NCBI GenBank assembly: GCA_029821875.1
Contig: JALGXW010000006.1
Span: 62,001 to 126,000 of the forward strand
Origin: Candidatus Hebobacterum abditum
GTDB lineage: Bacteria; Armatimonadota; Hebobacteria; Hebobacterales; Hebobacteraceae
Direction: 5' to 3'
Length of the DNA: 64,000 bases
Shown here: one piece after another, positions 1 to 64,000 of the stretch
Numbering within the stretch: the first letter of the stretch is position 1
Layout of the letters: each line of letters starts with the position of its first letter
Translations under genes and position numbers: made by a program
Notes under the pieces: model-generated
What the model was told of the DNA's origin: nothing
The model's input: only the letters and a program-made list of their open reading frames with translations
The model's database searches: none

Positions 1-29
1 TTGCGCATTCCGCGCCGAATGACTAGGAT
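1..29 (+). promoter_or_regulatory. Candidate sigma-70-type promoter of the alcohol dehydrogenase gene
   Basis: TTGCGC (1-6) and TAGGAT (24-29) are separated by 17 bases and lie 30 bases before the GTG start at 60. Each hexamer matches the consensus at four or five positions. The window begins exactly here, so upstream elements cannot be judged. Confidence 0.4.
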
Positions 30-59
30 GATGAGGCGGGCAGCGAAAGAGAGGGCGAG

Positions 60-1100
60 GTGGCCGAAGTGAAGGCCTTGATCCTCACCGACTACAATGT
101 GCTCGAATACAGGGATGTGCCCGAGCCTCCCATCGGGCCGACCGACGTGCTCGTCGCCGTGAAGGCCTGTGGCATCTGCGGCAGCGATGTGCACGGGCTC
201 GACGGCAGCACCGGACGGCGGATCCCGCCCGTGATCATGGGACACGAGGCAGCGGGGGTGGTGGCACAGGTTGGCTCCGAGGTCACCGGATGGAAGCCGG
301 GAGGCCGCGTCACCTTCGACTCCACGGTCTACTGCGGCGAATGCCACTTCTGCCGGAGAGGCATGATCAACCTCTGTGACAGCCGGCGGGTGCTCGGCGT
401 CTCGTGTGAGGAGTATCGGCAGGAGGGCGCGTTCGCCGATTACGTGGCCGTCCCGCAGCACATCCTGTACCGGTTGCCGGAGGGGGTGTCGTTCGAGCAA
501 GCGGCCATGGTCGAGCCGTTCGCGGTGGCCCAGCACTCGGTGACCCGCTCTCCGCTCTCCCCTGGCGACGTCGCAGTCGTCGGCGGCGCGGGCGTGATAG
601 GCCTGTGCATCATCCAGTGCCTGCGGGCGTCCGGATGCGAGCGGATCGTGGCCGTCGACCTCGACCAGGATCGGCTCGACCTCGCTCTCACGCTCGGAGC
701 CGAACGCGCCTTCAATCCGGACTCAGCCGATGTGCGCGCGGAGATCCTCGACCTCACGGAGGGCCGCGGCGCAGACCTGGCCTTCGAGGCGGTGGGCATC
801 ACCGCCACGGTCCAGCTTGCCGTGAACTCCGTCAGGAAAGGCGGAGCAGTCGTCCTCGTTGGGAACATCTCGCCAACCGCAGAGCTGCCGCTTCAGGCCA
901 CCGTCACGAGGGAGCTGACCCTCTACGGCTCCTGCATCTCCAAGGGCGAGTACCCGGACTGTCTGGAGATGATGGCGCGAGGCGCGCTGGACCCGGACCC
1001 ACTCATCAGCGCCACCGCCTCGCTGGCGGACGGCGCAGCCTGGTTCGAGCGCCTGCGAAGCCGAGAGCCGGGACTGGTGAAAGTGATGCTCAAGCCCTGA
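60..1100 (+). CDS. Zinc-dependent medium-chain alcohol/polyol dehydrogenase
   Basis: This 346-residue protein is a medium-chain dehydrogenase of the threonine/sorbitol dehydrogenase type, which oxidises a secondary alcohol with NAD(P). Visible signatures are CGICGSD (residues 37-43, catalytic zinc Cys40), GHE (61-63), four structural-zinc cysteines (92, 95, 98, 106) and the Rossmann motif GGAGVIG (176-182). Length is normal for the family. The GTG start follows a purine-rich stretch (AGAGAGGGCGAG). It converges on a four-gene operon of sugar-type dehydrogenases and a transketolase, so a sugar or polyol substrate is likely, but the sequence does not tell which one. Confidence 0.9.
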   Translation: MAEVKALILTDYNVLEYRDVPEPPIGPTDVLVAVKACGICGSDVHGLDGSTGRRIPPVIMGHEAAGVVAQVGSEVTGWKPGGRVTFDSTVYCGECHFCRRGMINLCDSRRVLGVSCEEYRQEGAFADYVAVPQHILYRLPEGVSFEQAAMVEPFAVAQHSVTRSPLSPGDVAVVGGAGVIGLCIIQCLRASGCERIVAVDLDQDRLDLALTLGAERAFNPDSADVRAEILDLTEGRGADLAFEAVGITATVQLAVNSVRKGGAVVLVGNISPTAELPLQATVTRELTLYGSCISKGEYPDCLEMMARGALDPDPLISATASLADGAAWFERLRSREPGLVKVMLKP

Positions 1101-1132
1101 GCGTTGCGTGGTGGCGCTCCTCTGGCTCGAGG

Positions 1133-2026
1133 CTACGCCTTCACCTCGCACTCCGCGAGCCCTTCCATGGCGAGGACCAGGGCCTGTGTCCCGAGTTCGC
1201 CCTTGCCCTTGGCCGAGAGCGACCTGATCAACTGGTGAACCAGAGCCGTCGCGGGCAGCGGCATCTCGAGCTCGTCCGCGGCGGCGGCCACGAGCCGCAG
1301 GTCTTTCTCCTGGAGGGCAAGCGCGAAGCCGGGCGCGTAGTCGCGTTCGAGCATCTTAGGCCCGTGCAGCTCCATGATCCTCGAGGCGGCCAGCCCCGAG
1401 CCGACGACCTCCAACACCTTGCGCAGGTCCAGCCCGGCCTTCGCGGCGAGGGAGAGCGTCTCGCAGACGGCCTGGATGGTGATGACACAGGCGACCTGGT
1501 TGCACAGCTTGGCCGTGTAGCCGGAGCCGTTCTCCCCGAAGTGGACGATGCTCCCCCCCATCACTTCGAGGATCGGGAGGCACTCGTCGAAGGTGTCCTT
1601 CGGCCCGCCGGCCATGATCGACAGCGTCCCGGCCTCGGCGCCCGGCGGCCCCCCGCTCACCGGGCAGTCCAGCATCGGCACGCCCTTCTCGGCGAGCGCC
1701 GCCGCCACCAGCCGCCCAACGCCCGGCGCAATGGTGCTCATCTCGATCAGGACATGGCCCTTACTTGCGCCGTGGATGACACCACCCTCCCCGAGGACGG
1801 CCGCCTCCACATCCGGCGAATCAGGGACGATTGTGATCGTGACTTTGCTCTTGTCGGCAACCTCCTGACACGACGTGCCGCGCGCCGCCCCCATCTTCAC
1901 GAGCGGCTCGATCTTCTCCTCCACTATGTCGTAGACGGTCAACTCATAGCCTGCCTTCACGAGATTGCTCGCCATGGGCAGGCCCATGTGCCCCAGGCCG
2001 ATGAAGCCAATCGAAGGCTTATCCAA
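1133..2026 (-). CDS. 3-hydroxyisobutyrate dehydrogenase family (beta-hydroxyacid dehydrogenase)
   Basis: This 297-residue NAD(P)-dependent reductase/dehydrogenase acts on beta-hydroxyacids such as tartronate semialdehyde or 3-hydroxyisobutyrate. The N-terminal GLGHMG (residues 10-15) binds the dinucleotide. DCPVSGGPPGA (120-130) is the substrate-binding signature, and the catalytic lysine is Lys173 in GYTAKLCNQ. It is the last gene of a minus-strand operon, 40 bases after the transketolase C subunit. Several family members have this architecture, so the exact substrate (GarR-like or MmsB-like) is not assignable. The operon context favours a sugar-acid or C3/C4 semialdehyde. Confidence 0.88.
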   Translation of the reverse strand: MDKPSIGFIGLGHMGLPMASNLVKAGYELTVYDIVEEKIEPLVKMGAARGTSCQEVADKSKVTITIVPDSPDVEAAVLGEGGVIHGASKGHVLIEMSTIAPGVGRLVAAALAEKGVPMLDCPVSGGPPGAEAGTLSIMAGGPKDTFDECLPILEVMGGSIVHFGENGSGYTAKLCNQVACVITIQAVCETLSLAAKAGLDLRKVLEVVGSGLAASRIMELHGPKMLERDYAPGFALALQEKDLRLVAAAADELEMPLPATALVHQLIRSLSAKGKGELGTQALVLAMEGLAECEVKA

Positions 2027-2066
2027 TGCTCATACCTCCCTGAGTCGATACGTGCCCCGGTCGCGC

Positions 2067-3014
2067 CTAGCTCTTCCGCGCGACAAGCTCCCGCGCAACC
2101 GCGGCGATGTTCTGCGCCGTCAGGCCGTGCTTCTCGAGCAGCTCATCGGCCGACCCGGACTCGCCGAACGTATCGGCCACCCCGAGCCGCCGCAGCGCCG
2201 CACGTCGGCTCGCGCGCTCCGCCAGCGCCTCGGCCACCGCGCTGCCCAAACCGCCGATGGTGCTGGCCTCCTCCACGGTGACCACGGCCCCCGTCCGCTC
2301 GCAGGAGGCGATTACCGCATCGACGTCGAGCGGCTTGACGGTGTGGACGTTCAACACCTCGGCCGACAGCCCCTCCGACTGGAGGCTCTCGGCGGCCTCC
2401 AGAGCACGGCCCAAGATGACCCCACAGGCCGCGATGGTGACATCCCCGCCCGGCCGGCGCACCTCCACCTCGCCGATCTCGAAGGGGGCTCCCTTCTCTC
2501 GCCACACCGGTGTCTCGTATCGGCTCAGCCGCAGGTAGACCGGTCCGGCCCGCTGCGCGGCCGCCCGGGTCGCCAGGCGCGCTTCCTCCGCGTCCGACGG
2601 CACGACGACGCACATGTTGGGCAGGTTGCGCATCAGCGCAACGTCCAACACCGACTGATGGGTGGCGCCGTCCGGCCCCTGAGTGATGCCTGCGCTCGAC
2701 CCGGCCAGCTTCACGCCGAGCGCAGGTAGGGCGACCTGCTGGCGCGTCTGGTCGAAGGTGCGGCCGGCCAGGAAGACGGCGAACGAATTCGCGAAGGGCA
2801 CCATTCCGCCGAGTGCCAGCCCCACGGCCGTGCTCACCATATCCTGCTCGGCGATTCCTATCTCGAAGAATCTGTCTGGGAAGGCCTCCGCGAAGTCAGC
2901 CGTCCGCGTGGAGCGGAACAAGTCTGCGTCCACGACGGCCACCCGCGGGTCCTCCGACCCCAGCTGCAGCAGGGCCTCCCCATAGCCGTCACGAGTGCCC
3001 TTCAACTCCGACAT
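2067..3014 (-). CDS. Transketolase, C-terminal (pyrimidine-binding) subunit
   Basis: This 315-residue protein corresponds to the PYR and C-terminal domains of transketolase. The invariant cofactor-activating glutamate is Glu56 in EIGIAEQDM. The segment with THQSVLDVALMRNLPN and the C-terminal transketolase domain with VEEASTIGGLG are also visible. It starts at an ATG four bases after the N-terminal subunit gene ends, so the two are co-translated and form an alpha2beta2-type split enzyme. Split transketolases are common in bacteria and archaea. Some are dedicated to unusual ketose phosphates, which the dehydrogenases in this operon might feed. Confidence 0.92.
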   Translation of the reverse strand: MSELKGTRDGYGEALLQLGSEDPRVAVVDADLFRSTRTADFAEAFPDRFFEIGIAEQDMVSTAVGLALGGMVPFANSFAVFLAGRTFDQTRQQVALPALGVKLAGSSAGITQGPDGATHQSVLDVALMRNLPNMCVVVPSDAEEARLATRAAAQRAGPVYLRLSRYETPVWREKGAPFEIGEVEVRRPGGDVTIAACGVILGRALEAAESLQSEGLSAEVLNVHTVKPLDVDAVIASCERTGAVVTVEEASTIGGLGSAVAEALAERASRRAALRRLGVADTFGESGSADELLEKHGLTAQNIAAVARELVARKS

Positions 3015-3017
3015 CCA

Positions 3018-3866
3018 TCAGCCTCCGAAGGAAGCGATCGTGGCCTCGAGCGCGGCCACGGCCTCGGCGAATTGCTCTTGCGTCACCACGACGTTGTGGA
3101 AGCCCGGATCCCCCTCCATGAAGGGGATCCCTTTCCCTTTGACCGTCCGCGCGATGATGGCAGCCGGTTGCCCCTTTACCTCCGCGGCCGCGTCGAGCGC
3201 CTCGCAGATCTGTCCCATGTCGTGGCCGTCTATCCCGAACGTCTCCCAGCCAAATGCCCGCCACTTCTCAGCGAGTGGCTCGATACTCATGCGCTCCTCG
3301 GTGCGGCCCATCGCCTGGAGTTCATTGCGATCGACGAGCGCAGTGAGCGTGTCGAGCCTGTAATGGGCGGCCGTCATCGCGGCCTCCCACACCTGTCCCT
3401 CCTGACACTCGCCGTCCCCGAGGAGGACATACACTCGGTACCCTCTGCCAGTCGCCCGCCCGGCCAGCGCCATCCCGTTGGCCACCGAAAGGCCCATGCC
3501 CAGCGAGCCCGTGTTCGCTTCAAGCCCACAGGTCTTTCGCATGTCGGGGTGGCCCTGGAGGTTGCTGCCCAACGTCTTGAGAGTGGCGAGCTCCTCCTTG
3601 GGGAAGAACCCGCACCGCGCAAGACATACGTAGAGAGCCGGCACAGCATGTCCTTTGCTCAGGACGAACCGGTCTCGCTCCGGCCAGTCGGGCTCGCTCG
3701 GGCGGAGGCGAAGTTGCCGGTGATACAGCGCGACTAGCAGGTCAGTCGCGGACAACGAGCCGCCGAAGTGATGGAACTTCCCCGGGCCCATGGCCTGCAC
3801 GATCTGCAGGCGGACCTCGGCCGCGCACTTCTTCAGTTCCTGTACGCTCACGGCTGGGTAGGGCAA
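3018..3866 (-). CDS. Transketolase, N-terminal (thiamine pyrophosphate-binding) subunit
   Basis: This 282-residue protein is the thiamine diphosphate-binding half of a split transketolase. SKGH (residues 70-73), GDGECQEGQVWEA (150-162) and VDRNELQ (178-184) form the cofactor and Mg2+ site. The start is a TTG preceded at five bases by GGGAGGGG. A nearby ATG is out of frame. The partner subunit follows four bases downstream. Length (about 280) is usual for stand-alone N subunits. Role: transfer of two-carbon ketol units between sugar phosphates in the cytoplasm. Confidence 0.92.
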   Translation of the reverse strand: MPYPAVSVQELKKCAAEVRLQIVQAMGPGKFHHFGGSLSATDLLVALYHRQLRLRPSEPDWPERDRFVLSKGHAVPALYVCLARCGFFPKEELATLKTLGSNLQGHPDMRKTCGLEANTGSLGMGLSVANGMALAGRATGRGYRVYVLLGDGECQEGQVWEAAMTAAHYRLDTLTALVDRNELQAMGRTEERMSIEPLAEKWRAFGWETFGIDGHDMGQICEALDAAAEVKGQPAAIIARTVKGKGIPFMEGDPGFHNVVVTQEQFAEAVAALEATIASFGG

Positions 3867-3893
3867 CTCATCCCCTCCCGAGGGGCGAAGCCG

Positions 3894-4667
3894 TCATATC
3901 ACGGTCTGTCCCGAGACTTGTGCTGACGGCCAGATCACCAGATCGCTGATCGTCACTCTAGCGGGGCGCGTCACAACATAGTACACCGCTTCCGCCACGT
4001 CTCCCGCCTTCAGCATGGTGGCCCGCCGTTCTGCGCTCGGCACTTCCGGCCTTTGATCCACGAACGACGTGTCGACCTCCCCGGGGCTGATGGCGCAGGC
4101 CCGAATCCCATGTCGTCCCTGTTCGCTGTTAATGGACTCCGTGAGGGAGAGCAGGGCCCGCTTGGCCGCGCAGTAGTGCGCGCCGGCCCCCGGCGAGACG
4201 AGCCGCGAGGCCGTCGAGACGATGGTCACGACGATGCCGCCCCCTGCCTCGACCATCATCGGCAGGAAAGCCTGCGTGCAGTGGAACACACCGTTCAGAT
4301 TCACCGCGATCACGCTCTCCCACTGTTCCGGCGACACGTCGGTGAGGCCCCGCTGCTTCGTGTTGATCCCGGCCGCGTTGATTAGTACATCCGCTCCGCC
4401 GAGCCCCGACCTCACAGCGGCCGCTGCGCCATCGACCTGCTGCCTGTCGGTGATGTCCGCTTGGACCACAAGCGACGGCTCCCGCGCGTCCAGTTCAGCC
4501 TTGAGCACCTCGAGCGCGCGGCCGTCCATGTCCAGCAACGCAAGACGCGCCCCGGCCGCCGCCAGCCAGCTCGCGCAAGCCTGTCCGATGCCGCCGGCGG
4601 CCCCGACGACGACTGCCACCCGGCCCTCGACCGGCTCCGCCAACTGTTCTTCACCCTCTTGTGCCAC
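3894..4667 (-). CDS. Short-chain dehydrogenase/reductase (SDR)
   Basis: A classical SDR of 257 residues. Visible are the nucleotide-binding GAAGGIG (residues 22-28), the NAAG motif in LINAAGIN, and the catalytic Ser-Tyr-Lys set (TIVSTAS, then HYCAAK). I chose the GTG at 4667 because GGGGGAGGGAGG lies just before it. The upstream GTG at 4691 has no ribosome-binding site and would add eight residues. It is the first gene of the operon running into the split transketolase (27-base gap) and probably oxidises or reduces the sugar-derived substrate of that pathway. Specificity is unknown. Confidence 0.85.
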   Translation of the reverse strand: MAQEGEEQLAEPVEGRVAVVVGAAGGIGQACASWLAAAGARLALLDMDGRALEVLKAELDAREPSLVVQADITDRQQVDGAAAAVRSGLGGADVLINAAGINTKQRGLTDVSPEQWESVIAVNLNGVFHCTQAFLPMMVEAGGGIVVTIVSTASRLVSPGAGAHYCAAKRALLSLTESINSEQGRHGIRACAISPGEVDTSFVDQRPEVPSAERRATMLKAGDVAEAVYYVVTRPARVTISDLVIWPSAQVSGQTVI

Positions 4668-4987
4668 GGCCTCCCTCCCCCACAGATTCACCCAAGGAGT
4701 GCTGCCTCGCCGAGTCTGTCTTCGCCATCGACGCCTCGGAACATGCCATGACTTCTACAGCCTCGAGCGCGATGCCCCTCCCGTTGCTCTGCGGCGGCAG
4801 AGCGCAGGCATTCGCGCACCCCTGGCCAGGATGGCGGCAACCCTGGAGAACCTTTCGCCGACTTGCGGCGTCAAATAAGCAGGCGTGGACGGGGGGCGGT
4901 CCCGACCGCGTTGCTGCCATAGGCTTGACACGGCCGTCAGCGAATGTGTAAGTTGTCGTGAAGCGCCGTCTAGCAGGGGGTCGCCTG
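4668..4987. other. Divergent intergenic region, 320 bases
   Basis: This stretch separates the minus-strand SDR/transketolase operon from the + strand nine-gene operon. It carries a + strand promoter candidate (4925-4954) and a small inverted repeat (CGCCG ACTTG CGGCG near 4857-4871). No gene with a credible start and composition is visible. No convincing minus-strand promoter was found. Confidence 0.6.
4925..4954 (+). promoter_or_regulatory. Candidate promoter of the nine-gene envelope operon
   Basis: A consensus TTGACA (4925-4930) lies 18 bases before TAAGTT (4949-4954), a poor but possible -10 preceded by TGTG. Transcription would begin near 4961, after the GTG at 4958. That supports the downstream ATG at 4988 as the true start of the first gene. 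Confidence 0.45.
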
Positions 4988-7414
4988 ATGCGGAGAAGGT
5001 CGCACTGGATCTCGCTCCCGGCAAGCTGCGCACTCGTCCTTCTCATGTTCGGCCCGGCTGCCTGGGCGCAGTCGGTGGAGTGGGATGCCAGCTTGGGCTT
5101 CGATGGCGCCTGGAAGCGGGATACGTGGACACCGGTCTTCGTCGACATCTCGAACCAAGGGGACTCGCAGACCGGGGAGATCCACATCCCCTTAGTCCAG
5201 CATCGCGGCCCGAGCGCGCGCCGTATCCTCAACTACTCGCTCCCGGTCGAGCTCCCGCGCAACTCCAAGAAGCGCTTCGTTCTGAACATCAGGCCTGAGG
5301 GCACAGAGAAGATCTACCTGCGGGTGGGGCGGCAAGAGATGGAGCGGGATCTGACTGCGCCACAGTGGGCCTCGCCAGACGACACCCTCGTGGTCGTGCT
5401 TGGCGGCGAGCGCGGCCTCCTCAACTTCCTCACCGGCACGCCGGCCGCGCCGCGTCCTGACTTCCTGCTGGGCTACGACGAGCGCCAGGTCATGGGCGGC
5501 CCTCAGGTCGCCGCCAGCGATACGCCGAGCTTCCACGTCGGCCATGCCCGATGGGACTCTCTGCCCGACACCTGGCTTGGCTGGGACGGAGTCGACGTCG
5601 TCATTCTAGGCGACGCTGGATTCGTCGGGGCCTCAGAGGGTGCCCTCGACGCTTTGCTCACGTGGGTCCAACTCGGCGGCACGCTCGTCGTGCCCGGCGG
5701 GCCGCTGGCGCCTCAGATGTCGGTCAGCCCCATCGGTCATCTGCTGCCGATCGACGTGCGAGGCACGGCCACGGCCCCCCACCTCGGGGCCCTGGAGGCG
5801 TGGACACAGCACGAGATCGAACGGCGCTCGGCCCTGGTGGCGGACGGCCCCGCGGCTGAGGAGGCGCGCGTGCTCTGTGGTTCGAATGAGGACCCCTTGA
5901 TCGCCGTTCGCGAGGCCGGCGCCGGCCGGATCGCGATGACCGCGTTCGACTTCACCTCGGCCCCGATCAAGTACTGGGACGGGCAGAGCGCCATGTGGCA
6001 GCGTCTGCTCGCAGAGGCGCCCGCGCCGCCCTTCCTTACCCCAATGGGCGAGCATCGCACGCCGTACGGATATTCGATGGCTCTCGCCGACGCCGCGAGC
6101 TATACACCTGCGGCTGCACTACCGCCATTCTGGCTGCTCCTCGGCTTCCTGGGCGCCTACATCATCGTGCTCGTGCCCGTCAACTACTCCCTGCTGAAGC
6201 GTCTCGACCGGCGCGAGCTGGCCTGGATCACCACTCCGGCGATAGTGCTCGTCTTCACTCTGGGTGCCTACGCAGTCGGATACGGGATTCGAGGGGGGGC
6301 TGTGGTACTCAACCGACTGGCCATTATCGAGACCGCGGCCGACACCTCGCTGGCGCAGGGACACGGCTATGTCGGGCTTTTCTCGCCTAGGTTGACGACA
6401 TATGAACTGCTCCTTGGGGAAACCGCGGTTGGTGCACGCGACATGACGATCACCTCGGAACGAGCCAGAGGGCCGGCCACCGTTAGGTATGGCTCGTCGA
6501 CCGTGGTCTCCGATATCGGCATGAATATGTGGACGTCGAGAGCGTTCGGGATCGAGTTCCTCGTCGACCTCAGCGGAGGCGTCGGCGGGACCCTCGAATG
6601 GGACGGCTCAGACCTCAAAGCGACGGTGGAGAACAACACGGGCTTCGACCTGAAGGAGTGCCGCATCGTGCGCGGCAACTTGCAGGGCCAGAAGAGGAGC
6701 ATCGCGCCGGGCGGCTCGACGACGTGGTCGTTCGGGAAGGGAACGGGAGTTGGAGATCGCGACTGGCACAGCTTCCGCACGGGGCTCCCGCAGCCCAACG
6801 CGACCGAGGGAATCGCCGACATCGCCCTGCGCTCCCTGTTCGGCGGCATGCCTCACCGGTCATTCGGAGGCACGTGGGGGAACTGGTCGCAGCCCCGTGT
6901 GGTGGCTTTGGTCGAGGCGCCCCTCATGCCGGTCGATCTGCAGCGCCGCGGCGTCAAGGTCAACGATGTCAGCCTCCTCGTGGCCGACCTGCCAATTCGG
7001 GTCGCGCCAGGGCCCCGCATCCCGATACCTCACTGGCTGGTCGCCGGCCGCGTCGTCGCCACTGACGGCTCGGTTGGCAGGGGCGATCCCTGGCAGCCAC
7101 AGTTGACGATCTACGAGGGCAGCGCTGTTGTCGAGTTCCGAATCCCGCTGAGTGAAAAGGGCGGAAAGGCCGCCGGTCTCACTCTCTCGATGCAGGCCGG
7201 CCCCCGCTCGGGCGGCGGTGGTGGCACCCTCTCCGCCTACGACTACACGGCCGGCGAATGGCGGGAGCTCAGCGGGGCCCTGGGATCGATGAGGTTCCCC
7301 AAGCCAGTCGATTACATGAGCCCGGATGGGCGCGTGCTGGTCAAGATAGAGGCTTCGCCCGGCGGCCTCGACATCGGCCAGGCGCAGCTCACCGCCGAAG
7401 TGACTGCCTTCTGA
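4988..7414 (+). CDS. Exported membrane-anchored protein with a GATase-like region
   Basis: This 808-residue protein opens the operon. A signal peptide (residues 1 to about 28, ending AAWAQ) is followed by a beta-rich region. Next is a stretch resembling the class I glutamine amidotransferase fold (about 196-260, with VVILGDAGF and LLTWVQLGGTLVVPGG). Two transmembrane segments (about 377-437) surround a conserved-looking VPVNYSLLKRLDRRELAW loop. The rest is beta-rich and probably outside the membrane. The start is the ATG after AGCAGGGGG. The GTG 30 bases upstream lacks a site. Similar proteins sit beside ABC exporters in several phyla, but I know of no assigned function. Here it probably works with the ABC transporter directly downstream. 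Confidence 0.75.
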   Translation: MRRRSHWISLPASCALVLLMFGPAAWAQSVEWDASLGFDGAWKRDTWTPVFVDISNQGDSQTGEIHIPLVQHRGPSARRILNYSLPVELPRNSKKRFVLNIRPEGTEKIYLRVGRQEMERDLTAPQWASPDDTLVVVLGGERGLLNFLTGTPAAPRPDFLLGYDERQVMGGPQVAASDTPSFHVGHARWDSLPDTWLGWDGVDVVILGDAGFVGASEGALDALLTWVQLGGTLVVPGGPLAPQMSVSPIGHLLPIDVRGTATAPHLGALEAWTQHEIERRSALVADGPAAEEARVLCGSNEDPLIAVREAGAGRIAMTAFDFTSAPIKYWDGQSAMWQRLLAEAPAPPFLTPMGEHRTPYGYSMALADAASYTPAAALPPFWLLLGFLGAYIIVLVPVNYSLLKRLDRRELAWITTPAIVLVFTLGAYAVGYGIRGGAVVLNRLAIIETAADTSLAQGHGYVGLFSPRLTTYELLLGETAVGARDMTITSERARGPATVRYGSSTVVSDIGMNMWTSRAFGIEFLVDLSGGVGGTLEWDGSDLKATVENNTGFDLKECRIVRGNLQGQKRSIAPGGSTTWSFGKGTGVGDRDWHSFRTGLPQPNATEGIADIALRSLFGGMPHRSFGGTWGNWSQPRVVALVEAPLMPVDLQRRGVKVNDVSLLVADLPIRVAPGPRIPIPHWLVAGRVVATDGSVGRGDPWQPQLTIYEGSAVVEFRIPLSEKGGKAAGLTLSMQAGPRSGGGGGTLSAYDYTAGEWRELSGALGSMRFPKPVDYMSPDGRVLVKIEASPGGLDIGQAQLTAEVTAF

Positions 7415-7426
7415 CAGGTGCACTCG

Positions 7427-8356
7427 ATGATCCGATTGACAGGCTTGACAAAGAGGTTCGGCAGCCTGGTTGCCGTCAACGATCTGTCCTTCAGGATCGA
7501 GCGGGGCGACGCTTTCGGCTTCGTCGGCCCGAACGGCGCCGGCAAGACGACAACGATCAAGATGCTCGCCACGCTGCTGCCTCCGGACGGCGGCGGGGCT
7601 AGCGTGAACGGTCATGATATCGTGCTCTTCCCGGAGGCGGTCCGGGCCTGCGTCGGCTACATGCCGGACTTCTTCGGCGTCTACGACGACATGAAGGTCT
7701 GGGAGTATCTCGACTTCTTCGCCGCCGCCTACCGCGTTCCGGCCCCAAAGCGTCCCGGCCTCATCGGCGATGTGCTGGAGCTCACCGACCTGGGCGACAA
7801 GCGCGAGGAGTATGTGGACGCTCTCTCCCGCGGCATGAAGCAGCGCCTCTGTCTGGCCAAGACGTTGGTCCACGATCCCGAGGTGCTTCTGCTCGACGAG
7901 CCCGCTTCGGGGCTCGACCCGCGGGCGCGCATCGAGATCCGAGAGCTGCTCCAGGAACTCGTCAAGATGGACAAGACGATTCTGATCTCCTCTCATATCC
8001 TGCCGGAGCTCTCGGAGCTGTGTAACAAGATCGGGATCATCGAGGGCGGCAAGCTCGTACTGGCCGGGGATGTGAGAGAGATAGCGGCTCAGCTCGCAGG
8101 CGGACTGACACTTATCATCCGCACCGGCAACCGCGTCGAGGAGGCGTGCAAGTTCCTGGCCGGCTGTCCGAGCATCGCCAGTGCGCAGCTTGGCGAAGGC
8201 GGCGCCATCGAATGCGTCTACAACGGGGCCGAGGGACAGCAGCATTCGATCCTCACAGCGCTGGTCCAGGCCGGATTCCAGGTCCAGTCGTTCTCGGAGG
8301 AGGCGACGAATCTGGAGACGCTCTACATGAGGCTGACGCGAGGAGTCGGCTCTTAA
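7427..8356 (+). CDS. ABC transporter ATP-binding protein (ABC-2 exporter type)
   Basis: A 309-residue ATPase. Walker A is GPNGAGKTT (residues 34-42), the ABC signature LSRGMKQ (133-139) and Walker B LLLDEPASGLDP (154-165). A C-terminal extension of about 90 residues matches the CcmA/NatA-type drug and envelope exporters. The ATG at 7427 has AGGTG six bases upstream. It begins 12 bases after the preceding gene and overlaps the permease gene by one base (TAATG). It supplies energy for the two permeases encoded next. The substrate is unknown. Confidence 0.93.
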   Translation: MIRLTGLTKRFGSLVAVNDLSFRIERGDAFGFVGPNGAGKTTTIKMLATLLPPDGGGASVNGHDIVLFPEAVRACVGYMPDFFGVYDDMKVWEYLDFFAAAYRVPAPKRPGLIGDVLELTDLGDKREEYVDALSRGMKQRLCLAKTLVHDPEVLLLDEPASGLDPRARIEIRELLQELVKMDKTILISSHILPELSELCNKIGIIEGGKLVLAGDVREIAAQLAGGLTLIIRTGNRVEEACKFLAGCPSIASAQLGEGGAIECVYNGAEGQQHSILTALVQAGFQVQSFSEEATNLETLYMRLTRGVGS

Positions 8357-9456
8357 TGTCCGAGGCCCTCGAGACTGGGCTCTATCGGGTCTTCCGGTTC
8401 AACCCCTGCGTGGCCGTCCATGAGCTGCGACTGCGAATGCGCGGATGGCGGCCCTTCATCGTGCTCCTTGCTTACGCAGGCATCGCGTGCGCCGCGGCCG
8501 CGCTCGCGTGGATACCGTTGGCCCTGGAGCAGCACCGCTTCGGCCCGCGGGCCATCGAGATCGGCCGGATCACCTTCGCTGTCCTCGCCCACACTCAGCT
8601 AACGCTCATCTTGCTGATAGTGCCTGCCTACGCGGCCGGCGCCGTGACCATGGAGCGCGAGAAGCGCACCCTGGAGATGCTCCGGGCCAGCCTCGTCACC
8701 CCTTCCGACATCGTCTCGGGGAAGCTCCTCGTGATACTCGCGTTCGGGCTTGTGCTCCTCATCACGTCCGTGCCCGTGGCCTCTTGGTGTGTCCTGCTTG
8801 GCGGCGTGGCGCCGGAAGAGGTCTTCTACGTCTATACCTTCCTGTTCGCCGTGGCCTTCTTCGCAGCCGCGCTGGGCATGCTCTACTCGGCCCGAATGAG
8901 GCGTTCCATGGGTGCGATCGTCGCGGCCTATGGGACTCTGATAGCCACCGGCGTCCTGTCAATGCTGATCCCGCTCATCCTCGCGCAGCTGCTGCTCAGA
9001 GGCAGTTCATCGGGATCGGGTCCGACGCTCGGCATCAACGCCGCCTTCTGGGTCGTTCTCGCCTTCTCGGCGGTGGCGGCTTGGACCGTCTTCTTCGTCA
9101 CTCGGGCCATTGCGGCCCGGCTGCTGGGAAGGGGCCGGAGATGGTCGCCCACAGGGGTGGGGCTCATCCTCGGCCTCGGGCTCATGCTGGTGGCCGTTCT
9201 CGCTTCCGGCCCGCTCGTGCGCGCACTCTCCTCTCTGAGCATCGGCGCCTTCGTGATACTCAATCCCTACGCGGCTTTGTCGGCGCTCATGGAGGGAGAG
9301 ATGGCGAGCATGGTGATACACGGCCCCTTCGGTGGCGGCCGCGGTCCGACAGGGCTTCAGTTCTGGCTGTGGGCCATCAGCACAGGGATCTTCGTGCTGT
9401 TGGGAGTCGGCCTTTGGGGAGGTGCGACCAGCGCGTTCTCGCGGCGACACGAGTAG
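8356..9456 (+). CDS. ABC-2 type transporter permease
   Basis: A 366-residue integral membrane protein with about six hydrophobic segments, for example GWRPFIVLLAYAGIACAAAA near residues 30-50. It has the EREKRTLEMLRASLVTPSDIVSGKLL loop, the hallmark of ABC-2/CcmB-like permeases. The reading frame is open further upstream, but ATG 8356 overlaps the ATPase stop by one base and has AGGAG upstream, so translation is probably coupled. It is likely half of the channel, with the next gene as the other half. Confidence 0.9.
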   Translation: MSEALETGLYRVFRFNPCVAVHELRLRMRGWRPFIVLLAYAGIACAAAALAWIPLALEQHRFGPRAIEIGRITFAVLAHTQLTLILLIVPAYAAGAVTMEREKRTLEMLRASLVTPSDIVSGKLLVILAFGLVLLITSVPVASWCVLLGGVAPEEVFYVYTFLFAVAFFAAALGMLYSARMRRSMGAIVAAYGTLIATGVLSMLIPLILAQLLLRGSSSGSGPTLGINAAFWVVLAFSAVAAWTVFFVTRAIAARLLGRGRRWSPTGVGLILGLGLMLVAVLASGPLVRALSSLSIGAFVILNPYAALSALMEGEMASMVIHGPFGGGRGPTGLQFWLWAISTGIFVLLGVGLWGGATSAFSRRHE

Positions 9457-9489
9457 ACCGACAGACATGCGCGAGCGCAGCCCTTCGCG

Positions 9490-11163
9490 ATGACGAGCAC
9501 AGCGACGACAGCGACAAATCACCGCTTGCCACCAAGGCTCCAACGTGCTTGGCAATGGGTGCGCGCGCTCGCAGCCAACCCTGTCGTGATGCGTGACGCC
9601 AGGTCGATGTTCCGCGAGCGCCGCATCGTCGCCGCCCAGCTTGGATACCTGCTGGCCCTCATAGTGGCTATGGTGGCGGCCGCGCTCATGCTGTATGGGA
9701 GCGGCTTGCGCACTGGCGCGCCGGGCGCCGGGCATGCTCTTGCCGAGTTCGGTCGGTGGATGTTCATCGGCATCGCCGAGGTCCAAGTCGTGCTGATCCT
9801 CTTGATCGTCGTGGCCTACAGCGCGGCCTCCATCTCTCTCGAGCGCGAGAAGCAGACGTACGAAACACTTGCCATAACGTCTCTCACCAGCCTCGAAGTC
9901 GTGGCAGGGAAGGTGACCTCGGTCACGGTCCTCTGCTATCTGCTGATGCTGACCTCGCTGCCGCTCGCCGCGTGTTGCTTCCTGTTCGGTGGCGTGTCGC
10001 CGGGCGATGTCGCCGCGTCCTACCTCATGCTCGCCATCAAGGTGCCCTTGTGGGCATCCCTCGGCGTGCTGACATCTGTCATCGTCGGCCGGAGCATGGC
10101 CGCCTATGTGACGACGCTCGTAGCAGTGGCCGGCGAAAACTACTTCTCCATCATGCTCATGGAGCCCGGTCGGCACCCTCCAGTCGCCATGGGCCTCTTC
10201 AGCCCGTTCCTGGCTCCGGCGGCCCAGGAGTTCAGCTTCGAACTCCTGGGGCTCGCCGTTCCCGCCTGGCTGCTGCCGGTACCCTACGCGGGTCTGCTGA
10301 CTGCGCTTGCCATGGTGGGCTCAGCCGAGGCCATGCTGCATTACCGTCCGAAGCGCAGCCCGCTGCTGAGGGCCCTGCTCCTGGCAGTGACCTTCTACAT
10401 GGCCTTCCTCTTCGCGGCCCTCGTCATCGGCCGGTCGGTCGGCTCCAAGGGCGCCCTCCCTGTACTGAACATCCTGCTCATGACCTGGCTGTGGGCCTGT
10501 GTGTTCGTTCCGATCTTCACGTCATATGAGCCGAAGCCAGGATCTGCGGGTGCCCGCGATCTCGCCCGCGCGGCCATTGACCCCAAGCGATGGCTCGACC
10601 GGGAGGCCGCGAGCGGCGGGGGCTTCTGTCTGTTCATGTGGCTGGTGGCCCTGCTGGGAGCGTTCGCAGCCGTCTTGGTCGCGCTCCTCAAGCCACATGG
10701 CGGAGTCAGTGTGCCTGCGTACCTGACGAACACACCGGCGCTGGGTCTTGCCCTCATCATCTATGCGCTGTCCATCATCGCCTACTCGGCCTGCGGGACC
10801 GTGCTGGCGGTCGTGAACAAATCGCGCCGCGAGGTCTCGCTGGCCACGATGCTGCTCATCCTGTTCGTGAACTCGGGCGCGGCCTATGCCTCCGGGGTGC
10901 ACATCATGCGGAAAGTGCCCCGCGCGGCGCCGGCCGTTCTCGCCTCTCCGGCCGCGGCCGGCTCGGCCGTGCTTGCCCAAGGGCTCGGCCATTCTCTCTG
11001 GCGGCGTTACAGCCTGGACGAAGCCGTAGTCTACGGCCTGGGTTACCCTCTTCTCTTGCTCGCCGGCGCCCGCTGGTACTACCGCCGCAATCGCGGACGG
11101 GCTGAGGCTTCGGACGCGGACAGGACACGGGCCGACGCGGCGGCCGAAAAGGCACCACCGTGA
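9490..11163 (+). CDS. ABC-2 type transporter permease, second and larger subunit
   Basis: This 557-residue protein has roughly ten to twelve hydrophobic segments. It repeats the ABC-2 signature loop SLEREKQTYETLAITSLTSLEVVAGKV and ends in a charged cytoplasmic tail. It resembles the preceding permease but is about 190 residues longer, so the exporter is probably an asymmetric heterodimer. The ATG at 9490 has only a weak ribosome-binding site. The gap to the upstream gene is 33 bases. The transported substrate cannot be read from sequence. The downstream MoxR/VWA genes hint at a protein or envelope-assembly role. Confidence 0.87.
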   Translation: MTSTATTATNHRLPPRLQRAWQWVRALAANPVVMRDARSMFRERRIVAAQLGYLLALIVAMVAAALMLYGSGLRTGAPGAGHALAEFGRWMFIGIAEVQVVLILLIVVAYSAASISLEREKQTYETLAITSLTSLEVVAGKVTSVTVLCYLLMLTSLPLAACCFLFGGVSPGDVAASYLMLAIKVPLWASLGVLTSVIVGRSMAAYVTTLVAVAGENYFSIMLMEPGRHPPVAMGLFSPFLAPAAQEFSFELLGLAVPAWLLPVPYAGLLTALAMVGSAEAMLHYRPKRSPLLRALLLAVTFYMAFLFAALVIGRSVGSKGALPVLNILLMTWLWACVFVPIFTSYEPKPGSAGARDLARAAIDPKRWLDREAASGGGFCLFMWLVALLGAFAAVLVALLKPHGGVSVPAYLTNTPALGLALIIYALSIIAYSACGTVLAVVNKSRREVSLATMLLILFVNSGAAYASGVHIMRKVPRAAPAVLASPAAAGSAVLAQGLGHSLWRRYSLDEAVVYGLGYPLLLLAGARWYYRRNRGRAEASDADRTRADAAAEKAPP

Positions 11164-11225
11164 AATGGTACACTAGTAGTGGCGGAGTCAAGCCTCGCGG
11201 CGGGAGCGAAGGTAGGTGATGTGCT

Positions 11226-12941
11226 GTGACCGCTGAAGCGACTACGGCCATCAGTCTCCAGGCCGCGCCGAGAAAGCTCAGACGCGGGCTCCGAAATCTC
11301 CGCCTTCACGTCCGGCTCCAGGTGGCCATCCGGCTGGCGATTGTGGGCGTGGCACTCGTGTCCGGTCTGGCCGCACTCGTGGTGCTGGGTCTACGCCTGT
11401 GGGGGGCCTGGTATCCCCTACTGCTCCCAGAAGCCGCCCTCGGCGCCGTCGTCATCCTCTCGGTGCTCACGGCTCTCATCTGGCCGCTGCCCGACCGCAT
11501 GATCGCCGCCAGCGCCGACCGACGCCTCGGCCTGCGCGACCGGATTGGCAGCGCGGTTCAGTTCATACGGGGCGAGTCCCCCTCCGGCATGGAGCGGGCG
11601 ACGATTCTGGACGCTCTCCGACACCTCGGATTGCTCCGCCCGAGTGAGGCCTTCCCCTATGTTGTGCCGCAGCGAGTGAAGGTCGCCGGCCTCTGCCTGG
11701 CCGCCCTATTCCTGGCTCAGTTCCTTCCGATCCCAGCGCTTCTGCTGTCAAAGCAGGAGCGGGAGGAGAAGGCCGAACTGCAGGAGCACGCCGCTCGGAT
11801 AGAGCCGCTCGTGAAGGAACTTGAGCAGACCGCGCGCCAGGCTGACGATGAGGAGGCCCAGGAGGTGGCTCGTGAGCTTCGGAAGCTGATGCAGCAGCTT
11901 CAGCGCGGCCAGCTCGACAAGAAGAGGGCGCTCCTGGCGATGGCCGAGCTGGAGGAGAAGCTCGAGCGAGTGGAGCGCCGCGCCGAACAGGCCCGGCCCA
12001 AGACGGCCCACGAAGCCGCCGAGAAGCTCCAGCGCGCGGCGCAAGAGTCGCTCGCCTCGAAGGCGAGAGGGCTCGCGCGCCAGGCGCGCGAGCAGGGCGA
12101 TCAGCGGACGGCCCGTCAGCTCGAGCAGATCGCCAAAAGGGCCGACAAGGCCGAGGATCCCTCCGAACTACAGGACCTGGCGGAACAGCTCAACGAGAAG
12201 GCGGCCGAACTCGGCGCCTCACTGGGGCTCCCGCCCGAGGTGCTGTCTGCTCTCTCCGAGTTCTTCGGCGGCGGCGAGCTGGAGCTATCGGAGGAGGCCT
12301 TGCGCGAGCTGGAGCAGATGTCGCAGAACGTGGCGGAGGGCAGCCTCGGCGCGGAGGATCTGGAGTTGCTCGCGATGGAGATCGAGCAGCTCTCCGAGCT
12401 GCTGTCGGACACAGAACTCGCCGAGATGGCGGAGCTTCTGAAACAGGCCGCCGAGTGCATGAATGCCGGCGACGCCCTGCGTGCAGGCCAGTATCTCAAG
12501 GAGGCCCTCGGGCTCTGCCAGGGCAAGCTGGGAGAGCTGGGGCTCGCCGGTGCCTGCCGCGCCAGCAGGCTTGGCCTGGCCCAGGCCCGCAGATTTGGCT
12601 ATAGCTCGGGATACGGACGGGGCGGGCCGATGAAGCAGGACCAGATCCCGCCGAATGCGCCGCCCACCATGCTCTTTGCGCCGCGCCAGTCGGACAACCC
12701 CGGAGACCTGGCGCGGGTGCGGGCCCAAATCAACCCGCAGGGACCGATGCTGACAACGACCGAAAAGGGCGCGCCCACAAAGGTGACCGAATCCCGGGTG
12801 CCCTACTACGAGGTGATAGGCGAGTACTCGAAGGCTGCGGAAGATGCCATGTCCCGGGAAGAGGTCCCGCCTGCCTACCGCAGCACCGTGCGAGCGTACT
12901 TCCGCGCGCTGCAGTCCGACGAGGCGGCCGCGGAGGAATAG
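11226..12941 (+). CDS. Membrane-anchored coiled-coil protein
   Basis: A 571-residue protein with two transmembrane helices near the N-terminus (about residues 36-100), then a third hydrophobic stretch near 150-170 (GLCLAALFLAQFLPIPALLL). A long, highly charged alpha-helical region (about 175-420) is full of Glu, Lys, Arg and Ala heptads, and the tail is Pro/Gln-rich. Such proteins often sit beside MoxR-DUF58-VWA genes, where they may scaffold the membrane complex. That role is inferred from context only. The start is GTG, with AAGGTAGGTG upstream. Confidence 0.7.
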   Translation: MTAEATTAISLQAAPRKLRRGLRNLRLHVRLQVAIRLAIVGVALVSGLAALVVLGLRLWGAWYPLLLPEAALGAVVILSVLTALIWPLPDRMIAASADRRLGLRDRIGSAVQFIRGESPSGMERATILDALRHLGLLRPSEAFPYVVPQRVKVAGLCLAALFLAQFLPIPALLLSKQEREEKAELQEHAARIEPLVKELEQTARQADDEEAQEVARELRKLMQQLQRGQLDKKRALLAMAELEEKLERVERRAEQARPKTAHEAAEKLQRAAQESLASKARGLARQAREQGDQRTARQLEQIAKRADKAEDPSELQDLAEQLNEKAAELGASLGLPPEVLSALSEFFGGGELELSEEALRELEQMSQNVAEGSLGAEDLELLAMEIEQLSELLSDTELAEMAELLKQAAECMNAGDALRAGQYLKEALGLCQGKLGELGLAGACRASRLGLAQARRFGYSSGYGRGGPMKQDQIPPNAPPTMLFAPRQSDNPGDLARVRAQINPQGPMLTTTEKGAPTKVTESRVPYYEVIGEYSKAAEDAMSREEVPPAYRSTVRAYFRALQSDEAAAEE

Positions 12942-12973
12942 ACTCACCGTCAACGAGGGAAGGAGGAACAGCC

Positions 12974-14002
12974 TTGTCAGAGGCAGCCATCACGACCGAG
13001 GAGCAGGCCAGGCAACAGGGCGAGCGCTTCCGCCAGCTCGTCGATGGCCTGAAGGCGGAGGTCGGCCGCGTCATAGTCGGCATGGAAGACGTGGTGGAGA
13101 ACACGCTCATCGCGCTGCTCGCGAATGGCCACGTCCTGCTGGAGGGAGTTCCAGGGCTCGGCAAGACGCTGCTCGTCCGGACGCTGTCGGAGGCCCTCGA
13201 TCTGAAGTTCGCCCGCATTCAGTTCACGCCCGACCTCATGCCCGCCGACATCACCGGCACCATGGTGCTGTGGGAGAAGCCCACAGGAGAGCGCGAGTTC
13301 GAGTTCCAGCCCGGCCCCGTGTTCGCGAACGTGGTCCTCGCGGACGAGATCAACCGCGCGACTCCGAAGACACAGTCGGCCCTGCTCGAGGCCATGCAGG
13401 AGCACTCCGTCACGGTGTCCGGCATGTCGCGGAAGCTCGACGAGCCGTTCCTCGTCTTCGCAACTCAGAACCCGATCGAGATGGAGGGCACGTATCCCCT
13501 TCCTGAAGCCCAGCTCGACCGCTTCCTGTTCAAGGTCCAGGTCGATTTCCCGTCGCTGGTCGAATTGCACGAGATCGTCAACCGCACGACGGGGCGGGAG
13601 ATACCGCACGCCCGCAAGGTGGCCGCCAAGGAGGAGATCCTCGCCCTCGGCGAAGTTGCCCGGCAGGTTGCGGTGGCCGAGCACGTACAGGATTTCGCCC
13701 TGCGTCTGGTGCTCGCGACGCATCCGGACAACGAGCAGGCCCCCGATTCCGTCAGGCGGTTCGTTCGGTACGGCGCAAGCCCCAGAGGCGGACAGGCACT
13801 GATACTCTCCGGCAAAGTCCGCGCGCTGATGGACCAGCGATTCAACGTCTCGGTCGATGATCTCCGCGCGTCGGCCCTGTGCGCGCTCCGCCATCGGCTC
13901 CTGCTCAACTTCGAGGGCCGTGCCGAGGGCACGAACCCCGATGACCTCATCCACGAGGCGGTGGAGCAGATAGCGCGCAGCCAGGAAGACGTCCCGGTGT
14001 GA
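12974..14002 (+). CDS. MoxR-family AAA+ ATPase
   Basis: This 342-residue ATPase of the MoxR (RavA-like) clade has Walker A GVPGLGKT (residues 58-65), Walker B VVLADEINRA, a sensor FATQNPIEMEGTYPLPEAQLDRF and the usual C-terminal lid. The start is TTG. A perfect AGGAGG lies at 12961-12966, seven bases before it. MoxR proteins act as chaperone-like ATPases that insert cofactors or remodel partner complexes. The partners are usually VWA-domain proteins, and the next three genes encode exactly such proteins. That makes a functional complex likely. Confidence 0.95.
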   Translation: MSEAAITTEEQARQQGERFRQLVDGLKAEVGRVIVGMEDVVENTLIALLANGHVLLEGVPGLGKTLLVRTLSEALDLKFARIQFTPDLMPADITGTMVLWEKPTGEREFEFQPGPVFANVVLADEINRATPKTQSALLEAMQEHSVTVSGMSRKLDEPFLVFATQNPIEMEGTYPLPEAQLDRFLFKVQVDFPSLVELHEIVNRTTGREIPHARKVAAKEEILALGEVARQVAVAEHVQDFALRLVLATHPDNEQAPDSVRRFVRYGASPRGGQALILSGKVRALMDQRFNVSVDDLRASALCALRHRLLLNFEGRAEGTNPDDLIHEAVEQIARSQEDVPV

Positions 14003-14009
14003 GGCCGCG

Positions 14010-14915
14010 ATGACGCAAGCTGCCGGTCCGGCCGCCGATACCGAGCGCCTGCTCAGCCCCGGGTTTCTGCGGAAGCTCGAGCAAGCCGCCCTCGCGTCCA
14101 AGCACATCATGATCGGACGTACCAAGGGCGAGCGCAGGTCGGCGCGCCGGGGGTCCTCGGTCGAGTTCGCGGACTTCCGGGCCTACAATCCAGGCGACGA
14201 CATCCGCTACCTCGACTGGAACGCCTTCGCGCGACTCCAGCGGCTCTTCCTCAAGCTCTTCATCGAGGAGGAGGACCTCCACATATATCTGCTGCTCGAC
14301 GCGTCGCGGTCGATGGACTTCGGCTCCCCGTCGAAGTTCAGGTGGGCCCTGCAGGCGGCTGCCGCGCTCGCTTACATCGCCCTCTGCGGCGGGGACAGGG
14401 TGCAGGTCTTCACTCATGGCGGCGGCGACGGCGACGTGTCCCGCCTCTACCGCGGACGGGGAGGTGCTCCCGAGCTCTTCGGCTGGCTGACCGAGCGGAA
14501 GCCCGGCGGCCAGACAGAGCTGGTCAAGTCCGTCAGAGTCCTGCAGAGCGTTGCTCCCGCTCCGGGGCTCGTCTTCGTGATCTCCGATCTGCTCTCGCCG
14601 GAGTGGGAGGCGGCCCTCTCGCAGCTCGCGGCCTCCAGGGGGGAGGCCTGCATCCTCCAGGTGCTGACGCCGGATGAATTCGAGCCCGGCGCTCGAGGCG
14701 ACCTAAGGCTTGTTGACTCCGAAACCGAGCAAGAGCGCGAGGTGACCATGGGGGCCTCGGTCCTGCGCCGGTATGAGCGGGAGCGCGACGAGTTCCTCTC
14801 GGCGGTTCGCGCAACGTGCAACCGCTATGGGTTCTCCCATCTGCTCTCGTTAAGCGAACAACCCGTTGAGGATGTGATCCTCAAGTCGCTGAGGCGACTC
14901 CAGGTGATCAGGTAA
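14010..14915 (+). CDS. DUF58 domain protein (VWA-like)
   Basis: A 301-residue soluble protein. The DUF58 hallmark is FADFRAYNPGDDIRYLDWNAFAR (about residues 52-74, preceded by RRGSSVE), and a VWA-like metal site follows at LLLDASRSM. DUF58 proteins are nearly always encoded next to MoxR, as here, with a 7-base gap. They are thought to be clients or adaptors of the ATPase. Length is normal. No membrane segment is visible. Confidence 0.93.
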   Translation: MTQAAGPAADTERLLSPGFLRKLEQAALASKHIMIGRTKGERRSARRGSSVEFADFRAYNPGDDIRYLDWNAFARLQRLFLKLFIEEEDLHIYLLLDASRSMDFGSPSKFRWALQAAAALAYIALCGGDRVQVFTHGGGDGDVSRLYRGRGGAPELFGWLTERKPGGQTELVKSVRVLQSVAPAPGLVFVISDLLSPEWEAALSQLAASRGEACILQVLTPDEFEPGARGDLRLVDSETEQEREVTMGASVLRRYERERDEFLSAVRATCNRYGFSHLLSLSEQPVEDVILKSLRRLQVIR

Positions 14916-14919
14916 GGCA

Positions 14920-16761
14920 ATGGAGCTGCTCGCGCCGCTGGCATTGATAGCGCTGCTGCCGCTGGCCGGAGCGGTCATCCTGCTCTATCTTCTGAAGCTG
15001 CGGCGCAAGGACTTCGTCGTTCCCTCCGTCTTTCTCTGGCGCCGAGCAGTGCAGGACGTGCAGGCCAACGCGCCCTTCCAGAAGCTGCGGAAGAACCTCC
15101 TGCTCATCCTGCAGCTCCTCGCGCTCGCCGCTCTCGTGGCGGGACTGGCAGCCCCCTACTTCCTCGCTCGTCGCGTCGGCGGCAAGAGCACTCTCATAGT
15201 GCTGGATGCATCCGCGAGCATGAAGGCCACAGATGCCGATGGCTCCCGCTTCGCGGAGGCGAAGCGGGTGGCCGAGGAGATCGTGGGGAGCATGGGGCGC
15301 CGCGACGAGGCGGCCCTGCTGGTCTGCTCCGACCACGCCCGGCTGGCCCTGTCGTTCTCTCGCGACCGGGGACGGCTGGCATCGGCCATCCGCGAGGCGG
15401 ATGCCACCGATTGCGAGACGAACGTACGGGACGGCCTCCTCCTCGCCTACAGCCTGGCCGCGAAGCGGCCCGACGCGAGAATCTACCTGATCAGCGACGG
15501 CGCCTTCCCCGCTCTGCCGGCCGTGACCTCCTCGGTAGAGCTGCGCTTCCTGCGCGTCGGGAGCCGGTGTGACAACGTCGCACTGCTGGCCTTCGAGGCG
15601 ACGCGGCCGCCCGACTCGCGGGAGCACCAGGTCTTCCTCAGAATCCACAACTACTCCATCGAGCCCAAGCATGCGGTCCTGACAGTATCTCATGAGGAGA
15701 ATCTCTTTCATGCGGCCGAGCTCGACCTGTCTCCGGGCGAGACTCGCAGCGAGACCTACCAGTTGACGTTGGAAGAGGCAGGGCTCCTGAAGGCGGAGAT
15801 CGAGGTCGAGGACGACCTCGCCTCGGACAACGTGTGCTATGCGTTCGCCGAGCCACCCGACACCGTCTCTGTTCTGCTCGTGACCCCAGGCAATCTGTTC
15901 CTCGAGCAGGCGCTGCTCGTGCTGCCCGAAGTGGATGTCTTCAGAACCGCCGCGCTCGGCGCGGCCGACGCCCAAGCCGCCTACCGAGACCACGACGTGG
16001 TCATCTTCGATCGCGTCCGCGTGCCAAAGCCGCCCGAGACCGGTGCGGTCATGCTCATCGGGAGCGGCATGGACGGCACGGCCGCGCTCGGCGCGGAGGC
16101 GGCGACGCCGAACATCACGAGTTGGGATGACCAGCACCCAGTGCTCCGCTACGTGAACCTGGGCGCCGTCCAGATTGCCCAGACGCGTACGCTGAGCCCG
16201 GGGCCTGGGGCCGTCGTCCTGGCGCGGGCAGGGAACACGCCGGTGGCGATAGCGCGCGAGTGGGCAGGAGCGCGCGCGGTCGCCTTCGGATGGGATTTCA
16301 TGGACTCCGACCTTCCGCTGCGGGTCAGCTTTCCAGTGCTGTTGAGCAACGCCATCCAGTGGCTCTCGCAGAGCGCGGGCAGGACGGCCACCATGCGAGT
16401 CAGTCCGGGAGCCATCCTACACTTCCCCGCGCCGGCCGATGCGGAGCGCGCACGTGTCGCGCTCCCGGGCGGCAGGGCCGAAAGCGTGTCGGCCATCGAG
16501 GGCCAGTTCACCTTCGCCGGCTCTGAGGGGGTCGGTGCCTATGAGCTCGAGGCCGGCGATCGCAGGTGGCGATGGGCAGTGGACCTCCGGAGTCCGGCCG
16601 AGTCCAATCTCGCGCCGGCGGATGAGCTGCGCATCGGCGAAGAAACCGTCCAGGCGGGGATCGGCCCGCCAAAGGTAGAGCAGCACCTGTGGCCGCTGCT
16701 CGCCGCTCTGGCCCTTCTCGTGCTGATGGGGGAGTGGCACCTCTATCACCGGCGCTATTGA
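14920..16761 (+). CDS. BatA-like membrane protein with VWA domain
   Basis: A 613-residue protein with the BatA-type N-terminus: a first helix (about residues 5-25), the conserved LKLRRKDFVVPSVFLWRR stretch and a second helix (about 58-82). A VWA domain follows with the MIDAS motif DASAS (97-101). After a beta-rich region of about 350 residues, a third helix (about 590-608) lies just before the C-terminus. It probably places the VWA domain on the periplasmic face of the inner membrane. It begins four bases after DUF58, so the genes are co-translated. Confidence 0.88.
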   Translation: MELLAPLALIALLPLAGAVILLYLLKLRRKDFVVPSVFLWRRAVQDVQANAPFQKLRKNLLLILQLLALAALVAGLAAPYFLARRVGGKSTLIVLDASASMKATDADGSRFAEAKRVAEEIVGSMGRRDEAALLVCSDHARLALSFSRDRGRLASAIREADATDCETNVRDGLLLAYSLAAKRPDARIYLISDGAFPALPAVTSSVELRFLRVGSRCDNVALLAFEATRPPDSREHQVFLRIHNYSIEPKHAVLTVSHEENLFHAAELDLSPGETRSETYQLTLEEAGLLKAEIEVEDDLASDNVCYAFAEPPDTVSVLLVTPGNLFLEQALLVLPEVDVFRTAALGAADAQAAYRDHDVVIFDRVRVPKPPETGAVMLIGSGMDGTAALGAEAATPNITSWDDQHPVLRYVNLGAVQIAQTRTLSPGPGAVVLARAGNTPVAIAREWAGARAVAFGWDFMDSDLPLRVSFPVLLSNAIQWLSQSAGRTATMRVSPGAILHFPAPADAERARVALPGGRAESVSAIEGQFTFAGSEGVGAYELEAGDRRWRWAVDLRSPAESNLAPADELRIGEETVQAGIGPPKVEQHLWPLLAALALLVLMGEWHLYHRRY

Positions 16762-16764
16762 ACT

Positions 16765-19674
16765 ATGTGGCTATCATTCTCCAGACCTCAATACTTGCTG
16801 CTGCTGCCGGTCGCCGGCGCTCTGCTCTGGTGGTCTGCCCGCGCCAGCTACGCCGACCTGACTGGGGCCCGTCGATGGATCGCATGGGTGCTGCGCTCGG
16901 CGATCGTCCTGGCGCTCATCTTCGCTCTGGCGGGCGCACAGCTCGTGAAGCGGAGCAAGGAACTCGTCGTGGTCTTCGCCCTGGACGAGTCCTTCAGCAT
17001 CCCGGCCGAGGAACGGGCCCGCGCCATCGGGTTCATCCACGACTCACTGGGGGGCCGCCGGCCATCGGACCGGGCGGCCCTCGTGGTCTTCGGCCGCGAC
17101 GCCGCCGTGGAGTCCGAGAACCTCCGGGCGGCGGAGGGTGCCCAGATAGCCTCGCGGCCGGCTCCCGGGCATACCGATATCTCGGCGGGCATGCGGCTGG
17201 CCCTTGGACTCGTTCCGCCGGAGGCCGCAGGTCGCATCGTCCTCCTCTCCGATGGGAACGAGAACGTAGGATCGGCGCTGCCGGAGGTGCTGCTGGCCCG
17301 CGCCAACCGCGTTCCCATCGACGTCGTCCCTCTCAGCACGCGGCGAGCGAAGGATGTCCTCGTGCGAGAGGTGCGCGTGCCCTCGCAGGCGCGCCGCGAT
17401 GAGCCGTTCCCCCTCAGCATAACCCTCGAGGCGACCGAACCGGCGCAGGCAACGCTCACCATCCTCGTGAACGACGAGCCGGTGGACACGCGCCCGGTTA
17501 CCCTCGCCACAGGCGTGTCCGCGCTGAGGGTGCCGGTCTCGCTCCCGGAGTCGGGGTTCCACGAGATAGAAGTGTTGCTTGAGAGTGAGGGCCAGCTCTG
17601 TGCGGAGAACGACCGCGGAGCCGGCTTCGTCAGGATAAGGGGCGACCCACGCCTCCTTCTCGTCGATGCGTATCCGCCGGACGCAGAGACCCTGGCCGCC
17701 CGTCTGGAGACACAGGACTTGGCTGTGGACGCCGCAGGTTCGTCTGCCATACCGATCAACGCGGCCGACCTCGAGCGCTACGACGCGGTCTTCCTCTCCA
17801 ATATCCCGGCCTACAACATGAGCAACGACCAGATGGAGATGTTGAGGGATGCGACCCGTGATCGGGGCATCGGGCTGGGGATGATAGGAGGCGAGTTCTC
17901 CTTCGGCGCAGGCGGCTATTACCGCACCGCGGTCGAGGAAGCTCTCCCAGTGGACATGGATGTCACCAAGAACCGCGTCTTCCCCGGCTCGGCCGTGCTG
18001 ATGGTGATGGACACCTCCGGCAGCATGGGTGCAATCGAGGACGGCCGCGAGAAGATCGAGCTTGCCGCGGAGGCCGCCTGCGCGGTGGTGGACCTGCTCC
18101 AGCCCATGGATTCGGCCGGCCTGATCGCCAGCGATCCCCGGCCGACCTCTGTATGCGAACTGCGGCGACTCGACAACAAGAACTCGGTGAAGCGCGACAT
18201 CCGGTCCGTGCGCGCCGGAGGAGGCGGGATTGCATGCTACCCGTCGCTGAGTGCGGCCTATGAAATCATGCGGACGGTCAAGTCGCCCATCCGTCACATC
18301 ATCTTACTGGCCGACGGGAGCGACTGCGACGAGCAGGCCGGCTGCGTGCCCCTGGTCGACCAGATGGCGAGAGAGCAGATCACCGTGACGGCGGTCGCCT
18401 TCGGCGACGGTCCGCACGTGCCGTTCCTCAAGGAAGTCGCGGCCGCCGGACGGGGGCAGTACTACCTCACCGAAATGGCAAGGGACCTGAAGAAGATCTT
18501 CACCCGGGAGACTTTGACGATAGCGAAATCCGTGCTGGTCGAGGAGGCCTTCCGTCCATCCCTGGCCGACAGCACGGCCCCGGTCTCGGGGGTCGACTGG
18601 GCCTCGGTTCCGCCACTGCTCGGCTACGTCGCAACAACACCTAAGTCGCTGGCTCGGGTGCCGCTGACCTCGCACAAACAAGACCCTGTCTTCGCTCACT
18701 GGCAGTATGGTCTGGGCAGGAGCATAGCCTTCACCTCCGACGCCAAGCCTCACTGGGCGGCATCGTGGCTTGGCTGGGATGGTTTTTCCCAGTTCTGGGG
18801 GCAAGCGGTTCGGTGGAGTCTGCGCAACCTGACGTCCGACGTGCTGTACCCGAGGGTGGAGCGCAAGGGCGACCAGGCGCGCCTGGTCGTAGATGCCGTC
18901 GCGTCTGACGGTTCGCTCATCAATGGACTCACGATCGAGGGCGCCCTCAACGGGCCGGACGCAAGCCGCGAAGAGGTCGTGCTCTCTCAGGTCGCGCCGG
19001 GGCGCTACGAAGCCATCGTGGAGGCAGCGAATAGCGGCGCCTATATCCTGGGGCTGGCGGCCGACGGGCCTGGCGGCTTCAATGCCCAGCAGACCTTCGG
19101 GTTCGAAGTCGGGTATCCACCGGACTTCGCCGAAACACAACCAGCAGAGGCCTTCCTCCGAGGCATCGCCGCGCAGACGGGAGGCAGGCTGCTCGAAGGC
19201 CCGTCAGAGGTGTTCTTGCCTCCATCCCTGACACCGCGGGTGCCGCGCGACATCTGGCGCGGCCTGCTCTGGCTGGCTGTCATCTTGCTGCCGCTCGATG
19301 TCGCCGTCCGACGCCTGGTAGTGCGCCGGGAGGATCTCGAGCTGTTCACAGCCCCCGCAGCGAACGCCCTTGCAGCCATGCGCAAGCGGCGCACTGCGCG
19401 GGAGGCGGCCAGAGCGGAGCACATGGGCCGACTGCTCGCCCGAAAGAAGGAGGCGCGCGCGCGGGCGGCCGAGGAGCCATCTCCTCGCGTGCCGAGCATT
19501 GATGCGCCAAGGCCGGGGGTGCCGCCTGTGACACCAGAAGCCGCGCGCGCTCGGCCCACTGAAGGCGAGGAGGCCGAGGCCCCGGCCGAGCCGGAGATGC
19601 CGGAGAAGAGCACGACCGAGCATCTACTCGATGTGAAGCGCCGACGAAGGCAGGAAGGTTCAGAGGAGAACTAG
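16765..19674 (+). CDS. Large membrane protein with two VWA domains and a GATase-like region
   Basis: This 969-residue protein ends the operon. Two helices lie near the N-terminus (about residues 7-60). A first VWA-like domain has the MIDAS LDESFS (about 72-77), followed by an Ig-like stretch. A region resembling the GATase1-like fold (about 290-400, RLLLVDAYPPD and GIGLGMIGGEFSFGAGGYY) comes next, then a second VWA domain with DTSGSMG (about 415-421). A transmembrane helix (about 830-848) precedes a charged, proline-rich cytoplasmic tail of about 100 residues. The domain order resembles membrane VWA/GATase proteins encoded with MoxR in Planctomycetota and related phyla. It starts 3 bases after the previous stop. 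Confidence 0.85.
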   Translation: MWLSFSRPQYLLLLPVAGALLWWSARASYADLTGARRWIAWVLRSAIVLALIFALAGAQLVKRSKELVVVFALDESFSIPAEERARAIGFIHDSLGGRRPSDRAALVVFGRDAAVESENLRAAEGAQIASRPAPGHTDISAGMRLALGLVPPEAAGRIVLLSDGNENVGSALPEVLLARANRVPIDVVPLSTRRAKDVLVREVRVPSQARRDEPFPLSITLEATEPAQATLTILVNDEPVDTRPVTLATGVSALRVPVSLPESGFHEIEVLLESEGQLCAENDRGAGFVRIRGDPRLLLVDAYPPDAETLAARLETQDLAVDAAGSSAIPINAADLERYDAVFLSNIPAYNMSNDQMEMLRDATRDRGIGLGMIGGEFSFGAGGYYRTAVEEALPVDMDVTKNRVFPGSAVLMVMDTSGSMGAIEDGREKIELAAEAACAVVDLLQPMDSAGLIASDPRPTSVCELRRLDNKNSVKRDIRSVRAGGGGIACYPSLSAAYEIMRTVKSPIRHIILLADGSDCDEQAGCVPLVDQMAREQITVTAVAFGDGPHVPFLKEVAAAGRGQYYLTEMARDLKKIFTRETLTIAKSVLVEEAFRPSLADSTAPVSGVDWASVPPLLGYVATTPKSLARVPLTSHKQDPVFAHWQYGLGRSIAFTSDAKPHWAASWLGWDGFSQFWGQAVRWSLRNLTSDVLYPRVERKGDQARLVVDAVASDGSLINGLTIEGALNGPDASREEVVLSQVAPGRYEAIVEAANSGAYILGLAADGPGGFNAQQTFGFEVGYPPDFAETQPAEAFLRGIAAQTGGRLLEGPSEVFLPPSLTPRVPRDIWRGLLWLAVILLPLDVAVRRLVVRREDLELFTAPAANALAAMRKRRTAREAARAEHMGRLLARKKEARARAAEEPSPRVPSIDAPRPGVPPVTPEAARARPTEGEEAEAPAEPEMPEKSTTEHLLDVKRRRRQEGSEEN

Positions 19675-19831
19675 CCAGCAGGAGCCCCTAGCTCCGAAGC
19701 TGCAGCCCAACGGTCCCAGCGCGCGGCAGGCTGCGTCCGGCCGAGACAGAATCCCCTACGCGCACACCGATACCTCACCGCCAGGCATCTTCAGCACGTC
19801 TGCTGCATGTTCGTTGCGGGAGGATTCAGCA

Positions 19832-20629
19832 GTGCCCGAACTGCCCGACGTCGTCGGCTTCCAGCGATATCTAGGCTCGACCTCTCTGCACCAGAAGATT
19901 GTTCGCACCAAGGTGAGCGACCGTCGGATCCTGGATGGCATATCCGCTCAACAGCTCTCCCGCCATCTCGCAGGCAGAGCGTTCGACGAGACCGCGCGGC
20001 ACGGGAAGTACCTCTTCGCCAGGGCCGGTGACGAAGGGTGGCTCGTGCTGCACTTCGGCATGACCGGCTCGCTCGGCTACTACGCGCGGGGGCGGCGGGC
20101 GCCGGAGTACGCGCGCGTGACCCTCGATTTCGCGAACGGCAACCATCTCGCCTACGTCAACAAGCGAATGCTGGGGAGGGTTGGCTTTGTCCTTGACCTG
20201 GTTGCGTACGTCGAAGCACAGGGGCTGGGCGTTGACGCCCTGTCGAGACGCCTGAGCGGCCGGATGTTCGCGCGGCTCATGGCGGGACGCACCGGGCCCG
20301 TCAAGGCGCGACTGATGGATCAGTCACTTGTCGCGGGGGTGGGCAACATCTACAGCGACGAGATTCTCTTCCAGGCGCGTCTTCATCCCGCGACTGACGC
20401 CTCCGTCCTGAACTATGGCGACATCAAGAGGCTGTACCGGGTCATGCGCCGCGTGCTGCGCGTGGCGGCCGACAAGGGGGGCGATATCGACAAGTTCCCG
20501 AGGGGCTACTTCCTGCCGAGGCGCGAGAAGGGCGCCCCTTGCCCAGGCTGTGGAGGACAGGTCGAGAGGATCGTCGTGGTCGGCCGCTCCGGCTACTTCT
20601 GCCCGCAGTGCCAGAAGCGAAAGCAGTGA
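19832..20629 (+). CDS. mutM: Fpg/Nei-family DNA glycosylase (formamidopyrimidine-type)
   Basis: A 265-residue base-excision repair enzyme that removes oxidised bases and cleaves the strand at the resulting site. Family features are the N-terminal PELPDV, whose proline is the nucleophile after Met removal, Glu3, the lysine in RHGKYL, and LHFGMTGSL. Others are LVAGVGNIYSDEILF and a C-terminal zinc finger with two CxxC pairs (CPGC, CPQC). The GTG at 19832 places the proline at position 2 and has GGGAGGA upstream. The longer TTG start would destroy the catalytic N-terminus. It sits 157 bases after the operon. MutM versus Nei specificity is not certain. Confidence 0.88.
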   Translation: MPELPDVVGFQRYLGSTSLHQKIVRTKVSDRRILDGISAQQLSRHLAGRAFDETARHGKYLFARAGDEGWLVLHFGMTGSLGYYARGRRAPEYARVTLDFANGNHLAYVNKRMLGRVGFVLDLVAYVEAQGLGVDALSRRLSGRMFARLMAGRTGPVKARLMDQSLVAGVGNIYSDEILFQARLHPATDASVLNYGDIKRLYRVMRRVLRVAADKGGDIDKFPRGYFLPRREKGAPCPGCGGQVERIVVVGRSGYFCPQCQKRKQ

Positions 20630-20734
20630 TATGTGTGCCCGCCCAACATAGAGGCGAGGCAAAGCGCACGACGTGACTGGCACCACGACGTCCGAGGCAT
20701 CTATCCGAAGCCCATCTTCCTGCGGACGGCCGCG

Positions 20735-21544
20735 TCAGGAGGCGGTCTGACGCACCTGCGCCAGGCTCTGCTCGAACAGACGGACGTCCTCTTCGAGCTC
20801 GTTGGGCCTGGGCTTCGTGTAGATCCCAACGCAGACGGCGTCGCCGGGCCGCATGTGGCGTGCAGCATAGTCGAAGGCGGCGCGGGGATCGTTGCGGCCG
20901 CAGGCCATGATCTTGTAGTGAATCACCGGCTTGGAGAGGCGCTGGATGGCCGCGACCATGCGCTCCCGGTCGGCGTCATCGAACCACTCGTCCGTCGGGT
21001 CGAGATGCTCCGGGCTCTTGTCCCGCGGGACCGGGTTGTAGTAGGAACACATGTAGAAGTCGCAGTCCAGGTGCTCCTCCGCCCACTCGAAGATCTGGGG
21101 CGTGTGCCCCGCGACACCTGCGGGGAGCCCCGCGTCGTGGATCATGTTGATGACCGCCGGGATCTCGTCGAGCCGGCCGTGGATCCGATAGTGATCCATC
21201 TGTCCACCGTGGATGAAGGCGGCCTTCGCGCCGAAGCGAATGCCGTTCAAAGCACCACGCTCGGGCGTCCCGATCTCCGGGCAGGTCTGAGCGATCCACT
21301 GGATGGTGCCGCCCTCGTCCCAGTGCTCCATCAGGGTCCGGATGACGTGATGATCGGCCCGGCCGATATGGGTCGTGATGCCGAGGCGCTCCGCCTCGCG
21401 GTAGGTGGCCTTGATTCGCTCGCACGTGTAATAGTGCCGCTGCTCGTCATCGGTCTCCACGCTCTGATGGCTGAAGCCGCTGAACGGATTGCCGCCGAGG
21501 ATGAACCGACTCAGTTCGAGTTCGCCAAACTTGACGTGTTCCAC
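20735..21544 (-). CDS. TIM-barrel protein, aldo/keto reductase-like
   Basis: A 269-residue soluble protein. The N-terminus (LSRFILGGNPFSGFSH) and the C-terminal PVIHYKIMACGRNDPR stretch resemble the first and later strands of aldo/keto reductase barrels. I cannot find the full Asp-Tyr-Lys-His catalytic set, so enzymatic activity is uncertain. The protein is rich in His, Asp and Tyr and could instead be an isomerase-like barrel. The GTG start has GGAG about ten bases upstream. It follows the pseudopilin-like membrane gene by 31 bases and probably shares its promoter. Confidence 0.6.
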   Translation of the reverse strand: MEHVKFGELELSRFILGGNPFSGFSHQSVETDDEQRHYYTCERIKATYREAERLGITTHIGRADHHVIRTLMEHWDEGGTIQWIAQTCPEIGTPERGALNGIRFGAKAAFIHGGQMDHYRIHGRLDEIPAVINMIHDAGLPAGVAGHTPQIFEWAEEHLDCDFYMCSYYNPVPRDKSPEHLDPTDEWFDDADRERMVAAIQRLSKPVIHYKIMACGRNDPRAAFDYAARHMRPGDAVCVGIYTKPRPNELEEDVRLFEQSLAQVRQTAS

Positions 21545-21575
21545 CGATGTGATTCTCCGATTGCCGCGTTCCCTA

Positions 21576-22340
21576 TCACTTCGCCGGCTCCACGGACCAT
21601 CCTATCCCCGCGGTGCCCATTGCGAGGTCCTCCCGTTTCACCCACACCACCCGGCCGCTCGCCAGGCCGTAGTTGTCGCCCTCCAGGTGCCTCGGCTTCG
21701 CCGGCAGCGCCTCCGGTCCGCCGGCGCCGTTCCATCCCCTGGGGCTTTCGAAGACCACGACGACCGCGTCGGGCTCTGCGATGTCATTGACCCGCACCCC
21801 GCTCAAGGCGCGGTTGTACGCAAAGGCGCACCGGAGGCCTTCTGCCTCCAGACACCCGAAGACTTGCTCGTTCTTGACGTAGTCCCACAGCAAGTCACAC
21901 CAGGCGTCCGCGGGTGGGAATGCGCCATCGTTATCCTCCAGGTACATCTGAAACGCGAGGGCGATGTTCATCGCGTTCGAGAGACACACCGTCTTGCGCG
22001 CTCCGTCGCGCCTGCATCCGGGGCAGAAGGTGGATGGACTCCCCAGCAGCATCAGGAGCACCAGCGCCACGCCCACAACGACGCAGCCCATGAACGGGCG
22101 CGCAGCCGATGGCTGGCGGGCGGGGGCTGCCTCTCCCTCCCCCACCGCCAACCGCCTGGAGCGCCGCACGAGCGAGGACTCGATCACTAATGCCGCAATG
22201 CCGATTGCGTAGGCCGCCCAGGCGAGGATCGGAAGCATGCGTGCGATTCCGACAAGGACCAGCCCGAAGGCCGCAGGGACGACTCCACGAGCCACCCAGA
22301 TGAGCCACACGTCTCGCGCTGCTCGGCCCTGCTCCCCCAT
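21576..22340 (-). CDS. Membrane protein with a pseudopilin-like C-terminal domain
   Basis: A 254-residue protein. Two to three hydrophobic segments occupy the first 105 residues (GVVPAAFGLVLVGIARMLP; ILAWAAYAIGIAALVIESSL; GCVVVGVALVLLMLLG). The C-terminal part carries CLSN-MNIALAFQMYLEDNDGAFPP, a signature typical of the DUF1559/type II pseudopilin-like proteins abundant in Planctomycetota and Armatimonadota. The usual prepilin N-terminal peptide with Gly-Phe-Glu is absent. ATG 22340 follows GGAGAG by seven bases. The ATG at 22382 has no such site. Function unknown. Confidence 0.65.
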   Translation of the reverse strand: MGEQGRAARDVWLIWVARGVVPAAFGLVLVGIARMLPILAWAAYAIGIAALVIESSLVRRSRRLAVGEGEAAPARQPSAARPFMGCVVVGVALVLLMLLGSPSTFCPGCRRDGARKTVCLSNAMNIALAFQMYLEDNDGAFPPADAWCDLLWDYVKNEQVFGCLEAEGLRCAFAYNRALSGVRVNDIAEPDAVVVVFESPRGWNGAGGPEALPAKPRHLEGDNYGLASGRVVWVKREDLAMGTAGIGWSVEPAK

Positions 22341-22411
22341 GACTGACTCTCCGTCCTCGCCGCAGGCCGGTGAGTGCATCATGCCTGTTGTTCGGCTGTG
22401 GACGCTAGCTG

Positions 22412-22441
22412 ATTCTACCCTTCAGACGCTTGCTTTGCCAA
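22412..22441 (-). promoter_or_regulatory. Candidate promoter of the pseudopilin-like/TIM-barrel pair
   Basis: On the minus strand TTGGCA (22441-22436) precedes TAGAAT (22417-22412) with 18 bases between. Both are close to the sigma-70 consensus. The site lies about 70 bases before the ATG at 22340. Confidence 0.5.
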
Positions 22442-22452
22442 TGATGCTCTCG

Positions 22453-22481
22453 CTGACGGTCGCCGGACGACCCGCGACAAT
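22453..22481 (+). promoter_or_regulatory. Candidate promoter of the exbB-exbD-tonB operon
   Basis: CTGACG (22453-22458) and GACAAT (22476-22481) are separated by 17 bases. They lie about 65 bases before the exbB start. The -10 matches five of six consensus bases. Confidence 0.45.
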
Positions 22482-22546
22482 CCCCAGGGCGCCGTGTCTA
22501 ACCCGCAAGGGACGGAAACACAATCGCAGCAATGGAGGAAGCACTC

Positions 22547-23164
22547 TTGTTCGACCCGATCCTAAAGGGTGGGATCGTGATGATTCCACTCCTGCTGTGT
22601 TCCGTGATCGCGCTGGTGATTTCGATTGAGCGCTGGCTCTATCTCCGCCATGCCCGGGTGGACACGAGCCGGTTGATGAGCAAGATCCGCTCCGCGCTCG
22701 ACGAGGGCTCGACCCAGCAGGCCCGCGGCAACTGCGAGGCAACACCAGGGCCGGTAGCGCGGGTCCTCGGGGCCAGCCTGGCCCACTTCGACATGCCTAA
22801 GGAGGACCTCCGCGAGGTGGCGAGGGAAGAGGCCCTCGCCCAGCAGCCGGTGCTAGACGGCCGTCTGCCCGTCCTCGCCACGATGGTCACGATCGCGCCG
22901 CTCCTCGGCCTGCTCGGGACCATCTCCGGGCTGATCAAGGTCTTCCACGTCATCGCGGGCGGCGGAATCGGTGACGCGACTCAGCTTTCCGGAGGAATCG
23001 CCGAGGCGCTGATCACGACCTTCACCGGGCTCTCGATCGCTATTCCGTTCCTCGTCGTGTACAACGCGCTCTCCGGCCGCGTCGAGTCGTTGATGCACGA
23101 GATCGAGCTTCGCGTGACGGAGCTGCTGAACCTGCAGACGGCCAACGCGAGGGTGCGGTCATGA
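22547..23164 (+). CDS. exbB: MotA/TolQ/ExbB proton channel family protein
   Basis: A 205-residue inner-membrane protein with a first helix near the N-terminus (GIVMIPLLLCSVIALVISIE). Two more helices in the second half carry the family signature LATMVTIAPLLGLLGTISGLIKVF and ITTFTGLSIAIPFLVVYN. ExbB forms the pentameric proton channel that powers TonB. I chose TTG 22547 because GGAGGA lies eight bases upstream. The ATG at 22532 sits directly before that site. Its stop overlaps exbD by 4 bases (ATGA). ExbB versus TolQ is decided by the TonB-like gene two positions downstream. Confidence 0.9.
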   Translation: MFDPILKGGIVMIPLLLCSVIALVISIERWLYLRHARVDTSRLMSKIRSALDEGSTQQARGNCEATPGPVARVLGASLAHFDMPKEDLREVAREEALAQQPVLDGRLPVLATMVTIAPLLGLLGTISGLIKVFHVIAGGGIGDATQLSGGIAEALITTFTGLSIAIPFLVVYNALSGRVESLMHEIELRVTELLNLQTANARVRS

Positions 23165-23595
23165 GCGAGGCGTTCGTACTGCCGCGGCGCCGGCGGCGGA
23201 TCAGGCCCTATCTCGACCTCACCGCGATGATCGACACGGTCTTCAACCTGCTTATCTTCTTCGCCGTCGCGTCGAGCTTCGTGGGCGCGAGGGCAGGCAT
23301 CGACCTACGGCTACCAAGCGCCAAGACCGCGCAGCCGGTGCCGGAGCGGGTCGTGCTCACACTGCTGCCCGGCCAGCCGATCCAGGTTGACGGGCGCACC
23401 GTGCCCCACGAAGAGATAGGTCCGGCCATCACACGTCTGACCGGCGGCGATCTCGACACCCAGATCGTCGTAATGGCCGATGCCAGGGTGCCCTACGAGG
23501 AGCTGGTGGCAGCGCTCGACGAGGTGCGGCTCGCCAAGTACCACCGCATCGCCCTGGCGGCGAAGGCGAAGACGGAAGAGAAGCCGACGCGTTGA
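23161..23595 (+). CDS. exbD: ExbD/TolR biopolymer transport protein
   Basis: A 144-residue protein with one N-terminal transmembrane helix (MIDTVFNLLIFFAVASSF, about residues 23-40). The conserved membrane Asp is in YLDLTAMIDTVFNLLIFF. A periplasmic domain with VVMADARVPYEELVAALDEVR follows. It couples proton flow through ExbB to TonB. It overlaps both neighbours by 4 bases, which suggests translational coupling and fixed stoichiometry. Confidence 0.92.
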   Translation: MSEAFVLPRRRRRIRPYLDLTAMIDTVFNLLIFFAVASSFVGARAGIDLRLPSAKTAQPVPERVVLTLLPGQPIQVDGRTVPHEEIGPAITRLTGGDLDTQIVVMADARVPYEELVAALDEVRLAKYHRIALAAKAKTEEKPTR

Positions 23596-24323
23596 ACCCC
23601 ATCGCAGCAGACAGTGGTCAACTGCCTCGCCGCGTCGAGCCCATGCCTGCTGGTCGCAGGTACGGGGTCGCCACGAGTTCTTCAGTGGCCTTCCACATAG
23701 CTCTTCTGCTCCTCATCTGCCTTCTCGCTGGCCGCACACCGGCGGCCCCCGAGGTGCTCATTCCAATAGAGCTGAGCCTCGTCGGCGAAGCTGGCGGACA
23801 GGTCGAACTCGGCGGAGGCGGGCAGCCCGAGGCCGAACCCAAAGAGGTCTCGGCCCCTGCACCGAGTCCTGAGCCGAGTCCAGAGAAGCCGACGAGCGAA
23901 GGCGAGGCCGCCGAGCCGGCGCCCGCGGCGCCCGAGGTGCTGACCTCGGAGAAGGGTGAGGAGCCGGCCGCGCCGGTCGGCGAGGGCGAGGAGGAGGCCG
24001 GTCCTGGCGGGCCGGAGGAGAAGCCGGCCGGGCCGACGAGAGGGCCCGGGGCGGCGGGCGGCTCGGCGCCGACGTATCCAAAGGACGCCCTCGACCGCGG
24101 TCTCGAGGGGAAGGTGAGCCTCTCCGTCGCCGTCGCGGCCGACGGCGCCGTGTCGTCGGTCTCCGTGGCACACAGTTCCGGCCACGACATCCTGGACCAG
24201 GCCGCTGTGCGAGCGGTGAAGCGCGATTGGCGGTTCCTGGCGGCCCTCGAGAATGGCGAGCCGACCTCCGGCTCGATCACGGTGACATTCGAGTTCACGT
24301 CGGGGAAGGTTGAGGTCAAGTGA
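23592..24323 (+). CDS. tonB: TonB family energy-transducing protein
   Basis: A 243-residue protein. A single transmembrane helix (about residues 33-48, VAFHIALLLLICLLAG) is followed by a Pro/Glu/Ala/Gly-rich periplasmic spacer (about 75-155). The C-terminal TonB domain (about 158-240) shows YPKDALDRGLEGKV, VSVAHSSGHDILDQAAVRAVKRDW and FEF. The TTG start overlaps the exbD stop. TonB contacts outer-membrane receptors, so it argues for a diderm cell. No TonB-dependent receptor is encoded in this window. Confidence 0.88.
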   Translation: MNPIAADSGQLPRRVEPMPAGRRYGVATSSSVAFHIALLLLICLLAGRTPAAPEVLIPIELSLVGEAGGQVELGGGGQPEAEPKEVSAPAPSPEPSPEKPTSEGEAAEPAPAAPEVLTSEKGEEPAAPVGEGEEEAGPGGPEEKPAGPTRGPGAAGGSAPTYPKDALDRGLEGKVSLSVAVAADGAVSSVSVAHSSGHDILDQAAVRAVKRDWRFLAALENGEPTSGSITVTFEFTSGKVEVK

Positions 24324-26374
24324 GGAACGGTATGCGTTGCTTCTCGCTCGCTCTCATGGCAGTCATATCTCTCGCCGCGGTTGTATCCACGGGCAATGCA
24401 GCGGCCCCAGAGGCCGAACCGTCGCCACAGGACTCCGTGGCAATAGAGAACGAGTTCATACGAATCCGGGTCAACGCCGGCCCGCAGGAGGCCGGCCGGT
24501 TCGCCGTGGACACGACCGGAGGCGACCCATCCCGCTCGGCCGATGACGAGAAGATCCTCATCTACGGCAGCCGCGAGCCGTGGACATCTTACACGACGAT
24601 AGTGATGGATGATGTACCGCACGTGTTCGGCGGGCCGACGGCACGGAGAGCAGGGCTGGGCGCGCCGACGACGGGGCTGGTCGGTCCGCCAGGTGTGCGA
24701 GGGGAACTCCTGGCCACGGCCGCAGCGACTGCTCGCGTCGGCGACATTGAGATCACCCAGCAGCTTGGCTTTGCACGCAGCGCCACGACCCGCGTCAGAG
24801 ATGCCGCGCTGATCTTCTACGAGGTGAAGAACACAGGGTCGCGCGAGCATTCAATCGGCCTTCGAATCATGCTCGACACGATGCTTGGCAGCAACGACGG
24901 GGCTCCCCTGCGCGCGGGCGACAGCGCCATCGAGACGGCGACAGAACTCATCGGCGCGGACATTCCGGACTACTGGCAGGCTTTCGACTCGCTGTCTGAG
25001 CCGGCCGTCATCTCGCAGGGCACTCTGCGCGGGCCCGGCCTGACGCCGCCGGACCGTCTTGAGATGGTCGACTGGGGCACGCTCGCAGACGCTCCGTGGA
25101 GCTTCCCATTCCCGACGGGAGCTGACTTCACCCGACGCGGGGAGGAGGCTGCGGACACGGCCGTCGCCCTGTACTGGGATCCGGCCCCTCTCGGGCCGGG
25201 AGAATCGCGGACCTATGCCACCCTCTACGGGGTCGGCGGTGTCTCCCTCAGCCCTGCTCAGCTATCCCTCGGCCTCACGGCACCGGCGGAGGTAGATTTC
25301 CAGTACGACGAGGAGCAGCCGTTCTCGGTGGTGGCCTACGTGGAGAACAGCGGCGGCTTCGAATCCCGTGGCACGAGGCTCTCCCTGTCGCTCAGTGAAG
25401 GCCTGAGGCTCGCGGAGGGGAGCCTGAGGGCACACCTGGGGACACTGCGATCCGGGCAGACGCGCCAGCGCGTGTGGCGCGTGCTGCCCACTGGGGCAGT
25501 GTCTGGCACTCTTCAGATCGTTGCCACCGTCACCTCGGAGAACCTGGAGTCGAACCGTGTGGCCAGGGATATTGTGGTCAACAGCCCGCCCCAACTCGTC
25601 GTGAGGCTTACCGCCCCTGAAAGCCTCCGCGTTACCGCGGAGAACCGCTACTCACCCAATCCGTTCTCGGTGCGGGCGGAGATCACAAACCGGGGCGCAC
25701 AGGCCGGCAGGAATCTCGTCGCCGCGCTCGACCTTCCAGAGGGACTCGCCCTTGACGGCGCCGCCACACCGACCCGGGTCTGGGAGCGTCTCGAGCCTGG
25801 GCGCAAGGCCGTTCTCGAGTGGCCGGTGAGGGCCCTAGGGCTGCCGACCGGCAAGCTGGCGCTGACGGTGCACGCAACCGCGGCCGGGGCCAAGCCGGCA
25901 AAGGCCCGCCGCAGCGTAGACGTGCCGCGCCTGACGCCCGAGTTGCGCGTGCACCCGCCAGCCCAGACCGTCCCCGCTCTCACCGACGGTCAGCCGACGC
26001 TGGTGCCCGTGTCGATCCGGCTCGTCCCAGCGCGGGATCTCGCCGGCGCCCGCGTGTCGGTCAACTACAATGCCTCCGTTCTCGAGCCGCTCTATGTCTC
26101 CCGCGGGGAGGGGTTCGTCCACGCCGGCCGCCTTCTGTCGCCCTGGAGCGCGGGGCGCATGCGCGGCGGGTGCATAGCCGACATCGGCGGCGAGCGCGGC
26201 GGCGCCCCGCCCCTCAACGTCGCGGAGACCACCCTCTTCACGATCGTTTTCATGGTCAGAGGGCCCGGAGAATCCGCGATCAGCCTTGAGCCGACGTCGG
26301 TCTTCACTGCGACGGGAGCGGAGGCGAGTTACCGCGCCGTGGAAGGTCACATCGTCGTTTCGCCGGCCAAGTGA
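24320..26374 (+). CDS. Large secreted protein with a cohesin-like C-terminal domain
   Basis: A 684-residue exported protein with a signal peptide (MRCFSLALMAVISLAAVVSTGNAA). A broad N-terminal beta-rich domain (about 30-310) and two Ig/CARDB-like regions (about 315-540) follow. The last about 120 residues resemble a cohesin or cohesin-like fold (ARVSVNYNASVLEPL, TLFTIVFMVRGPGESAISL). The GTG at 24320 overlaps the tonB stop by 4 bases, like the two preceding junctions. An in-frame ATG at 24332 with GAGGAAC before it is an alternative. It is probably a cell-surface or periplasmic protein linked to the TonB system. Its ligand is unknown. Confidence 0.72.
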   Translation: MRNGMRCFSLALMAVISLAAVVSTGNAAAPEAEPSPQDSVAIENEFIRIRVNAGPQEAGRFAVDTTGGDPSRSADDEKILIYGSREPWTSYTTIVMDDVPHVFGGPTARRAGLGAPTTGLVGPPGVRGELLATAAATARVGDIEITQQLGFARSATTRVRDAALIFYEVKNTGSREHSIGLRIMLDTMLGSNDGAPLRAGDSAIETATELIGADIPDYWQAFDSLSEPAVISQGTLRGPGLTPPDRLEMVDWGTLADAPWSFPFPTGADFTRRGEEAADTAVALYWDPAPLGPGESRTYATLYGVGGVSLSPAQLSLGLTAPAEVDFQYDEEQPFSVVAYVENSGGFESRGTRLSLSLSEGLRLAEGSLRAHLGTLRSGQTRQRVWRVLPTGAVSGTLQIVATVTSENLESNRVARDIVVNSPPQLVVRLTAPESLRVTAENRYSPNPFSVRAEITNRGAQAGRNLVAALDLPEGLALDGAATPTRVWERLEPGRKAVLEWPVRALGLPTGKLALTVHATAAGAKPAKARRSVDVPRLTPELRVHPPAQTVPALTDGQPTLVPVSIRLVPARDLAGARVSVNYNASVLEPLYVSRGEGFVHAGRLLSPWSAGRMRGGCIADIGGERGGAPPLNVAETTLFTIVFMVRGPGESAISLEPTSVFTATGAEASYRAVEGHIVVSPAK

Positions 26375-26420
26375 TGCTAGGACGGCCGAAGCTACATCAG
26401 CTCCATAGGAGAGAGGAATC

Positions 26421-26855
26421 ATGACAATCAACCCTATCGTCCGCGCGTGCCTGTTCTGTCTACTCCTCGTCTGTGTCTTCGCCTGCGCCGCGGCCGTTGC
26501 CGGACAACCGGGTGAAGCACAGAAGAAGGCGGCCGCGCAGGCTGCCCCGGCGCCGACGGCAAAAGCCCCGGCCCCCGCTCCTGCGGATCCGGAGGCTCTT
26601 GCCGAGCGGGTCGTCGCCCTGGAGCGAGAGAACCTGGTCCTGCGGGAGGACCTCGGCAAGGCGCGACTCGACGCGCGAACCAGGTCGAGCGAACTCGAGA
26701 AGCAGCAGGCCGAGGACGCCGCCGCATTTCAGGAGAAGATCGACGCTCTCAACGCTGAGCTGGAGGCTGAGCGGAGTAAGCAGGCACGCCGCAACCGCAA
26801 TGTGTGGATCGCCATAGGGGTGGTAGCCGTCGGCCTCCTCCTGACCGCAGACTAG
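26421..26855 (+). CDS. Small exported coiled-coil protein with C-terminal membrane anchor
   Basis: A 144-residue protein. The signal peptide (about residues 10-30, CLFCLLLVCVFACAAAVAG) is followed by an Ala/Pro linker. A charged coiled coil (about 55-118, AERVVALERENLVLREDL) comes next, then a hydrophobic segment at the C-terminus (VWIAIGVVAVGLLL). The start has GGAGAGAGG upstream. It lies 46 bases after the cohesin-like gene and may belong to that operon. No known family recognised. Confidence 0.6.
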   Translation: MTINPIVRACLFCLLLVCVFACAAAVAGQPGEAQKKAAAQAAPAPTAKAPAPAPADPEALAERVVALERENLVLREDLGKARLDARTRSSELEKQQAEDAAAFQEKIDALNAELEAERSKQARRNRNVWIAIGVVAVGLLLTAD

Positions 26856-26940
26856 CCGCCTCGTCGCCTCAGACCAGTCGCATGAAGCACAAGACGGCCC
26901 GCCGCGCCCACGGCCTCGATCCTGGACGCGCTCCGTCGTC

Positions 26941-26969
26941 TTGACCAACCGCCCGGCCATTGCTACAAT
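26941..26969 (+). promoter_or_regulatory. Strong sigma-70-type promoter of the Rex gene
   Basis: TTGACC (26941-26946), 17 bases, TACAAT (26964-26969). This is one of the best promoters in the window. An inverted repeat CCGGCCA/TGGCCGG (about 26953-26976) spans the -10. Transcription should start near 26976, only a few bases before the first GTG. Confidence 0.7.
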
Positions 26970-26976
26970 TGGCCGG

Positions 26977-26994
26977 CAGTGAAGGAATTCACAG
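26977..26994 (+). promoter_or_regulatory. Rex-like operator overlapping the transcription start of rex
   Basis: The 18-base site has the core GTGAA-GGAA-TTCAC, a perfect inverted repeat with a 4-base centre. It agrees with 11 of the 14 defined positions of the Rex operator consensus TTGTGAAnnnnTTCACAA as I remember it. It lies right after the -10, where a repressor would block transcription, so Rex probably controls its own gene. Confidence 0.6.
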
Positions 26995-27698
26995 GCGCCC
27001 GCGTCGGATGCTTCTGCTGCCTCGCCACGGGCGTGCCGGAGCCAGTAGCCTTGCCTGAGTCGTCCGGCAAAGCGCCAGAGCCTACGCTCTCGCGACTAAG
27101 CTTCTATCTGCGGTCTCTCCGCCGACTCGTGAAGGAAGGTGTGAAGACCATCTCCTCCGCAAAGATGGCGGGGCGTTGCGGGGTGTCTGCGGTCCAGATC
27201 CGCAAGGACCTCTCCTACTTCGGCGAGTTCGGTCGGCCCGGAATCGGCTACGACGTCCAGCACCTCCTAGCCCGACTCACCGAGATCATGCAGCTCGACC
27301 ACCAGCACCGGGTGGTCATCGTCGGAGCAGGCAATCTGGGTTCCGCGCTGGCGGGCTACTCCGGTTTCGTGCTGTCGCCATTCCAAGTCGTCGGGATATT
27401 CGACAATAACTTCAGCAAGATCGGCCGCCGGCTGTGGGATCTCGAGATACTCGACGCGCATCACCTGCCCGAGGTCAACCGTGAGCTCCGAGCGAACATC
27501 GGCATGATAACAGTGCCGGCCGATGCCGCCCAAGAGGCCGCTGATCTGTTGGTGAAGGCCGGAGTCCGCGCGATCCTCAACTTCGCACCGGTCATGATCG
27601 TTGTCCCGCCAGACATCGCTCTGCGGAACGTGGATCTGACCCGCGAACTCGAGGTACTCTGCTACTACATCAACCGTCTGCCCGCCCCTCCGGAATAG
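26979..27698 (+). CDS. rex: Redox-sensing transcriptional repressor Rex
   Basis: Rex senses the NADH/NAD+ ratio and represses fermentation and respiration genes. The winged-helix DNA-binding domain (about residues 36-90) contains the recognition stretch VSAVQIRKDLSYFGEFG. The Rossmann domain carries GAGNLG (116-121), FDNN and an SKIGRR-like loop. A domain-swap helix lies at the C-terminus. The longest frame starts at GTG 26979, inside the operator and about three bases from the predicted transcript start. GTG 27033 or TTG 27051 fits normal Rex length better (about 215 residues). Neither has a clear ribosome-binding site, so the start is open. Confidence 0.93.
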   Translation: MKEFTGARVGCFCCLATGVPEPVALPESSGKAPEPTLSRLSFYLRSLRRLVKEGVKTISSAKMAGRCGVSAVQIRKDLSYFGEFGRPGIGYDVQHLLARLTEIMQLDHQHRVVIVGAGNLGSALAGYSGFVLSPFQVVGIFDNNFSKIGRRLWDLEILDAHHLPEVNRELRANIGMITVPADAAQEAADLLVKAGVRAILNFAPVMIVVPPDIALRNVDLTRELEVLCYYINRLPAPPE

Positions 27699-27743
27699 CG
27701 CGCCCGTCTAGCTCCGCCGAGATCCCAGACACCCATCTGTCCT

Positions 27744-29687
27744 TCACTCCTCACGTGCGAGAACCCGGACATCGAGTGGTGAGATCTCGATTGGCGTGGC
27801 GGGCTCCCTCGTGAAGGCATCGCGCCAATTCTCGTCGAGCGCAACCGACTGCGAGGCCTCACTGAAGTTCAGGAGAAAGAGGAATCGCTGTCGATCCCCG
27901 CGCCGCTCGAAGGCTCGCACGCCCGGCGGCACGTCGAGCACCGACGCCACGTCGGCCAGGCGACACAACCATTCCAGGAATGCTTCGAGCGTCTCTCCGG
28001 TGAGTACCGTCCCGACGTACACGACCTTGCCCCGGCCAAACTCGTTGACCGTCACGGCCGGCGTGCCGGCCAGCCATCCTTCGGCATAGGTGGCAACCGG
28101 CCGAGCGCCCGTGACAATGATCTCATCGGCCCACAGCTCGGCCTGCTTCAGGTTGCCCTCGAATTCGCCACCTTCGTTGCAGAGGAGCAGCGGCTCGGGC
28201 AGTGCGCCGTACTCGTCGATCTCAATCCCGGCCATATCCCGCAGCGGCCCTGGCGACGGCTGACTGAAGATCTTGTTGTACTCATCAACGGCTCCGCTGC
28301 GCGCGGTCAGGCAGAGCACGCCGCCGCCCTCCACAAATCGCTGAAGGTTGTCCGACACGCGGTCGTCCACGCAGTAGAGCCGCGGCGCGATCACGAGTGC
28401 GTAGCGCGAGAGATCCTCTCGCGGGTCCATGGCGTCAAGGCAAACGTTCTGCTGCATCAGCGCGTCGTGGCATCGGCGCGCTTCTGACAGCACATCCATG
28501 CGCGGCTCCGTGAGCACCGCCTTCAGCGCCCAGCGCGACTCGTAGCTCATCACCATCGCCACCCGCGCAGGCGGCCGCGTGGCCTCGATCGCCTCCCCTA
28601 TCTGCTTCAGCTCCTCGCCCATTCGCTTCAGCTCTTCGTAGCGCCGACCCGGCCGCCCGCTGTGCGGCAGAACCGCGTGCCAGTACTCCTCTTGGCCCCA
28701 CAGGCACGGCCGCCAGCGGAAGAAGTTGAGGCCGCAGGCGCCATGGGCGACCGAGCGCCACGCCCACAATCGCATCCATCCCGGCTTCGTCGCCTCCGAC
28801 CAGTGCGGTTGCCCGGAACGCTGCTCGAGGATGAGCAGCTTCCCTCGGCTGCCTCGGCAGTAGTCCAGCGCCAGCTCCGTTCCCATTGGGGGATAGAAGT
28901 TGGTGCCGTAGACGTCGGTCCACTCTCCCATCTCGAAGATGTCCGTGTGGTCCGTGCGCTCGGTCTGGAAGTTCGTCGTGACCCATTTGTCCGGGGACAG
29001 CTTCTTCATCAACTCGTAGGGCCAGCGCGCGAACTCGGCGTTGCATTTGGAGACGAACCGGGAGTACTCCAGGGCGAGACTCGGGTTCGCTGTCGCCACG
29101 CCGACGGGAAGAGGCGCTTCGGCGAAATCCGAGAGCGCGAAGGACCAGAAGTGCGCGCCCCACCTCTCGTTGAGGTTCTCGACGCTGCCGTACTTCTCCC
29201 GAAGGTACTTGTGAAACTCGCCCCGGCAGACGTCGCAGTAGCACGTGTTCCCCGCGCCGATCTCGTTGTCGGTATGCCACGCGATGACGTTCTCGTTGTC
29301 CGCGTAGTGCTCGACGACCGCGCGATCTATGCGCTGCGACAGCTCCCTGAAGACGGGGCTGCTGTGGCAGACGGTGTACCGATGGCCGTAGTTCGAGGTG
29401 AGGCGATCGGCCGCCGTATTGCGAATCTCCGGGTACTTCGCGAACACCCACGGCGGAGGTGTGCGCGAGCAGGTGCACATTATGGTCTTGATGCCGTGGT
29501 CGGCCAGCAGCTCGACCGCTCGGTCGAGCCAATCGAACCTGTACTCGCCCTCTCTCGGCTCGAGGGCGCTCCAGGCGAACTCACCCATGCGCACCCCGTT
29601 CACACCCGCCTCCTGCATCAGCTTTGCGTCGACTGCCCACCGCTCCTCGGGCCAGTGCTCCGGGTAATAGGCAACACCGTAGTACAT
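27744..29687 (-). CDS. Beta-galactosidase, glycoside hydrolase family 42
   Basis: A 647-residue GH42 enzyme that releases terminal beta-galactose. It has the family opening YYGVAYYPEHWPEERW and the acid/base Glu142 in TDNEIG. The likely nucleophile is Glu288 in LLILEQRSGQPHW. Four cysteines are placed as in zinc-binding GH42 enzymes (107, 149, 151, 154). A trimerisation domain and a C-terminal beta domain follow. ATG 29687 has AGGAG seven bases upstream. The frame extends 34 codons further up, but the family N-terminus starts here. No signal peptide, so probably cytoplasmic. It converges on rex with a 45-base gap. Confidence 0.93.
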   Translation of the reverse strand: MYYGVAYYPEHWPEERWAVDAKLMQEAGVNGVRMGEFAWSALEPREGEYRFDWLDRAVELLADHGIKTIMCTCSRTPPPWVFAKYPEIRNTAADRLTSNYGHRYTVCHSSPVFRELSQRIDRAVVEHYADNENVIAWHTDNEIGAGNTCYCDVCRGEFHKYLREKYGSVENLNERWGAHFWSFALSDFAEAPLPVGVATANPSLALEYSRFVSKCNAEFARWPYELMKKLSPDKWVTTNFQTERTDHTDIFEMGEWTDVYGTNFYPPMGTELALDYCRGSRGKLLILEQRSGQPHWSEATKPGWMRLWAWRSVAHGACGLNFFRWRPCLWGQEEYWHAVLPHSGRPGRRYEELKRMGEELKQIGEAIEATRPPARVAMVMSYESRWALKAVLTEPRMDVLSEARRCHDALMQQNVCLDAMDPREDLSRYALVIAPRLYCVDDRVSDNLQRFVEGGGVLCLTARSGAVDEYNKIFSQPSPGPLRDMAGIEIDEYGALPEPLLLCNEGGEFEGNLKQAELWADEIIVTGARPVATYAEGWLAGTPAVTVNEFGRGKVVYVGTVLTGETLEAFLEWLCRLADVASVLDVPPGVRAFERRGDRQRFLFLLNFSEASQSVALDENWRDAFTREPATPIEISPLDVRVLAREE

Positions 29688-29942
29688 CCTGCCGCTCCTG
29701 TGTGGAGTCTGAGGTCCCCTTCGCATCAGGCGGGCACGGCCCAAATGGTCACGACTCCATGTCCACGCGCCTCGATGCTTCTGTGGCACGGAGCGGATGC
29801 CTTTGACGAGGCCCCGCTGCGGAGGGCCATTCGCTCCGCAGCGATGAAATGCGAACCGTCGTAGCTCAACGCAAGTCAGAGCAAACAGGAGAACACATCC
29901 CAGAGGCTAATTCGCACATGGACGAAGACTGGAGGAGGCGGA

Positions 29943-31241
29943 ATGGCACAGCACGATGATCTCAGCACAGACGTCTTGGTCGTCGGAGCAGGCGCGTCCG
30001 GGCTGCCCGCGGCCATCGGCGCGGCCCGCGCCGGCGCCAAGGTGATCTGCATCGAAGAGGACCCCATGGTCGGCGGCGCGCCATCGGACTACTACGTGTG
30101 CCTGTTCTACGGACGGCCGATCACCGGCATTCTGGCGGAACTCGAGCACCTCCTCAAGACGAGCCATGCGCCGAGCGCGCGCGCTCAGTTCTTTCTACCC
30201 TCCGGGTACCAGCGCGCCTGGCGCGAGCTCATCACCGCGGAGCCGAATCTGCACGTCACTGCGGGGGCTCGAGCCATAGGAGTGCTTCACGAGGGCGACT
30301 CGGGCGCGGTCGCAGGGGTCACGGCGGAGATCATCCCAGGCCAGACATTCAACATCGGCAGCAAGGTGACGATAGACGCAACTGGATCGGGAATTGTCTC
30401 TGACCTCGCTGGCTGCACGGTGATGTATGGCCGGGATGCGAAGGGTGACTTCGACGAGCCGCACGCGCCCGATGCGGCGGACGACCAGGTGCAGGCGTGC
30501 ACCTGGATGTACTTCATCCAGGGCATCCCCGGCATCGAGGACAAGCCTCGCGCCCGCGGGGTCCACGTGAATGTCGGCATCCCCGCTCGCGGTGAGGACC
30601 ACCTGCCGCATGCGGAGCCGGTGCTGCCAGGCGAGACCGACCCGGAGCTGTATCTGCAGTGGGGCTGCGCCGTGGAGTGCCGGGACACCCGGGACCCCCT
30701 CGCCTTGGCCGAGGCTCATGCCAAGGCCTACGAGGTGATGGCGCCGGAGCTCGACCGACTTCACGAGAACGGCTATACGGTTCACCTCGCGCCCAGGATC
30801 GGAGTGCGAGAGTGCCGCCGCATTCGGGGCGAGTATGTGATCACCGAAAACGACATCACCGGCGGCGCCTTCCCCGACGACACCGTAGCTGTCGCCGACT
30901 ACGGGTTCGATGACTGGCGGCCGCACCGCGTGTCCAAAGAGCGCGGCAATGTGGACGAGTTCGGGGCCGCAACCGCTCGCTATGGCATCCCGTACCGCGC
31001 GCTCGTGCCCCAAGGAGTAGACGGGCTGCTTGCCGTCGGCAAGTGCATGAGCGGCACCCACATCGCGCAGAGTTCCTTCCGGGTCATGCCCATCGCGGGC
31101 AGCACAGGCCAGGCGGCAGGAGTGGCGGCCGCGCTCTGCGCGAAGCACAACGTCCACCCGCGGGACCTCGACCCGCAGGACGTCAGGGCCGTGCTGAGAA
31201 AGAAGGAACAGCACCTTCAGCTGTCGTTCGATGACAACTAG
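29943..31241 (+). CDS. FAD-dependent oxidoreductase (FAD_oxidored family)
   Basis: A 432-residue flavoprotein. The ADP-binding GAGASG (residues 15-20) is near the N-terminus, TIDATGSGIVSDLAG marks the second FAD contact, and the C-terminal end has KCMSGTHIAQSSFRVMPIAGSTGQAAGVAAAL. This layout is typical of the FAD_oxidored group found beside sugar hydrolases and ferredoxins. The start has GGAGGAGGCGG upstream. A 4Fe-4S protein follows 65 bases later and may be its electron partner. Substrate unknown. Confidence 0.85.
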   Translation: MAQHDDLSTDVLVVGAGASGLPAAIGAARAGAKVICIEEDPMVGGAPSDYYVCLFYGRPITGILAELEHLLKTSHAPSARAQFFLPSGYQRAWRELITAEPNLHVTAGARAIGVLHEGDSGAVAGVTAEIIPGQTFNIGSKVTIDATGSGIVSDLAGCTVMYGRDAKGDFDEPHAPDAADDQVQACTWMYFIQGIPGIEDKPRARGVHVNVGIPARGEDHLPHAEPVLPGETDPELYLQWGCAVECRDTRDPLALAEAHAKAYEVMAPELDRLHENGYTVHLAPRIGVRECRRIRGEYVITENDITGGAFPDDTVAVADYGFDDWRPHRVSKERGNVDEFGAATARYGIPYRALVPQGVDGLLAVGKCMSGTHIAQSSFRVMPIAGSTGQAAGVAAALCAKHNVHPRDLDPQDVRAVLRKKEQHLQLSFDDN

Positions 31242-31306
31242 GAAGACTGCGCACCGACCCGCATCAGGCGTTGAGCCACAACAGAAGGTAATACTCGGAG
31301 GCACTC

Positions 31307-32152
31307 ATGTGTGATTTCTGCATCCAGCACGGCCAGGGAAAGAAGTGGTACCTGGAGGCCGAGAACTACTCCCAGGACCTGTTGAGCGATGTGCGCCGCC
31401 GCGACTTCATCGCCGATTTCTTCAGCCACCGCGAACACCTCGACGGCGCCGCCAGGGATCTCACGCGGCTCAGCAGTGCCCCGCGCTTCGTCCGGCGCGC
31501 GCTGAGCGCCGCCAGGACTCGCCGCATGAAGAAGCAGCACTTCGGCCAGGTGCTGCCGATGGAGGACGTGGAGCAGATCTTCGGGTTCGTCAACTCCGTC
31601 TCTCGCCTGCCCTGCATCTGCCGGGAGACACTGCTGGGGCGAGAGGTCGGCTACTGCTATGGCGTCTCCCTCGGCCCCGGCGGCCAGCCCTTCGGCGACA
31701 TCTTCGACGGCCTCGACGACAGCTTCTTCTCGGGCCCGGACACCTCCCGGCTGCAGGAGATCAGCAAGGAGGAGGCCATCGCCGCCTTCGCCGAGCACGA
31801 GAAAGAGGGCCTCTGCCATACGGTGTGGACTTTCATGACGCCCTTCATCGGCGGTGTCTGCAACTGCGACCGCTCCGACTGCATGGCCATGAAGGCCACC
31901 GTCGTCCATGACGTGAAGGTGATGTTCCGGGCCGAGTACATCGCGGAGGTCAACCGCGACCTGTGCACAGGCTGCCGCTCCTGCATGCGCCTCTGCCAGT
32001 TCGGCGCGCTCGCCTACAGCGCCGCCGACCAGAAAGCCGTCGTCGATCACACCGCCTGCTATGGCTGTGGCATCTGCCGGAGTGCCTGCCCGCACGATGC
32101 CATGAGCCTGCGGCCGAGGGCCGAAGTCCCGGTCGCGGCCTCCCTTTGGTAG
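31307..32152 (+). CDS. 4Fe-4S ferredoxin-type protein with an N-terminal extra domain
   Basis: A 281-residue protein. The N-terminal about 180 residues (MCDFCIQHGQGKKWY, CICRE, CNCDRSDC) form a cysteine-rich domain that I do not recognise well. The C-terminal part has two classical clusters, CTGCRSCMRLC and CYGCGICRSACPHDAM. Similar proteins occur in anaerobic bacteria and archaea. It probably carries electrons for the FAD oxidoreductase directly upstream. The ATG has TCGGAGG upstream. No membrane segment. Confidence 0.8.
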   Translation: MCDFCIQHGQGKKWYLEAENYSQDLLSDVRRRDFIADFFSHREHLDGAARDLTRLSSAPRFVRRALSAARTRRMKKQHFGQVLPMEDVEQIFGFVNSVSRLPCICRETLLGREVGYCYGVSLGPGGQPFGDIFDGLDDSFFSGPDTSRLQEISKEEAIAAFAEHEKEGLCHTVWTFMTPFIGGVCNCDRSDCMAMKATVVHDVKVMFRAEYIAEVNRDLCTGCRSCMRLCQFGALAYSAADQKAVVDHTACYGCGICRSACPHDAMSLRPRAEVPVAASLW

Positions 32153-32288
32153 CCAAGCAGATGATCATCAACTTCCATGAGCATCCGTGGGAGGGTGTCG
32201 GGGACCACAACGCCAGCATGGGCATAGATTGCATGGTTCTGCTTGCGCATGTCAGACAGCCATGGGAAGCCACGGGCCAGCCCTGAGC

Positions 32289-32317
32289 TTGTGTGCCAGC
32301 ACGCGTCGGTCTAGTAT
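32289..32317 (+). promoter_or_regulatory. Candidate promoter of the APC permease gene
   Basis: TTGTGT (32289-32294), 17 bases, TAGTAT (32312-32317). It lies about 50 bases before the chosen ATG at 32368. Confidence 0.45.
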
Positions 32318-32367
32318 ATAGCACCACTGTGCGGCGCCTCTGGGCGTCCCGGGGTGGAGATACGGAA

Positions 32368-33756
32368 ATGACACCCGACTCCGCTGCCACCGACCACAGC
32401 GGCCAGCCGCAGGCTGGACTTCGACGCGGCCTCGGGCTCGGCGACTGCACGCTGCTGGTGGTCGGCAGCATGGTCGGCAGCGGCATCTTCCTGACCAATG
32501 CTCACATCGCAGCGTCCCTGCCCTCCGCCTGGCTGATACTGTCGGCCTGGCTCCTGGGTGGGCTCATGGCCCTGACGGGTGCGCTCAGCTATGCCGAACT
32601 CGGCGCCAGCCTGCCGCGCGCGGGCGGCCATTACGTCTACCTTCGAGAGGCCTACGGGCCGCTGGTCGGGTTCTTCGACGGCTGGCTGTCCTTCGTCGCC
32701 TCTTTCCCGGGATCGATCGCCTTTGTCGCGCTCGCCTTGCTGGCTTACATGCCCAACTCCTGGACGGGAGGGCCGCTCTTCGCCGCCAATGTCTTCGGGC
32801 TGGAGTGGGCCCTCGGGTCGAGGCAGCTCATCGCGGCGGGCATCATCCTCGGACTCTCCGGGATCAATGGGCTCGGGCTGCGCGCGGGGGCCGGCACTCA
32901 GAACCTACTTACCGGCTTGAAGATAGCGGCACTGCTCGGCATCGCCGCCTTTGCGCTGGCCTCCGGGCGCGGCCGGTGGGAGAACTTGGCGGCCGGCGCG
33001 CACGTGGGAATCGGCCTGGCCGGCCTGGGGGGAGCCCTGGTCGGCGTGTCGTTCTCCTATCTGGGCTGGGATGCGGCCACCTATATGGCCGCCGAAACGA
33101 AGCGGCCACAGCTCAACATCCCTCGATCGCTCGCCTTGGGGACACTGGGCGTCGTCCTCCTCTACCTGCTCTTCAACATCGGCGTGCTCTATGGCGTAGG
33201 GGCCCGCGAGATGGCTGGTGTCGAGAACCCCACCCAGCTCGCGGTGGCCCGGCTGCTCGGACCTGGCTGGTCCGGACTCCTCACGGCCGTGATACTGGTA
33301 TGCATTCTGGGCTCCCTCAACGCAACCGTCATGGTGGGGCCCCGGATCTACTACGCGATGTCCAGGGACGGCCTCTTTCCCCGGCCATTGGGTTCGGTCG
33401 GCGCGCGAACCGGGGTTCCCGTCGCCGCTATCGCAGCCCAGGCGATCTGGGCATGTGTGATCGTGTTCAGCGCGACTCTCGGGCGCATCCTCGCGTTCAC
33501 AGTGTTGGTCATCTGGCTGCTGTCCGCGATTACGGGGGCCGCGGTGTTCGTGCTACGTGTGCGCCGGCCGCAGCTCGAACGGCCGTATCAGGTCTGGGGA
33601 TATCCCATCGTCCCGGCGATCTTCTGCCTGTCTTCCCTGGGGCTTGCCGTCAATCACCTACGCAACACGCCAGCTGACCTGCTCTGGCTCGTCGGCTTTC
33701 TCGCTGCCGGTGTGCCTGTGTACGCCTTGCTGAGGAGGAGAAAGGCTGCCCCATAG
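32368..33756 (+). CDS. APC-superfamily amino acid permease
   Basis: A 462-residue transporter with about twelve hydrophobic segments. The APC signature VVGSMVGSGIFLT follows the first short cytoplasmic stretch, and LSYAELGASLPRAGGHYVYLREAYG is typical of amino acid/polyamine permeases. The reading frame is open upstream to 32293, but ATG 32368 has GGAG upstream and gives the normal N-terminus. The substrate is probably an amino acid. Sequence does not say which. Confidence 0.9.
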   Translation: MTPDSAATDHSGQPQAGLRRGLGLGDCTLLVVGSMVGSGIFLTNAHIAASLPSAWLILSAWLLGGLMALTGALSYAELGASLPRAGGHYVYLREAYGPLVGFFDGWLSFVASFPGSIAFVALALLAYMPNSWTGGPLFAANVFGLEWALGSRQLIAAGIILGLSGINGLGLRAGAGTQNLLTGLKIAALLGIAAFALASGRGRWENLAAGAHVGIGLAGLGGALVGVSFSYLGWDAATYMAAETKRPQLNIPRSLALGTLGVVLLYLLFNIGVLYGVGAREMAGVENPTQLAVARLLGPGWSGLLTAVILVCILGSLNATVMVGPRIYYAMSRDGLFPRPLGSVGARTGVPVAAIAAQAIWACVIVFSATLGRILAFTVLVIWLLSAITGAAVFVLRVRRPQLERPYQVWGYPIVPAIFCLSSLGLAVNHLRNTPADLLWLVGFLAAGVPVYALLRRRKAAP

Positions 33757-34128
33757 GAACTCCCCAGGATGTGCGCCGCCGTATCCCCAAAGCTCCCAGC
33801 CGTCAAGCGGACGAGGCCGAGCCATACACCGTTGCCGGCGCGGGCCCGGAGGGCGACGCCATCTAGCGAAACGTTGCGGGCCATGGTGGACGTCGCGCCC
33901 TCTCGACTGCGGGGAGACCCCCCATCAGCGCTGTTGCTTTTCCGTTGATCCCGGAATGGGGTATGATGCGAAGGGAGTCGTCAGAGGCCATGACAGACGG
34001 AGGAATGAGTAGAGGCCAGGAGTTCATCGCAGTCAGAGAACACACTCGACGCCTCCCCGCCGACTCACACCTGATGGAGTGGTTGCAACGCCATCAACCT
34101 AACTCGGCCTGGTCAGGATGACATCCCC
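33757..34128. other. Intergenic region, 372 bases
   Basis: Between the APC permease and the DUF5714 gene. It contains a possible 43-codon reading frame (33990-34121, listed separately). A TATGAT (33962-33967) has no well-spaced -35, and no stable hairpin is obvious. Confidence 0.5.
33990..34121 (+). CDS. Possible small protein upstream of DUF5714
   Basis: This 43-codon frame begins ATG ACA GAC GGA GGA ATG AGT and ends seven bases before the DUF5714 start. It encodes a hydrophilic peptide (MTDGGMSRGQEF...). The first ATG is preceded by AGAGGCC. It could be a leader or an independent small gene, or chance. No family recognised. Confidence 0.25.
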   Translation: MTDGGMSRGQEFIAVREHTRRLPADSHLMEWLQRHQPNSAWSG

Positions 34129-34785
34129 ATGAGCGACGCGCACAGAGACACACGCAAGATCCGCCGCATCTCCTACGTGGATTTCCGCAACGCAGTCGAG
34201 GAGGATGCTTGCTGCGCTGGCGATGGCAGTGACACGACGACCACCCTCGCGGTCCTGATTGCTCGCGAGATGGTTGGGACCAGGCCCGCCGGGATGATGG
34301 AAGAACTGCTTTCGCAAGGCGAGGGCACACCGGTGCACGGAGTGTGGCACCACGCGCTCGTCGGGGAGATCCTCCTCCGCTGTCTCCAGAATGCCGGCTA
34401 TGAGATCGCCGACGGCTTCATCGACGAGGTCGTCGACCGCGGGCGCCAGATCCCAGGCGGCTCGTGCGGATTCCTCGGCACCTGCGGGGCTCTGTCCAGC
34501 GCGGCCAGCGCCTACGCCATTCTCATGGGGGCCACGCCGGTAGCCATCGACCAGCGGCAGAGACTCATCGGGTTCGTTGCCAAGCAGGTCGCCCGGCTGG
34601 CAGAGATTGGCGGGAGCAGGTGCTGCAAGAAGAACAGCTACGTCGCCCTAGAGCTCGCTCGCGACGAGTTCGCCGAGCTTGGATTCAACCTACCGAAGGA
34701 GGAGTTCGAAGGCCGCTGTCCCTTCTTCGCCTCCAACGACACCTGCGATGGCGACGCCTGCGTCTACTATCCCAAGAAGCGATGA
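34129..34785 (+). CDS. DUF5714 domain protein, cysteine-rich
   Basis: A 218-residue soluble protein. I recognise the DUF5714 pattern: an HALVGEILL stretch, a helical RGRQIPGGSCGFLGTCGAL region, GGSRCCKKNSY and a C-terminal CPFFASNDTCDGDACVYYPK. Nine cysteines suggest metal or Fe-S binding, but that is inference. The domain is seen in anaerobes, sometimes fused to methyltransferases. Function unknown. The DNA before the ATG lacks a strong ribosome-binding site. Confidence 0.65.
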   Translation: MSDAHRDTRKIRRISYVDFRNAVEEDACCAGDGSDTTTTLAVLIAREMVGTRPAGMMEELLSQGEGTPVHGVWHHALVGEILLRCLQNAGYEIADGFIDEVVDRGRQIPGGSCGFLGTCGALSSAASAYAILMGATPVAIDQRQRLIGFVAKQVARLAEIGGSRCCKKNSYVALELARDEFAELGFNLPKEEFEGRCPFFASNDTCDGDACVYYPKKR

Positions 34786-34833
34786 CCACGCGGCCGCGCG
34801 GAGCGGTCCCGCCACGACCGATGCAAGGCCCCA

Positions 34834-35505
34834 CTAGCTCGCGTGGTCTGCACCCCACCGGCCGAAAAGCGTATTCGCCCACGAGATGAGCCAGATCTGC
34901 AGGTCGAGCCACAGACTCCGACGTCGAACGTACTCGAGGTCGTAGACGAGCTTCTCCTCGGGGGTCGAACGGTAGTGGCCGCAGACCTGGGCGAGGCCGG
35001 TGAGCCCCGGCTTCACAGCGTACCGGTGCCAGTAACCCGGTATGTCTCGCAGGAACTCCCGCACGAACTCAGGGCGCTCCGGGCGCGGTCCCACCCAGCT
35101 CATGTCTCCTCGGAAGATGCTAATGAGCTGGGGGATCTCGTCGATGGCAGTCATTCGCATGATCCGACCGACACGGGTGACCCGCGGGTCATCGCGATCA
35201 GAGAGAACCGGCCCAGTATGCCTCTCTGCGTCCCTGATCATCGAGCGGAACTTGTGAACGGTGAAGATGCGGCCACCCCGACCCACGCGGGTCTGGGCGT
35301 ACAGACAAGGCCAACCGTCGGAAAGGATGATGGTGAGGACAGCCCAGATCCAGAAGGGCAGGGAGAGGGTGAGGGCAATGCCGGCAAAGAGGATGTCCGC
35401 TGTCCTCTTGACCGCATCATAGGCTGCGCTGTGCTCCACAGCCGGAGCAGTCAGATCGCGAGCGCAGCGGTGCGTCTGATCGGTTGTCTGGTCGAGATGT
35501 CCCAC
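34834..35505 (-). CDS. Initiating sugar-phosphate transferase (WcaJ/PssY type, short form)
   Basis: A 223-residue polyprenyl-phosphate glycosyl-1-phosphate transferase. One hydrophobic segment (ILFAGIALTLSLPFWIWAVL, about residues 38-58) precedes the catalytic domain. That domain has FTVHKFRSM, the Glu in DEIPQL, FRGDMSWVGPRPERPEFV and PGLTGLAQV. It transfers the first sugar phosphate onto undecaprenyl phosphate to begin repeat-unit synthesis. The frame starts at a GTG without a clear ribosome-binding site, so the true start may be slightly downstream. It lies at the edge of the polysaccharide locus, near the UDP-glucose dehydrogenase. Confidence 0.9.
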   Translation of the reverse strand: MGHLDQTTDQTHRCARDLTAPAVEHSAAYDAVKRTADILFAGIALTLSLPFWIWAVLTIILSDGWPCLYAQTRVGRGGRIFTVHKFRSMIRDAERHTGPVLSDRDDPRVTRVGRIMRMTAIDEIPQLISIFRGDMSWVGPRPERPEFVREFLRDIPGYWHRYAVKPGLTGLAQVCGHYRSTPEEKLVYDLEYVRRRSLWLDLQIWLISWANTLFGRWGADHAS

Positions 35506-35698
35506 CGGTGGCTGGTCATGCGCGGGCGGTCCGGACCGACAGCTATATGTTCAACAGGGATCATGAGTGTGCCTCTCAGCGGGTGGGCCTTGCACCTCAT
35601 CGCCTATCCGTGATCGCTGGGTAGGCCCAGCTCATGCTTGAGCAAGGGCACGTCTGCTTTGATGAGGCCGAGCGTGTGCAGACGCCCTACACTGTGCG

Positions 35699-36988
35699 TC
35701 ACCTGCCAACACTCACGTACTGAAAGCCGAGGTCCTTCATCTCAGATGGCGAGTAGGTATTGCGGCCATCGAAGATGATGCGTTGGCGCAGCAGATCGCC
35801 CATGCGCTCGAGATCGAGGAGCTTGAACTCGTTCCACTCGGTTGCGATGACGAGCGCATCGGCTCCGTCAGCGGCCTCGTAGGCATTGCTGCAATAGCGA
35901 ACATCTCGAACCACGCGTCGGGCAGCGGGCACGGCGACCGGATCATAGGCGCGAACTCGTGCGCCCTCCGCCAGCAGAGCCTGGACGAGTTCCAGGGATC
36001 GGCTTTCGCGCACGTCTTCTGTGTCCGGCTTGAAGGAGAGGCCGAGCACGGCGATCTCTCTGCCCTTCAGGTCGCCGAGCACATTGTGCAGGCGCCCGAT
36101 GAAGCGGGGGATCCGCTGCCGGTTCACCTCCATGACCGCTTCGATGATCGTGAACGGACAACCGGCCTCGGCGCTGAACGAGGCCAACGCAGCCGTGTCT
36201 TTCGGAAAGCACGATCCGCCGTAACCCAGGCCCGGGCTGAGGTAGTGGCCGCCTATGCGGGTGTCCGCGCTGATGCCCTTGATGACCTGGCCAATGTCGG
36301 CATCCATCTCCTCACAGAGATCGGCAATGCTGTTGACGAAGGAAATCCGCATGGCGAGGAAGGAGTTCGCGGCGTACTTGACGAGCTCAGCGCTGTTGAC
36401 GTCCATGAAGAGCAGGGGCCGCTCCAAAGGAGCATAGAGACGCACAAGCGGTGCGACGGTTTCGGGATCTGAGCAGCCTATGACGACCCGGTCTGGTCTG
36501 AGGCAGTCGGCAACCGCGGATCCTTCGCGGAGGAACTCCGGACACGAAGCAACTTCGAACGCCCGTTCGGGGCGGCAGTTCTCCTCGAGTATCGTGCGGA
36601 CAATGGAGCCGCTGCCAACCGGAACGGTGCTCTTGACCACAACGAGAGCCTCGTCCGAAAGGTGCTGGGCGAGCTCGGCCGTCGCCGCACGCAGGTTCGT
36701 GAGGTCGGCCCTTCCGTCGGAACCCGTCGGTGTGTCGACGGCCAGGAACACGACCTCCGCGCCCGGCACAGCCTCCGGGTAGCTCGAAGTTAGTGTCAGG
36801 CGACCGGCGCCCTGGTTGCGCAGTACCATCTCAGAGAGGCCCGGCTCGAAGATGGGGACCTGGCCATCCTGCAGCGCGGCGATCTTGTCTTGATCTATAT
36901 CGAGGCAGACCACATCGTTGCCGAGATCGGCGAAGACCGCGGCTGTGACCAGTCCGACGTGGCCGGCCCCAACGACGCACACTCTCAC
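35699..36988 (-). CDS. ugd: UDP-glucose 6-dehydrogenase
   Basis: A 429-residue NAD-dependent enzyme that oxidises UDP-glucose to UDP-glucuronate. It has the N-terminal GAGHVGL Rossmann motif, KSTVPVGSG, and the catalytic cysteine in GYGGSCFPKDTAAL (about residue 260). The C-terminal domain contains GLSFKPDTEDVRES. GTG start with GGGAGGGG upstream. It supplies a uronic acid for the surface polysaccharide encoded around it. Confidence 0.94.
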   Translation of the reverse strand: MRVCVVGAGHVGLVTAAVFADLGNDVVCLDIDQDKIAALQDGQVPIFEPGLSEMVLRNQGAGRLTLTSSYPEAVPGAEVVFLAVDTPTGSDGRADLTNLRAATAELAQHLSDEALVVVKSTVPVGSGSIVRTILEENCRPERAFEVASCPEFLREGSAVADCLRPDRVVIGCSDPETVAPLVRLYAPLERPLLFMDVNSAELVKYAANSFLAMRISFVNSIADLCEEMDADIGQVIKGISADTRIGGHYLSPGLGYGGSCFPKDTAALASFSAEAGCPFTIIEAVMEVNRQRIPRFIGRLHNVLGDLKGREIAVLGLSFKPDTEDVRESRSLELVQALLAEGARVRAYDPVAVPAARRVVRDVRYCSNAYEAADGADALVIATEWNEFKLLDLERMGDLLRQRIIFDGRNTYSPSEMKDLGFQYVSVGR

Positions 36989-37278
36989 TTTCCCCTCCCT
37001 GCATTGGGTTTGGGCGGATGCGGTGCCCGAACAGAGCTGCGAACGACAGCAGCTATGTCCGCGGCAAGGTCGTCGTCCGCAGCGGACGACTAGCTGTAGA
37101 CGGGCCGAAGGGAAGTCACAGACATCTAGTTCGACGGGTCAACGCGGTCGCCTGCCCGCGCGACGGGTCCGCAGTTGAAGCGTCCAATGCTCGCCGGGGC
37201 TCAGGAGGGCATCCACGCACACAGTCTCACCACAGAGGCAAAGGGCGGATTACGCGACGAGCAGAGCAGGGCCTCGCG

Positions 37279-37500
37279 TCAATGGGCCTTGCGGGTACGC
37301 TTGATCGCGTCCTGCAGGTGGTCCAGCTGGTTCTTGAATGTTCGCGCCTCCAACTCCTCGAGGCTGATTCCGGTAACTGCTGTCCATATCTTGCTGGCCT
37401 GTCGTGCGCCCATGAGGCGGCCGATCTCGTAGAGCACGATGAAGCCGATGACTGCCGCGAAGATCCCAAGCATGGCCGTCGGATTCAGGAACGAGTCCAT
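37279..37500 (-). CDS. Small single-span membrane protein
   Basis: A 73-residue protein with one transmembrane helix (MLGIFAAVIGFIVLYEIG, about residues 10-27), then a basic helical tail (LEARTFKNQLDHLQDAIKRTRK). The ATG follows GGGAGGT by six bases. It is isolated between the UDP-glucose dehydrogenase gene and the glycosyltransferase pair. No family recognised. The well-placed ribosome-binding site and the amphipathic helix argue that it is real. Confidence 0.6.
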   Translation of the reverse strand: MDSFLNPTAMLGIFAAVIGFIVLYEIGRLMGARQASKIWTAVTGISLEELEARTFKNQLDHLQDAIKRTRKAH

Positions 37501-37798
37501 GGCTGACCTCCCGTGTGGTTGTCCCTTCCCGTACCTCAGCTATCCGAATCCGGGCGGTGTTCTTAGCTGTGGGCAACAGCGCCGTTCGGGCGCGTTCTGC
37601 CTCCTGTGGCGGAGTGCCGCCACTTCGCCGTGCACGTTACTTCTCCGTAGAGCAGCTCTAGCCTTGCCCTGACGCTTGCGGCGCAGCACTCAAGACTGGA
37701 CGAAGCCGTGATCACAGAGGCAGCCGGATCGCTGGGGAGGCTGAGAGCAGCGGCCTTGGACCGCAGTGGCCTTCGCCCAAGCAGACACTGCACTACGA

Positions 37799-39001
37799 TC
37801 ACCGCTCAGCTGGCAGTCCGGTTAGACCGCGGTAGAGTTCCACGTAGCGCCGAGCCACGAGGCTCCAGTCGTACCGATCGAGCACGGCGCGACGCGCGGC
37901 TTGCCCCAGACGCCGGCGCTCACCCTCATCGCCCAGGAGACCCTGGACCGCGCCGGCGAGAGCATCGGGGGAGCCGGGGGCAACGAGCCGGGCGGTGACC
38001 CCGTCCGAGAAGATCTCGCGCAGGCCACCCACATCGCTGGCGACGATGGCCTTCGCCATGGCCATCGCCTCCATGGGTTTGAGCGGTGTGACGAGCTCAG
38101 TAGCTCGAGTGGACAGCCGGGGGTAGACGACCACATCCGCGGCGGCGTAGAAATCCTGAACTGCGTCATGCGGCACGGGAGGCAAGACGGCGATGTCGTC
38201 GCCGAGTCTCGCGGCCAGAGATGCGATGCGATCGCGATCTTCGCCAGCGCCAACGATTAGGAGCTGTGAGCTCGGCAGGCGAGTTCGGATCGACGGGAAG
38301 GCCTGCAGGAGAGTGTCGATTCCTTCATAGGCGCGTATCGCACCGAGGTACAGGATGACAGGGCCTTGCGCAATGCCGTGTTTCTCACGCCAGCCGACAG
38401 CCTCGGGGCGGGGAGCGAACCCGTCCGTGTCGACCCCGTTGGGTACGACATAGATCTTGCTGCGCGGGATGCCGCGCTTATCCAGGTCGTCTTGCAGTCC
38501 CGCAGAGATGGTGACGACGGCATCTGCCTGGCGACAGACACGGCCCTCCGCGGCGCGGGCGAGCATGTATCGCAGGCCCAGGCGTCGGACGGGACTGCGC
38601 TCGACCATCGCTTCCTCCCACAGGCCGCGCACTTCGTAGACGACAGGGAGGCGCAGCCGACGGGCCGCGCGCAGAGCTGCGAGGCCGCAGAGCATAGGGG
38701 AGTGCGCATGGAGCACGTCCACGGTTCCAAGTTGCCCGGCGATCTCGACTATCTTCTCGGCGAGGACGGCGACGCGGCGCGCATCGCGCAGCCAGACGCC
38801 CCGGGACGGTCCCTCGGGTGAACATCTGAAGTGCTGCACGCCATCCAACTCCAACGGCTGGGCGGCGGGGTGTCGCGGCGACGTGACGATGGTCGGGTCG
38901 AGGCCAAGTGCCTTCTGGGCTCGCGCGATGGCCTGAGTTCGGAGCGTATACCCGCTGCAGACCTCGGGCAGCGAGTATTGGGCGACGTGAAGGATCTTCA
39001 T
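37799..39001 (-). CDS. Glycosyltransferase, GT4 family
   Basis: A 400-residue GT-B-fold enzyme. The N-terminal acceptor domain starts MKILHVAQYSLPEVCSGYTLR. The C-terminal nucleotide-sugar domain shows GPVILYLGAIRAYEGIDTLLQAF and the EX7E-type region TPLKPMEAMAMAKAIVASDVGGLREI. ATG 39001 lies one base after the preceding GT2 stop, so the two are coupled. It probably adds one sugar of the exopolysaccharide repeat on the cytoplasmic face. The sugar is not predictable. Confidence 0.9.
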   Translation of the reverse strand: MKILHVAQYSLPEVCSGYTLRTQAIARAQKALGLDPTIVTSPRHPAAQPLELDGVQHFRCSPEGPSRGVWLRDARRVAVLAEKIVEIAGQLGTVDVLHAHSPMLCGLAALRAARRLRLPVVYEVRGLWEEAMVERSPVRRLGLRYMLARAAEGRVCRQADAVVTISAGLQDDLDKRGIPRSKIYVVPNGVDTDGFAPRPEAVGWREKHGIAQGPVILYLGAIRAYEGIDTLLQAFPSIRTRLPSSQLLIVGAGEDRDRIASLAARLGDDIAVLPPVPHDAVQDFYAAADVVVYPRLSTRATELVTPLKPMEAMAMAKAIVASDVGGLREIFSDGVTARLVAPGSPDALAGAVQGLLGDEGERRRLGQAARRAVLDRYDWSLVARRYVELYRGLTGLPAER

Positions 39002-39002
39002 G

Positions 39003-40193
39003 TCATGTGTCCCGGCCGGATGGGCGAGTCGGCGTCCAGGTTGCCTCGACGCGGCCGGTGGCCCACCGCAGCAGTGCCGACACGCTGGCCAGAATAATCA
39101 TGTCGAAGTGCGCGGCAAGGCGCGCCGGGCGCAACCGGGAGAGGGCCGGCACGCCCCAACCGAGGGCACCGAGCCCGTAGAGCGCGAGGTGGCCTGCAAG
39201 CAGAACGGTTAGGACCGCATCCCCAAGAAGTGCCCCCCATATGGCGCCGGCCAAGGCGGCCGCGAAGAACAGCCCCTGAATCTCTCGAAGAACCTTGTGA
39301 GAGATAAGCTGCCAGAGAAGAACAGCACGCCCGCGCTTGAGCGTAGGCCACACAAGCGATAGCATCGTCGGGATTGCCCGGGACATGATGCGGACTTTGC
39401 GGCCGTACTCGGACCAGAGATCGGGCGCGGCAGTCTCGCGAGAGACTGCCCGAGGTTCCAGCACAACGGCTCGCCCGGCAAGCAGCACCTCGTAGGGGAT
39501 GCGGAAGTCATTGACGTCACGGGGACCGACCGGCCGATAGAGGCTGCTGCGGAGTGCGTAGATGGACCCGTTCGCGCCAAGGAGCGAGCCAAGGGCCGAT
39601 TCCCACCCCTTCACCAAGGATTCATAGCGCCAGTATGCGCCCTCGGTCGCCTCGGTCCCCTCCCCAGGCCGGTAGCGAAGCTGACCGCTGACCGCTCCGA
39701 CCGCTGAGTCAGAGAGTGCCGAGACGAGACGGCGCACGGCGTCCGGCTCGAACGTCGCGTTGGCGTCTGTCATGACGAGCACATCGGACGAGGCAGCATC
39801 CACGCCGGCGTTGAGAGCCAGAGACTTCCCTTGCCGACTCTCTACGCGCACGAGTCGGACTCTCCCGGTCTGTGCAGCGTGCGCCGCCACGATCTCGTCG
39901 GTTCGGTCAGTGCTGCCATCGGAGACGACGATGAGGTCCAGGCGATCCGCCGGATAGTCTTGGGAGAGGGTGTTTTCGATCTTCTCAGCGATGACGTCTT
40001 CTTCATTCCAGGCCGCAATGAGCACGGTGACGGCGGCCCGCTCGCTCTCCCTTGCTGTGGGCACAAACGGACGAAGCTTGGCGAGCACGTAGAGGATCGC
40101 CGGATAGGCGAAATAGGCATAGAGTAAGGCCGCAAGTGCGCCCCAGGCCAGGAGATGGGCAACTCCGGTTGAGGGGAAACTACTTGGCAGCAT
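39003..40193 (-). CDS. Membrane glycosyltransferase, GT2 family
   Basis: A 396-residue protein with a helix at the N-terminus (LLAWGALAALLYAYFAYPAI) and hydrophobic segments in the last third. The GT2 core has VLIAAWNEEDVI, VVSDGSTD, VMTDANAT (DXD-like) and RKVRIMSRA. This layout resembles membrane GT2 enzymes of the hyaluronan-synthase/icaA type. The ATG at 40193 has only a weak site, and the frame stays open for 173 codons upstream, so the start is a judgement from the family N-terminus. It is coupled to the GT4 gene directly downstream. Confidence 0.85.
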   Translation of the reverse strand: MLPSSFPSTGVAHLLAWGALAALLYAYFAYPAILYVLAKLRPFVPTARESERAAVTVLIAAWNEEDVIAEKIENTLSQDYPADRLDLIVVSDGSTDRTDEIVAAHAAQTGRVRLVRVESRQGKSLALNAGVDAASSDVLVMTDANATFEPDAVRRLVSALSDSAVGAVSGQLRYRPGEGTEATEGAYWRYESLVKGWESALGSLLGANGSIYALRSSLYRPVGPRDVNDFRIPYEVLLAGRAVVLEPRAVSRETAAPDLWSEYGRKVRIMSRAIPTMLSLVWPTLKRGRAVLLWQLISHKVLREIQGLFFAAALAGAIWGALLGDAVLTVLLAGHLALYGLGALGWGVPALSRLRPARLAAHFDMIILASVSALLRWATGRVEATWTPTRPSGRDT

Positions 40194-40683
40194 TTGGATG
40201 AGAGTTCCATGCGGGCGGGGAGCTTCCCTGGCACCCCACAGCCCCGCCCACGCATATGAGGGGAGTTCGGCGGCAGCCGCTGAAACAACCGCTCCGCGGC
40301 GGCGCTGACGAGTCGGGCGGGTCGGCCTGCGGACCCGCGGTCGCGTCAGCCGCGGGGTCGCCGAGTGAGAGGACCGATACACCCAGCTATCGAAGACATC
40401 GCAAGGCGCTGGCCATCGGGGTCCTGCGCCCGACGCGACAGGCGCCGCGTCCGACTGGTCAGTCGCATGAGCCTGGCCGCCGGGAGGCGCTGCCATCTCG
40501 GCTTGAGGGCCGCGGCAACAGGCGTCGATATCTTGCTCTGGCTCCGGCTCGTGTGGCCCGACGTGCAGCAACCGAAGAGATGATGATCTTGCCTTTCCCA
40601 GATTGACGTCGTCCTCGCGTTGGTCCAGAGGACGGAGTTGAGTTCCTTCGAGATCTATCGTGGCCGAGGAAAGAGAGAACGGG
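40194..40683. other. Divergent intergenic region, 490 bases
   Basis: Between the minus-strand GT2 and the + strand nucleotide-sugar dehydrogenase. It contains a perfect 7-base inverted repeat (GCGGGTC 40317-40323 / GACCCGC 40332-40338). Open frames here have no start sites or recognisable products. I found no promoter pair that meets the usual spacing. Confidence 0.5.
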
Positions 40684-41949
40684 ATGCGAGATGCGGAATG
40701 GGAAGCCAGCAAGGTTTGCGTGTTGGGTCTCGGCTATGTTGGCCTGCCGACGGCTGCGATCCTGGCGGTCAGCGGCTTTCAGGTGGTCGGGGTCGACGTG
40801 CGGCACGATGTTGTCGAGGCCGTGAACGCCGGCGACGTGCCTATCGAGGAAGCGGGACTCAAGACGGTTCTGCAGGGGGCCGTCGCCTCCGGCAATCTAA
40901 GGGCACAAGGAGGCCCGGAGCCGGCGGACGTGTTCATCATCGCGGTGCCGACGCCGATCCAGCAGAACCGCACCGCGGACCTGGCCTCTGTCCGAGATGC
41001 CGCGAAGTCGATTGTCCCCCATGTGACCAAGGGGAATCTGGTTGTACTTGAGTCCACGGTGCCGCCGGGAACGACGGACGGCCTGCTGGCTGGAATCCTG
41101 TCGGAGTCGGGTCTGCAATTGGGCGAGGAGCTCTACGTAGCGCACTGCCCGGAGCGCGTTCTGCCCGGGCGCGTCCTGACCGAGCTTGTGCAGAATGACC
41201 GGGTGATAGGGGGGATCAACGCAGAGAGCGCGAGGCGAGCGGCCCAGCTGTACCGGAGAATAGCCGAGGGTGAGATCTGCCCCACGACGGCGGTGGTAGC
41301 GGAGCTCGCCAAGTTGGTGGAGAACGCGTCTCGAGATGTGGGCATTGCGTTCGCCAACGAGGTGGCTCGGATCAGTCGGACATGTGGAGCTGACGGCCGC
41401 GAGGTGATAGCGCTGGCGAACAGGCACCCGCGAGTGGAGATCCTCGACCCGGGGCCGGGCGTCGGCGGGCACTGTCTCCCGGTCGACCCATGGTTCCTCG
41501 TCGAGGCCGCGCCGGAGTTGAGCAGGCTGGTGTGCACAGCGCGCGAGATCAACGATTCCCAGCCCGCGTGGGTGGCCGAGCGGACGATGGCGGAGTTGGA
41601 TGGGATCGAGCAGCCAAAGGTATCGATATGGGGCGTCGCATACAAGGGCAACGTAGACGACGCCCGTCAGACTCCTGCCTTGCGGGTGCTGGAAGAGCTC
41701 GGGGCGAGAGGCGCGGAGGTAAGCGCGGTTGACTTCCACGTGAAGCGGTTCGAGTACGAACTCGCTGATATCGAGGCCTCTGTCACAGGAGCCGACTGTA
41801 TTCTCCTGTTGGCGGGCCACAGAGAGTTCCGGTTCTTCGAGCCGGGGGCGATTGGCGAGCGGATGAGAAACCGTATCCTCTTCGACACGCGGTCATTCCT
41901 CCCGAGGGAACGGTGGAAAGACGCGGGATTCCGGGTTGTCAGCCTCTAG
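40684..41949 (+). CDS. Nucleotide-sugar dehydrogenase (WecC/UDP-ManNAc dehydrogenase-like)
   Basis: A 421-residue enzyme of the UDP-glucose/GDP-mannose dehydrogenase family, closer to the WecC type. It has GLGYVGLPTA at the N-terminus, ESTVPPGTTDGL, the catalytic cysteine in GVGGHCLPVDPWF and WGVAYKGNVDDARQTPAL. It probably makes a UDP-N-acetyl-hexosaminuronate for the same glycan. I prefer ATG 40684 (GAGAGAACGGG upstream). GTG 40660 would add eight residues. Its 3' end overlaps the convergent GT4 gene by 11 bases. Confidence 0.88.
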   Translation: MRDAEWEASKVCVLGLGYVGLPTAAILAVSGFQVVGVDVRHDVVEAVNAGDVPIEEAGLKTVLQGAVASGNLRAQGGPEPADVFIIAVPTPIQQNRTADLASVRDAAKSIVPHVTKGNLVVLESTVPPGTTDGLLAGILSESGLQLGEELYVAHCPERVLPGRVLTELVQNDRVIGGINAESARRAAQLYRRIAEGEICPTTAVVAELAKLVENASRDVGIAFANEVARISRTCGADGREVIALANRHPRVEILDPGPGVGGHCLPVDPWFLVEAAPELSRLVCTAREINDSQPAWVAERTMAELDGIEQPKVSIWGVAYKGNVDDARQTPALRVLEELGARGAEVSAVDFHVKRFEYELADIEASVTGADCILLLAGHREFRFFEPGAIGERMRNRILFDTRSFLPRERWKDAGFRVVSL

Positions 41950-43267
41950 CGCTCTGCCCGCCGCGTCGATCCAGCAGGCCGGCATACAGATCGATCAAGA
42001 TCCGCTCATCCTGCTCCCATGAGTATCGGCGCCGAGCGGCCCTCGCCGCAGCCGCCATCCGGTCACGCCTGTCTGGGTCAGAGAGAAGAGCGTTGATCGC
42101 CTGCGCAATCGCCTTCGGCTCGGAGGCGTCGATGAGAATCCCCGCACTGGAATCCCCCACAACGCGGCCCATCTCCGGCAGATCGCTGGCGATTACCGGG
42201 ACACCCGCCATGATGTACTCCAGGAGCTTGTTCGACAGAGAGGAGTAGTGGTTGAAGCACGTGTTCTGGAGGAGCTGGAGCCCGACGTAGGCAGAGGCCG
42301 TCCAGTGCGGGAGCTCGGCGACAGGAACCGCATCGTGGAAGAAGACCTTCGTCCCCAGCAGCCCGCTGTCGGCGGCGCGTGCCATGAGCGCGGGCTTCAG
42401 CCGTCCGCTCCCTAGCAGGACCACCACCCCTCCCTCGATCTCTGGAGCAGCGTCGAGGAGTTGCCGCAGTCCCCGCTCGGGTTGGATGCCCCCCTGGTAG
42501 AGCGCGATCCTTGTGTGCGCCGGAAGTCCGAGGCGGCGGTGGAGCAGATCCGGGGGCCCCGGAGCTGCGTAGGCCGGGAGATTCCGCAGCACCGTCGGCG
42601 GCGCAATGCTGTACCGCTCGTGAGTGAAGTCCGCTCGTGTCTGCGTCGTGCATATCACGCGATCAGCGCGGCCGATAAGGGAGCGCTCGAGCAGCGAAGC
42701 CCACCATCGCAGCGTCATGTCGGCGCGATCTGTCGCGACCTCGTGCGTGTCATAGACGAGGCGGGCCCGCGCCATCCTGCTGCCCACCCACGCCACCAAG
42801 AGTGTGTTGAGATCGTGCGCGTGGTACACGGCAGCGCGAGTCCCGAGACCGGCTCTCAAGAACCGCAGGAAGACTAGGGCACGGCGCAACGGGTATAGGG
42901 GCAGCCGCAGGCATGTCTCGAGCAGTGCGCGCAGCCCGCCGGCGCGGCGAGGAGGTGTCTGCTTCTCGACGGACGCGGCTGGTGCCGCCGTCGCAGTAGG
43001 CCTCCGGAGCACCACCGCCGTGATCTCCCGGCGACTCACTCCGAGAATCGACCGACTGACACGAAGGATGTCGAAGCCATGCACGCGCTCCCTGCGAGCT
43101 GTTCTCCCGGGGTCGTGCACGGCAACGACCGTCACCTCATAACCCGCCCCGACCAGCGTCTGAGCTTCCTTCCGGACGCGGGCGTCGTGGACCATGTTGT
43201 TGTAGACGAACATGCAGACGGAGAGGCGCTCAGCGTTCCTGGCCTCCCCGGGCGAAGGAGTCTCCAC
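41939..43267 (-). CDS. Glycosyltransferase, GT4 family
   Basis: A 442-residue GT-B enzyme. The N-terminus has SVCMFVYNNMVHDARVRKEAQTL and VTVVAVHDPG. The C-terminal donor domain has IALYQGGIQPERGLRQLLDA and YSSLSNKLLEYIMAGVPVIASDLPEMGRVV. The frame is open for 104 codons upstream, but GTG 43267 lies just after the stop of the heparinase-like gene (43278), with GAGAG nearby. That marks the real start. It probably adds a sugar to the polysaccharide. Donor unknown. Confidence 0.87.
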   Translation of the reverse strand: METPSPGEARNAERLSVCMFVYNNMVHDARVRKEAQTLVGAGYEVTVVAVHDPGRTARRERVHGFDILRVSRSILGVSRREITAVVLRRPTATAAPAASVEKQTPPRRAGGLRALLETCLRLPLYPLRRALVFLRFLRAGLGTRAAVYHAHDLNTLLVAWVGSRMARARLVYDTHEVATDRADMTLRWWASLLERSLIGRADRVICTTQTRADFTHERYSIAPPTVLRNLPAYAAPGPPDLLHRRLGLPAHTRIALYQGGIQPERGLRQLLDAAPEIEGGVVVLLGSGRLKPALMARAADSGLLGTKVFFHDAVPVAELPHWTASAYVGLQLLQNTCFNHYSSLSNKLLEYIMAGVPVIASDLPEMGRVVGDSSAGILIDASEPKAIAQAINALLSDPDRRDRMAAAARAARRRYSWEQDERILIDLYAGLLDRRGGQSARG

Positions 43268-43277
43268 TGGCGAACTC

Positions 43278-45365
43278 TCAGGAATCGGGGGCCCCCTCCT
43301 GGGAGCCGGCGTCAAGGCTCCTGATCGTTGCCTGCTCCACGCCGCGCTCCAGGACGAACCCTTCTGTTCTGGATTGCCCTTGCCACGCGATACGGATACG
43401 GTGAGGATCGACTCGCACCTGCTCGGCCTTCCTCGGTTGCTCTGGCGGCGAAGGGCCGACGTAAAGCAGGGCTGCGAAGACGACGTTCGTGCCTCGGGCC
43501 GAGTATCCCAACGCGTAGCTCGGCTCCATCGTCCTATGCCGAAGCGATGTCCATCCCTGCATGCGCGGTTCCTCATCACCTCTTACAGTCTCCGCCCGAA
43601 GGGACGAAGCAGGCGCCAGAGGGCGAACGTATAGGGCTCTTGACTCATCGAGTTCGATAGTGGCCAGCTGGCCTGTGAGGCCCAGATCGAGGGTGGGATG
43701 GAAATGGAACCACTGCGTGTAGTCGTGGGGCCCTTCGCTCTGCAGTTCGTCGAGCACGACGAGCCAGCGCCCCGGCTTCCACACGAGGGTGCGCTCCTGG
43801 GAGATGCCACCCGCACGCTCGACTGCGGCGGAGACGAAACTGAGCCCGTCGCCCTCTCCCCAGCTCCTGAGTGCCGACCCGAAGGCTTCGCTGCGACGCC
43901 GGGAGTAGTCTCTGCCATCGATCTCTACAGTGTTATGGGCGCGAGTGCTCTCACAGTAGATCCGGCGGGGATCATCGTAGTAGTACCCAAACCTCCCCGA
44001 ATCTACGATGATCGAGTGCCCGGCGTCCCACCACTCGAAAGTCAAGTCATCGGCATGCTTGTGGGTCCGACTATGGAAGCCTGCCGCAAGGATCAGATAG
44101 GGCAGGTCGGCCCAGTCGTCTCCTGGCGCGGGCCATCGACCGCGGAATACGGCGTACCCAGCTGTGGGGAAGACGCGGTAGGTGTGGGGAGGGGGCACGC
44201 CGTGTTCTCCCTTAGTTAGGACGTACGCAAGCTCCGGTGCGATCTCGGATGTCGGGAAACCCACCTCCTCGCGCGCGACCCGGTGCAGGTCCGTGTCCCC
44301 GAGGAGGGGAAGCCCGCCGCCCGGTGCAACTAACCAAGCGAGAGCTTCCTCTGCCTGGGAGCGGAGCGACCTGAGGGCGGGATCGTCCGACAGCCCGGAC
44401 TCCAGCATTGCGGCCAGGAGGCGGAGCATCGCGAGGTGATAGCCTGGCGAGTGTTCAAGGTGCACTCCCTCCTCGGAGAACGACTTGCCGAACATGCGAG
44501 CCAGTCTCTCTTCGGCCAATCCCTCCCACGTACTTGCACCCCGAAGCTCGGGCCATGATCTGGCGAGCCCAAGGAGCCCAGCGCTCTGGTAGATGCCGTG
44601 ATTGGTGGCGTCGTTGAAGTTCCTTTCCTGGGCAAGCTGCCAGCCGTGCTCCCAGCAGCCCCAGAGGAGTTCGGCGAGCGCCTGCGAGCTGGTTTCCTCT
44701 CGACGGGCTGCCGCGTCTGTGAGGTAGGCCAGCTTCAGGGCGCGCAGGCCGACTGCCATGTCATACCAGGCGAACGGATTGGATCGATCGGAAAGGGAGT
44801 GCTGCCGGATCCAGTCCCGGCCAACGGACTCCGCGAACTCGAGGTATCGGTAGCTGCCGGTCTCGGCATGGGCCGCGAGTACATCGTCGAGGGGCTCCAA
44901 GCTGTTCAGCCAGAAGCGCCATGAACGGTCGTCGTGGGGGTCCGCAGACCAATCAACGGGGGCTGTCACGCCAAACCGCGGCCGCCCTCCGTAGGCGAAG
45001 CCGGCCTCGATGACTTCGTCTGCACTCTTCTCGAGCTGCGCCCCGGTCAACCTTTGGGGCGCTACGCGGTAGTACGGTGGAGGCTCACGCTCGCAGTGAG
45101 CCTCCCTGAAGACCTGCATGGCCTCGTCGAGGCCGCCTCGGTCGTATGCATCGCCAACCTGATCGCTGAGGCGAGAGTCTTCGGGAAAAAGGCTCAGCAG
45201 TCCGGAGCGGGAGGTCCAATCCCTCTCTGGCGGACCACCACAAGCGGCGCACAGGACCGCCAGAAGGGGAAGCGCAAGTAAGGCGCGAGGGACACTCCGT
45301 CGGCGACCCCGCCTCCGGCAGCCCCGCGGCCTCTCGAAGTTGGACTCCGAGTTTTCCTGAGTCAT
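43278..45365 (-). CDS. Heparinase II/III-like polysaccharide lyase, lipoprotein
   Basis: A 695-residue protein with a signal and lipobox (LAVLCAACGG). The N-terminal alpha/alpha toroid (about residues 70-340) contains NATNHGIYQSAGLLGLA-type sequence (NDATNHGIYQ). The heparinase C-terminal beta domain has HSRTHKHADDLTFEWWDAGHSIIVDSG and STRAHNTVEIDG. Such lyases cut uronic-acid polysaccharides. Sitting in a biosynthesis locus with two UDP-sugar dehydrogenases, it may trim or release the local uronic-acid glycan. An upstream GTG (45398) would add 11 residues before the signal peptide. The ATG at 45365 also lacks a clear site. Confidence 0.85.
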   Translation of the reverse strand: MTQENSESNFERPRGCRRRGRRRSVPRALLALPLLAVLCAACGGPPERDWTSRSGLLSLFPEDSRLSDQVGDAYDRGGLDEAMQVFREAHCEREPPPYYRVAPQRLTGAQLEKSADEVIEAGFAYGGRPRFGVTAPVDWSADPHDDRSWRFWLNSLEPLDDVLAAHAETGSYRYLEFAESVGRDWIRQHSLSDRSNPFAWYDMAVGLRALKLAYLTDAAARREETSSQALAELLWGCWEHGWQLAQERNFNDATNHGIYQSAGLLGLARSWPELRGASTWEGLAEERLARMFGKSFSEEGVHLEHSPGYHLAMLRLLAAMLESGLSDDPALRSLRSQAEEALAWLVAPGGGLPLLGDTDLHRVAREEVGFPTSEIAPELAYVLTKGEHGVPPPHTYRVFPTAGYAVFRGRWPAPGDDWADLPYLILAAGFHSRTHKHADDLTFEWWDAGHSIIVDSGRFGYYYDDPRRIYCESTRAHNTVEIDGRDYSRRRSEAFGSALRSWGEGDGLSFVSAAVERAGGISQERTLVWKPGRWLVVLDELQSEGPHDYTQWFHFHPTLDLGLTGQLATIELDESRALYVRPLAPASSLRAETVRGDEEPRMQGWTSLRHRTMEPSYALGYSARGTNVVFAALLYVGPSPPEQPRKAEQVRVDPHRIRIAWQGQSRTEGFVLERGVEQATIRSLDAGSQEGAPDS

Positions 45366-45563
45366 ATCGGTGCAGAGCGTCAAGGCACACTCCCCCACCG
45401 CCCTAGTGTGATCTCCAGAGAAGAGATTCGGTGCTCACGCAGGGCTGTCCTCCGAAGGAGAGTCTCGCCTGAAGCCGAGCGCCTGGCGCGGTGAAGGGGC
45501 CCGGCCTGCGCGGGACGAAGAACTGGTGGCACGCGGAGCAACCTGCATGTCGAGAGGGCAGCT

Positions 45564-46328
45564 ATGAAGGGCGTAATCCTCGCGGGCGGCCTGGGAACAC
45601 GGCTCTTTCCGTTGACGAAAGCCACGAACAAGCACTTGCTCCCAGTGTACGACCAGTGCATGGTCCACTACCCGATCGGCAACATGCTGAGGGCCGGCAT
45701 CGACCACATTCTAGTGGTGACCGGCGGGCCCCATGCCGGGGACTTCATTCGCGTGCTGGGCACAGGCAAGGATCTGGGGATCAAGCACCTCGAGTATGGC
45801 TACCAGGAAGGTGAAGGGGGCATCGCCGATGCGCTGAGCATCGCGGAGGATTTCGCCGAAGGGGAGCCGGTACTCGTGATACTCGGGGACAACTTCACCG
45901 ACGCTGACCTGGGACAGGCAGCTCGATCCTTCACGGGGGGAGCCCATCTGTTCCTGAAGGAAGTGCCCGACCCGCGGGACTATGGGGTGGCAGTTTTCGA
46001 TGATGAGGATAGCTCGCGCATTGTCGCGATTGAGGAGAAGCCGGAGCAGCCGAAGAGCAGCTACGCCGTGACTGGCTTCTATATCTACGATCGGGGAGCA
46101 TTCGACTACGTGCGCGAGTCAGAGCCCTCGGCGCGGGGCGAGCTCGAGATCACGACAGTGAACAACTTCTATATCAGGGACGGGCTGATGACTTGGAGTG
46201 AGCTGGATGGGCTGTGGCTCGACTGCGGCACGTTTCACAGCCTCTTCACGGCCAGCCAGATCGTCGCCGAAGCACGTCAGAATGGTGAGAACCGATTCCC
46301 CCGCATCGCCTCAGAGAACAGTCCCTGA
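45564..46328 (+). CDS. rmlA: Sugar nucleotidyltransferase (glucose-1-phosphate thymidylyltransferase-like)
   Basis: A 254-residue enzyme of the RmlA family. It has GVILAGGLGTRLFPLTKATNKHLLPVYDQCMV, VILGDN and VTGFYIYD. It activates a sugar-1-phosphate to dTDP-sugar. The ATG has GAGAGGG upstream. Length is slightly short compared with enzymes that carry the regulatory C-terminus. It converges on rmlD. Other donors (UDP, GDP) are possible, but the rmlC/rmlD neighbours favour dTDP-rhamnose. Confidence 0.87.
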   Translation: MKGVILAGGLGTRLFPLTKATNKHLLPVYDQCMVHYPIGNMLRAGIDHILVVTGGPHAGDFIRVLGTGKDLGIKHLEYGYQEGEGGIADALSIAEDFAEGEPVLVILGDNFTDADLGQAARSFTGGAHLFLKEVPDPRDYGVAVFDDEDSSRIVAIEEKPEQPKSSYAVTGFYIYDRGAFDYVRESEPSARGELEITTVNNFYIRDGLMTWSELDGLWLDCGTFHSLFTASQIVAEARQNGENRFPRIASENSP

Positions 46329-46365
46329 TGCCGCCTGGGCCCGACGCCCGCCAGAGGGCCCTCTC

Positions 46366-47283
46366 TTACCTCGCCATCCAGCGACGGACGAACTCCTTGA
46401 CCCCCTCCTGCCAGCGCGGGAGTTTCGCTCCCAGGGTGCTCTCGAGCTTCTTCGTGGACAGCACGCTGTTTGCCGGCCGCGGAGCGGGGCGAGGGAAGTC
46501 AGCGGTGGTGACTGGCTCGATGTCCGGGACCATCCCGGCAGCTGAGATCACCTCGCAGGCGAACTCGTGCCAGCTGCACTGCCCGGACCCAACGGCGTGG
46601 TAGGTCCCCCGTATTCGTCGCTCCGCCGCTTCGACGAGGATGACCGCCAGGTGTGAGGTGTAGGTTGGAGAGCCGATCTGGTCCGAGACGACTCGCATAG
46701 GCCGGCCTGCTTGTTTCAGTTCGAGCATCGTGCGGGGAAAGCTCTTGCCGTGGATCCCGTACAGCCAGGCTGTTCGGATGATGCAGTGGCTTGGGCAGGC
46801 CCCCCGAACGGCTTCCTCGCCGGCAAGCTTGGACTTGCCGTACACTCCTAGTGGATTCGTCTGGTCCTCCTCGGCATACGGGCCGGCCTTCGTACCGTCG
46901 AACACGTAGTCCGTGCTGACGTGGACGAGGTCGCCGCCTGTTGAACGCACGGCCTCTGCCAGGTTCCGCGCGCCATCGCGGTTGACGCCAAATACGATCT
47001 CGGGCTCTAGCTCGGCCTGGTCCACCGCTGTGTGGGCGGCACAGTTAATGACAGCTTGCGGTTGGTGCTGCTCGACGAAGCGGCTGACAGCAGCCGGGTC
47101 GGCGAGGTCGAATTCCTCAATGTCGGCTGCGATGAAGGGTAGTCCTCGCCCAATCAGCACCTCGCAGAGATCGGTGCCGAGCATGCCGCGGGCCCCGGTG
47201 ACCAGGATTGGACTCGAGTAGCTCACCGGATTAATGGCCCCGAGCCTGCCTTCGCAAGAGAAGAGCGGCCCGCAGTACCTCAA
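46366..47283 (-). CDS. rmlD: dTDP-4-dehydrorhamnose reductase
   Basis: A 305-residue extended SDR. It has ILVTGARGMLGTDL at the N-terminus, AAHTAVDQAE, VSTDYVFDG and YGKSKLAGEEAV (catalytic Tyr and Lys). It performs the last step of dTDP-rhamnose synthesis. The longest frame starts with TTG 47283, which overlaps the rmlC stop by four bases and has GGGAG upstream. An in-frame GTG about 60 bases later is also possible and would begin nearer the Rossmann motif. It lies in an operon with rmlC. Confidence 0.88.
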   Translation of the reverse strand: MRYCGPLFSCEGRLGAINPVSYSSPILVTGARGMLGTDLCEVLIGRGLPFIAADIEEFDLADPAAVSRFVEQHQPQAVINCAAHTAVDQAELEPEIVFGVNRDGARNLAEAVRSTGGDLVHVSTDYVFDGTKAGPYAEEDQTNPLGVYGKSKLAGEEAVRGACPSHCIIRTAWLYGIHGKSFPRTMLELKQAGRPMRVVSDQIGSPTYTSHLAVILVEAAERRIRGTYHAVGSGQCSWHEFACEVISAAGMVPDIEPVTTADFPRPAPRPANSVLSTKKLESTLGAKLPRWQEGVKEFVRRWMAR

Positions 47284-47735
47284 CCATCGTGCCGCTCCCA
47301 GTCATGGGGGATGTCATTGTCATGCGGGTCGACGCGGTACTCATCCGGCTGATCGTAACGATAGGGCTCACTCACTGCATTCACGATGATCGCCTCTTCG
47401 AGTCCTACGTTCTTGAAGCCGTGGCAGACCAAAGCCGGTACATGAACGAGCATGGGATTGTGCACTCCCGCGTGAAAGACGTTCACCTCTCCGTGCGTCG
47501 GCGAGTCGTTCCGTGCATCGTAGAGGGCGATCTGGACCGTCCCATGGACGACTGCGATGTTGTCTGATTGGAGCTTGTGATAGTGCCAGGCCTTCACGAC
47601 TCCGGGATAGGCCGTCGTCATGTACACCTGGCCGAACTTGCTGTACATGTCATCATCGCAGCGGAGGATCTCCATCAGCCGCCCCCGCTGGTCGGGGATG
47701 ACCTTGAGACGTTTCACGGCAACACCGTCGATCAT
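47280..47735 (-). CDS. rmlC: RmlC-like dTDP-4-dehydrorhamnose 3,5-epimerase family cupin
   Basis: A 151-residue cupin, shorter than classical RmlC (about 180). The active-site region reads KAWHYHK where classical enzymes have a GLHYQ-type motif. Both retain the catalytic histidine. HVPALVCHGFKNV and SEPYRYDQPDEYRVDPHDNDI are typical of the family. The ATG has GGAGGT eight bases upstream. It overlaps rmlD by four bases. Specificity could be for another dTDP-sugar epimerisation, so the rmlC name is likely rather than certain. Confidence 0.75.
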   Translation of the reverse strand: MIDGVAVKRLKVIPDQRGRLMEILRCDDDMYSKFGQVYMTTAYPGVVKAWHYHKLQSDNIAVVHGTVQIALYDARNDSPTHGEVNVFHAGVHNPMLVHVPALVCHGFKNVGLEEAIIVNAVSEPYRYDQPDEYRVDPHDNDIPHDWERHDG

Positions 47736-47760
47736 GAGTGCGTACCTCCGAGTCTGCGCG

Positions 47761-47790
47761 ATGTTAGCACCTACTGGGGAGAGTGGTCAA
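47761..47790 (-). promoter_or_regulatory. Promoter candidate of rmlC-rmlD
   Basis: On the minus strand TTGACC (47790-47785), 18 bases, TAACAT (47766-47761). It ends about 26 bases before the rmlC ATG, giving a short leader that carries the GGAGGT site. Confidence 0.6.
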
Positions 47791-48003
47791 CGACGCCGTC
47801 ACGGTCGCCCCCTATCCGGTTGGCCACGCGACACGTGCGTTTTGGCCCGGGCCAGGAATTGACAGAATGGTGCTCTACGACGTCGGTGATTCGGGCCTAC
47901 TGGCTGCGATGGCCGCAGCGGATTCGCTCCACAGGCGACAGTGAGGTGAGCACACACGCTGACCTGCAGTGGGCGAAACCTTCAGCTTGGGGGCGTCGTG
48001 CAA

Positions 48004-48031
48004 CGACGAGGCCGGTTGCCCGGCCTCGTCG
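48004..48031 (-). terminator. Long perfect hairpin downstream of the SLH protein gene
   Basis: CGACGAGGCCGG (48004-48015) and CCGGCCTCGTCG (48020-48031) pair perfectly (12 base pairs) around a TTGC loop. It lies 64 bases after the end of the SLH gene. There is no strong T-run on either side, so it may act as a Rho-independent terminator only partly, or as an mRNA 3'-end stabiliser. Confidence 0.6.
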
Positions 48032-48094
48032 CTTATGCTCCATCAGCCGCCAGACCGACTCGTGTCCGTCAGACGGTCTGCCCTGGTGTCCTTA

Positions 48095-51000
48095 CTACTC
48101 CATCAGCCCGAACGCCCGGGCGATGTAGACGGCCATCTGGTCGCGGGTGACGTACCCGGTGGGCCGGTAGTGGCCATCGGGGTAACCAGCGACGATCTCG
48201 TTCTCGAACAGATACTCGACGTGCATGAAGCACCAGTAGCTGGTCGGTACGTCCGGAAAAGCGGCGCCGTCCGGCGGCGTGTAGCCCGCGAGACCTTCAT
48301 CGCCGGTCGGGTCCACGAGGGCGCGTGCGACGAAGACGCTCATCTGGCCCCGGGTCACGTCCCGGTCGGGCTGGTAGCTGCCATCGCCGTATCCCTGGAC
48401 GATGGCATTCACCGCCGCGTACTCGATGTGCTTGTATGCCCAGTGATCAGCTGGGACGTCCGGGAAGGACGCCTCGAGCGGGCCACTGGGCACGCCACTG
48501 TTGCCGCCAGCGAGGCCGCGGGAGATGTACACGGCCATAGCTGCCCGGTCCACGCGGAGGTTCGGCCGGTAGAATCCATCCGGGAAGCCTGAGATGATTC
48601 CGGCCTCGACACAGGCCGCGATCGAGGTGAGGGCCCAGTGGTCGTCGCCGATGTCAAGGAAGGTGACTAGGTCGATGAACGTCGCCGTCACGCTTGTGTT
48701 GCCCCCGACCTCGACCCATACCGGGCTGGCAGAGCCCGAGACTGCGCCCGACCAACCCGAGAACTTCCATCCGTCCGCCGCCACGGCTCCGAGCTGCACC
48801 ACCGTGCCGTATACGTAGTCCTGGGACCAGGGCAAGGCAACGGGAGTGCCATTCACGAGCACCTGCCCCTCGCCTGTAGCCGTGATGCTGAGGGCGTAGG
48901 AGACCCAACCGAAGGACACAGTCACTGACTTGTCGCTGTCGACCACTATGGAAGTCGGGTTGTCGCTCCCCGACAGGTCTCCCGACCAGCCCATGAACTC
49001 TCGGTGGACATCCGGCACAGCCTCCAACGCCACCGTCTCGCCACACAGCACCGCTCCCGACCACGGAAGAGCCTGAGTGACGCCGTCCACAATCACTGAG
49101 CCGCCCTCGCCGTCAACGCTCAGGCTATACTCGATCTGCGAGAAGGTCGCCGTCACGTTCTTGTCCCCGTCGATGCTCAGCATGACAGGGCTGTCACTGC
49201 CTGACAGATCGCCTGTCCAGCCGTCGAACTGCCAGCAGGTGTTGGGTACAGCCTCGAGCGTGACGGTTGTGCCGCAGCCGAATGCACCGCTCCACGGCAG
49301 CGCATGCTCGACGCCGTCCACCATCACGGAGCCGCCCTGATCCCCTGACAAGCTGAGGCCATACTCCAGCAGGTCGAATGTGACCGTGATCGACTTATCG
49401 CTGTCGACGAGGATCGCCGCCGGACTGTCGCTCCCGGCCAGGTCACCCGACCAGGAATCGAACCGGTAGCAGGTGTCCGGCACTGCCTCGAGCGTTGCCG
49501 TGCTCCCGCAGTCCACGCTCCCAGACCAGGGCAGACTGTGGGCGACGCCATCAACGAGAATGGACCCCTCGCCCACTCCGCTAATGCTCAGCGTGTAGGT
49601 CACCTGGCCGAAGTTCGCCTGGACGGACTGATCACCGTCGACTGTCAATGCAACCGGACTGTCTCCTCCTGACAAGTCGCCAGACCAGTTCTCGAGCATC
49701 CAGCAGGTATCGGGGACCGCTTCAATGATCGCCGTGGCGCCGCACAGGTAGGTGTCCTGCCACGGAAGCGACTGCAGTAGCCCATCGACCCGTACTGCGC
49801 CGTCCCCGCTGCCAGTGATGCGGAGCGTGTGCTCGATCTGCGTGAACGTGGCCGTCACAGACTTGTTGCCATCCATGCTGAGCGACTTCGGAGCGGCGGC
49901 ACCGGAGAGATCCCCGGACCAGGAATCGAATTCCCAGCAAGGCTCAGGAGCCACGTCGAGCGTGACGCTCGTGCTACAGACGAAGTCTCCGCTCCACGGC
50001 AGGGACACCGGTGTACCATCGACCACGATCGACCCCTCACCGACACCACTCAGGCTAAGGGTGTACTCAATGGGAGCGAAGTTCGCCGTGATCGACACCG
50101 GACTGTCCATCGACACACTCGTGGGACTCGTCGAACCCGTGAGGTCGCCAGACCACGAGATGAACTCACTGCACCAGTCGGGCACAGCCTCGAGGACCAC
50201 GACCTGGCCGCAGTCGACATCGCCGGACCATGGAAGCGTCCGCGTTGTGCCATCGACGACGACGGAGCCGCTGCCCGTGCCGGCTAGGCTCAACGCGTAC
50301 TGTATCTTGGTGAAGTTGGCCGTCACGAGCTTCGGGGAGTCCATGGTGATGGTGGTCGGGCTGTCGCTGCCAGACAGGTCGTCCGCCCAACCGGCGAACT
50401 CGTAGCACGAAGCCGGCGCGGCCTCGAGCGCGACCAGGGAGCCGGCAGCGATCAGGGCAGACCAGGGGAGGGCCCGCTCCACGCCGTCGACGAACACGGT
50501 GCCGTTGCCGACGCCCTGGAGATCCAGCGTGTAGTAGATCTTGCTGAACTCCGCGGTGATAGACATGTCCGAGTCGAGCGTCACCGCAGTCGGGTTGTCG
50601 GAGCCCGCAAGATCGCCGGACCAGCTGGAGAATTCGTACGTGGCATCGGGGATGGCCTCGAGGCCGACCTCAGTCCCTTTGACAAAGACCTCTGCATAGG
50701 GCAGTGAGCGGCCTACGCCGTCCACAGCGATCTGGCCGTTGCCGCCGTTCAGGGTGAGAGTCCGGGTCGAGGCAAGATGAACAACCTGACCATTGCCTGA
50801 ATCGGCGACCCAGCAGGTATGGTCGTTCTGATTGACGGACACTGAACGCGGGATGCTGAATCCTCCGCCACGCCAGAGCTCGGTGCCGTCTGGCGCAAGG
50901 TGGACAACCTGGTTGTTGCCGAAGTCCGCGACCCAGCACGTGCGGTCAGATTCGTCAACGGCAACCCCGCGAGGGCCGCTGAAGCCACCGCCGCGCCAGA

Positions 51001-51820
51001 GCTCTGTGCCGTTCTCGGCGAGGTGGACAACTTGATTGTTGTCCCGATCTGCCACCCAGCAGGTCCCATTGCTCGAATTCACTGAGACAGACACGGGTCG
51101 GTTGAAGCCATCGCCCCTCCACAGCTCCGCGCCGGCCGCCGACAAGTGAACCACCTGGTTGTTCAGGTGGTCAGCGACCCAACAGGAGCCGTCGACCTGG
51201 TTGACGCTCACCGCGAGGGGTCGGGAGAACCCCGATCCCCGCCAGAGCTCGGACGAATCACTGGACAGATGGACCACCTGGTTGTTGCCATAGTCGGCTA
51301 CCCAGCAGGAACCGTCGACCGAGTTGGCCGAAACACCACGAGGTGAGCTGAAGCCCGCGGTACGGGACAGCTCGGTGCCGTCGGCCGCCAGGTGCACAAC
51401 CTGGTTGTTGAATCTGTCGCCTATCCAACAAGAACCATCGCTGGTGTTGACCGAAGTGCCCCAAGGGCCGTCAAAGGCCGCCCCTTGCCAGAGCTCGGTT
51501 CCATCTTCGGCGAAATGCACCACGACGTCGCCGCCGTGATCGGCCATCCAGCAGGAGCCGTCGGCAGAGCCAGCGGACACTGTGCGCGGCCCTGTGAATG
51601 TACCGCCTCGCCAGAGCTCGATCACATCTTCGGCGCCGCACGTGCTGGCAGCGAAACCGACTACCAGAAAGACGAACAGCATCGCCGTCAGACTGCCGGA
51701 CTTGACTCGGATCAGTCTCGGCCTGTTCGCCGAGGCCCGTGAGGCGATTGCTGAATGTGACCTAGTCAGCATAGGGGAACGATGAATCCCCCTATCTGCT
51801 TGGCACAGTGAGTTGGTCAT
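48095..51820 (-). CDS. Large surface protein: propeller-like repeats, nine bacterial repeats, three SLH domains
   Basis: A 1241-residue exported protein. A signal/TM region (LTAMLFVFLVVGFAAS, about residues 45-60) is followed by seven tandem repeats of about 41 residues (CWVADxGNNQVVHLxxDGTELWRG). These probably form an NHL-like beta-propeller. Nine repeats of about 78 residues follow (List-Bact type, LPWSG...GWSGDLSGSDSP...). Repeats 3 to 7 each carry two cysteines. Three SLH domains close the C-terminus (HWALTSI, HWAYKHI, YWCFMHV, each ending in RxxMAVYI-like). SLH domains bind pyruvylated or other secondary cell wall polymers. ATG 51820 has GGGGGAAG upstream. A TTG two codons earlier is open. 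Confidence 0.88.
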   Translation of the reverse strand: MTNSLCQADRGIHRSPMLTRSHSAIASRASANRPRLIRVKSGSLTAMLFVFLVVGFAASTCGAEDVIELWRGGTFTGPRTVSAGSADGSCWMADHGGDVVVHFAEDGTELWQGAAFDGPWGTSVNTSDGSCWIGDRFNNQVVHLAADGTELSRTAGFSSPRGVSANSVDGSCWVADYGNNQVVHLSSDSSELWRGSGFSRPLAVSVNQVDGSCWVADHLNNQVVHLSAAGAELWRGDGFNRPVSVSVNSSNGTCWVADRDNNQVVHLAENGTELWRGGGFSGPRGVAVDESDRTCWVADFGNNQVVHLAPDGTELWRGGGFSIPRSVSVNQNDHTCWVADSGNGQVVHLASTRTLTLNGGNGQIAVDGVGRSLPYAEVFVKGTEVGLEAIPDATYEFSSWSGDLAGSDNPTAVTLDSDMSITAEFSKIYYTLDLQGVGNGTVFVDGVERALPWSALIAAGSLVALEAAPASCYEFAGWADDLSGSDSPTTITMDSPKLVTANFTKIQYALSLAGTGSGSVVVDGTTRTLPWSGDVDCGQVVVLEAVPDWCSEFISWSGDLTGSTSPTSVSMDSPVSITANFAPIEYTLSLSGVGEGSIVVDGTPVSLPWSGDFVCSTSVTLDVAPEPCWEFDSWSGDLSGAAAPKSLSMDGNKSVTATFTQIEHTLRITGSGDGAVRVDGLLQSLPWQDTYLCGATAIIEAVPDTCWMLENWSGDLSGGDSPVALTVDGDQSVQANFGQVTYTLSISGVGEGSILVDGVAHSLPWSGSVDCGSTATLEAVPDTCYRFDSWSGDLAGSDSPAAILVDSDKSITVTFDLLEYGLSLSGDQGGSVMVDGVEHALPWSGAFGCGTTVTLEAVPNTCWQFDGWTGDLSGSDSPVMLSIDGDKNVTATFSQIEYSLSVDGEGGSVIVDGVTQALPWSGAVLCGETVALEAVPDVHREFMGWSGDLSGSDNPTSIVVDSDKSVTVSFGWVSYALSITATGEGQVLVNGTPVALPWSQDYVYGTVVQLGAVAADGWKFSGWSGAVSGSASPVWVEVGGNTSVTATFIDLVTFLDIGDDHWALTSIAACVEAGIISGFPDGFYRPNLRVDRAAMAVYISRGLAGGNSGVPSGPLEASFPDVPADHWAYKHIEYAAVNAIVQGYGDGSYQPDRDVTRGQMSVFVARALVDPTGDEGLAGYTPPDGAAFPDVPTSYWCFMHVEYLFENEIVAGYPDGHYRPTGYVTRDQMAVYIARAFGLME
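48646..50750 (-). repeat. Nine tandem about 234-base repeats (List-Bact type)
   Basis: These encode about 78-residue units with a VDG...LPWS...LEAVP...SWSGDLSGSDSP...DKSVTATF pattern in the middle of the SLH protein. They probably form a rigid beta stalk. Confidence 0.85.
50750..51604 (-). repeat. Seven tandem 123-base (41-codon) repeats
   Basis: These encode the propeller-like part of the SLH protein. Conserved positions in each unit are Gly-Phe, Pro, Ser-Val, Cys-Trp-Val-Ala-Asp, Asn-Gln-Val-Val-His-Leu and Glu-Leu-Trp-Arg-Gly. Divergence between units is moderate. Confidence 0.85.
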
Positions 51821-52511
51821 GGCCAACTTCCCCCATCACTGTCAGTGAGGATGGCAGTCCTGCGCCCCCAGGCCAGGGTCTCTGCTGCAGACCTACCTAC
51901 TCCGGCACAGGAGCAACAATGAGGCCAACCTGCAGCCGCCCAGCGGCGTGATCGCCCTCCCCTTCATGGACGTATTCCACAAGAGAGCGCCGATCTGAGA
52001 GCAGACCAGTCGTCGGGCGCCTTCGTCGGCGAGGCGGTCAGAGCGGAAAGCTCGACGCGCGCTCTGCTAAGAGGGAGCGCCGGAATACGGCTGCAGTGCC
52101 GCCACTCGCGCCCTACCCGAGGCGTGTGGTAGCATCCATCTGAGTACGCAATCACAGGCCGGATTCGATCTCCCAGACGTCTGGCCCAAACACCAGGCGG
52201 GCTTCCACCGTCCTCGCACCCTGCGCGAGCTCGTGGCCAAGCGAGCTCTGCATATGCTGAGGAGAGATGCCGGCGCGCAGCGACGCGACAGTGAGTTCTG
52301 GGCTCTTAGGGGCAAATGAGTCTCTGGACGGCGCGCCAGGGACACCGGCTGACTGGCCGCTGACGAAACAAAGCTGTCGCCCTCCCATGCGCCGACACCC
52401 ACGCGCGGCAGAGGCGGCCGAGAGAACTGTGTCCCTCGGCAGCCCTCCTGCCCGCTTACGTCTGTCGGCAAGGCTATCTGCGACAGCCTTGCGCTGTCCG
52501 ACCCCGCGCCC
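51821..52511. other. Intergenic region, 691 bases, no clear gene
   Basis: Between two surface-protein genes on the same strand. It contains the palindrome TCACTGTCAGTGA (51836-51848), just upstream of the SLH protein's ribosome-binding site. A stem GCAAGGCT/AGCCTTGC (52468-52492) lies just after the end of the upstream gene. Open frames such as the minus-strand one at 52067-52471 have no ribosome-binding site and no recognisable sequence, so I treat them as chance. Confidence 0.5.
52468..52492 (-). terminator. Stem-loop after the 511-residue surface protein gene
   Basis: GCAAGGCT (52468-52475) and AGCCTTGC (52485-52492) form a perfect 8-base stem with a 9-base loop, 20 bases after the stop codon of the gene at 52512-54047. 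There is no T-run, so its strength as a terminator is uncertain. Confidence 0.4.
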
Positions 52512-54047
52512 TTAGGTCCCCTGGTCGTGATCCACGGGGACAGTGAGATAGTACGGCGCGGAGAGGTTGCCGGCCGTGTCTATGGCCATGAGGGTGATCG
52601 TATACTCGCGCACTTCCGTCGGGTGACTGCCGGAGCGCTCCGCGCGCAGCCACAGAGACTGCGGATCGTTCGGGTCGAGCACCCAATCGGGAGCATAGTC
52701 ACCGTCACCAGTGCCATCCTCCGGCTGGTTGCTGGAAACGCCGACCACGAACCAGACGGCGTAGGAATCGTCCACAACCGTCACATCCAGTGCCATCTCG
52801 ACCATCACGTGCTCGGGCGGCCACAGGTAGGCCGGAGTGGCTGTGGCGCTGACGATCACTGGCGCGTCCTCATCGATCACACCGGGCTCTGCGACCGATT
52901 GCTCGAGCCACTCGAGCAGAAGGTTGCCATCCCCATCCAGGATTGTCCCGCCCACGATGAATCCTGCGCCCAGGTCCAGGTTGCAGACGACGAAGGCGGT
53001 GTACTGACCCGGCAACAGTTCGTCGACGGGCCACTGCACATAGCCAGCGGGATCGAGGCCCGGGTAAGCAGGCAGCGGGGTCCCCGCAGGAAGCGGATCC
53101 AGCGACTGCAGGGCCTCGCCCTCCGGCAGCGCGAGAAGAGCCTCGCGTACATCAGGGGCAGGCACGATCTCGCCGTCGCCGTGTACAACCCATCGGTCGT
53201 AGAGCGCCAGCTCCAGATTCCCCTTCTGCAAGGCGGCCGTGACCTCGGAGATGAAGTTCGTCATCTGCTTGCCCGACTTCGCCCAGAACACGAGGGCCTG
53301 ATCCGGATCGCCGGCGAGGTACTCGTCCAGGCCGTCGTGCTTGTAGGCCGCCGCTCTCCCCAGCTTCTTGAGGAGGCTGTTGGCCGAAGGACCCGAGATG
53401 TCGCCAATGGCGCCATAGTACTCGACCTCAGCGATCAGCACATCGATGTCATCGTCGATGTCGGCGACACGGAGTTCGACCAGTCCGGCAAGCTCAGCGA
53501 GTTCCTCCGCCGTCAACTCGTACCCAGAGATCCCGAACTCGACATCTGCCAGGTCGATCACTGGGCCAGGGTCGCCTAGGTCGCCCAGGTCGTTCGTGAT
53601 CACGACAGTCAGGCAGCCTGGGTCTGGATAGTCATAGAACACCATGCCGCCGCCGGGCACGCCGTTCATTTGCTCGGGAACGAGCGGTGTCCCGTCGCCC
53701 CACTGGAGGTCTCGCAAACGGCAGCTACCGTCGGCAGTAGTCCAGGCAACCCGCACCCCCTCGCCGACCGGCACATGTGAGCCGTGATAGGTGATTGTGG
53801 TGGAATAGACGCCACCTATGACCTTGAAGCCGATCGTTGGCGGGCGCCACCCAGGCCGGTTAGCATACTCGCCGATGATGGACTCCAGTCCATTCGTGAC
53901 TGCCCGGACGGACGACCGCGCGACTGTTGTCACGTTCTTGCATTTGTAGACCTTGGTGTAGCCGGCCTGCCCCGGAACTGCGAGGCCCACTACGAACACC
54001 GCAACGAGTCCGATGACGAGCGTGAACTTCACTCTCCGTATACTCAC
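52512..54047 (-). CDS. Secreted surface protein with C-terminal Ig-like domain
   Basis: A 511-residue exported protein. The signal peptide (MSIRRVKFTLVIGLVAVFVVGLAVPGQAG) is followed by an unrecognised domain (about residues 30-190). A helical segment (about 180-300, ELTAEELAELAGLVELR, LLKKLGRAAAYKHDGL) comes next. The C-terminal about 110 residues have PVIVSATATPAYLWPPEHVMV, GVSSNQPEDGTGDGDYAPDW and LRAERSG, a well-known bacterial surface Ig-like module. The ATG has GGAGGCGGAG upstream. It is probably a cell-surface protein partner of the neighbouring SLH protein. Function unknown. Confidence 0.72.
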   Translation of the reverse strand: MSIRRVKFTLVIGLVAVFVVGLAVPGQAGYTKVYKCKNVTTVARSSVRAVTNGLESIIGEYANRPGWRPPTIGFKVIGGVYSTTITYHGSHVPVGEGVRVAWTTADGSCRLRDLQWGDGTPLVPEQMNGVPGGGMVFYDYPDPGCLTVVITNDLGDLGDPGPVIDLADVEFGISGYELTAEELAELAGLVELRVADIDDDIDVLIAEVEYYGAIGDISGPSANSLLKKLGRAAAYKHDGLDEYLAGDPDQALVFWAKSGKQMTNFISEVTAALQKGNLELALYDRWVVHGDGEIVPAPDVREALLALPEGEALQSLDPLPAGTPLPAYPGLDPAGYVQWPVDELLPGQYTAFVVCNLDLGAGFIVGGTILDGDGNLLLEWLEQSVAEPGVIDEDAPVIVSATATPAYLWPPEHVMVEMALDVTVVDDSYAVWFVVGVSSNQPEDGTGDGDYAPDWVLDPNDPQSLWLRAERSGSHPTEVREYTITLMAIDTAGNLSAPYYLTVPVDHDQGT

Positions 54048-54294
54048 TTCTCCGCCTCCTGTGCGTGAGGTTGCATCCGCATGCCGCGATGCCCTCAGAG
54101 CGCGAGGGTCGAGGTCGATTGTCGTCTGATCTGCGCCCTTCGGCGATGAGAGATGAGGCGAGCTGCTACAGTGCCTCGCCCCGAGCGCCGCACCCCCCTG
54201 ACGCGCCGACGGGACAGAAGATCGACCGCGACTGAACGCGCAGCCCCTGGTTTGCGCGACGTTGGAGGAGAACTGGTCTGCCTACGCGCGCGGG

Positions 54295-54315
54295 AGCACT
54301 GCCAGCGGCAGTGCT
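54295..54315. repeat. Perfect 9-base inverted repeat with a 3-base loop
   Basis: AGCACTGCC (54295-54303), loop AGC, GGCAGTGCT (54307-54315). It lies in the 911-base gap with no gene nearby. It could be an operator or an RNA hairpin. No T-run follows. Confidence 0.5.
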
Positions 54316-54853
54316 GGCGACCAGGCCAGCTCAGCGGCCCCTGGGACGAACGAGCCGACTGTCGCCATGATCGGCTCACAACGCCCTCACCTCCTACGTC
54401 GCGCCCCATGAGTATTGGCATTCTACCCCCTTGCCAGGACATCCTTGTGCAAGTCGGCACTATTTCCTGCTGCGACATCCCGACCCTCAGTCACAGGAGG
54501 GCGCCAGGGCGGCCGCGCCCGAGAGGGCCGATGCGAGAGCGTCCGATGCCAGGCCGTGTGTTCGCGCTGACTGGCCGCGTGGCAGCCCAGAACCGAGGTC
54601 AGGGCACTACCGATCATGGCTTGCCTCAGCAGCGGCCGTCATCTCCTGAGGGATGGAACGCTTGCCCCTCCCCTGCTCGCCCAACGCGCGCCCATCACCG
54701 GAATGCGCAGATGCCTTCTCCGCTGGAGAATCGCTTCCCTGCCGCCGTGACATGGCGGCGACTCCTTCTGCAACAGGGGCTGCGAAGCTCGACTTGCCGC
54801 CTGGCTCCTGAACTCCCCCCTCAGGTGTCCGCAGTCGCCAACTCCAGCCTCAG

Positions 54854-54882
54854 TTGCCCGCCTCTGTGACCTGTGCTAGAAT
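54854..54882 (+). promoter_or_regulatory. Strong candidate promoter of the polysaccharide export operon
   Basis: TTGCCC (54854-54859), 17 bases, TAGAAT (54877-54882). It lies about 77 bases before the start of the ABC permease gene at 54959. Confidence 0.6.
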
Positions 54883-54958
54883 GGGATTGTGGGCTCGATC
54901 GCGGTGACGAGGGGCCCACAAGCTTGAGGGCACAGCAACGAGACGAGCCGGATTCAAC

Positions 54959-55753
54959 ATGCTTTCCTTCGTCCTCGATACCTGGCGGAGCCGGGGAGTA
55001 GTCGCGCACTTTGTCGGCGTTCAGTTGACGACCAGTTACCGCACCAAGTCGCTGGGCTTCCTATGGGCGCTACTGGATCCGCTACTGTTCATGTGCGTCT
55101 ACTACATCGTGTTTGGCCGCATCATAGCCATGCGTCCGCTCTCCTTCATGATCCACCTTTTCGTCGGCGTGATTGCCTTTCGTTTCCTCCAGGGCTCGGC
55201 CGCGCAGGCCGCTGGCGTGTTGCGCGCACACGGCGGGCTGATCAAGGAGATCCGTTTCCCGAAGGTCGCCTTACCGCTCTCCGTGATCATCGCGCGCCTC
55301 TTCGACTTCGGGGCTGGCTGGCTCATCGCCATCCCGCTCGGATTCGCGTTCGGCTACCCACCTACTCTGTACTGGCTTGCGATCCCGCTCTTCGTAGCGA
55401 TACAAATCCTGTTCGTTGCCGGCTTCTCACTTGTCACAGCCTACATCGGGCTGTTCTTCGCCGACGTCGAGAACATACTCGGTGTGCTGCTGCGACTGTG
55501 GTTCTACCTGTCGCCAGTGCTGTACGGGCTGGAGTTGGTGCGGCAAAGGACGGAGGGCTCGCCGCTTCTCTATCGGCTCTACCTTTTGAACCCAATGGTC
55601 AGCATCGTTGAGTGCTATCAGGCCTGCGTACAGCGGGCCCAATGGCCAGCCGTGCAGTTCGTCAGCTACGCACTCGTGTCGTCGATCGCCACGTTGCTGA
55701 TCGGCGTGCTCGTCTTTCGTAGGATGGAGGGTCAGATTGCGAAGTACGTATGA
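54959..55753 (+). CDS. wzm: Polysaccharide ABC exporter permease (Wzm/RfbA type)
   Basis: A 264-residue ABC-2 permease with six hydrophobic segments. The N-terminus RSRGVVAHFVGVQLTTSYRTKSLGFLWALLDPLLF is typical of teichoic-acid and O-antigen exporters (TagG/Wzm). It moves lipid-linked polysaccharide across the inner membrane. The ATPase is encoded 55 bases downstream and the glycosyltransferases after it. The ATG at 54959 has a weak ribosome-binding site. Confidence 0.92.
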   Translation: MLSFVLDTWRSRGVVAHFVGVQLTTSYRTKSLGFLWALLDPLLFMCVYYIVFGRIIAMRPLSFMIHLFVGVIAFRFLQGSAAQAAGVLRAHGGLIKEIRFPKVALPLSVIIARLFDFGAGWLIAIPLGFAFGYPPTLYWLAIPLFVAIQILFVAGFSLVTAYIGLFFADVENILGVLLRLWFYLSPVLYGLELVRQRTEGSPLLYRLYLLNPMVSIVECYQACVQRAQWPAVQFVSYALVSSIATLLIGVLVFRRMEGQIAKYV

Positions 55754-55808
55754 CAGGGCATCGAGTCTGTGCTCGTCGCTCCTGCCGACATCGCAGGAGG
55801 CGCCTGTT

Positions 55809-56561
55809 GTGGTAGACGACGTATGGCTCAAGTTCCAGCTGCAGTACTACCGGAAGCGTAATACGCTGCGGAGGACCGCGGTGACGCGGCTGTCCTCGCT
55901 TCTCCGGGGGCAGTGGGGCGAGAAGCGAAAGGACGAATTCTGGGCACTCCGAGGCGTGACCCTCAGCGTCCCGCAAGGCGAGGTGTTGGGACTCGTGGGT
56001 CCCAATGGGGCTGGCAAGAGCACGCTTCTTCGCGTCATCGCGGGGATCTACGCGCCGGACCACGGCCGAGTGACAGTGTGCGGGACAGTGGCTACGCTGC
56101 TGTCATTCGGCGCTGGCTTTGACCTTCGGCGTCCCGGCAGAGAGAACATCTACAAGAACGCCACACTGCTTGGACTCACCAGAGAGTGCATTGATGATCG
56201 GGCGGATGCCATCGTGGCGATGAGCGGACTTGGTAAGTTCATCGATGCGCCTGTCATGACGTACTCCGCGGGGATGCGGGCGAGACTCGGTTTCTCCATT
56301 GCCGTAAACGTGGATCCCGATGTGCTGCTCATTGATGAGGTGGTCGGAGTGGGGGATGAGAGGTTCCGCGCCCGGGTGGGGAACATCTTCGATCGGCTCG
56401 CCAGCAGTGGTCGGACGATCGTATTCGCCACGCACTCGCTGGCACTGCTTGAGCAGTACTGCACTCAAGCCGTATGGATAGAGGAGGGCCAGGTGCGTCT
56501 GCAGGGCGCGCCGTCCGAGGTGGCGAAGGAGTATCTGTCTGCCGCGAAGACGGAAGAATGA
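55809..56561 (+). CDS. wzt: Polysaccharide ABC exporter ATPase (Wzt/TagH type), no C-terminal domain
   Basis: A 250-residue ATPase. Walker A GPNGAGKST (residues 64-72), signature YSAGM (151-155) and Walker B LLIDEVVGVGD (172-182) are present. The long N-terminal extension before the first strand is typical of Wzt/TagH. The frame opens at 55737, inside the permease gene, but AGGAGG (55795-55800) followed by GTG 55809 marks the start. It lacks the C-terminal carbohydrate-binding domain of longer Wzt proteins, so it probably exports without reading the glycan end. It overlaps the next gene by 4 bases (ATGA). Confidence 0.93.
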   Translation: MVDDVWLKFQLQYYRKRNTLRRTAVTRLSSLLRGQWGEKRKDEFWALRGVTLSVPQGEVLGLVGPNGAGKSTLLRVIAGIYAPDHGRVTVCGTVATLLSFGAGFDLRRPGRENIYKNATLLGLTRECIDDRADAIVAMSGLGKFIDAPVMTYSAGMRARLGFSIAVNVDPDVLLIDEVVGVGDERFRARVGNIFDRLASSGRTIVFATHSLALLEQYCTQAVWIEEGQVRLQGAPSEVAKEYLSAAKTEE

Positions 56562-59209
56562 GCGACAGAGGTAGTTCCGACAAGGGGCCGGACGGGGTGT
56601 CGGGGGCCCCGTCTGACCGAGACAGCGCTCCGAGCGTTCGTCACCGGTCATCACCGGTGTCAGGTCCCGCTGAGGATGCTGGCGCGACCGATCTGCTGCG
56701 CCGCGCTGACCCGTGTGAGTTCGATCTCAGCTTCGACATCTTCCAGCGGTATGCAGCTGTTGCGCACCTCATCCAAGCATCGGCCGGCAACATGGCCGAG
56801 CGTCGGCTGCGAGTCCTGGACGTGGGCTCAGGCAGCGACGACTTCCTGCGGCGGTTCCTGCCTGAGGCCCGGTTCGAGGTCTACTTCCTTGACAAGGGGA
56901 TGTCCCCCGAGAGAGCCAGAGAGCTCCACTTCGTCCGAGGCGACGCTGTGTGTCTTCCCTTCACGGCTGGGTTCTTTGACATGACGTGCTCTATCGACCT
57001 TCTCGAACACCTGTTGCCGGCAGATCGCTGCCGAGCGATCGACGAGATGGTTCGGGTCACAAGGGGAGCAGTTGTCATCGCTGCGCCATGTGCAGAGGAC
57101 GGGGTGGCTTTCTACGAGCAACTCGCGAACTCCGTGTACAAGGCGTACTTCGGCGAAGACAACAAGTGGCTTGCAGAACACCGCGACCTCAACCTGCCGC
57201 GTGAAGGTGACATTCTGGAGTATATGCGGCGCAGGCATGGTTGCCGGGGGCGGGTCTTTCCCAATGGCCATCTTCCTCGCTGGAGCCAGATGATCGCCTT
57301 CAACCTGATACTGCGTCGCACGCAGAGCTTGGCCGATTACGCCGCGCTTGTGAGTCGCTTCTACAACCAGCACCTTTATGACTACGACAACAGGGGGCCG
57401 TGCTACCGCCGCGTCTTCCTGCTCGGCGGGCCCGACCACGTGACTCTTCCGTGCCGGGAGGAGGACGCAGACTACCAAGAGCACTACGCGCAGCTAAGGC
57501 AGTTCGTCCAGCTGGGATATGAGATGCTCGGCATCCTGCCCTCCATACGGGCAGCGGGTGGCGTCCGCGAAGTCAAGGAGGCTCTGGAGGACGATCTGTC
57601 TCGGACTCGGGCCGAAGCGTCAGAACTGCGGACCGAGCTGTCGCGGGTTCGGGCCGAGGGGCAGCAGGCGGAGCGCAGAGCATCAGAGCTGCGGGCGGAG
57701 CTGTCGCGGGTCCGGGCCGAAGGGCAGCAGGCAGAGCGCAGAGCGTCAGAACTGCGGACCGAGCTGTCGCGGGTTCGGGCCGAAGGGCAGCAGGCAGAGC
57801 GCCGAGCAGCGGACCTGCTGCGCGATCTGGCGGCCAGCCGGAACGAGAGCGAAGCTGCTCTGAGGGAAGCCGGTGCACGGCTGAGCGAATCCGAGGCGGA
57901 GCTGTCGTCGTTGAGAGGGGAGGCTGGACGTCTGCAGAGCGAACTGGAGGAACAGAATCGGCAGACCGCGAAGGCGCGGGCCGTTGCGCAGCGGCAAGAG
58001 GCGCGCGTGAGAAGGGTCCTCGCCTCCCGGACGTACCGCGCCGGCCAAGTTGTCCTGTTCCCATTCACGTTGGCCCGCGCTGCGCTCCGCGCCGGCGCCA
58101 GAACGAGCCTTCGACCGGGCCTGGGCAAGGATGCGGCACGCGTAGTGCAGTACACGCCGACGGACCCGCAGAATCCCTACTACACGGTCACACTGCGGGC
58201 CCTCGAACGTCTGGGCTGGTCAGTTGCGTGTCAGGACGACACCGAAGCCATTCTCAGACGAATTCGACGCGAGGCCGACGCGCGGTTTCTCGTGCTCTTC
58301 CATCAGTTTGACCCATACATTCATCCCGCGAGGGGACGCTCCGGGCGCGAACGTGCGGACGCGCTCATGAGGGATATGCGGCAGATCAAGCGGGCGGGGG
58401 GCGCTCTTGTCTGGACGCTTCATAACTACCTTCCGCACGATGCAACTTCCGAGGAAGTGGAGCAGGAGTTGCGGCTGCGCAGGTTTGTGAGGACGCACTT
58501 CGACGCAGTTATCGTGCTCAACGAGGCGGGCCGAGCTGAAGCTCGGCGGTTCTTCCCAGACGACATGATAGCGCTCGTGCCTCATGTGAGCTTCAAGGAC
58601 GTCCACGGCCCGAGGGTGTCTCGCGAGGAGGCGCGGAGCAGGTTCGGGTATCCGAAGGACGCATTCTTCTTCGGGAGTTTCGGGGCAATCCGACCCTATA
58701 AAGGTCTGGAGCTGGTCATCGACGCGTTCCGAGACATTGGGCAGGACGAGGCGCGACTTCTCATCGTTGGCGGCGCGAAGGATCAGGACTATGTCCATTC
58801 CCTGCGTCGCCGCGCGGGTGAGGATTGTCGAGTCATCATCCGTGCCGGCCCTGCGGTACCCAGCGCGGACATACCGATCTGGCTTGGTGCCATGGATGTG
58901 GCTGTGTTCGGCTTCACCTCGATCCTCACCTCCGGGTCGGTCATCCTGGCTCTGTCCTACGGGCTGCCGGTCATCGCGCCCAACGTCGGCGGTATCTCTG
59001 AAGTGGTCATCCACGAGGAGAATGGCCTACTGTACGAGGACAACAGCGCCGACTCGCTTCGGCAGGCGATGCAGTCAACGGTTGGCCACCCACTGCTACC
59101 TCACATGCAGTACATGGCAAGGCCATCTCTGGACGAGGTATCCGCGGACAACGTGGCGCGCCAGATGCAGGAGGTGTTCGCCCGAGTTCTGGACGTCTCG
59201 CGAAGCTGA
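56558..59209 (+). CDS. Methyltransferase - coiled-coil - glycosyltransferase fusion protein
   Basis: An 883-residue protein. Residues about 60-200 form a class I SAM methyltransferase (VLDVGSGSDDF, motif I at 87-94; DMTCSIDLLEHL). Residues about 345-490 form a long coiled coil containing three 21-residue units. Residues about 520-883 form a GT4-like glycosyltransferase (FGAIRPYKGLELVIDAF; LALSYGLPVIAPNVGGISEVV). ATG 56558 overlaps the Wzt stop. The longer frame from 56474 is inside wzt. It probably acts on the exported glycan. By analogy with WbdD-type rulers, it might limit chain length, but that is inference. Confidence 0.88.
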   Translation: MSDRGSSDKGPDGVSGAPSDRDSAPSVRHRSSPVSGPAEDAGATDLLRRADPCEFDLSFDIFQRYAAVAHLIQASAGNMAERRLRVLDVGSGSDDFLRRFLPEARFEVYFLDKGMSPERARELHFVRGDAVCLPFTAGFFDMTCSIDLLEHLLPADRCRAIDEMVRVTRGAVVIAAPCAEDGVAFYEQLANSVYKAYFGEDNKWLAEHRDLNLPREGDILEYMRRRHGCRGRVFPNGHLPRWSQMIAFNLILRRTQSLADYAALVSRFYNQHLYDYDNRGPCYRRVFLLGGPDHVTLPCREEDADYQEHYAQLRQFVQLGYEMLGILPSIRAAGGVREVKEALEDDLSRTRAEASELRTELSRVRAEGQQAERRASELRAELSRVRAEGQQAERRASELRTELSRVRAEGQQAERRAADLLRDLAASRNESEAALREAGARLSESEAELSSLRGEAGRLQSELEEQNRQTAKARAVAQRQEARVRRVLASRTYRAGQVVLFPFTLARAALRAGARTSLRPGLGKDAARVVQYTPTDPQNPYYTVTLRALERLGWSVACQDDTEAILRRIRREADARFLVLFHQFDPYIHPARGRSGRERADALMRDMRQIKRAGGALVWTLHNYLPHDATSEEVEQELRLRRFVRTHFDAVIVLNEAGRAEARRFFPDDMIALVPHVSFKDVHGPRVSREEARSRFGYPKDAFFFGSFGAIRPYKGLELVIDAFRDIGQDEARLLIVGGAKDQDYVHSLRRRAGEDCRVIIRAGPAVPSADIPIWLGAMDVAVFGFTSILTSGSVILALSYGLPVIAPNVGGISEVVIHEENGLLYEDNSADSLRQAMQSTVGHPLLPHMQYMARPSLDEVSADNVARQMQEVFARVLDVSRS
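57617..57805 (+). repeat. Three tandem 63-base repeats encoding three heptads each
   Basis: The copies are 57617-57679, 57680-57742 and 57743-57805. Copies 1 and 3 differ at three bases and copies 1 and 2 at seven. Each encodes a 21-residue unit of the pattern xSELRxELSRVRAEGQQAERR. Twenty-one residues are exactly three heptads, so copy-number change would keep the coiled-coil register. Confidence 0.9.
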
Positions 59210-59211
59210 AG

Positions 59212-61377
59212 ATGCCGCCTCGGAGCGGAAGATCGGAAGATGAGGATCAGAGAGTGCCGGCAACGGACATAGTCGTGCCTGTGCACAACTCGCTCTATCA
59301 CGCCCGGCCTTGCGTTGAGAGCGTTCTGCACAACACCAAGCAGCCCTTTCATCTCTACGTCGTGGACGACGGGTCGGACGCGCATGTGCATGCCGAGATG
59401 GCGAGTATACTGGCGCCGCACGGCGACAGGGCCAGTCTCTGCCGCAATCCGACTGCGATCGGCTACTTGAGCAGCGTGAACCTCGGTATCCGGGCCGGCC
59501 AGAACCCGACCGTCGTGTTGCTGAACTCGGATGTGGTTGTGAGCCCCGGCTGGCTGAGTCATCTGCTCTTCCCGTTTGACGACGACCCCGCTGTCGGCAT
59601 CATCAACCCGGTATCGAACTGGGCCAACTGGACGCGCATTCCCTTCGCGCCGGGCTTTACGATTCATGATTACGCAGAGTTCGTAGCAGAGATCGGAGAC
59701 AACGCCTACGCCGACATCTACAACGCCTCCGGCTTCTGCTTTGCGGCAAGACGTACTCTTCTCGAGGAGCTGGGCTTGTTCGACGAGGCCTATGCCCCCG
59801 GATACTGGGAAGAGACCGACCTCTGTCTAAAGGCTCTTGAGCACGGCCATCGGGTCGTGGTCAATCTTGGGAGTTTCGTGTACCACTTCGGCTGGGGCTC
59901 GTTCCGCCCGACGGGACGGAACGAATGGCTGGAGCGCAACCGCGAGATCTTCACCGCGCGGTGGGGGAAGCAGTTCGAGGAGCTCAAGCGCCGATGGCAG
60001 CAGGAGAGGGTGTTGGCGGAACTCGAAGAGGCAGTCCACGCGCGCCAGAGAGAGGTGGAACAGGCCGACACCAGATGGCAGGGCTGGCTCAAGCAGGCGC
60101 GCCGCTTCGGCCTCAGGCACACGGCAAGCGCGATGGCGGCCACTCTGTCGAACGCTCTGCTGCGGTCAGACCGCGATGAAGATGTCGGTGAGCGCTTCGC
60201 GAAGGCGGTCGAGAAGACCATGAGCATGACGGAGAGCGATCGCCCGGCTGAGAACCATAGGCGACTGCAGAAGATTCGAAGGCGTTTCGCAGGACGGGTC
60301 CGCCAGACGAGCCGTCCCGCGACCGCACCATCGGGGCCAGGTCGGCTGCGCGTGGTCTACCTACTTCCCGCGCTCAAGCTGTACGGAGGCATCCTCTCTG
60401 TTCTGCAGATCGTCAATCACCTGGCCCTGGCGGGAGAGCAAGCGAACGTAGCCACCTATGGCGAATGCGACCCGGACCTCCTGCGTGGCCTGCCGCTGTA
60501 CGCGAGTCCGTACTGCTTCCCAAGCCGTAGTGTGATGCTGGAGAACTTCCCCGAATGCGATGTCGTGGTTGCGACCCGATGGGATACGGCGTACGACGCC
60601 ATCATGTTGCAGGAGGCGTATCCGCGAGTGCGGCTCGCATACTTCGTGCAGGACTACGAGCCTGACTTCTACCCGATCGGGAGCCAGCTGTCTCATCGGG
60701 CAGAACTCACGTACCATCTGATCGGCAAGCAGATCGTGAAAACCCAGTGGCTTGCGCGCAAGTTGCGGCGGTTCGACAGCGACGTCGTGCAGATTCCGCT
60801 GGGCCTCAACTTGGACATCTACTACGATTCGGGGAACCCCGCGCGCCAGGAGTGTACGCGGGTGCTAGCCATGGCGAGGCCGACGTCGAAGTACCGCAAC
60901 TACGAGGGTCTGCTGCGGATCTTCACGACTCTTCACGAGGAGAGACCTGATATCGAGCTCTGCCTCTACGGCACAGATCTCGACCCTGAATCACTGCCCT
61001 TTCCCTGCGACTCGCAGGGCCGGCTGTACAGGATGGCGGACGTCGCTGCGCTGCTCAACCGATGCACGATTCTGCTCGACTGCTCCACTTTCCAGGGCTT
61101 CGGTCGTCCCGGCCTGGAGGCCATGGCGACCCGCACGGCCGCTGTTCTCACGCGGAACGGAGGAATCACGGAGTACGCGAAGCACCTTCACAACTGCCTG
61201 CTCGCCGACCCGCTGGATGTCGATGAGAACGTTGCCAAGATCATCCAGCTTGCCGATGAGGTAGATCTGCGGCGTCGCCTGATCGACCGCGGGGTCGAGA
61301 CCGCAAGGCAGTACGACGCCCGACTGGAAGGAGCGCGGACCCGGAGCTTCCTTCGATCCCTGGTGGGACTAGAGTGA
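59212..61377 (+). CDS. Double glycosyltransferase (GT2 N-terminal, GT4 C-terminal)
   Basis: A 721-residue fusion. The N-terminal about 270 residues are a GT2 (TDIVVPVHNSLYHARPCVESVL, VVDDGSDA, VLLNSDVVVSPGWL, ADIYNASGFCFAARR). A charged linker (about 270-365) follows. The C-terminal about 350 residues are a GT4 (RVVYLLPALKLYGGILSVLQIV, VLAMARPTSKYRNYEGLL, STFQGFGRPGLEAMATRTAAV). It begins 3 bases after the previous stop, so it is co-translated. It probably adds two successive sugars to the repeat unit. Confidence 0.9.
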   Translation: MPPRSGRSEDEDQRVPATDIVVPVHNSLYHARPCVESVLHNTKQPFHLYVVDDGSDAHVHAEMASILAPHGDRASLCRNPTAIGYLSSVNLGIRAGQNPTVVLLNSDVVVSPGWLSHLLFPFDDDPAVGIINPVSNWANWTRIPFAPGFTIHDYAEFVAEIGDNAYADIYNASGFCFAARRTLLEELGLFDEAYAPGYWEETDLCLKALEHGHRVVVNLGSFVYHFGWGSFRPTGRNEWLERNREIFTARWGKQFEELKRRWQQERVLAELEEAVHARQREVEQADTRWQGWLKQARRFGLRHTASAMAATLSNALLRSDRDEDVGERFAKAVEKTMSMTESDRPAENHRRLQKIRRRFAGRVRQTSRPATAPSGPGRLRVVYLLPALKLYGGILSVLQIVNHLALAGEQANVATYGECDPDLLRGLPLYASPYCFPSRSVMLENFPECDVVVATRWDTAYDAIMLQEAYPRVRLAYFVQDYEPDFYPIGSQLSHRAELTYHLIGKQIVKTQWLARKLRRFDSDVVQIPLGLNLDIYYDSGNPARQECTRVLAMARPTSKYRNYEGLLRIFTTLHEERPDIELCLYGTDLDPESLPFPCDSQGRLYRMADVAALLNRCTILLDCSTFQGFGRPGLEAMATRTAAVLTRNGGITEYAKHLHNCLLADPLDVDENVAKIIQLADEVDLRRRLIDRGVETARQYDARLEGARTRSFLRSLVGLE

Positions 61378-61490
61378 TGCGTTGCCTAGAGTGGTGGGGG
61401 GGATGACGGCTGGCGGGTCGGCTCGAACTCCTGGGGCCGAGCGGAGAGACCGGGGCGGCGGGTGAGTAATCTGGCAGCAGTGGGGCGCAA

Positions 61491-62705
61491 ATGAGGCGAG
61501 AGGCATACGAACTACTCGTTGAGGGTGAGACGCTCTTCTTCCGGCGAGAAGGCTCCGGATCGCTCATCGAGGCGGCCGAAACCTGGAACCAGCTCTACCA
61601 CGCGGTTGGATATGAATGGGCGTGCGCCGTCATCGGGGGGATGGGCAGGGATTCCCTTTCCGTGGTAGATGCCGCCTGCGGGTCCGGCTACGGAAGCGCT
61701 CGCATGGCGGAGCTGTCGTGTGTGAGGTCGGTTCTTGGAGTTGACATCAACCCTGTGCAGCTTGCGTACGCGCGGGAGTGGCACTCCGTTCCGAAGGTGG
61801 AGTTCGTCCGGGGCGATGTCCTACACCTGGACAAGCTGGTGCCGGGACCGGGAGCCGATGTGATAGTGTCGTTCCAGACGATGGAGCATCTCTTCGATCC
61901 TGTGGGGTTCGTCGCAGCCATGCACCGAGGCCTCAGGAAGGACGGGATCGTGCTTCTGGGGACCCCGAGCCACGACGAGCCGGTCTTTCTTAGTCCAGAG
62001 AACCCCTACCATCTCCTCGAATCCAGCCAGGACCTCCTTCACTCCCTGCTCTCCTTCTTCTTCTCGGACATTCGCTTCTTCGACGAGTTGCCTCAGCAGG
62101 AGGTGTTCGAACACCTTACCCTCCGCGCGCCGGATGGGCCGCCACTCCCAAACGCGAACTACGCGATGGCGGCGAGACCCAGGCGTTTCCTCTCGCAGCG
62201 ACGGGTGGAGCGCTTCCGCAACGAGTTTCTGCTGCGCCTCTGGCGCGCCGGCATCGGCGCTCTTCAACGCCGGGCGATAGAGGAACGCAGGGCCGAGCAT
62301 TTCCTGACCGACTGCTACGAGTTCCTCGACCTCGACGATGGCTTCTATCAGCCGGAGTTGAAGTTCGTGTGGACCAAGGAGAAGGCCACACTCACCTTTC
62401 ACTCGGAATCGGAGTCTGCCCGGTGCGGCTTCACCGTCGTGCCCGCGCCTCCCGACGTCTCTGAGGCGAATGCCGTCACCGTCCGGCTGACCGATCCGAA
62501 AGGACGCACGACCGAGTACCATCTGACGAAGCGCCAGGGGTTCGCCATAGAGTTGGAGTGCGAGCAGGGGGCCAATCGTTTTCAACTGGAGGTCGATCGC
62601 ACCTGGACTCCCGCGGAAGACGCGGAGTCCGCTGATATCCGACGCCTCGGCCTCAGGCTGTCGGACTTCTGGCTCGGACAAGGCAGCGGCCCGGGGCAGC
62701 CCTGA
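61491..62705 (+). CDS. SAM-dependent methyltransferase with C-terminal extension
   Basis: A 404-residue protein with a class I methyltransferase core (about residues 45-220: VVDAACGSGYGSARMAEL, DVLHLDKL, VSFQTMEHLFDPVGFVAAM). The C-terminal about 110 residues (LKFVWTKEKATLTF, AVTVRLTDPKGRTTEY) look like a beta domain. It lies 113 bases after the double glycosyltransferase and probably methylates the glycan or its lipid carrier. No membrane segment. Confidence 0.85.
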   Translation: MRREAYELLVEGETLFFRREGSGSLIEAAETWNQLYHAVGYEWACAVIGGMGRDSLSVVDAACGSGYGSARMAELSCVRSVLGVDINPVQLAYAREWHSVPKVEFVRGDVLHLDKLVPGPGADVIVSFQTMEHLFDPVGFVAAMHRGLRKDGIVLLGTPSHDEPVFLSPENPYHLLESSQDLLHSLLSFFFSDIRFFDELPQQEVFEHLTLRAPDGPPLPNANYAMAARPRRFLSQRRVERFRNEFLLRLWRAGIGALQRRAIEERRAEHFLTDCYEFLDLDDGFYQPELKFVWTKEKATLTFHSESESARCGFTVVPAPPDVSEANAVTVRLTDPKGRTTEYHLTKRQGFAIELECEQGANRFQLEVDRTWTPAEDAESADIRRLGLRLSDFWLGQGSGPGQP

Positions 62706-62808
62706 CTACGTTACGAGTTGTTCGGCGCGCCAATGTCTGAGAGCATTCACCCTGGGACGGGCGTGCGCACGTCGACAGCGCGAGGGAAAGCAGCAACTCT
62801 TCTGGCTG

Positions 62809-64000
62809 CTAACTGCCTAGTCCCCAGTTGCCTGCCACGGGCCGGAGATCGGCCCCCGAGACCGGGAGGCTGAACTGCGCCTCGGCCTCCCCATCGGCGA
62901 GCCGATTCGTGATGTAGAACCGAGCGTGGTGTGGATCGTATAACCCGATGCCGTCTCTTCCGTCGCCGTCCCAATCACCAGCGAGTGGGATGAAGTGCTT
63001 GCCCTGGCTGCCGAGCCGCACGACCAGTGCACCGTCTTCACCACTCAGCTCAGTCCTTAGGTGAAACGCGCTGGTGTCGGGGCAGTAAAGGCCCACGGAA
63101 TCTGCGCCGGCTGCGTTCCAGTCACCCGCCAAAGGGATCCACCCACAGTGGCTTGAGCCGTACCGTACCACGATCTCAGCGTTGCCGGCTTCGAGCGTGT
63201 TGGTGAGGTAGAACTTGCTCGTCTCCGGCGCATAGAGCCCAACTGTGTCCTTGCCGTCCCCGTTCCAGTCGCCAGCGATTGGCTGCCATCCCGTGTCGCG
63301 GGGGCCGAAGCCAAAGATGATCTCCGCCGTGGGTACCTGCGGCCGGTTGGCAAGGTGAAACTGCCCTGACTCTTGATCATAGACTCCCACCGTATCAGTG
63401 CCGTCCCCGTCCCAGTCGCCAGCGACGGGAATGACCCGACGGCTGCCCGGCCCGAAGGGAAACACAGTGGCGATCCTCCCTGGGGCCCCTGACGCCGCGA
63501 GAAAGTACGTGTGCTCTTCGCAATCAAAGAGTGCGACCTGTTCCCCGCCCATGGAAGCGATGGGCGGAGCAGTCTGGAGTGCTTCTATGCGACTCATGTC
63601 ATAGGGCTTGATCAGGTCAGCCCACTCTTCGTCCGTGAACTCTCTCAACGCACCAAAGATCTCGACGTGCTGGTAGATTGGCCGCGGGAATCGAATCGCG
63701 GGTTTCGGCCCGTGGCGACTCTGGTCGTACTGATGTGAGTCCTGGGGGGCACCACTCGGCAAGATGCTGGGGTGAGAGGAATGATGCACCGGCTCTAGGC
63801 CCCGGAAGTAGTACCGCTGGAGGCTAAATCGCTCGAACATGTCCACAAACTGGCACCTCCGCACATGACACTGGTGGGCCGGCCAGTCGTGGTAGTAGAG
63901 CTTCAGCCCCAGCGACTCAAGGTAGTCCTCGTCTTCGAAGCTCGGGTGATGAATGTAGATGAAATCGGTGGCAAGCTCCGCGGCCCGCCCTATCACCCGT
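62809..64000 (-). CDS. Protein with FG-GAP/VCBS-like repeats, 5' end beyond the window
   Basis: At least 395 residues. The frame has no stop up to the window edge. The first codon I can see near the edge is GTG 63996, but it has no ribosome-binding site before it. The N-terminal visible about 140 residues (DFIYIHHPSFEDEDYLE, YHDWPAHQCHVRRC) resemble the second half of a methyltransferase-like domain. The C-terminal part has four to five repeats of about 52 residues with DWDGDGTDTVGVY, DWNGDGKDTVGLY and DWDGDGRDGIGLY, likely calcium-binding loops of a propeller-like fold. It converges on the methyltransferase gene with a 103-base gap. Confidence 0.7.
   Translation of the reverse strand, partial: RVIGRAAELATDFIYIHHPSFEDEDYLESLGLKLYYHDWPAHQCHVRRCQFVDMFERFSLQRYYFRGLEPVHHSSHPSILPSGAPQDSHQYDQSRHGPKPAIRFPRPIYQHVEIFGALREFTDEEWADLIKPYDMSRIEALQTAPPIASMGGEQVALFDCEEHTYFLAASGAPGRIATVFPFGPGSRRVIPVAGDWDGDGTDTVGVYDQESGQFHLANRPQVPTAEIIFGFGPRDTGWQPIAGDWNGDGKDTVGLYAPETSKFYLTNTLEAGNAEIVVRYGSSHCGWIPLAGDWNAAGADSVGLYCPDTSAFHLRTELSGEDGALVVRLGSQGKHFIPLAGDWDGDGRDGIGLYDPHHARFYITNRLADGEAEAQFSLPVSGADLRPVAGNWGLGS

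What the first reader, a model, noticed from the sequence alone, without database searches (positions are those of the whole stretch)
56558..59209. Possible chain-length ruler: methyltransferase, exact three-heptad tandem repeats and glycosyltransferase, coupled to Wzm/Wzt
The gene overlaps wzt by 4 bases. Its coiled coil contains three near-identical 63-base repeats, each exactly three heptads. In E. coli O9a, WbdD joins a methyltransferase and a kinase to a coiled coil whose length sets O-antigen chain length. Here the kinase is replaced by a GT4 domain. Recent repeat copying (copies differ at three to seven of 63 bases) would let the coil length vary without breaking register, so glycan length could be tuned by copy number.
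Basis: partly seen in the sequence, partly recalled or inferred. Interest (0 to 1): 0.7.

Follow-up and report, generated by a model that had tools for sequence, protein, structure and literature searches.

The report
Sugar-chain capping enzyme with repeat-built ruler
A bacterial gene joins a probable methyl-capping enzyme to a sugar-adding enzyme through a long coiled rod partly built of three copied three-heptad blocks; it belongs to a widespread family of likely surface-sugar chain terminators, and a distant relative has its own copied heptads at the same place, so rod length, and perhaps sugar-chain length, may change by copying DNA blocks.

Summary
Three in-frame 63-bp units (57617-57805) differ at 3, 6 and 7 bases. 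They are not very recent: silent sites have diverged (dS 0.18-0.43, dN about 0.02).

The GT4 does not replace WbdD's kinase; it sits at the coil's other end, in the polymerase's place, as in K. pneumoniae O7 ORF6 and O12 WbbB. The MT belongs to a multi-phylum family, mostly MT-coil proteins encoded near wzm-wzt. One Actinomycetota-class relative is also MT-coil-GT; its two contigs end and begin inside one perfect 21-bp (one-heptad) repeat in the coil. Register-preserving repeats have thus been seen twice, though other coil-length differences are not heptads.

Against a full WbdD analogue: this Wzt lacks the carbohydrate-binding module that all 15 relatives' Wzt carry; none was found in the genome. 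Copy-number variation within a population was not testable.

Best reading: a methyl-type terminator fused to a chain-making GT, with the coil as ruler and export possibly not gated by the cap. Activity, ruler action and any effect of repeat number are inferred.

The parts
54959..55753 (+). wzm: ABC-2 type polysaccharide exporter permease
   Evidence: PF01061 5.5e-8; NCBIfam galactan Wzm/RfbD below cut-off
55737..56561 (+). wzt: ATP-binding subunit, 274 aa, ends after the nucleotide-binding domain (no Wzt_C carbohydrate-binding module); true start may be later
   Evidence: PF00005 8.3e-21, no PF14524; no PF14524 in the whole genome; relatives have 154-212 further residues
56558..59209 (+). MT - coiled coil - GT4 fusion gene, 883 aa, ATGA overlap with wzt
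56693..57562 (+). methyltransferase domain of the FD..QRY / LDVG / D..EH / EH..LP / YR family
   Evidence: AF2 mean pLDDT 72.7, nearest PDB folds LahSB, TleD, RebM
57545..58027 (+). predicted coiled coil, aa 330-490, about 24 nm if one continuous helix
57617..57679 (+). 63-bp repeat unit 1 (3 heptads)
57680..57742 (+). 63-bp repeat unit 2
57743..57805 (+). 63-bp repeat unit 3
58013..58126 (+). post-coil basic tail (SRTYRAGQVVLFPFTLARAALRAG), in the position of relatives' YR/MRL tails; membrane role not shown
   Evidence: hydrophobic moment not above shuffles
58151..59206 (+). GT4 glycosyltransferase domain, aa 532-883
   Evidence: PF13692 4.4e-19, PF00534 2.8e-18; best phylum hit, a standalone GT, aligns from aa 532
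59212..61377 (+). next gene: GT2 + WsaF_N/GT4 protein, 721 aa, candidate polymerase partner; counterpart of the GT2...GT4 gene that follows MT-coil in relatives
   Evidence: L067, L232, L237
61491..62705 (+). second methyltransferase with a C-terminal extension of about 140 aa
   Evidence: extension does not match the Wzt CBM profile

Best explanation
The gene encodes a methyl-type chain terminator fused to a glycosyltransferase of the chain-making machinery, in a Wzm/Wzt-dependent surface-glycan locus of an Armatimonadota bacterium that has LpxC. The N-terminal MT would cap the non-reducing end of the growing glycan. The coil (about 161 residues, about 24 nm if one continuous helix) would hold the cap-adding site away from the GT4 and its neighbour GT2...GT4 protein near the membrane, so that only chains long enough to span it are capped. 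Of the coil, 63 residues are three 21-residue blocks that extend it without breaking the heptad register; the other 98 residues alone would fall within the range of the relatives. Because the exporter lacks the cap-binding module, export is probably not gated by the cap. Shown: domain order, repeats and register, family membership, operon order, missing CBM. Inferred: methylation of the glycan end, polymerase role of the GT4, ruler action, any effect of repeat number on glycan length.
For: MT, coil and GT4 in one ORF. Many family MTs carry a C-terminal coil, where predicted 28-106 aa. wzm and/or wzt lie beside or within 6 kb of the MT gene in L067, L168-L171, L173, L225, L227, L229, L232-L237 and L248, from at least three phylum-level groups. 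A GT2...GT4 gene follows in L067, L232, L237, as here. Second MT-coil-GT fusion: L173 + L253, same reading frame, 47-bp exact overlap inside the QEISNLN repeat, and only two places in that genome carry the repeat (GT2); L070 is MT-helical-GT2 in one open frame. Published terminators always sit at the far end of the coil from the polymerase GTs (PMC11231755), O8 WbdD is MT only (PMC3482155), and WbdD coil insertions and truncations raise and lower chain length (PMC5082667). LpxC present in the genome.
Against: Wzt lacks the CBM, whereas all terminated O-polysaccharide examples in PMC11231755 have one and all 15 relatives' Wzt do; no PF14524 in the 95%-complete genome. No sequence match of the MT profile to the solved WbdD structure in PDB and WbdD not among the 50 best folds listed. 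Post-coil tail not detectably amphipathic. GT4 unmodelled by AF2 (mostly pLDDT under 50). The tree does not resolve where the window MT belongs. Sumerlaeota members have short or no predicted coils and no wzm/wzt match nearby.
Confidence: 0.62

Rival explanations
1. Decorating enzyme, not a terminator: the MT methylates the glycan (as the pyruvyltransferase of K. pneumoniae O1 decorates chain ends) without setting length; length follows from the balance of synthesis and export, as in CBM-less galactan systems, and the coil only tethers the two enzymes.
For: Wzt is CBM-less and its second-best NCBIfam match is galactan Wzt (below cut-off). In O1/O2a the CBM-less exporter takes capped and uncapped chains and the cap does not set length (PMC10629545; PMC11231755).
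Against: The MT family lies near CBM-bearing Wzt in every other locus where a Wzt was compared, and a long coil is described as the marker of ruler systems. The window coil is longer than in any relative measured.
Confidence: 0.22
2. The repeats are neutral: an Ala/Arg/Glu-rich linker that tolerates in-frame duplications; repeat number has no effect on glycan length. (Compatible with the best explanation for the rest of the protein.)
For: Coils accept in-frame duplications generally (own knowledge); other family groups differ by 3 or 36 residues, not heptads; the core of the third heptad (G, A) is weak by inspection.
Against: Both clear arrays in family coils are multiples of 21 bp (63 and 21), against 1 in 7 for random in-frame periods, though the number is tiny; dN far below dS between copies shows the repeat protein sequence is constrained; two separate 7-residue gaps between L067 and L168.
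Confidence: 0.4
3. Assembly artefact: the repeat count is wrong, or the L173/L253 break only reflects short reads.
For: Both are draft multi-contig assemblies; an exact overlap of 47 bp at two contig ends is what a collapsed repeat in a k-mer graph gives.
Against: The window units carry 8 distinguishing sites, so they are not identical copies invented by an assembler. For L173/L253, a break with the same repeat sequence at both ends implies that some reads carry more copies than the overlap shows (inference).
Confidence: 0.1

Closest known systems
WbdD of E. coli O9a / O8 (= K. pneumoniae O3 / O5)
   Same: N-terminal MT, then extended coil; wzm/wzt-linked; O8 form is MT only; coil of about 200 A sets modal chain length (PMC3482155, PMC5082667)
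   Different: No kinase here; GT4 fused after the coil; no MT sequence match to the WbdD structure; Wzt without CBM; coil carries copied 21-aa blocks
K. pneumoniae O7 ORF6 (MT-kinase-CBM-coil-GT-GT) and O12 WbbB (Kdo transferase-coil-GT-GT)
   Same: Terminator and chain-making GTs in one polypeptide on opposite sides of a coil (PMC11231755)
   Different: Here the MT runs directly into the coil with no kinase or CBM-like domain, one GT4 module, CBM-less exporter
E. coli O101/O162 MT
   Same: MTase domain plus C-terminal coiled coil, ruler role proposed; its loss changes chain length (PMC13168486)
   Different: No fused GT reported; sequence relation not tested
NeuO poly-psi domain (E. coli K1)
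   Same: Glycan-modifying enzyme with a variable number of tandem heptad repeats (1-31), number tunes activity (PMC3046976)
   Different: Repeats are N-terminal, disordered in the crystal, set catalytic efficiency and on/off switching, not a ruler
K. pneumoniae O1/O2a galactan system
   Same: CBM-less Wzt
   Different: Length set by export/synthesis balance, cap not required (PMC10629545)

Membership tests
Coil-ruler polymerase-terminator systems (WbdD / WbbB / O7 ORF6 type) | Terminal-modification enzyme domain (here MT) at one end | tested here: met
   Pfam and family alignment with SAM-site motif; AF2 class I MT fold. Activity not shown.
Coil-ruler polymerase-terminator systems (WbdD / WbbB / O7 ORF6 type) | Extended coiled coil after the terminator domain | tested here: met
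   aa 330-490, 0 of 200 shuffles reach it; AF2 helices
Coil-ruler polymerase-terminator systems (WbdD / WbbB / O7 ORF6 type) | Polymerising GT at the opposite end of the coil, fused or recruited | tested here: inconclusive
   GT4 present in that position; polymerase activity unknown
Coil-ruler polymerase-terminator systems (WbdD / WbbB / O7 ORF6 type) | Linked to wzm/wzt ABC exporter genes | tested here: met
   Directly downstream, ATGA overlap; same order in relatives
Coil-ruler polymerase-terminator systems (WbdD / WbbB / O7 ORF6 type) | Wzt with C-terminal carbohydrate-binding module recognising the cap | tested here: not met
   No PF14524 in Wzt or genome; no CBM profile match in window plus flanks
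Coil-ruler polymerase-terminator systems (WbdD / WbbB / O7 ORF6 type) | Membrane-associated amphipathic helix after the coil (WbdD) | tested here: inconclusive
   Basic tail present but hydrophobic moment not above shuffles
Coil-ruler polymerase-terminator systems (WbdD / WbbB / O7 ORF6 type) | Coil length determines glycan chain length | not testable with these tools
   Needs bench work
WbdD O9a subtype | Kinase domain between MT and coil | tested here: not met
   No kinase Pfam; MT runs into the coil
WbdD (sequence family) | MT homologous in sequence to WbdD MT | tested here: not met
   Profile A4 finds no WbdD chain in PDB at E up to 0.1
MT-coil family defined here (alignment A4) | FD..QRY / LDVG / D..EH / EH..LP / W / YR motifs plus C-terminal coil | tested here: met
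Variable-number heptad repeat proteins (NeuO-like) | Copy number varies between isolates | not testable with these tools
   No close relative holds the gene; no reads

The most novel reading that the evidence does not exclude
A chain-length ruler that evolves, perhaps varies within populations, by gaining and losing tandem DNA blocks of whole heptads in the coil of a terminator-polymerase fusion, in at least two distant lineages, and in this genome works with an exporter that cannot check the cap, so the coil alone would set length.
Probability: 0.25. Interest if true: 0.78.

Novelty: new variant of a known kind. Interest (0 to 1): 0.55.

Why it matters
Coil length is known to set O-antigen length in engineered WbdD, but how rulers change length in nature is, as far as my searches went, undocumented. 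A repeat-built coil with exact heptad blocks, plus a second such array in a distant relative, offers a natural experiment: compare repeat number with glycan length. The missing cap-binding module would also be an exception to the rule that terminated chains need a CBM-bearing exporter, making it testable whether a ruler can work without cap-gated export.

Tried and rejected
Whole-protein scan of genome contigs found no relative. The plasmid collection has no match to the MT, only partial GT4 matches to the fusion, and only weak MT matches to an L067 query. Relatives in the same genus and family lack the gene. 'Kinase replaced by GT4' rejected on domain order. A hidden CBM in the C-terminal extension of the 61491-62705 methyltransferase rejected (hhalign probability 0.3%). 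Tandem arrays in other family coils that are not multiples of 21 bp (15 bp in L238, 12 bp in L237) and degenerate 21-bp ones (L227, L231) are noted but too weak to count. Long ORFs in L232 and L246 look like MT genes with spurious upstream open frame, not fusions. The tree gave no placement. AF2 of the full protein gave a poor GT4. Literature search for repeat-variable coil rulers found none.

Full report
Observation. The ORF at 56558-59209 (+) encodes 883 aa and overlaps wzt by the ATGA at 56558-56561. Pfam gives a class I methyltransferase at aa 87-169 and a GT4 at aa 689-840. Tandem Repeats Finder finds one strong array in the window, period 63, 3.1 copies, score 323. In register the units are 57617-57679, 57680-57742 and 57743-57805; pairwise base differences are 7, 3 and 6. 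AlphaFold2 with five sequences gives long helices at 327-406 and 412-491 at pLDDT about 73, and leaves the GT4 unmodelled.

Age of the repeats. Six of the eight variable sites are third-codon positions; dS between copies is 0.43, 0.18 and 0.33 while dN is 0.02, 0 and 0.02 (only about 18 silent sites). The copies have persisted long enough to diverge silently while the protein was kept. First halves group units 1 and 3, second halves group units 2 and 3, which suggests exchange or repeated gain and loss between copies (inference from eight sites). This argues against a fast-slipping array at this locus today.

Where it is. The genome has LpxC. The same-family genome G002 has its MT match at the coordinates of CP070816.1, 'Armatimonadota bacterium bin117', so the phylum is Armatimonadota (inference). 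Only 3 of 291 genomes of the phylum carry this MT type at E < 1e-30, and only this one carries the fusion. The locus is wzm, wzt, MT-coil-GT4, GT2...GT4, second MT.

Family. Starting from the closest hits, profiles A3 and A4 found relatives in the Actinomycetota class of L067, the phylum of L068 (Sumerlaeota), the phylum of L071 (Chloroflexota) and the phylum of L072. They share FD..QRY, LDVG, D..EH, EH..LP, W and YR motifs. Many are 320-430 aa with a coil after the MT, predicted 28-106 aa where present; the window's 161 is the longest, and 98 without the repeats. wzm and/or wzt lie beside or within 6 kb of the MT gene in L067, L168-L171, L173, L225, L227, L229, L232-L237 and L248; the Sumerlaeota members show none nearby. 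In L067, L232 and L237 the gene after MT-coil is a GT2...GT4 protein, as in the window.

Second repeat-bearing fusion. In G305 contig C114 carries wzm, wzt with CBM, and an MT whose coil runs into the contig end inside a perfect 21-bp repeat encoding QEISNLN. A search of that genome finds the repeat in two places only: that end and the start of contig C99. The two ends share 47 identical bases; C99 continues in frame through the rest of the coil, a tail (SSVVYRIFSRY) and two GT2 modules. So this is very probably an MT-coil-GT protein too, with a one-heptad array exactly in the coil. That the contigs join is inferred; that the break implies more copies than shown is a further inference. In addition, the coils of L067 and L168 differ by two gaps of seven residues, while other close groups differ by 3 or 36, so register-preserving change is seen but is not a rule.

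Exporter. Wzt here is 274 aa and ends where 15 relatives continue for 154-212 residues. No Wzt_C is found in the genome, and a CBM profile from relatives matches nothing in 103 kb around the locus. Published terminated systems all have the CBM (PMC11231755). CBM-less exporters accept uncapped chains and length then follows the export/synthesis balance (PMC10629545). This is the strongest argument against a full WbdD analogue.

Mechanism and rivals. The likeliest reading is a methyl-type terminator fused to a chain-making GT, with the coil as spacer. It agrees with the published rule that the terminator sits at the far end of the coil from the polymerase (PMC11231755). Each 21-aa unit adds about 3.1 nm to a coil of about 24 nm (arithmetic), against about 20 nm in WbdD (PMC5082667). 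Rivals: a decorating methyltransferase with no length role; neutral linker duplication; assembly artefact. None is excluded.

Novelty. MT-coil-GT fusions and coil rulers are known. New here, as far as my searches went: heptad-register tandem copying in such a coil in two distant members, and a coil terminator beside a CBM-less exporter.

Noticed in passing
L067:1761-3908: The rmlB-like dTDP-glucose 4,6-dehydratase ORF appears to be interrupted by an intein-like insert (CYDEKTRAL ... FCGN before TDEVYGS).
   Followed up: no
L225:1613-3784, L228:1-1725, L229:1077-3137: Family members with a second, different methyltransferase and an intervening domain fused N-terminal of the family MT: possible two-step methylating terminators.
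   Followed up: partly
L070:6534-9224: Gemmataceae (Planctomycetota) ORF joining the MT, a helical stretch and a GT2, cut by the contig end.
   Followed up: partly
window 48095-51826: Protein with nine InlB B-type repeats (Flg_new_2), NHL repeats and three SLH domains: likely S-layer-anchored surface protein.
   Followed up: no
window 62809-63996 and L064:342-1277: Two similar-looking FG-GAP-like repeat proteins on the minus strand after the end of the glycan genes.
   Followed up: no
L168:6907-9196 and L067:7956-10084: Two MT-coil genes in tandem after wzt, each pairing with its counterpart in the other genome (tree): perhaps two different caps or a hetero-oligomeric coil.
   Followed up: partly
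L064:5456-9575: Two adjacent sulfatase-like genes downstream of the glycan locus, similar to each other.
   Followed up: no

What the first reader, a model, noticed from the sequence alone, without database searches (positions are those of the whole stretch)
56558..59209. Possible chain-length ruler: methyltransferase, exact three-heptad tandem repeats and glycosyltransferase, coupled to Wzm/Wzt
The gene overlaps wzt by 4 bases. Its coiled coil contains three near-identical 63-base repeats, each exactly three heptads. In E. coli O9a, WbdD joins a methyltransferase and a kinase to a coiled coil whose length sets O-antigen chain length. Here the kinase is replaced by a GT4 domain. Recent repeat copying (copies differ at three to seven of 63 bases) would let the coil length vary without breaking register, so glycan length could be tuned by copy number.
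Basis: partly seen in the sequence, partly recalled or inferred. Interest (0 to 1): 0.7.

Follow-up and report, generated by a model that had tools for sequence, protein, structure and literature searches.

The report
Probable sugar-chain length ruler protein
An uncultured bacterium (phylum Armatimonadota) encodes one large enzyme that probably extends a surface sugar chain at one end and caps it at the other, with a rod between them that has been lengthened by copying a 21-amino-acid segment three times; the design is known from other bacteria, but whether the copy number sets sugar length is untested.

Summary
ORF 56558-59209 (883 aa) overlaps wzt by 4 bases. It holds a class I methyltransferase (MT), one long helix/coiled coil (about residues 337-488) with three 63-base tandem copies (3, 6 and 7 differences of 63), and a C-terminal GT4-type glycosyltransferase. 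Best reading: a terminator-coil-polymerase fusion of an ABC-transporter (Wzm/Wzt) glycan pathway, the kind known from Klebsiella O7 ORF6, O12 WbbB, E. coli O8 WbdD and Geobacillus WsaE. The strongest support is an Actinomycetota locus where the same MT subfamily, fused to a coil, directly follows wzm-wzt and precedes a GT2/GT4 gene. The GT4 does not replace the WbdD kinase: it sits beyond the coil, where O7 and O12 carry polymerase modules, and there is no kinase. The MT is not detectably a WbdD homologue. This Wzt lacks the carbohydrate-binding domain that couples capping to export in O8/O9a. Copy-number tuning is untested: no orthologue was found in the genus or family, and the related system's WbdD-O8 kept one length in 39 of 40 E. 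coli records listed. A mildly new variant of a known kind.

The parts
54959..55753 (+). wzm: ABC-2 type polysaccharide exporter permease, 264 aa
   Evidence: PF01061 5.5e-8; NCBIfam galactan export Wzm/RfbD 2.4e-12, below that model's cut-off
55737..56561 (+). wzt: ABC exporter ATPase, 274 aa, without the C-terminal carbohydrate-binding domain (Wzt_C)
   Evidence: ABC_tran only; teichoic acid/galactan exporter models best; no PF14524 in the genome assembly
56558..59209 (+). MT - coil - GT4 fusion, 883 aa, overlapping wzt by 4 bases
56726..57427 (+). class I SAM-dependent methyltransferase domain (residues about 57-290); nearest solved folds include the sugar O-methyltransferases RebM/AtmM
   Evidence: PF08241 6.3e-7; AlphaFold of residues 1-530; Foldseek 3bus 2.4e-10; profile hit 6uv6 2.4e-7
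57566..58021 (+). single long helix / coiled coil, residues about 337-488
   Evidence: AlphaFold H337-488; heptad score
57616..57678 (+). 63-base tandem copy 1
57679..57741 (+). 63-base tandem copy 2
57742..57804 (+). 63-base tandem copy 3
58022..58117 (+). coil-end segment ASRTYRAGQVVLFPF.. (resembles NSRSWRITQPLR behind the WbdD-O8 coil); possible membrane or partner docking region
   Evidence: sequence comparison by eye only
58130..59206 (+). GT-B glycosyltransferase domain of GT4 type; group with a conserved SG(S) motif and without the canonical E-x7-E
   Evidence: PF13692 4.4e-19, PF00534 2.8e-18; alignment with relatives
59212..61377 (+). GT2 + short coil + GT4 glycosyltransferase, 721 aa, with a WsaF_N match; probable polymerase or adaptor partner
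   Evidence: PF00535, PF00534, PF21374 3.2e-7; heptad score
61491..62705 (+). second, stand-alone class I methyltransferase, 404 aa
   Evidence: PF13847 1.3e-14
45564..46328 (+). RmlA-like nucleotidyltransferase (rhamnose precursor), nearby
   Evidence: TIGR01207 2e-66, below cut-off
46366..47283 (-). RmlD dTDP-4-dehydrorhamnose reductase, nearby
   Evidence: TIGR01214 330.6 bits, cut-off 224

Best explanation
The gene encodes a terminator-ruler-polymerase protein of a Wzm/Wzt-exported surface glycan, probably a rhamnose-containing O-polysaccharide. The C-terminal GT4 domain, with the GT2/GT4 protein of the next gene, extends a lipid-linked chain near the membrane. The N-terminal methyltransferase, held about 22 nm away at the far end of a coiled coil, O-methylates the chain end once the chain is long enough to reach it, and so stops growth. 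The finished chain is exported by Wzm/Wzt. The three 63-base copies lengthened the rod in register, about 3 nm per copy. Shown: the domains, their order, a single long predicted helix, the operon, the absence of a kinase and of a Wzt carbohydrate-binding domain. Inferred: capping, polymerisation, the ruler action and the sugar. That copy number is actively used to tune length is not part of this explanation.
For: Domain order MT-coil-GT with MT at the distal end, as stated for the known terminators (PMC11231755). The MT subfamily recurs with a coil directly behind wzm-wzt and before a GT2/GT4 gene in an Actinomycetota MAG (L049), with a coil in a Sumerlaeota MAG and upstream of a GT2-like domain in a Gemmataceae MAG. 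E. coli O8 has the order wzm-wzt-WbdD followed by a large glycosyltransferase. In Geobacillus, wzm, wzt and wsaE (MT + two GTs) overlap and wsaF is its polymerase partner (PMC2943079); here the next gene has a WsaF_N match. Nearest solved relatives of the MT include sugar O-methyltransferases. RmlA-like, RmlB, RmlD and an O-antigen-ligase-like gene lie on the same contig and lpxC in the genome.
Against: Wzt lacks the carbohydrate-binding domain that reads the cap in O8/O9a, and none was found elsewhere in the genome; the Actinomycetota relative has it. The MT is not detectably homologous to WbdD-O8 (BLASTP E 1.1, hhalign probability 13%). [quoted passage not shown] Short coils also occur at the ends of ordinary glycosyltransferases of this genome's other Wzm/Wzt locus, so a coil is not by itself a ruler. 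No activity or glycan is known for this organism.
Confidence: 0.58

Rival explanations
1. The coil is only a scaffold or oligomerisation rod that holds a methyltransferase and a glycosyltransferase together. The MT decorates internal or side-branch sugars, and chain length is set by the balance of polymerisation and export, as in exporters whose Wzt has no carbohydrate-binding domain.
For: Wzt without carbohydrate-binding domain; coils at the ends of ordinary GTs in the second Wzm/Wzt locus; a further MT in the same operon (61491-62705); chain-length-independent methylation by WsaE.
Against: The MT-coil module recurs directly behind wzm-wzt in another phylum; characterised MT-coil proteins of Wzm/Wzt clusters are terminators (PMC11231755); the 152-residue helix is longer than a linker needs to be.
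Confidence: 0.3
2. About the repeat alone: the 63-base array is neutral or nearly neutral in-frame duplication in a coil. Selection only removed duplications that broke the heptad register; copy number carries no regulatory meaning. This is compatible with the best explanation, so its confidence is scored on its own scale.
For: Copies have diverged by 5-11%, mostly synonymously; several other in-frame tandem arrays exist in this genome; WbdD-O8, a methyl-only WbdD with a coil, has the same 1278-base length in 39 of 40 records listed at even steps from 303.
Against: Two extra copies lengthen the rod by about 6 nm, which would matter if it is a ruler.
Confidence: 0.75

Closest known systems
Klebsiella pneumoniae O7 ORF6 (PMC11231755)
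   Same: Single protein in an ABC-exporter pathway: N-terminal MT, central coiled coil, C-terminal GT modules; rhamnose-containing glycan; orthologues in other taxa with or without the GTs
   Different: O7 has a kinase and an Ig-like domain between MT and coil and two GT2 modules; here there is no kinase and one GT4-type module, with heptad-step tandem repeats
K. pneumoniae O12 WbbB (PMC11231755)
   Same: Terminator, coiled-coil ruler and polymerase in one polypeptide
   Different: The O12 terminator is a Kdo transferase, not an MT
E. coli O8 WbdD
   Same: Methyltransferase without kinase, with a coil, encoded directly behind wzm-wzt
   Different: MT not detectably homologous; polymerase is a separate protein; shorter coil by the same crude score (77 against 157 residues); O8 Wzt is 404 aa, this one 274 aa
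Geobacillus stearothermophilus WsaE (with WsaF)
   Same: N-terminal O-methyltransferase fused to GT domains, gene overlapping wzm-wzt, with WsaF as partner; methyl cap on a rhamnan (PMC2943079)
   Different: Two GT domains; a coil is not mentioned in the source read; methylation not length-dependent in vitro; S-layer glycan of a Gram-positive bacterium
Actinomycetota MAG JASEEZ010000011.1 (L049) MT-coil pair
   Same: Same MT subfamily (32% identity), coil, directly behind wzm-wzt and before a GT2/GT4 gene
   Different: No fused GT, two MT-coil genes in tandem, Wzt with Wzt_C domain, no DNA repeat in the coils

Membership tests
WbdD (E. coli O8/O9a terminators) | N-terminal MT homologous to the WbdD MT | tested here: not met
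   BLASTP E 1.1 against WbdD-O8; profile comparison probability 13%; no WbdD structure among the profile hits
WbdD (E. coli O8/O9a terminators) | Kinase domain between MT and coil (O9a type only) | tested here: not met
   No kinase Pfam hit; model goes from MT to coil with only about 45 poorly predicted residues between
WbdD (E. coli O8/O9a terminators) | Extended coiled coil C-terminal to the catalytic domain | tested here: met
   Helix 337-488, heptad score
WbdD (E. coli O8/O9a terminators) | Gene directly behind wzm-wzt | tested here: met
   4-base overlap with wzt; same order in E. coli O8
WbdD (E. coli O8/O9a terminators) | Partner Wzt with carbohydrate-binding C-terminal domain | tested here: not met
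   Wzt 274 aa; no PF14524 in the genome assembly
Terminator-coil-polymerase fusions (Kp O7 ORF6, O12 WbbB) | Candidate terminator enzyme N-terminal, coil in the middle, GT module C-terminal in one chain | tested here: met
Terminator-coil-polymerase fusions (Kp O7 ORF6, O12 WbbB) | N-terminal domain caps the chain end | not testable with these tools
   No biochemistry; inferred from sugar-MT fold and context
WsaE-type methyl-glycosyltransferases | N-terminal MT fused to GT, overlapping wzm-wzt, with a WsaF-type GT gene beside it | tested here: met
   Order and overlap, WsaF_N match in the next gene, WsaE arrangement from PMC2943079
WsaE-type methyl-glycosyltransferases | Sequence homology to WsaE | not tested
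   The WsaE sequence was not fetched
Coiled-coil molecular ruler | Product length follows coil length | not testable with these tools
   Needs glycan analysis
Copy-number-variable (contingency-like) repeat locus | Copy number differs between strains or within a population | tested here: inconclusive
   No orthologue in genus, family or phylum samples; no reads or other strains available

The most novel reading that the evidence does not exclude
The coil is a ruler whose length is set by the copy number of a 63-base, three-heptad tandem repeat, so that unequal recombination gives cells in a population different modal glycan lengths without breaking coil register: a genetic dial for surface-sugar length.
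Probability: 0.08. Interest if true: 0.75.

Novelty: new variant of a known kind. Interest (0 to 1): 0.4.

Why it matters
If right, it extends coiled-coil control of glycan length to the phylum Armatimonadota, shows a methyl-terminator/coil/GT fusion working with a Wzt that lacks the usual cap-reading domain, and offers a natural coil built from interchangeable 21-residue modules, convenient for testing whether glycan length follows rod length step by step.

Tried and rejected
Orthologue searches with the whole protein: genus 2 genomes, family 8, genome contigs and viral contigs: none. The MT domain in 291 phylum genomes gives only stand-alone MTs; the GT domain gives mostly stand-alone GTs of about 340-480 aa. 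Plasmid hits share only the GT domain; the Methylosinus protein is a GT4 behind an unrelated N-terminus without an MT hit. The second Wzm/Wzt locus of this genome is conserved in the family but shows no MT-coil gene in the stretches read. WbdD as homologue: rejected. A recombination mosaic in copy 3 (copy 1-like at the 5' end, copy 2-like at the 3' end) was considered; a star tree explains the eight variable sites about as well. PHROGs added only weak GT-region matches. The two original ruler papers (PMC4650267, PMC5321029) are not held.

Full report
Observation. The ORF at 56558-59209 is open, 883 residues long, and begins on the ATGA that ends wzt, a 4-base overlap. Tandem Repeats Finder reports 57616-57808, period 63, 3.1 copies, 89% matches, no indels. 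The copies differ at 7, 3 and 6 of 63 bases; two to five codon differences per pair are synonymous and one or two are not. Codon shuffles of the coil never scored above 71 against 323 observed. The unit reads (E/R)ASELR(T/A)ELSRVRAEGQQAER: 21 residues, three heptads, one register through residues about 336-425, then a phase shift. The array occurs once in the genome assembly.

How unusual. In 922,595 bases sampled from this genome assembly about ten other tandem arrays score above 130, some stronger than this one, most in coding frames (PKD-like, beta-propeller-like, Ala/Glu-rich, Gly/Arg/Met-rich proteins). An in-frame tandem array is therefore ordinary here. The heptad multiple is what selection for coil register would leave (inference).

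Anatomy. Pfam finds a methyltransferase near residues 86-170 and a GT4-type glycosyltransferase at 689-840. AlphaFold on residues 1-530, with eight MT relatives in the alignment, gives a class I MT fold at about 57-290, a poorly predicted stretch to 336, and one helix from 337 to 488 with good confidence over the repeats. Mean pLDDT is only 66.8 and the oligomeric state is unknown. No kinase-sized domain separates MT and coil; the part of the MT beyond the Pfam match also exists in stand-alone relatives. Nearest solved relatives include the sugar O-methyltransferases RebM and AtmM. At 0.15 nm per residue (textbook) the helix is about 22-23 nm and each copy about 3 nm. The GT domain belongs to a group that keeps an SG(S) motif and lacks the canonical GT4 E-x7-E.

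Surroundings. Upstream are wzm (54959-55753) and wzt (55737-56561). Downstream come a GT2-coil-GT4 protein with a WsaF_N match (59212-61377) and another MT (61491-62705). RmlD above its cut-off and an RmlA-like gene lie at 45-47 kb, RmlB and an O-antigen-ligase-like TPR protein further along the contig, and LpxC in the genome. Lipid A and dTDP-rhamnose are thus plausible, and an O-polysaccharide is the likeliest product. An SLH-domain protein at 48095-51826 leaves an S-layer glycan possible. The Wzt has no C-terminal carbohydrate-binding domain, and PF14524 is not found in the 95%-complete genome.

Relatives. One phylum member (G275) is recognisable as a public Armatimonadetes MAG by its contig length, and a family member (G003) is probably the Armatimonadota chromosome CP070816.1, of nearly the same length. 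This places the genome in Armatimonadota. No orthologue of the fusion was found in one other genus member, six further family members or 291 phylum genomes, so the operon looks accessory. A second Wzm/Wzt locus is conserved in the family and shows no MT-coil gene. A scan with the MT alignment gave the most telling relative: in an Actinomycetota MAG (L049) wzm, wzt with a Wzt_C domain, two MT-coil genes of the same subfamily (32% identity) and a GT2/GT4 gene follow each other on one strand. A Sumerlaeota protein has MT, a further region and a coil-like end; a Gemmataceae protein has MT and a GT2-like domain downstream. The MT-coil module is therefore found with a Wzm/Wzt exporter beyond this genome, and a GT is fused to this MT in some lineages. 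The L049 coils are shorter (about 90 and 72 residues against 157 by the same crude score) and have no DNA repeats.

Known systems. [quoted passage not shown] PMC3482155 describes WbdD-O9a as MT-kinase-coil and notes a methyltransferase-only homologue in O8. PMC2943079 describes WsaE as MT plus two GTs, its gene overlapping wzm-wzt, with WsaF as partner and a methyl cap, but with methylation independent of length in vitro. PMC13168486 proposes the same ruler role for an MT-coil protein of E. coli O101.

Is coil length tuned? It cannot be tested in this organism. As a control, WbdD-O8 was taken from E. coli IAI1 and searched in 5,426 E. coli genomes: 303 have it, 302 with at least 80% of the query, and 39 of the 40 rows listed at even steps span exactly 1278 bases in one piece (the other is a fragment). 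A methyl-only WbdD with a coil thus does not visibly vary in length within that species. The copies here have also diverged by 5-11%, so the array is not freshly slipping. The tuning idea stays possible but unsupported.

Verdict. A terminator-coil-polymerase fusion of a Wzm/Wzt glycan pathway, most likely a ruler by analogy; a new variant of a known kind because it combines a methyl-only candidate terminator, a GT4-type module, a Wzt without cap-reading domain and heptad-step repeats.

Noticed in passing
L049:3830-5911: The dTDP-glucose 4,6-dehydratase (RmlB) gene of the Actinomycetota MAG seems to contain an in-frame intein-like insertion with homing-endonuclease-like sequence (reading frame 693 aa).
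   Followed up: no
L049:9971-12087: Two adjacent MT-coil genes are nearly identical over about the first 80-90 residues and then diverge strongly, as after a recent partial duplication or gene conversion.
   Followed up: no
window 58130-59206: The GT4-type domain and its relatives in Armatimonadota and haloarchaea lack the canonical E-x7-E motif but keep an SG(S) motif, suggesting a separate GT group.
   Followed up: partly
L043:9014-18982 (G000 contig C52): A second Wzm/Wzt locus, conserved in the family, with GTs that end in a short coil followed by TSRR(L)(H/Y)RW; WbdD-O8 has NSRSWRIT and the window protein ASRTYRAG at the same place, a possible common coil-end docking motif.
   Followed up: partly
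L010:10810-12303 (reaches window 62809-64000): A methyltransferase-like N-terminus fused to FG-GAP-type repeats, an odd pairing of what looks cytoplasmic and what is usually exported.
   Followed up: no
L155:19641-19902: A 36-base tandem array, 7.3 copies, coding for Ala/Glu-rich (EAVASEAEQ..) repeats in another gene of this genome.
   Followed up: no
window 48095-51826: Large protein on the minus strand with NHL repeats, seven InlB B-type repeats and three SLH domains, next to the glycan operon; a possible S-layer or surface protein.
   Followed up: partly
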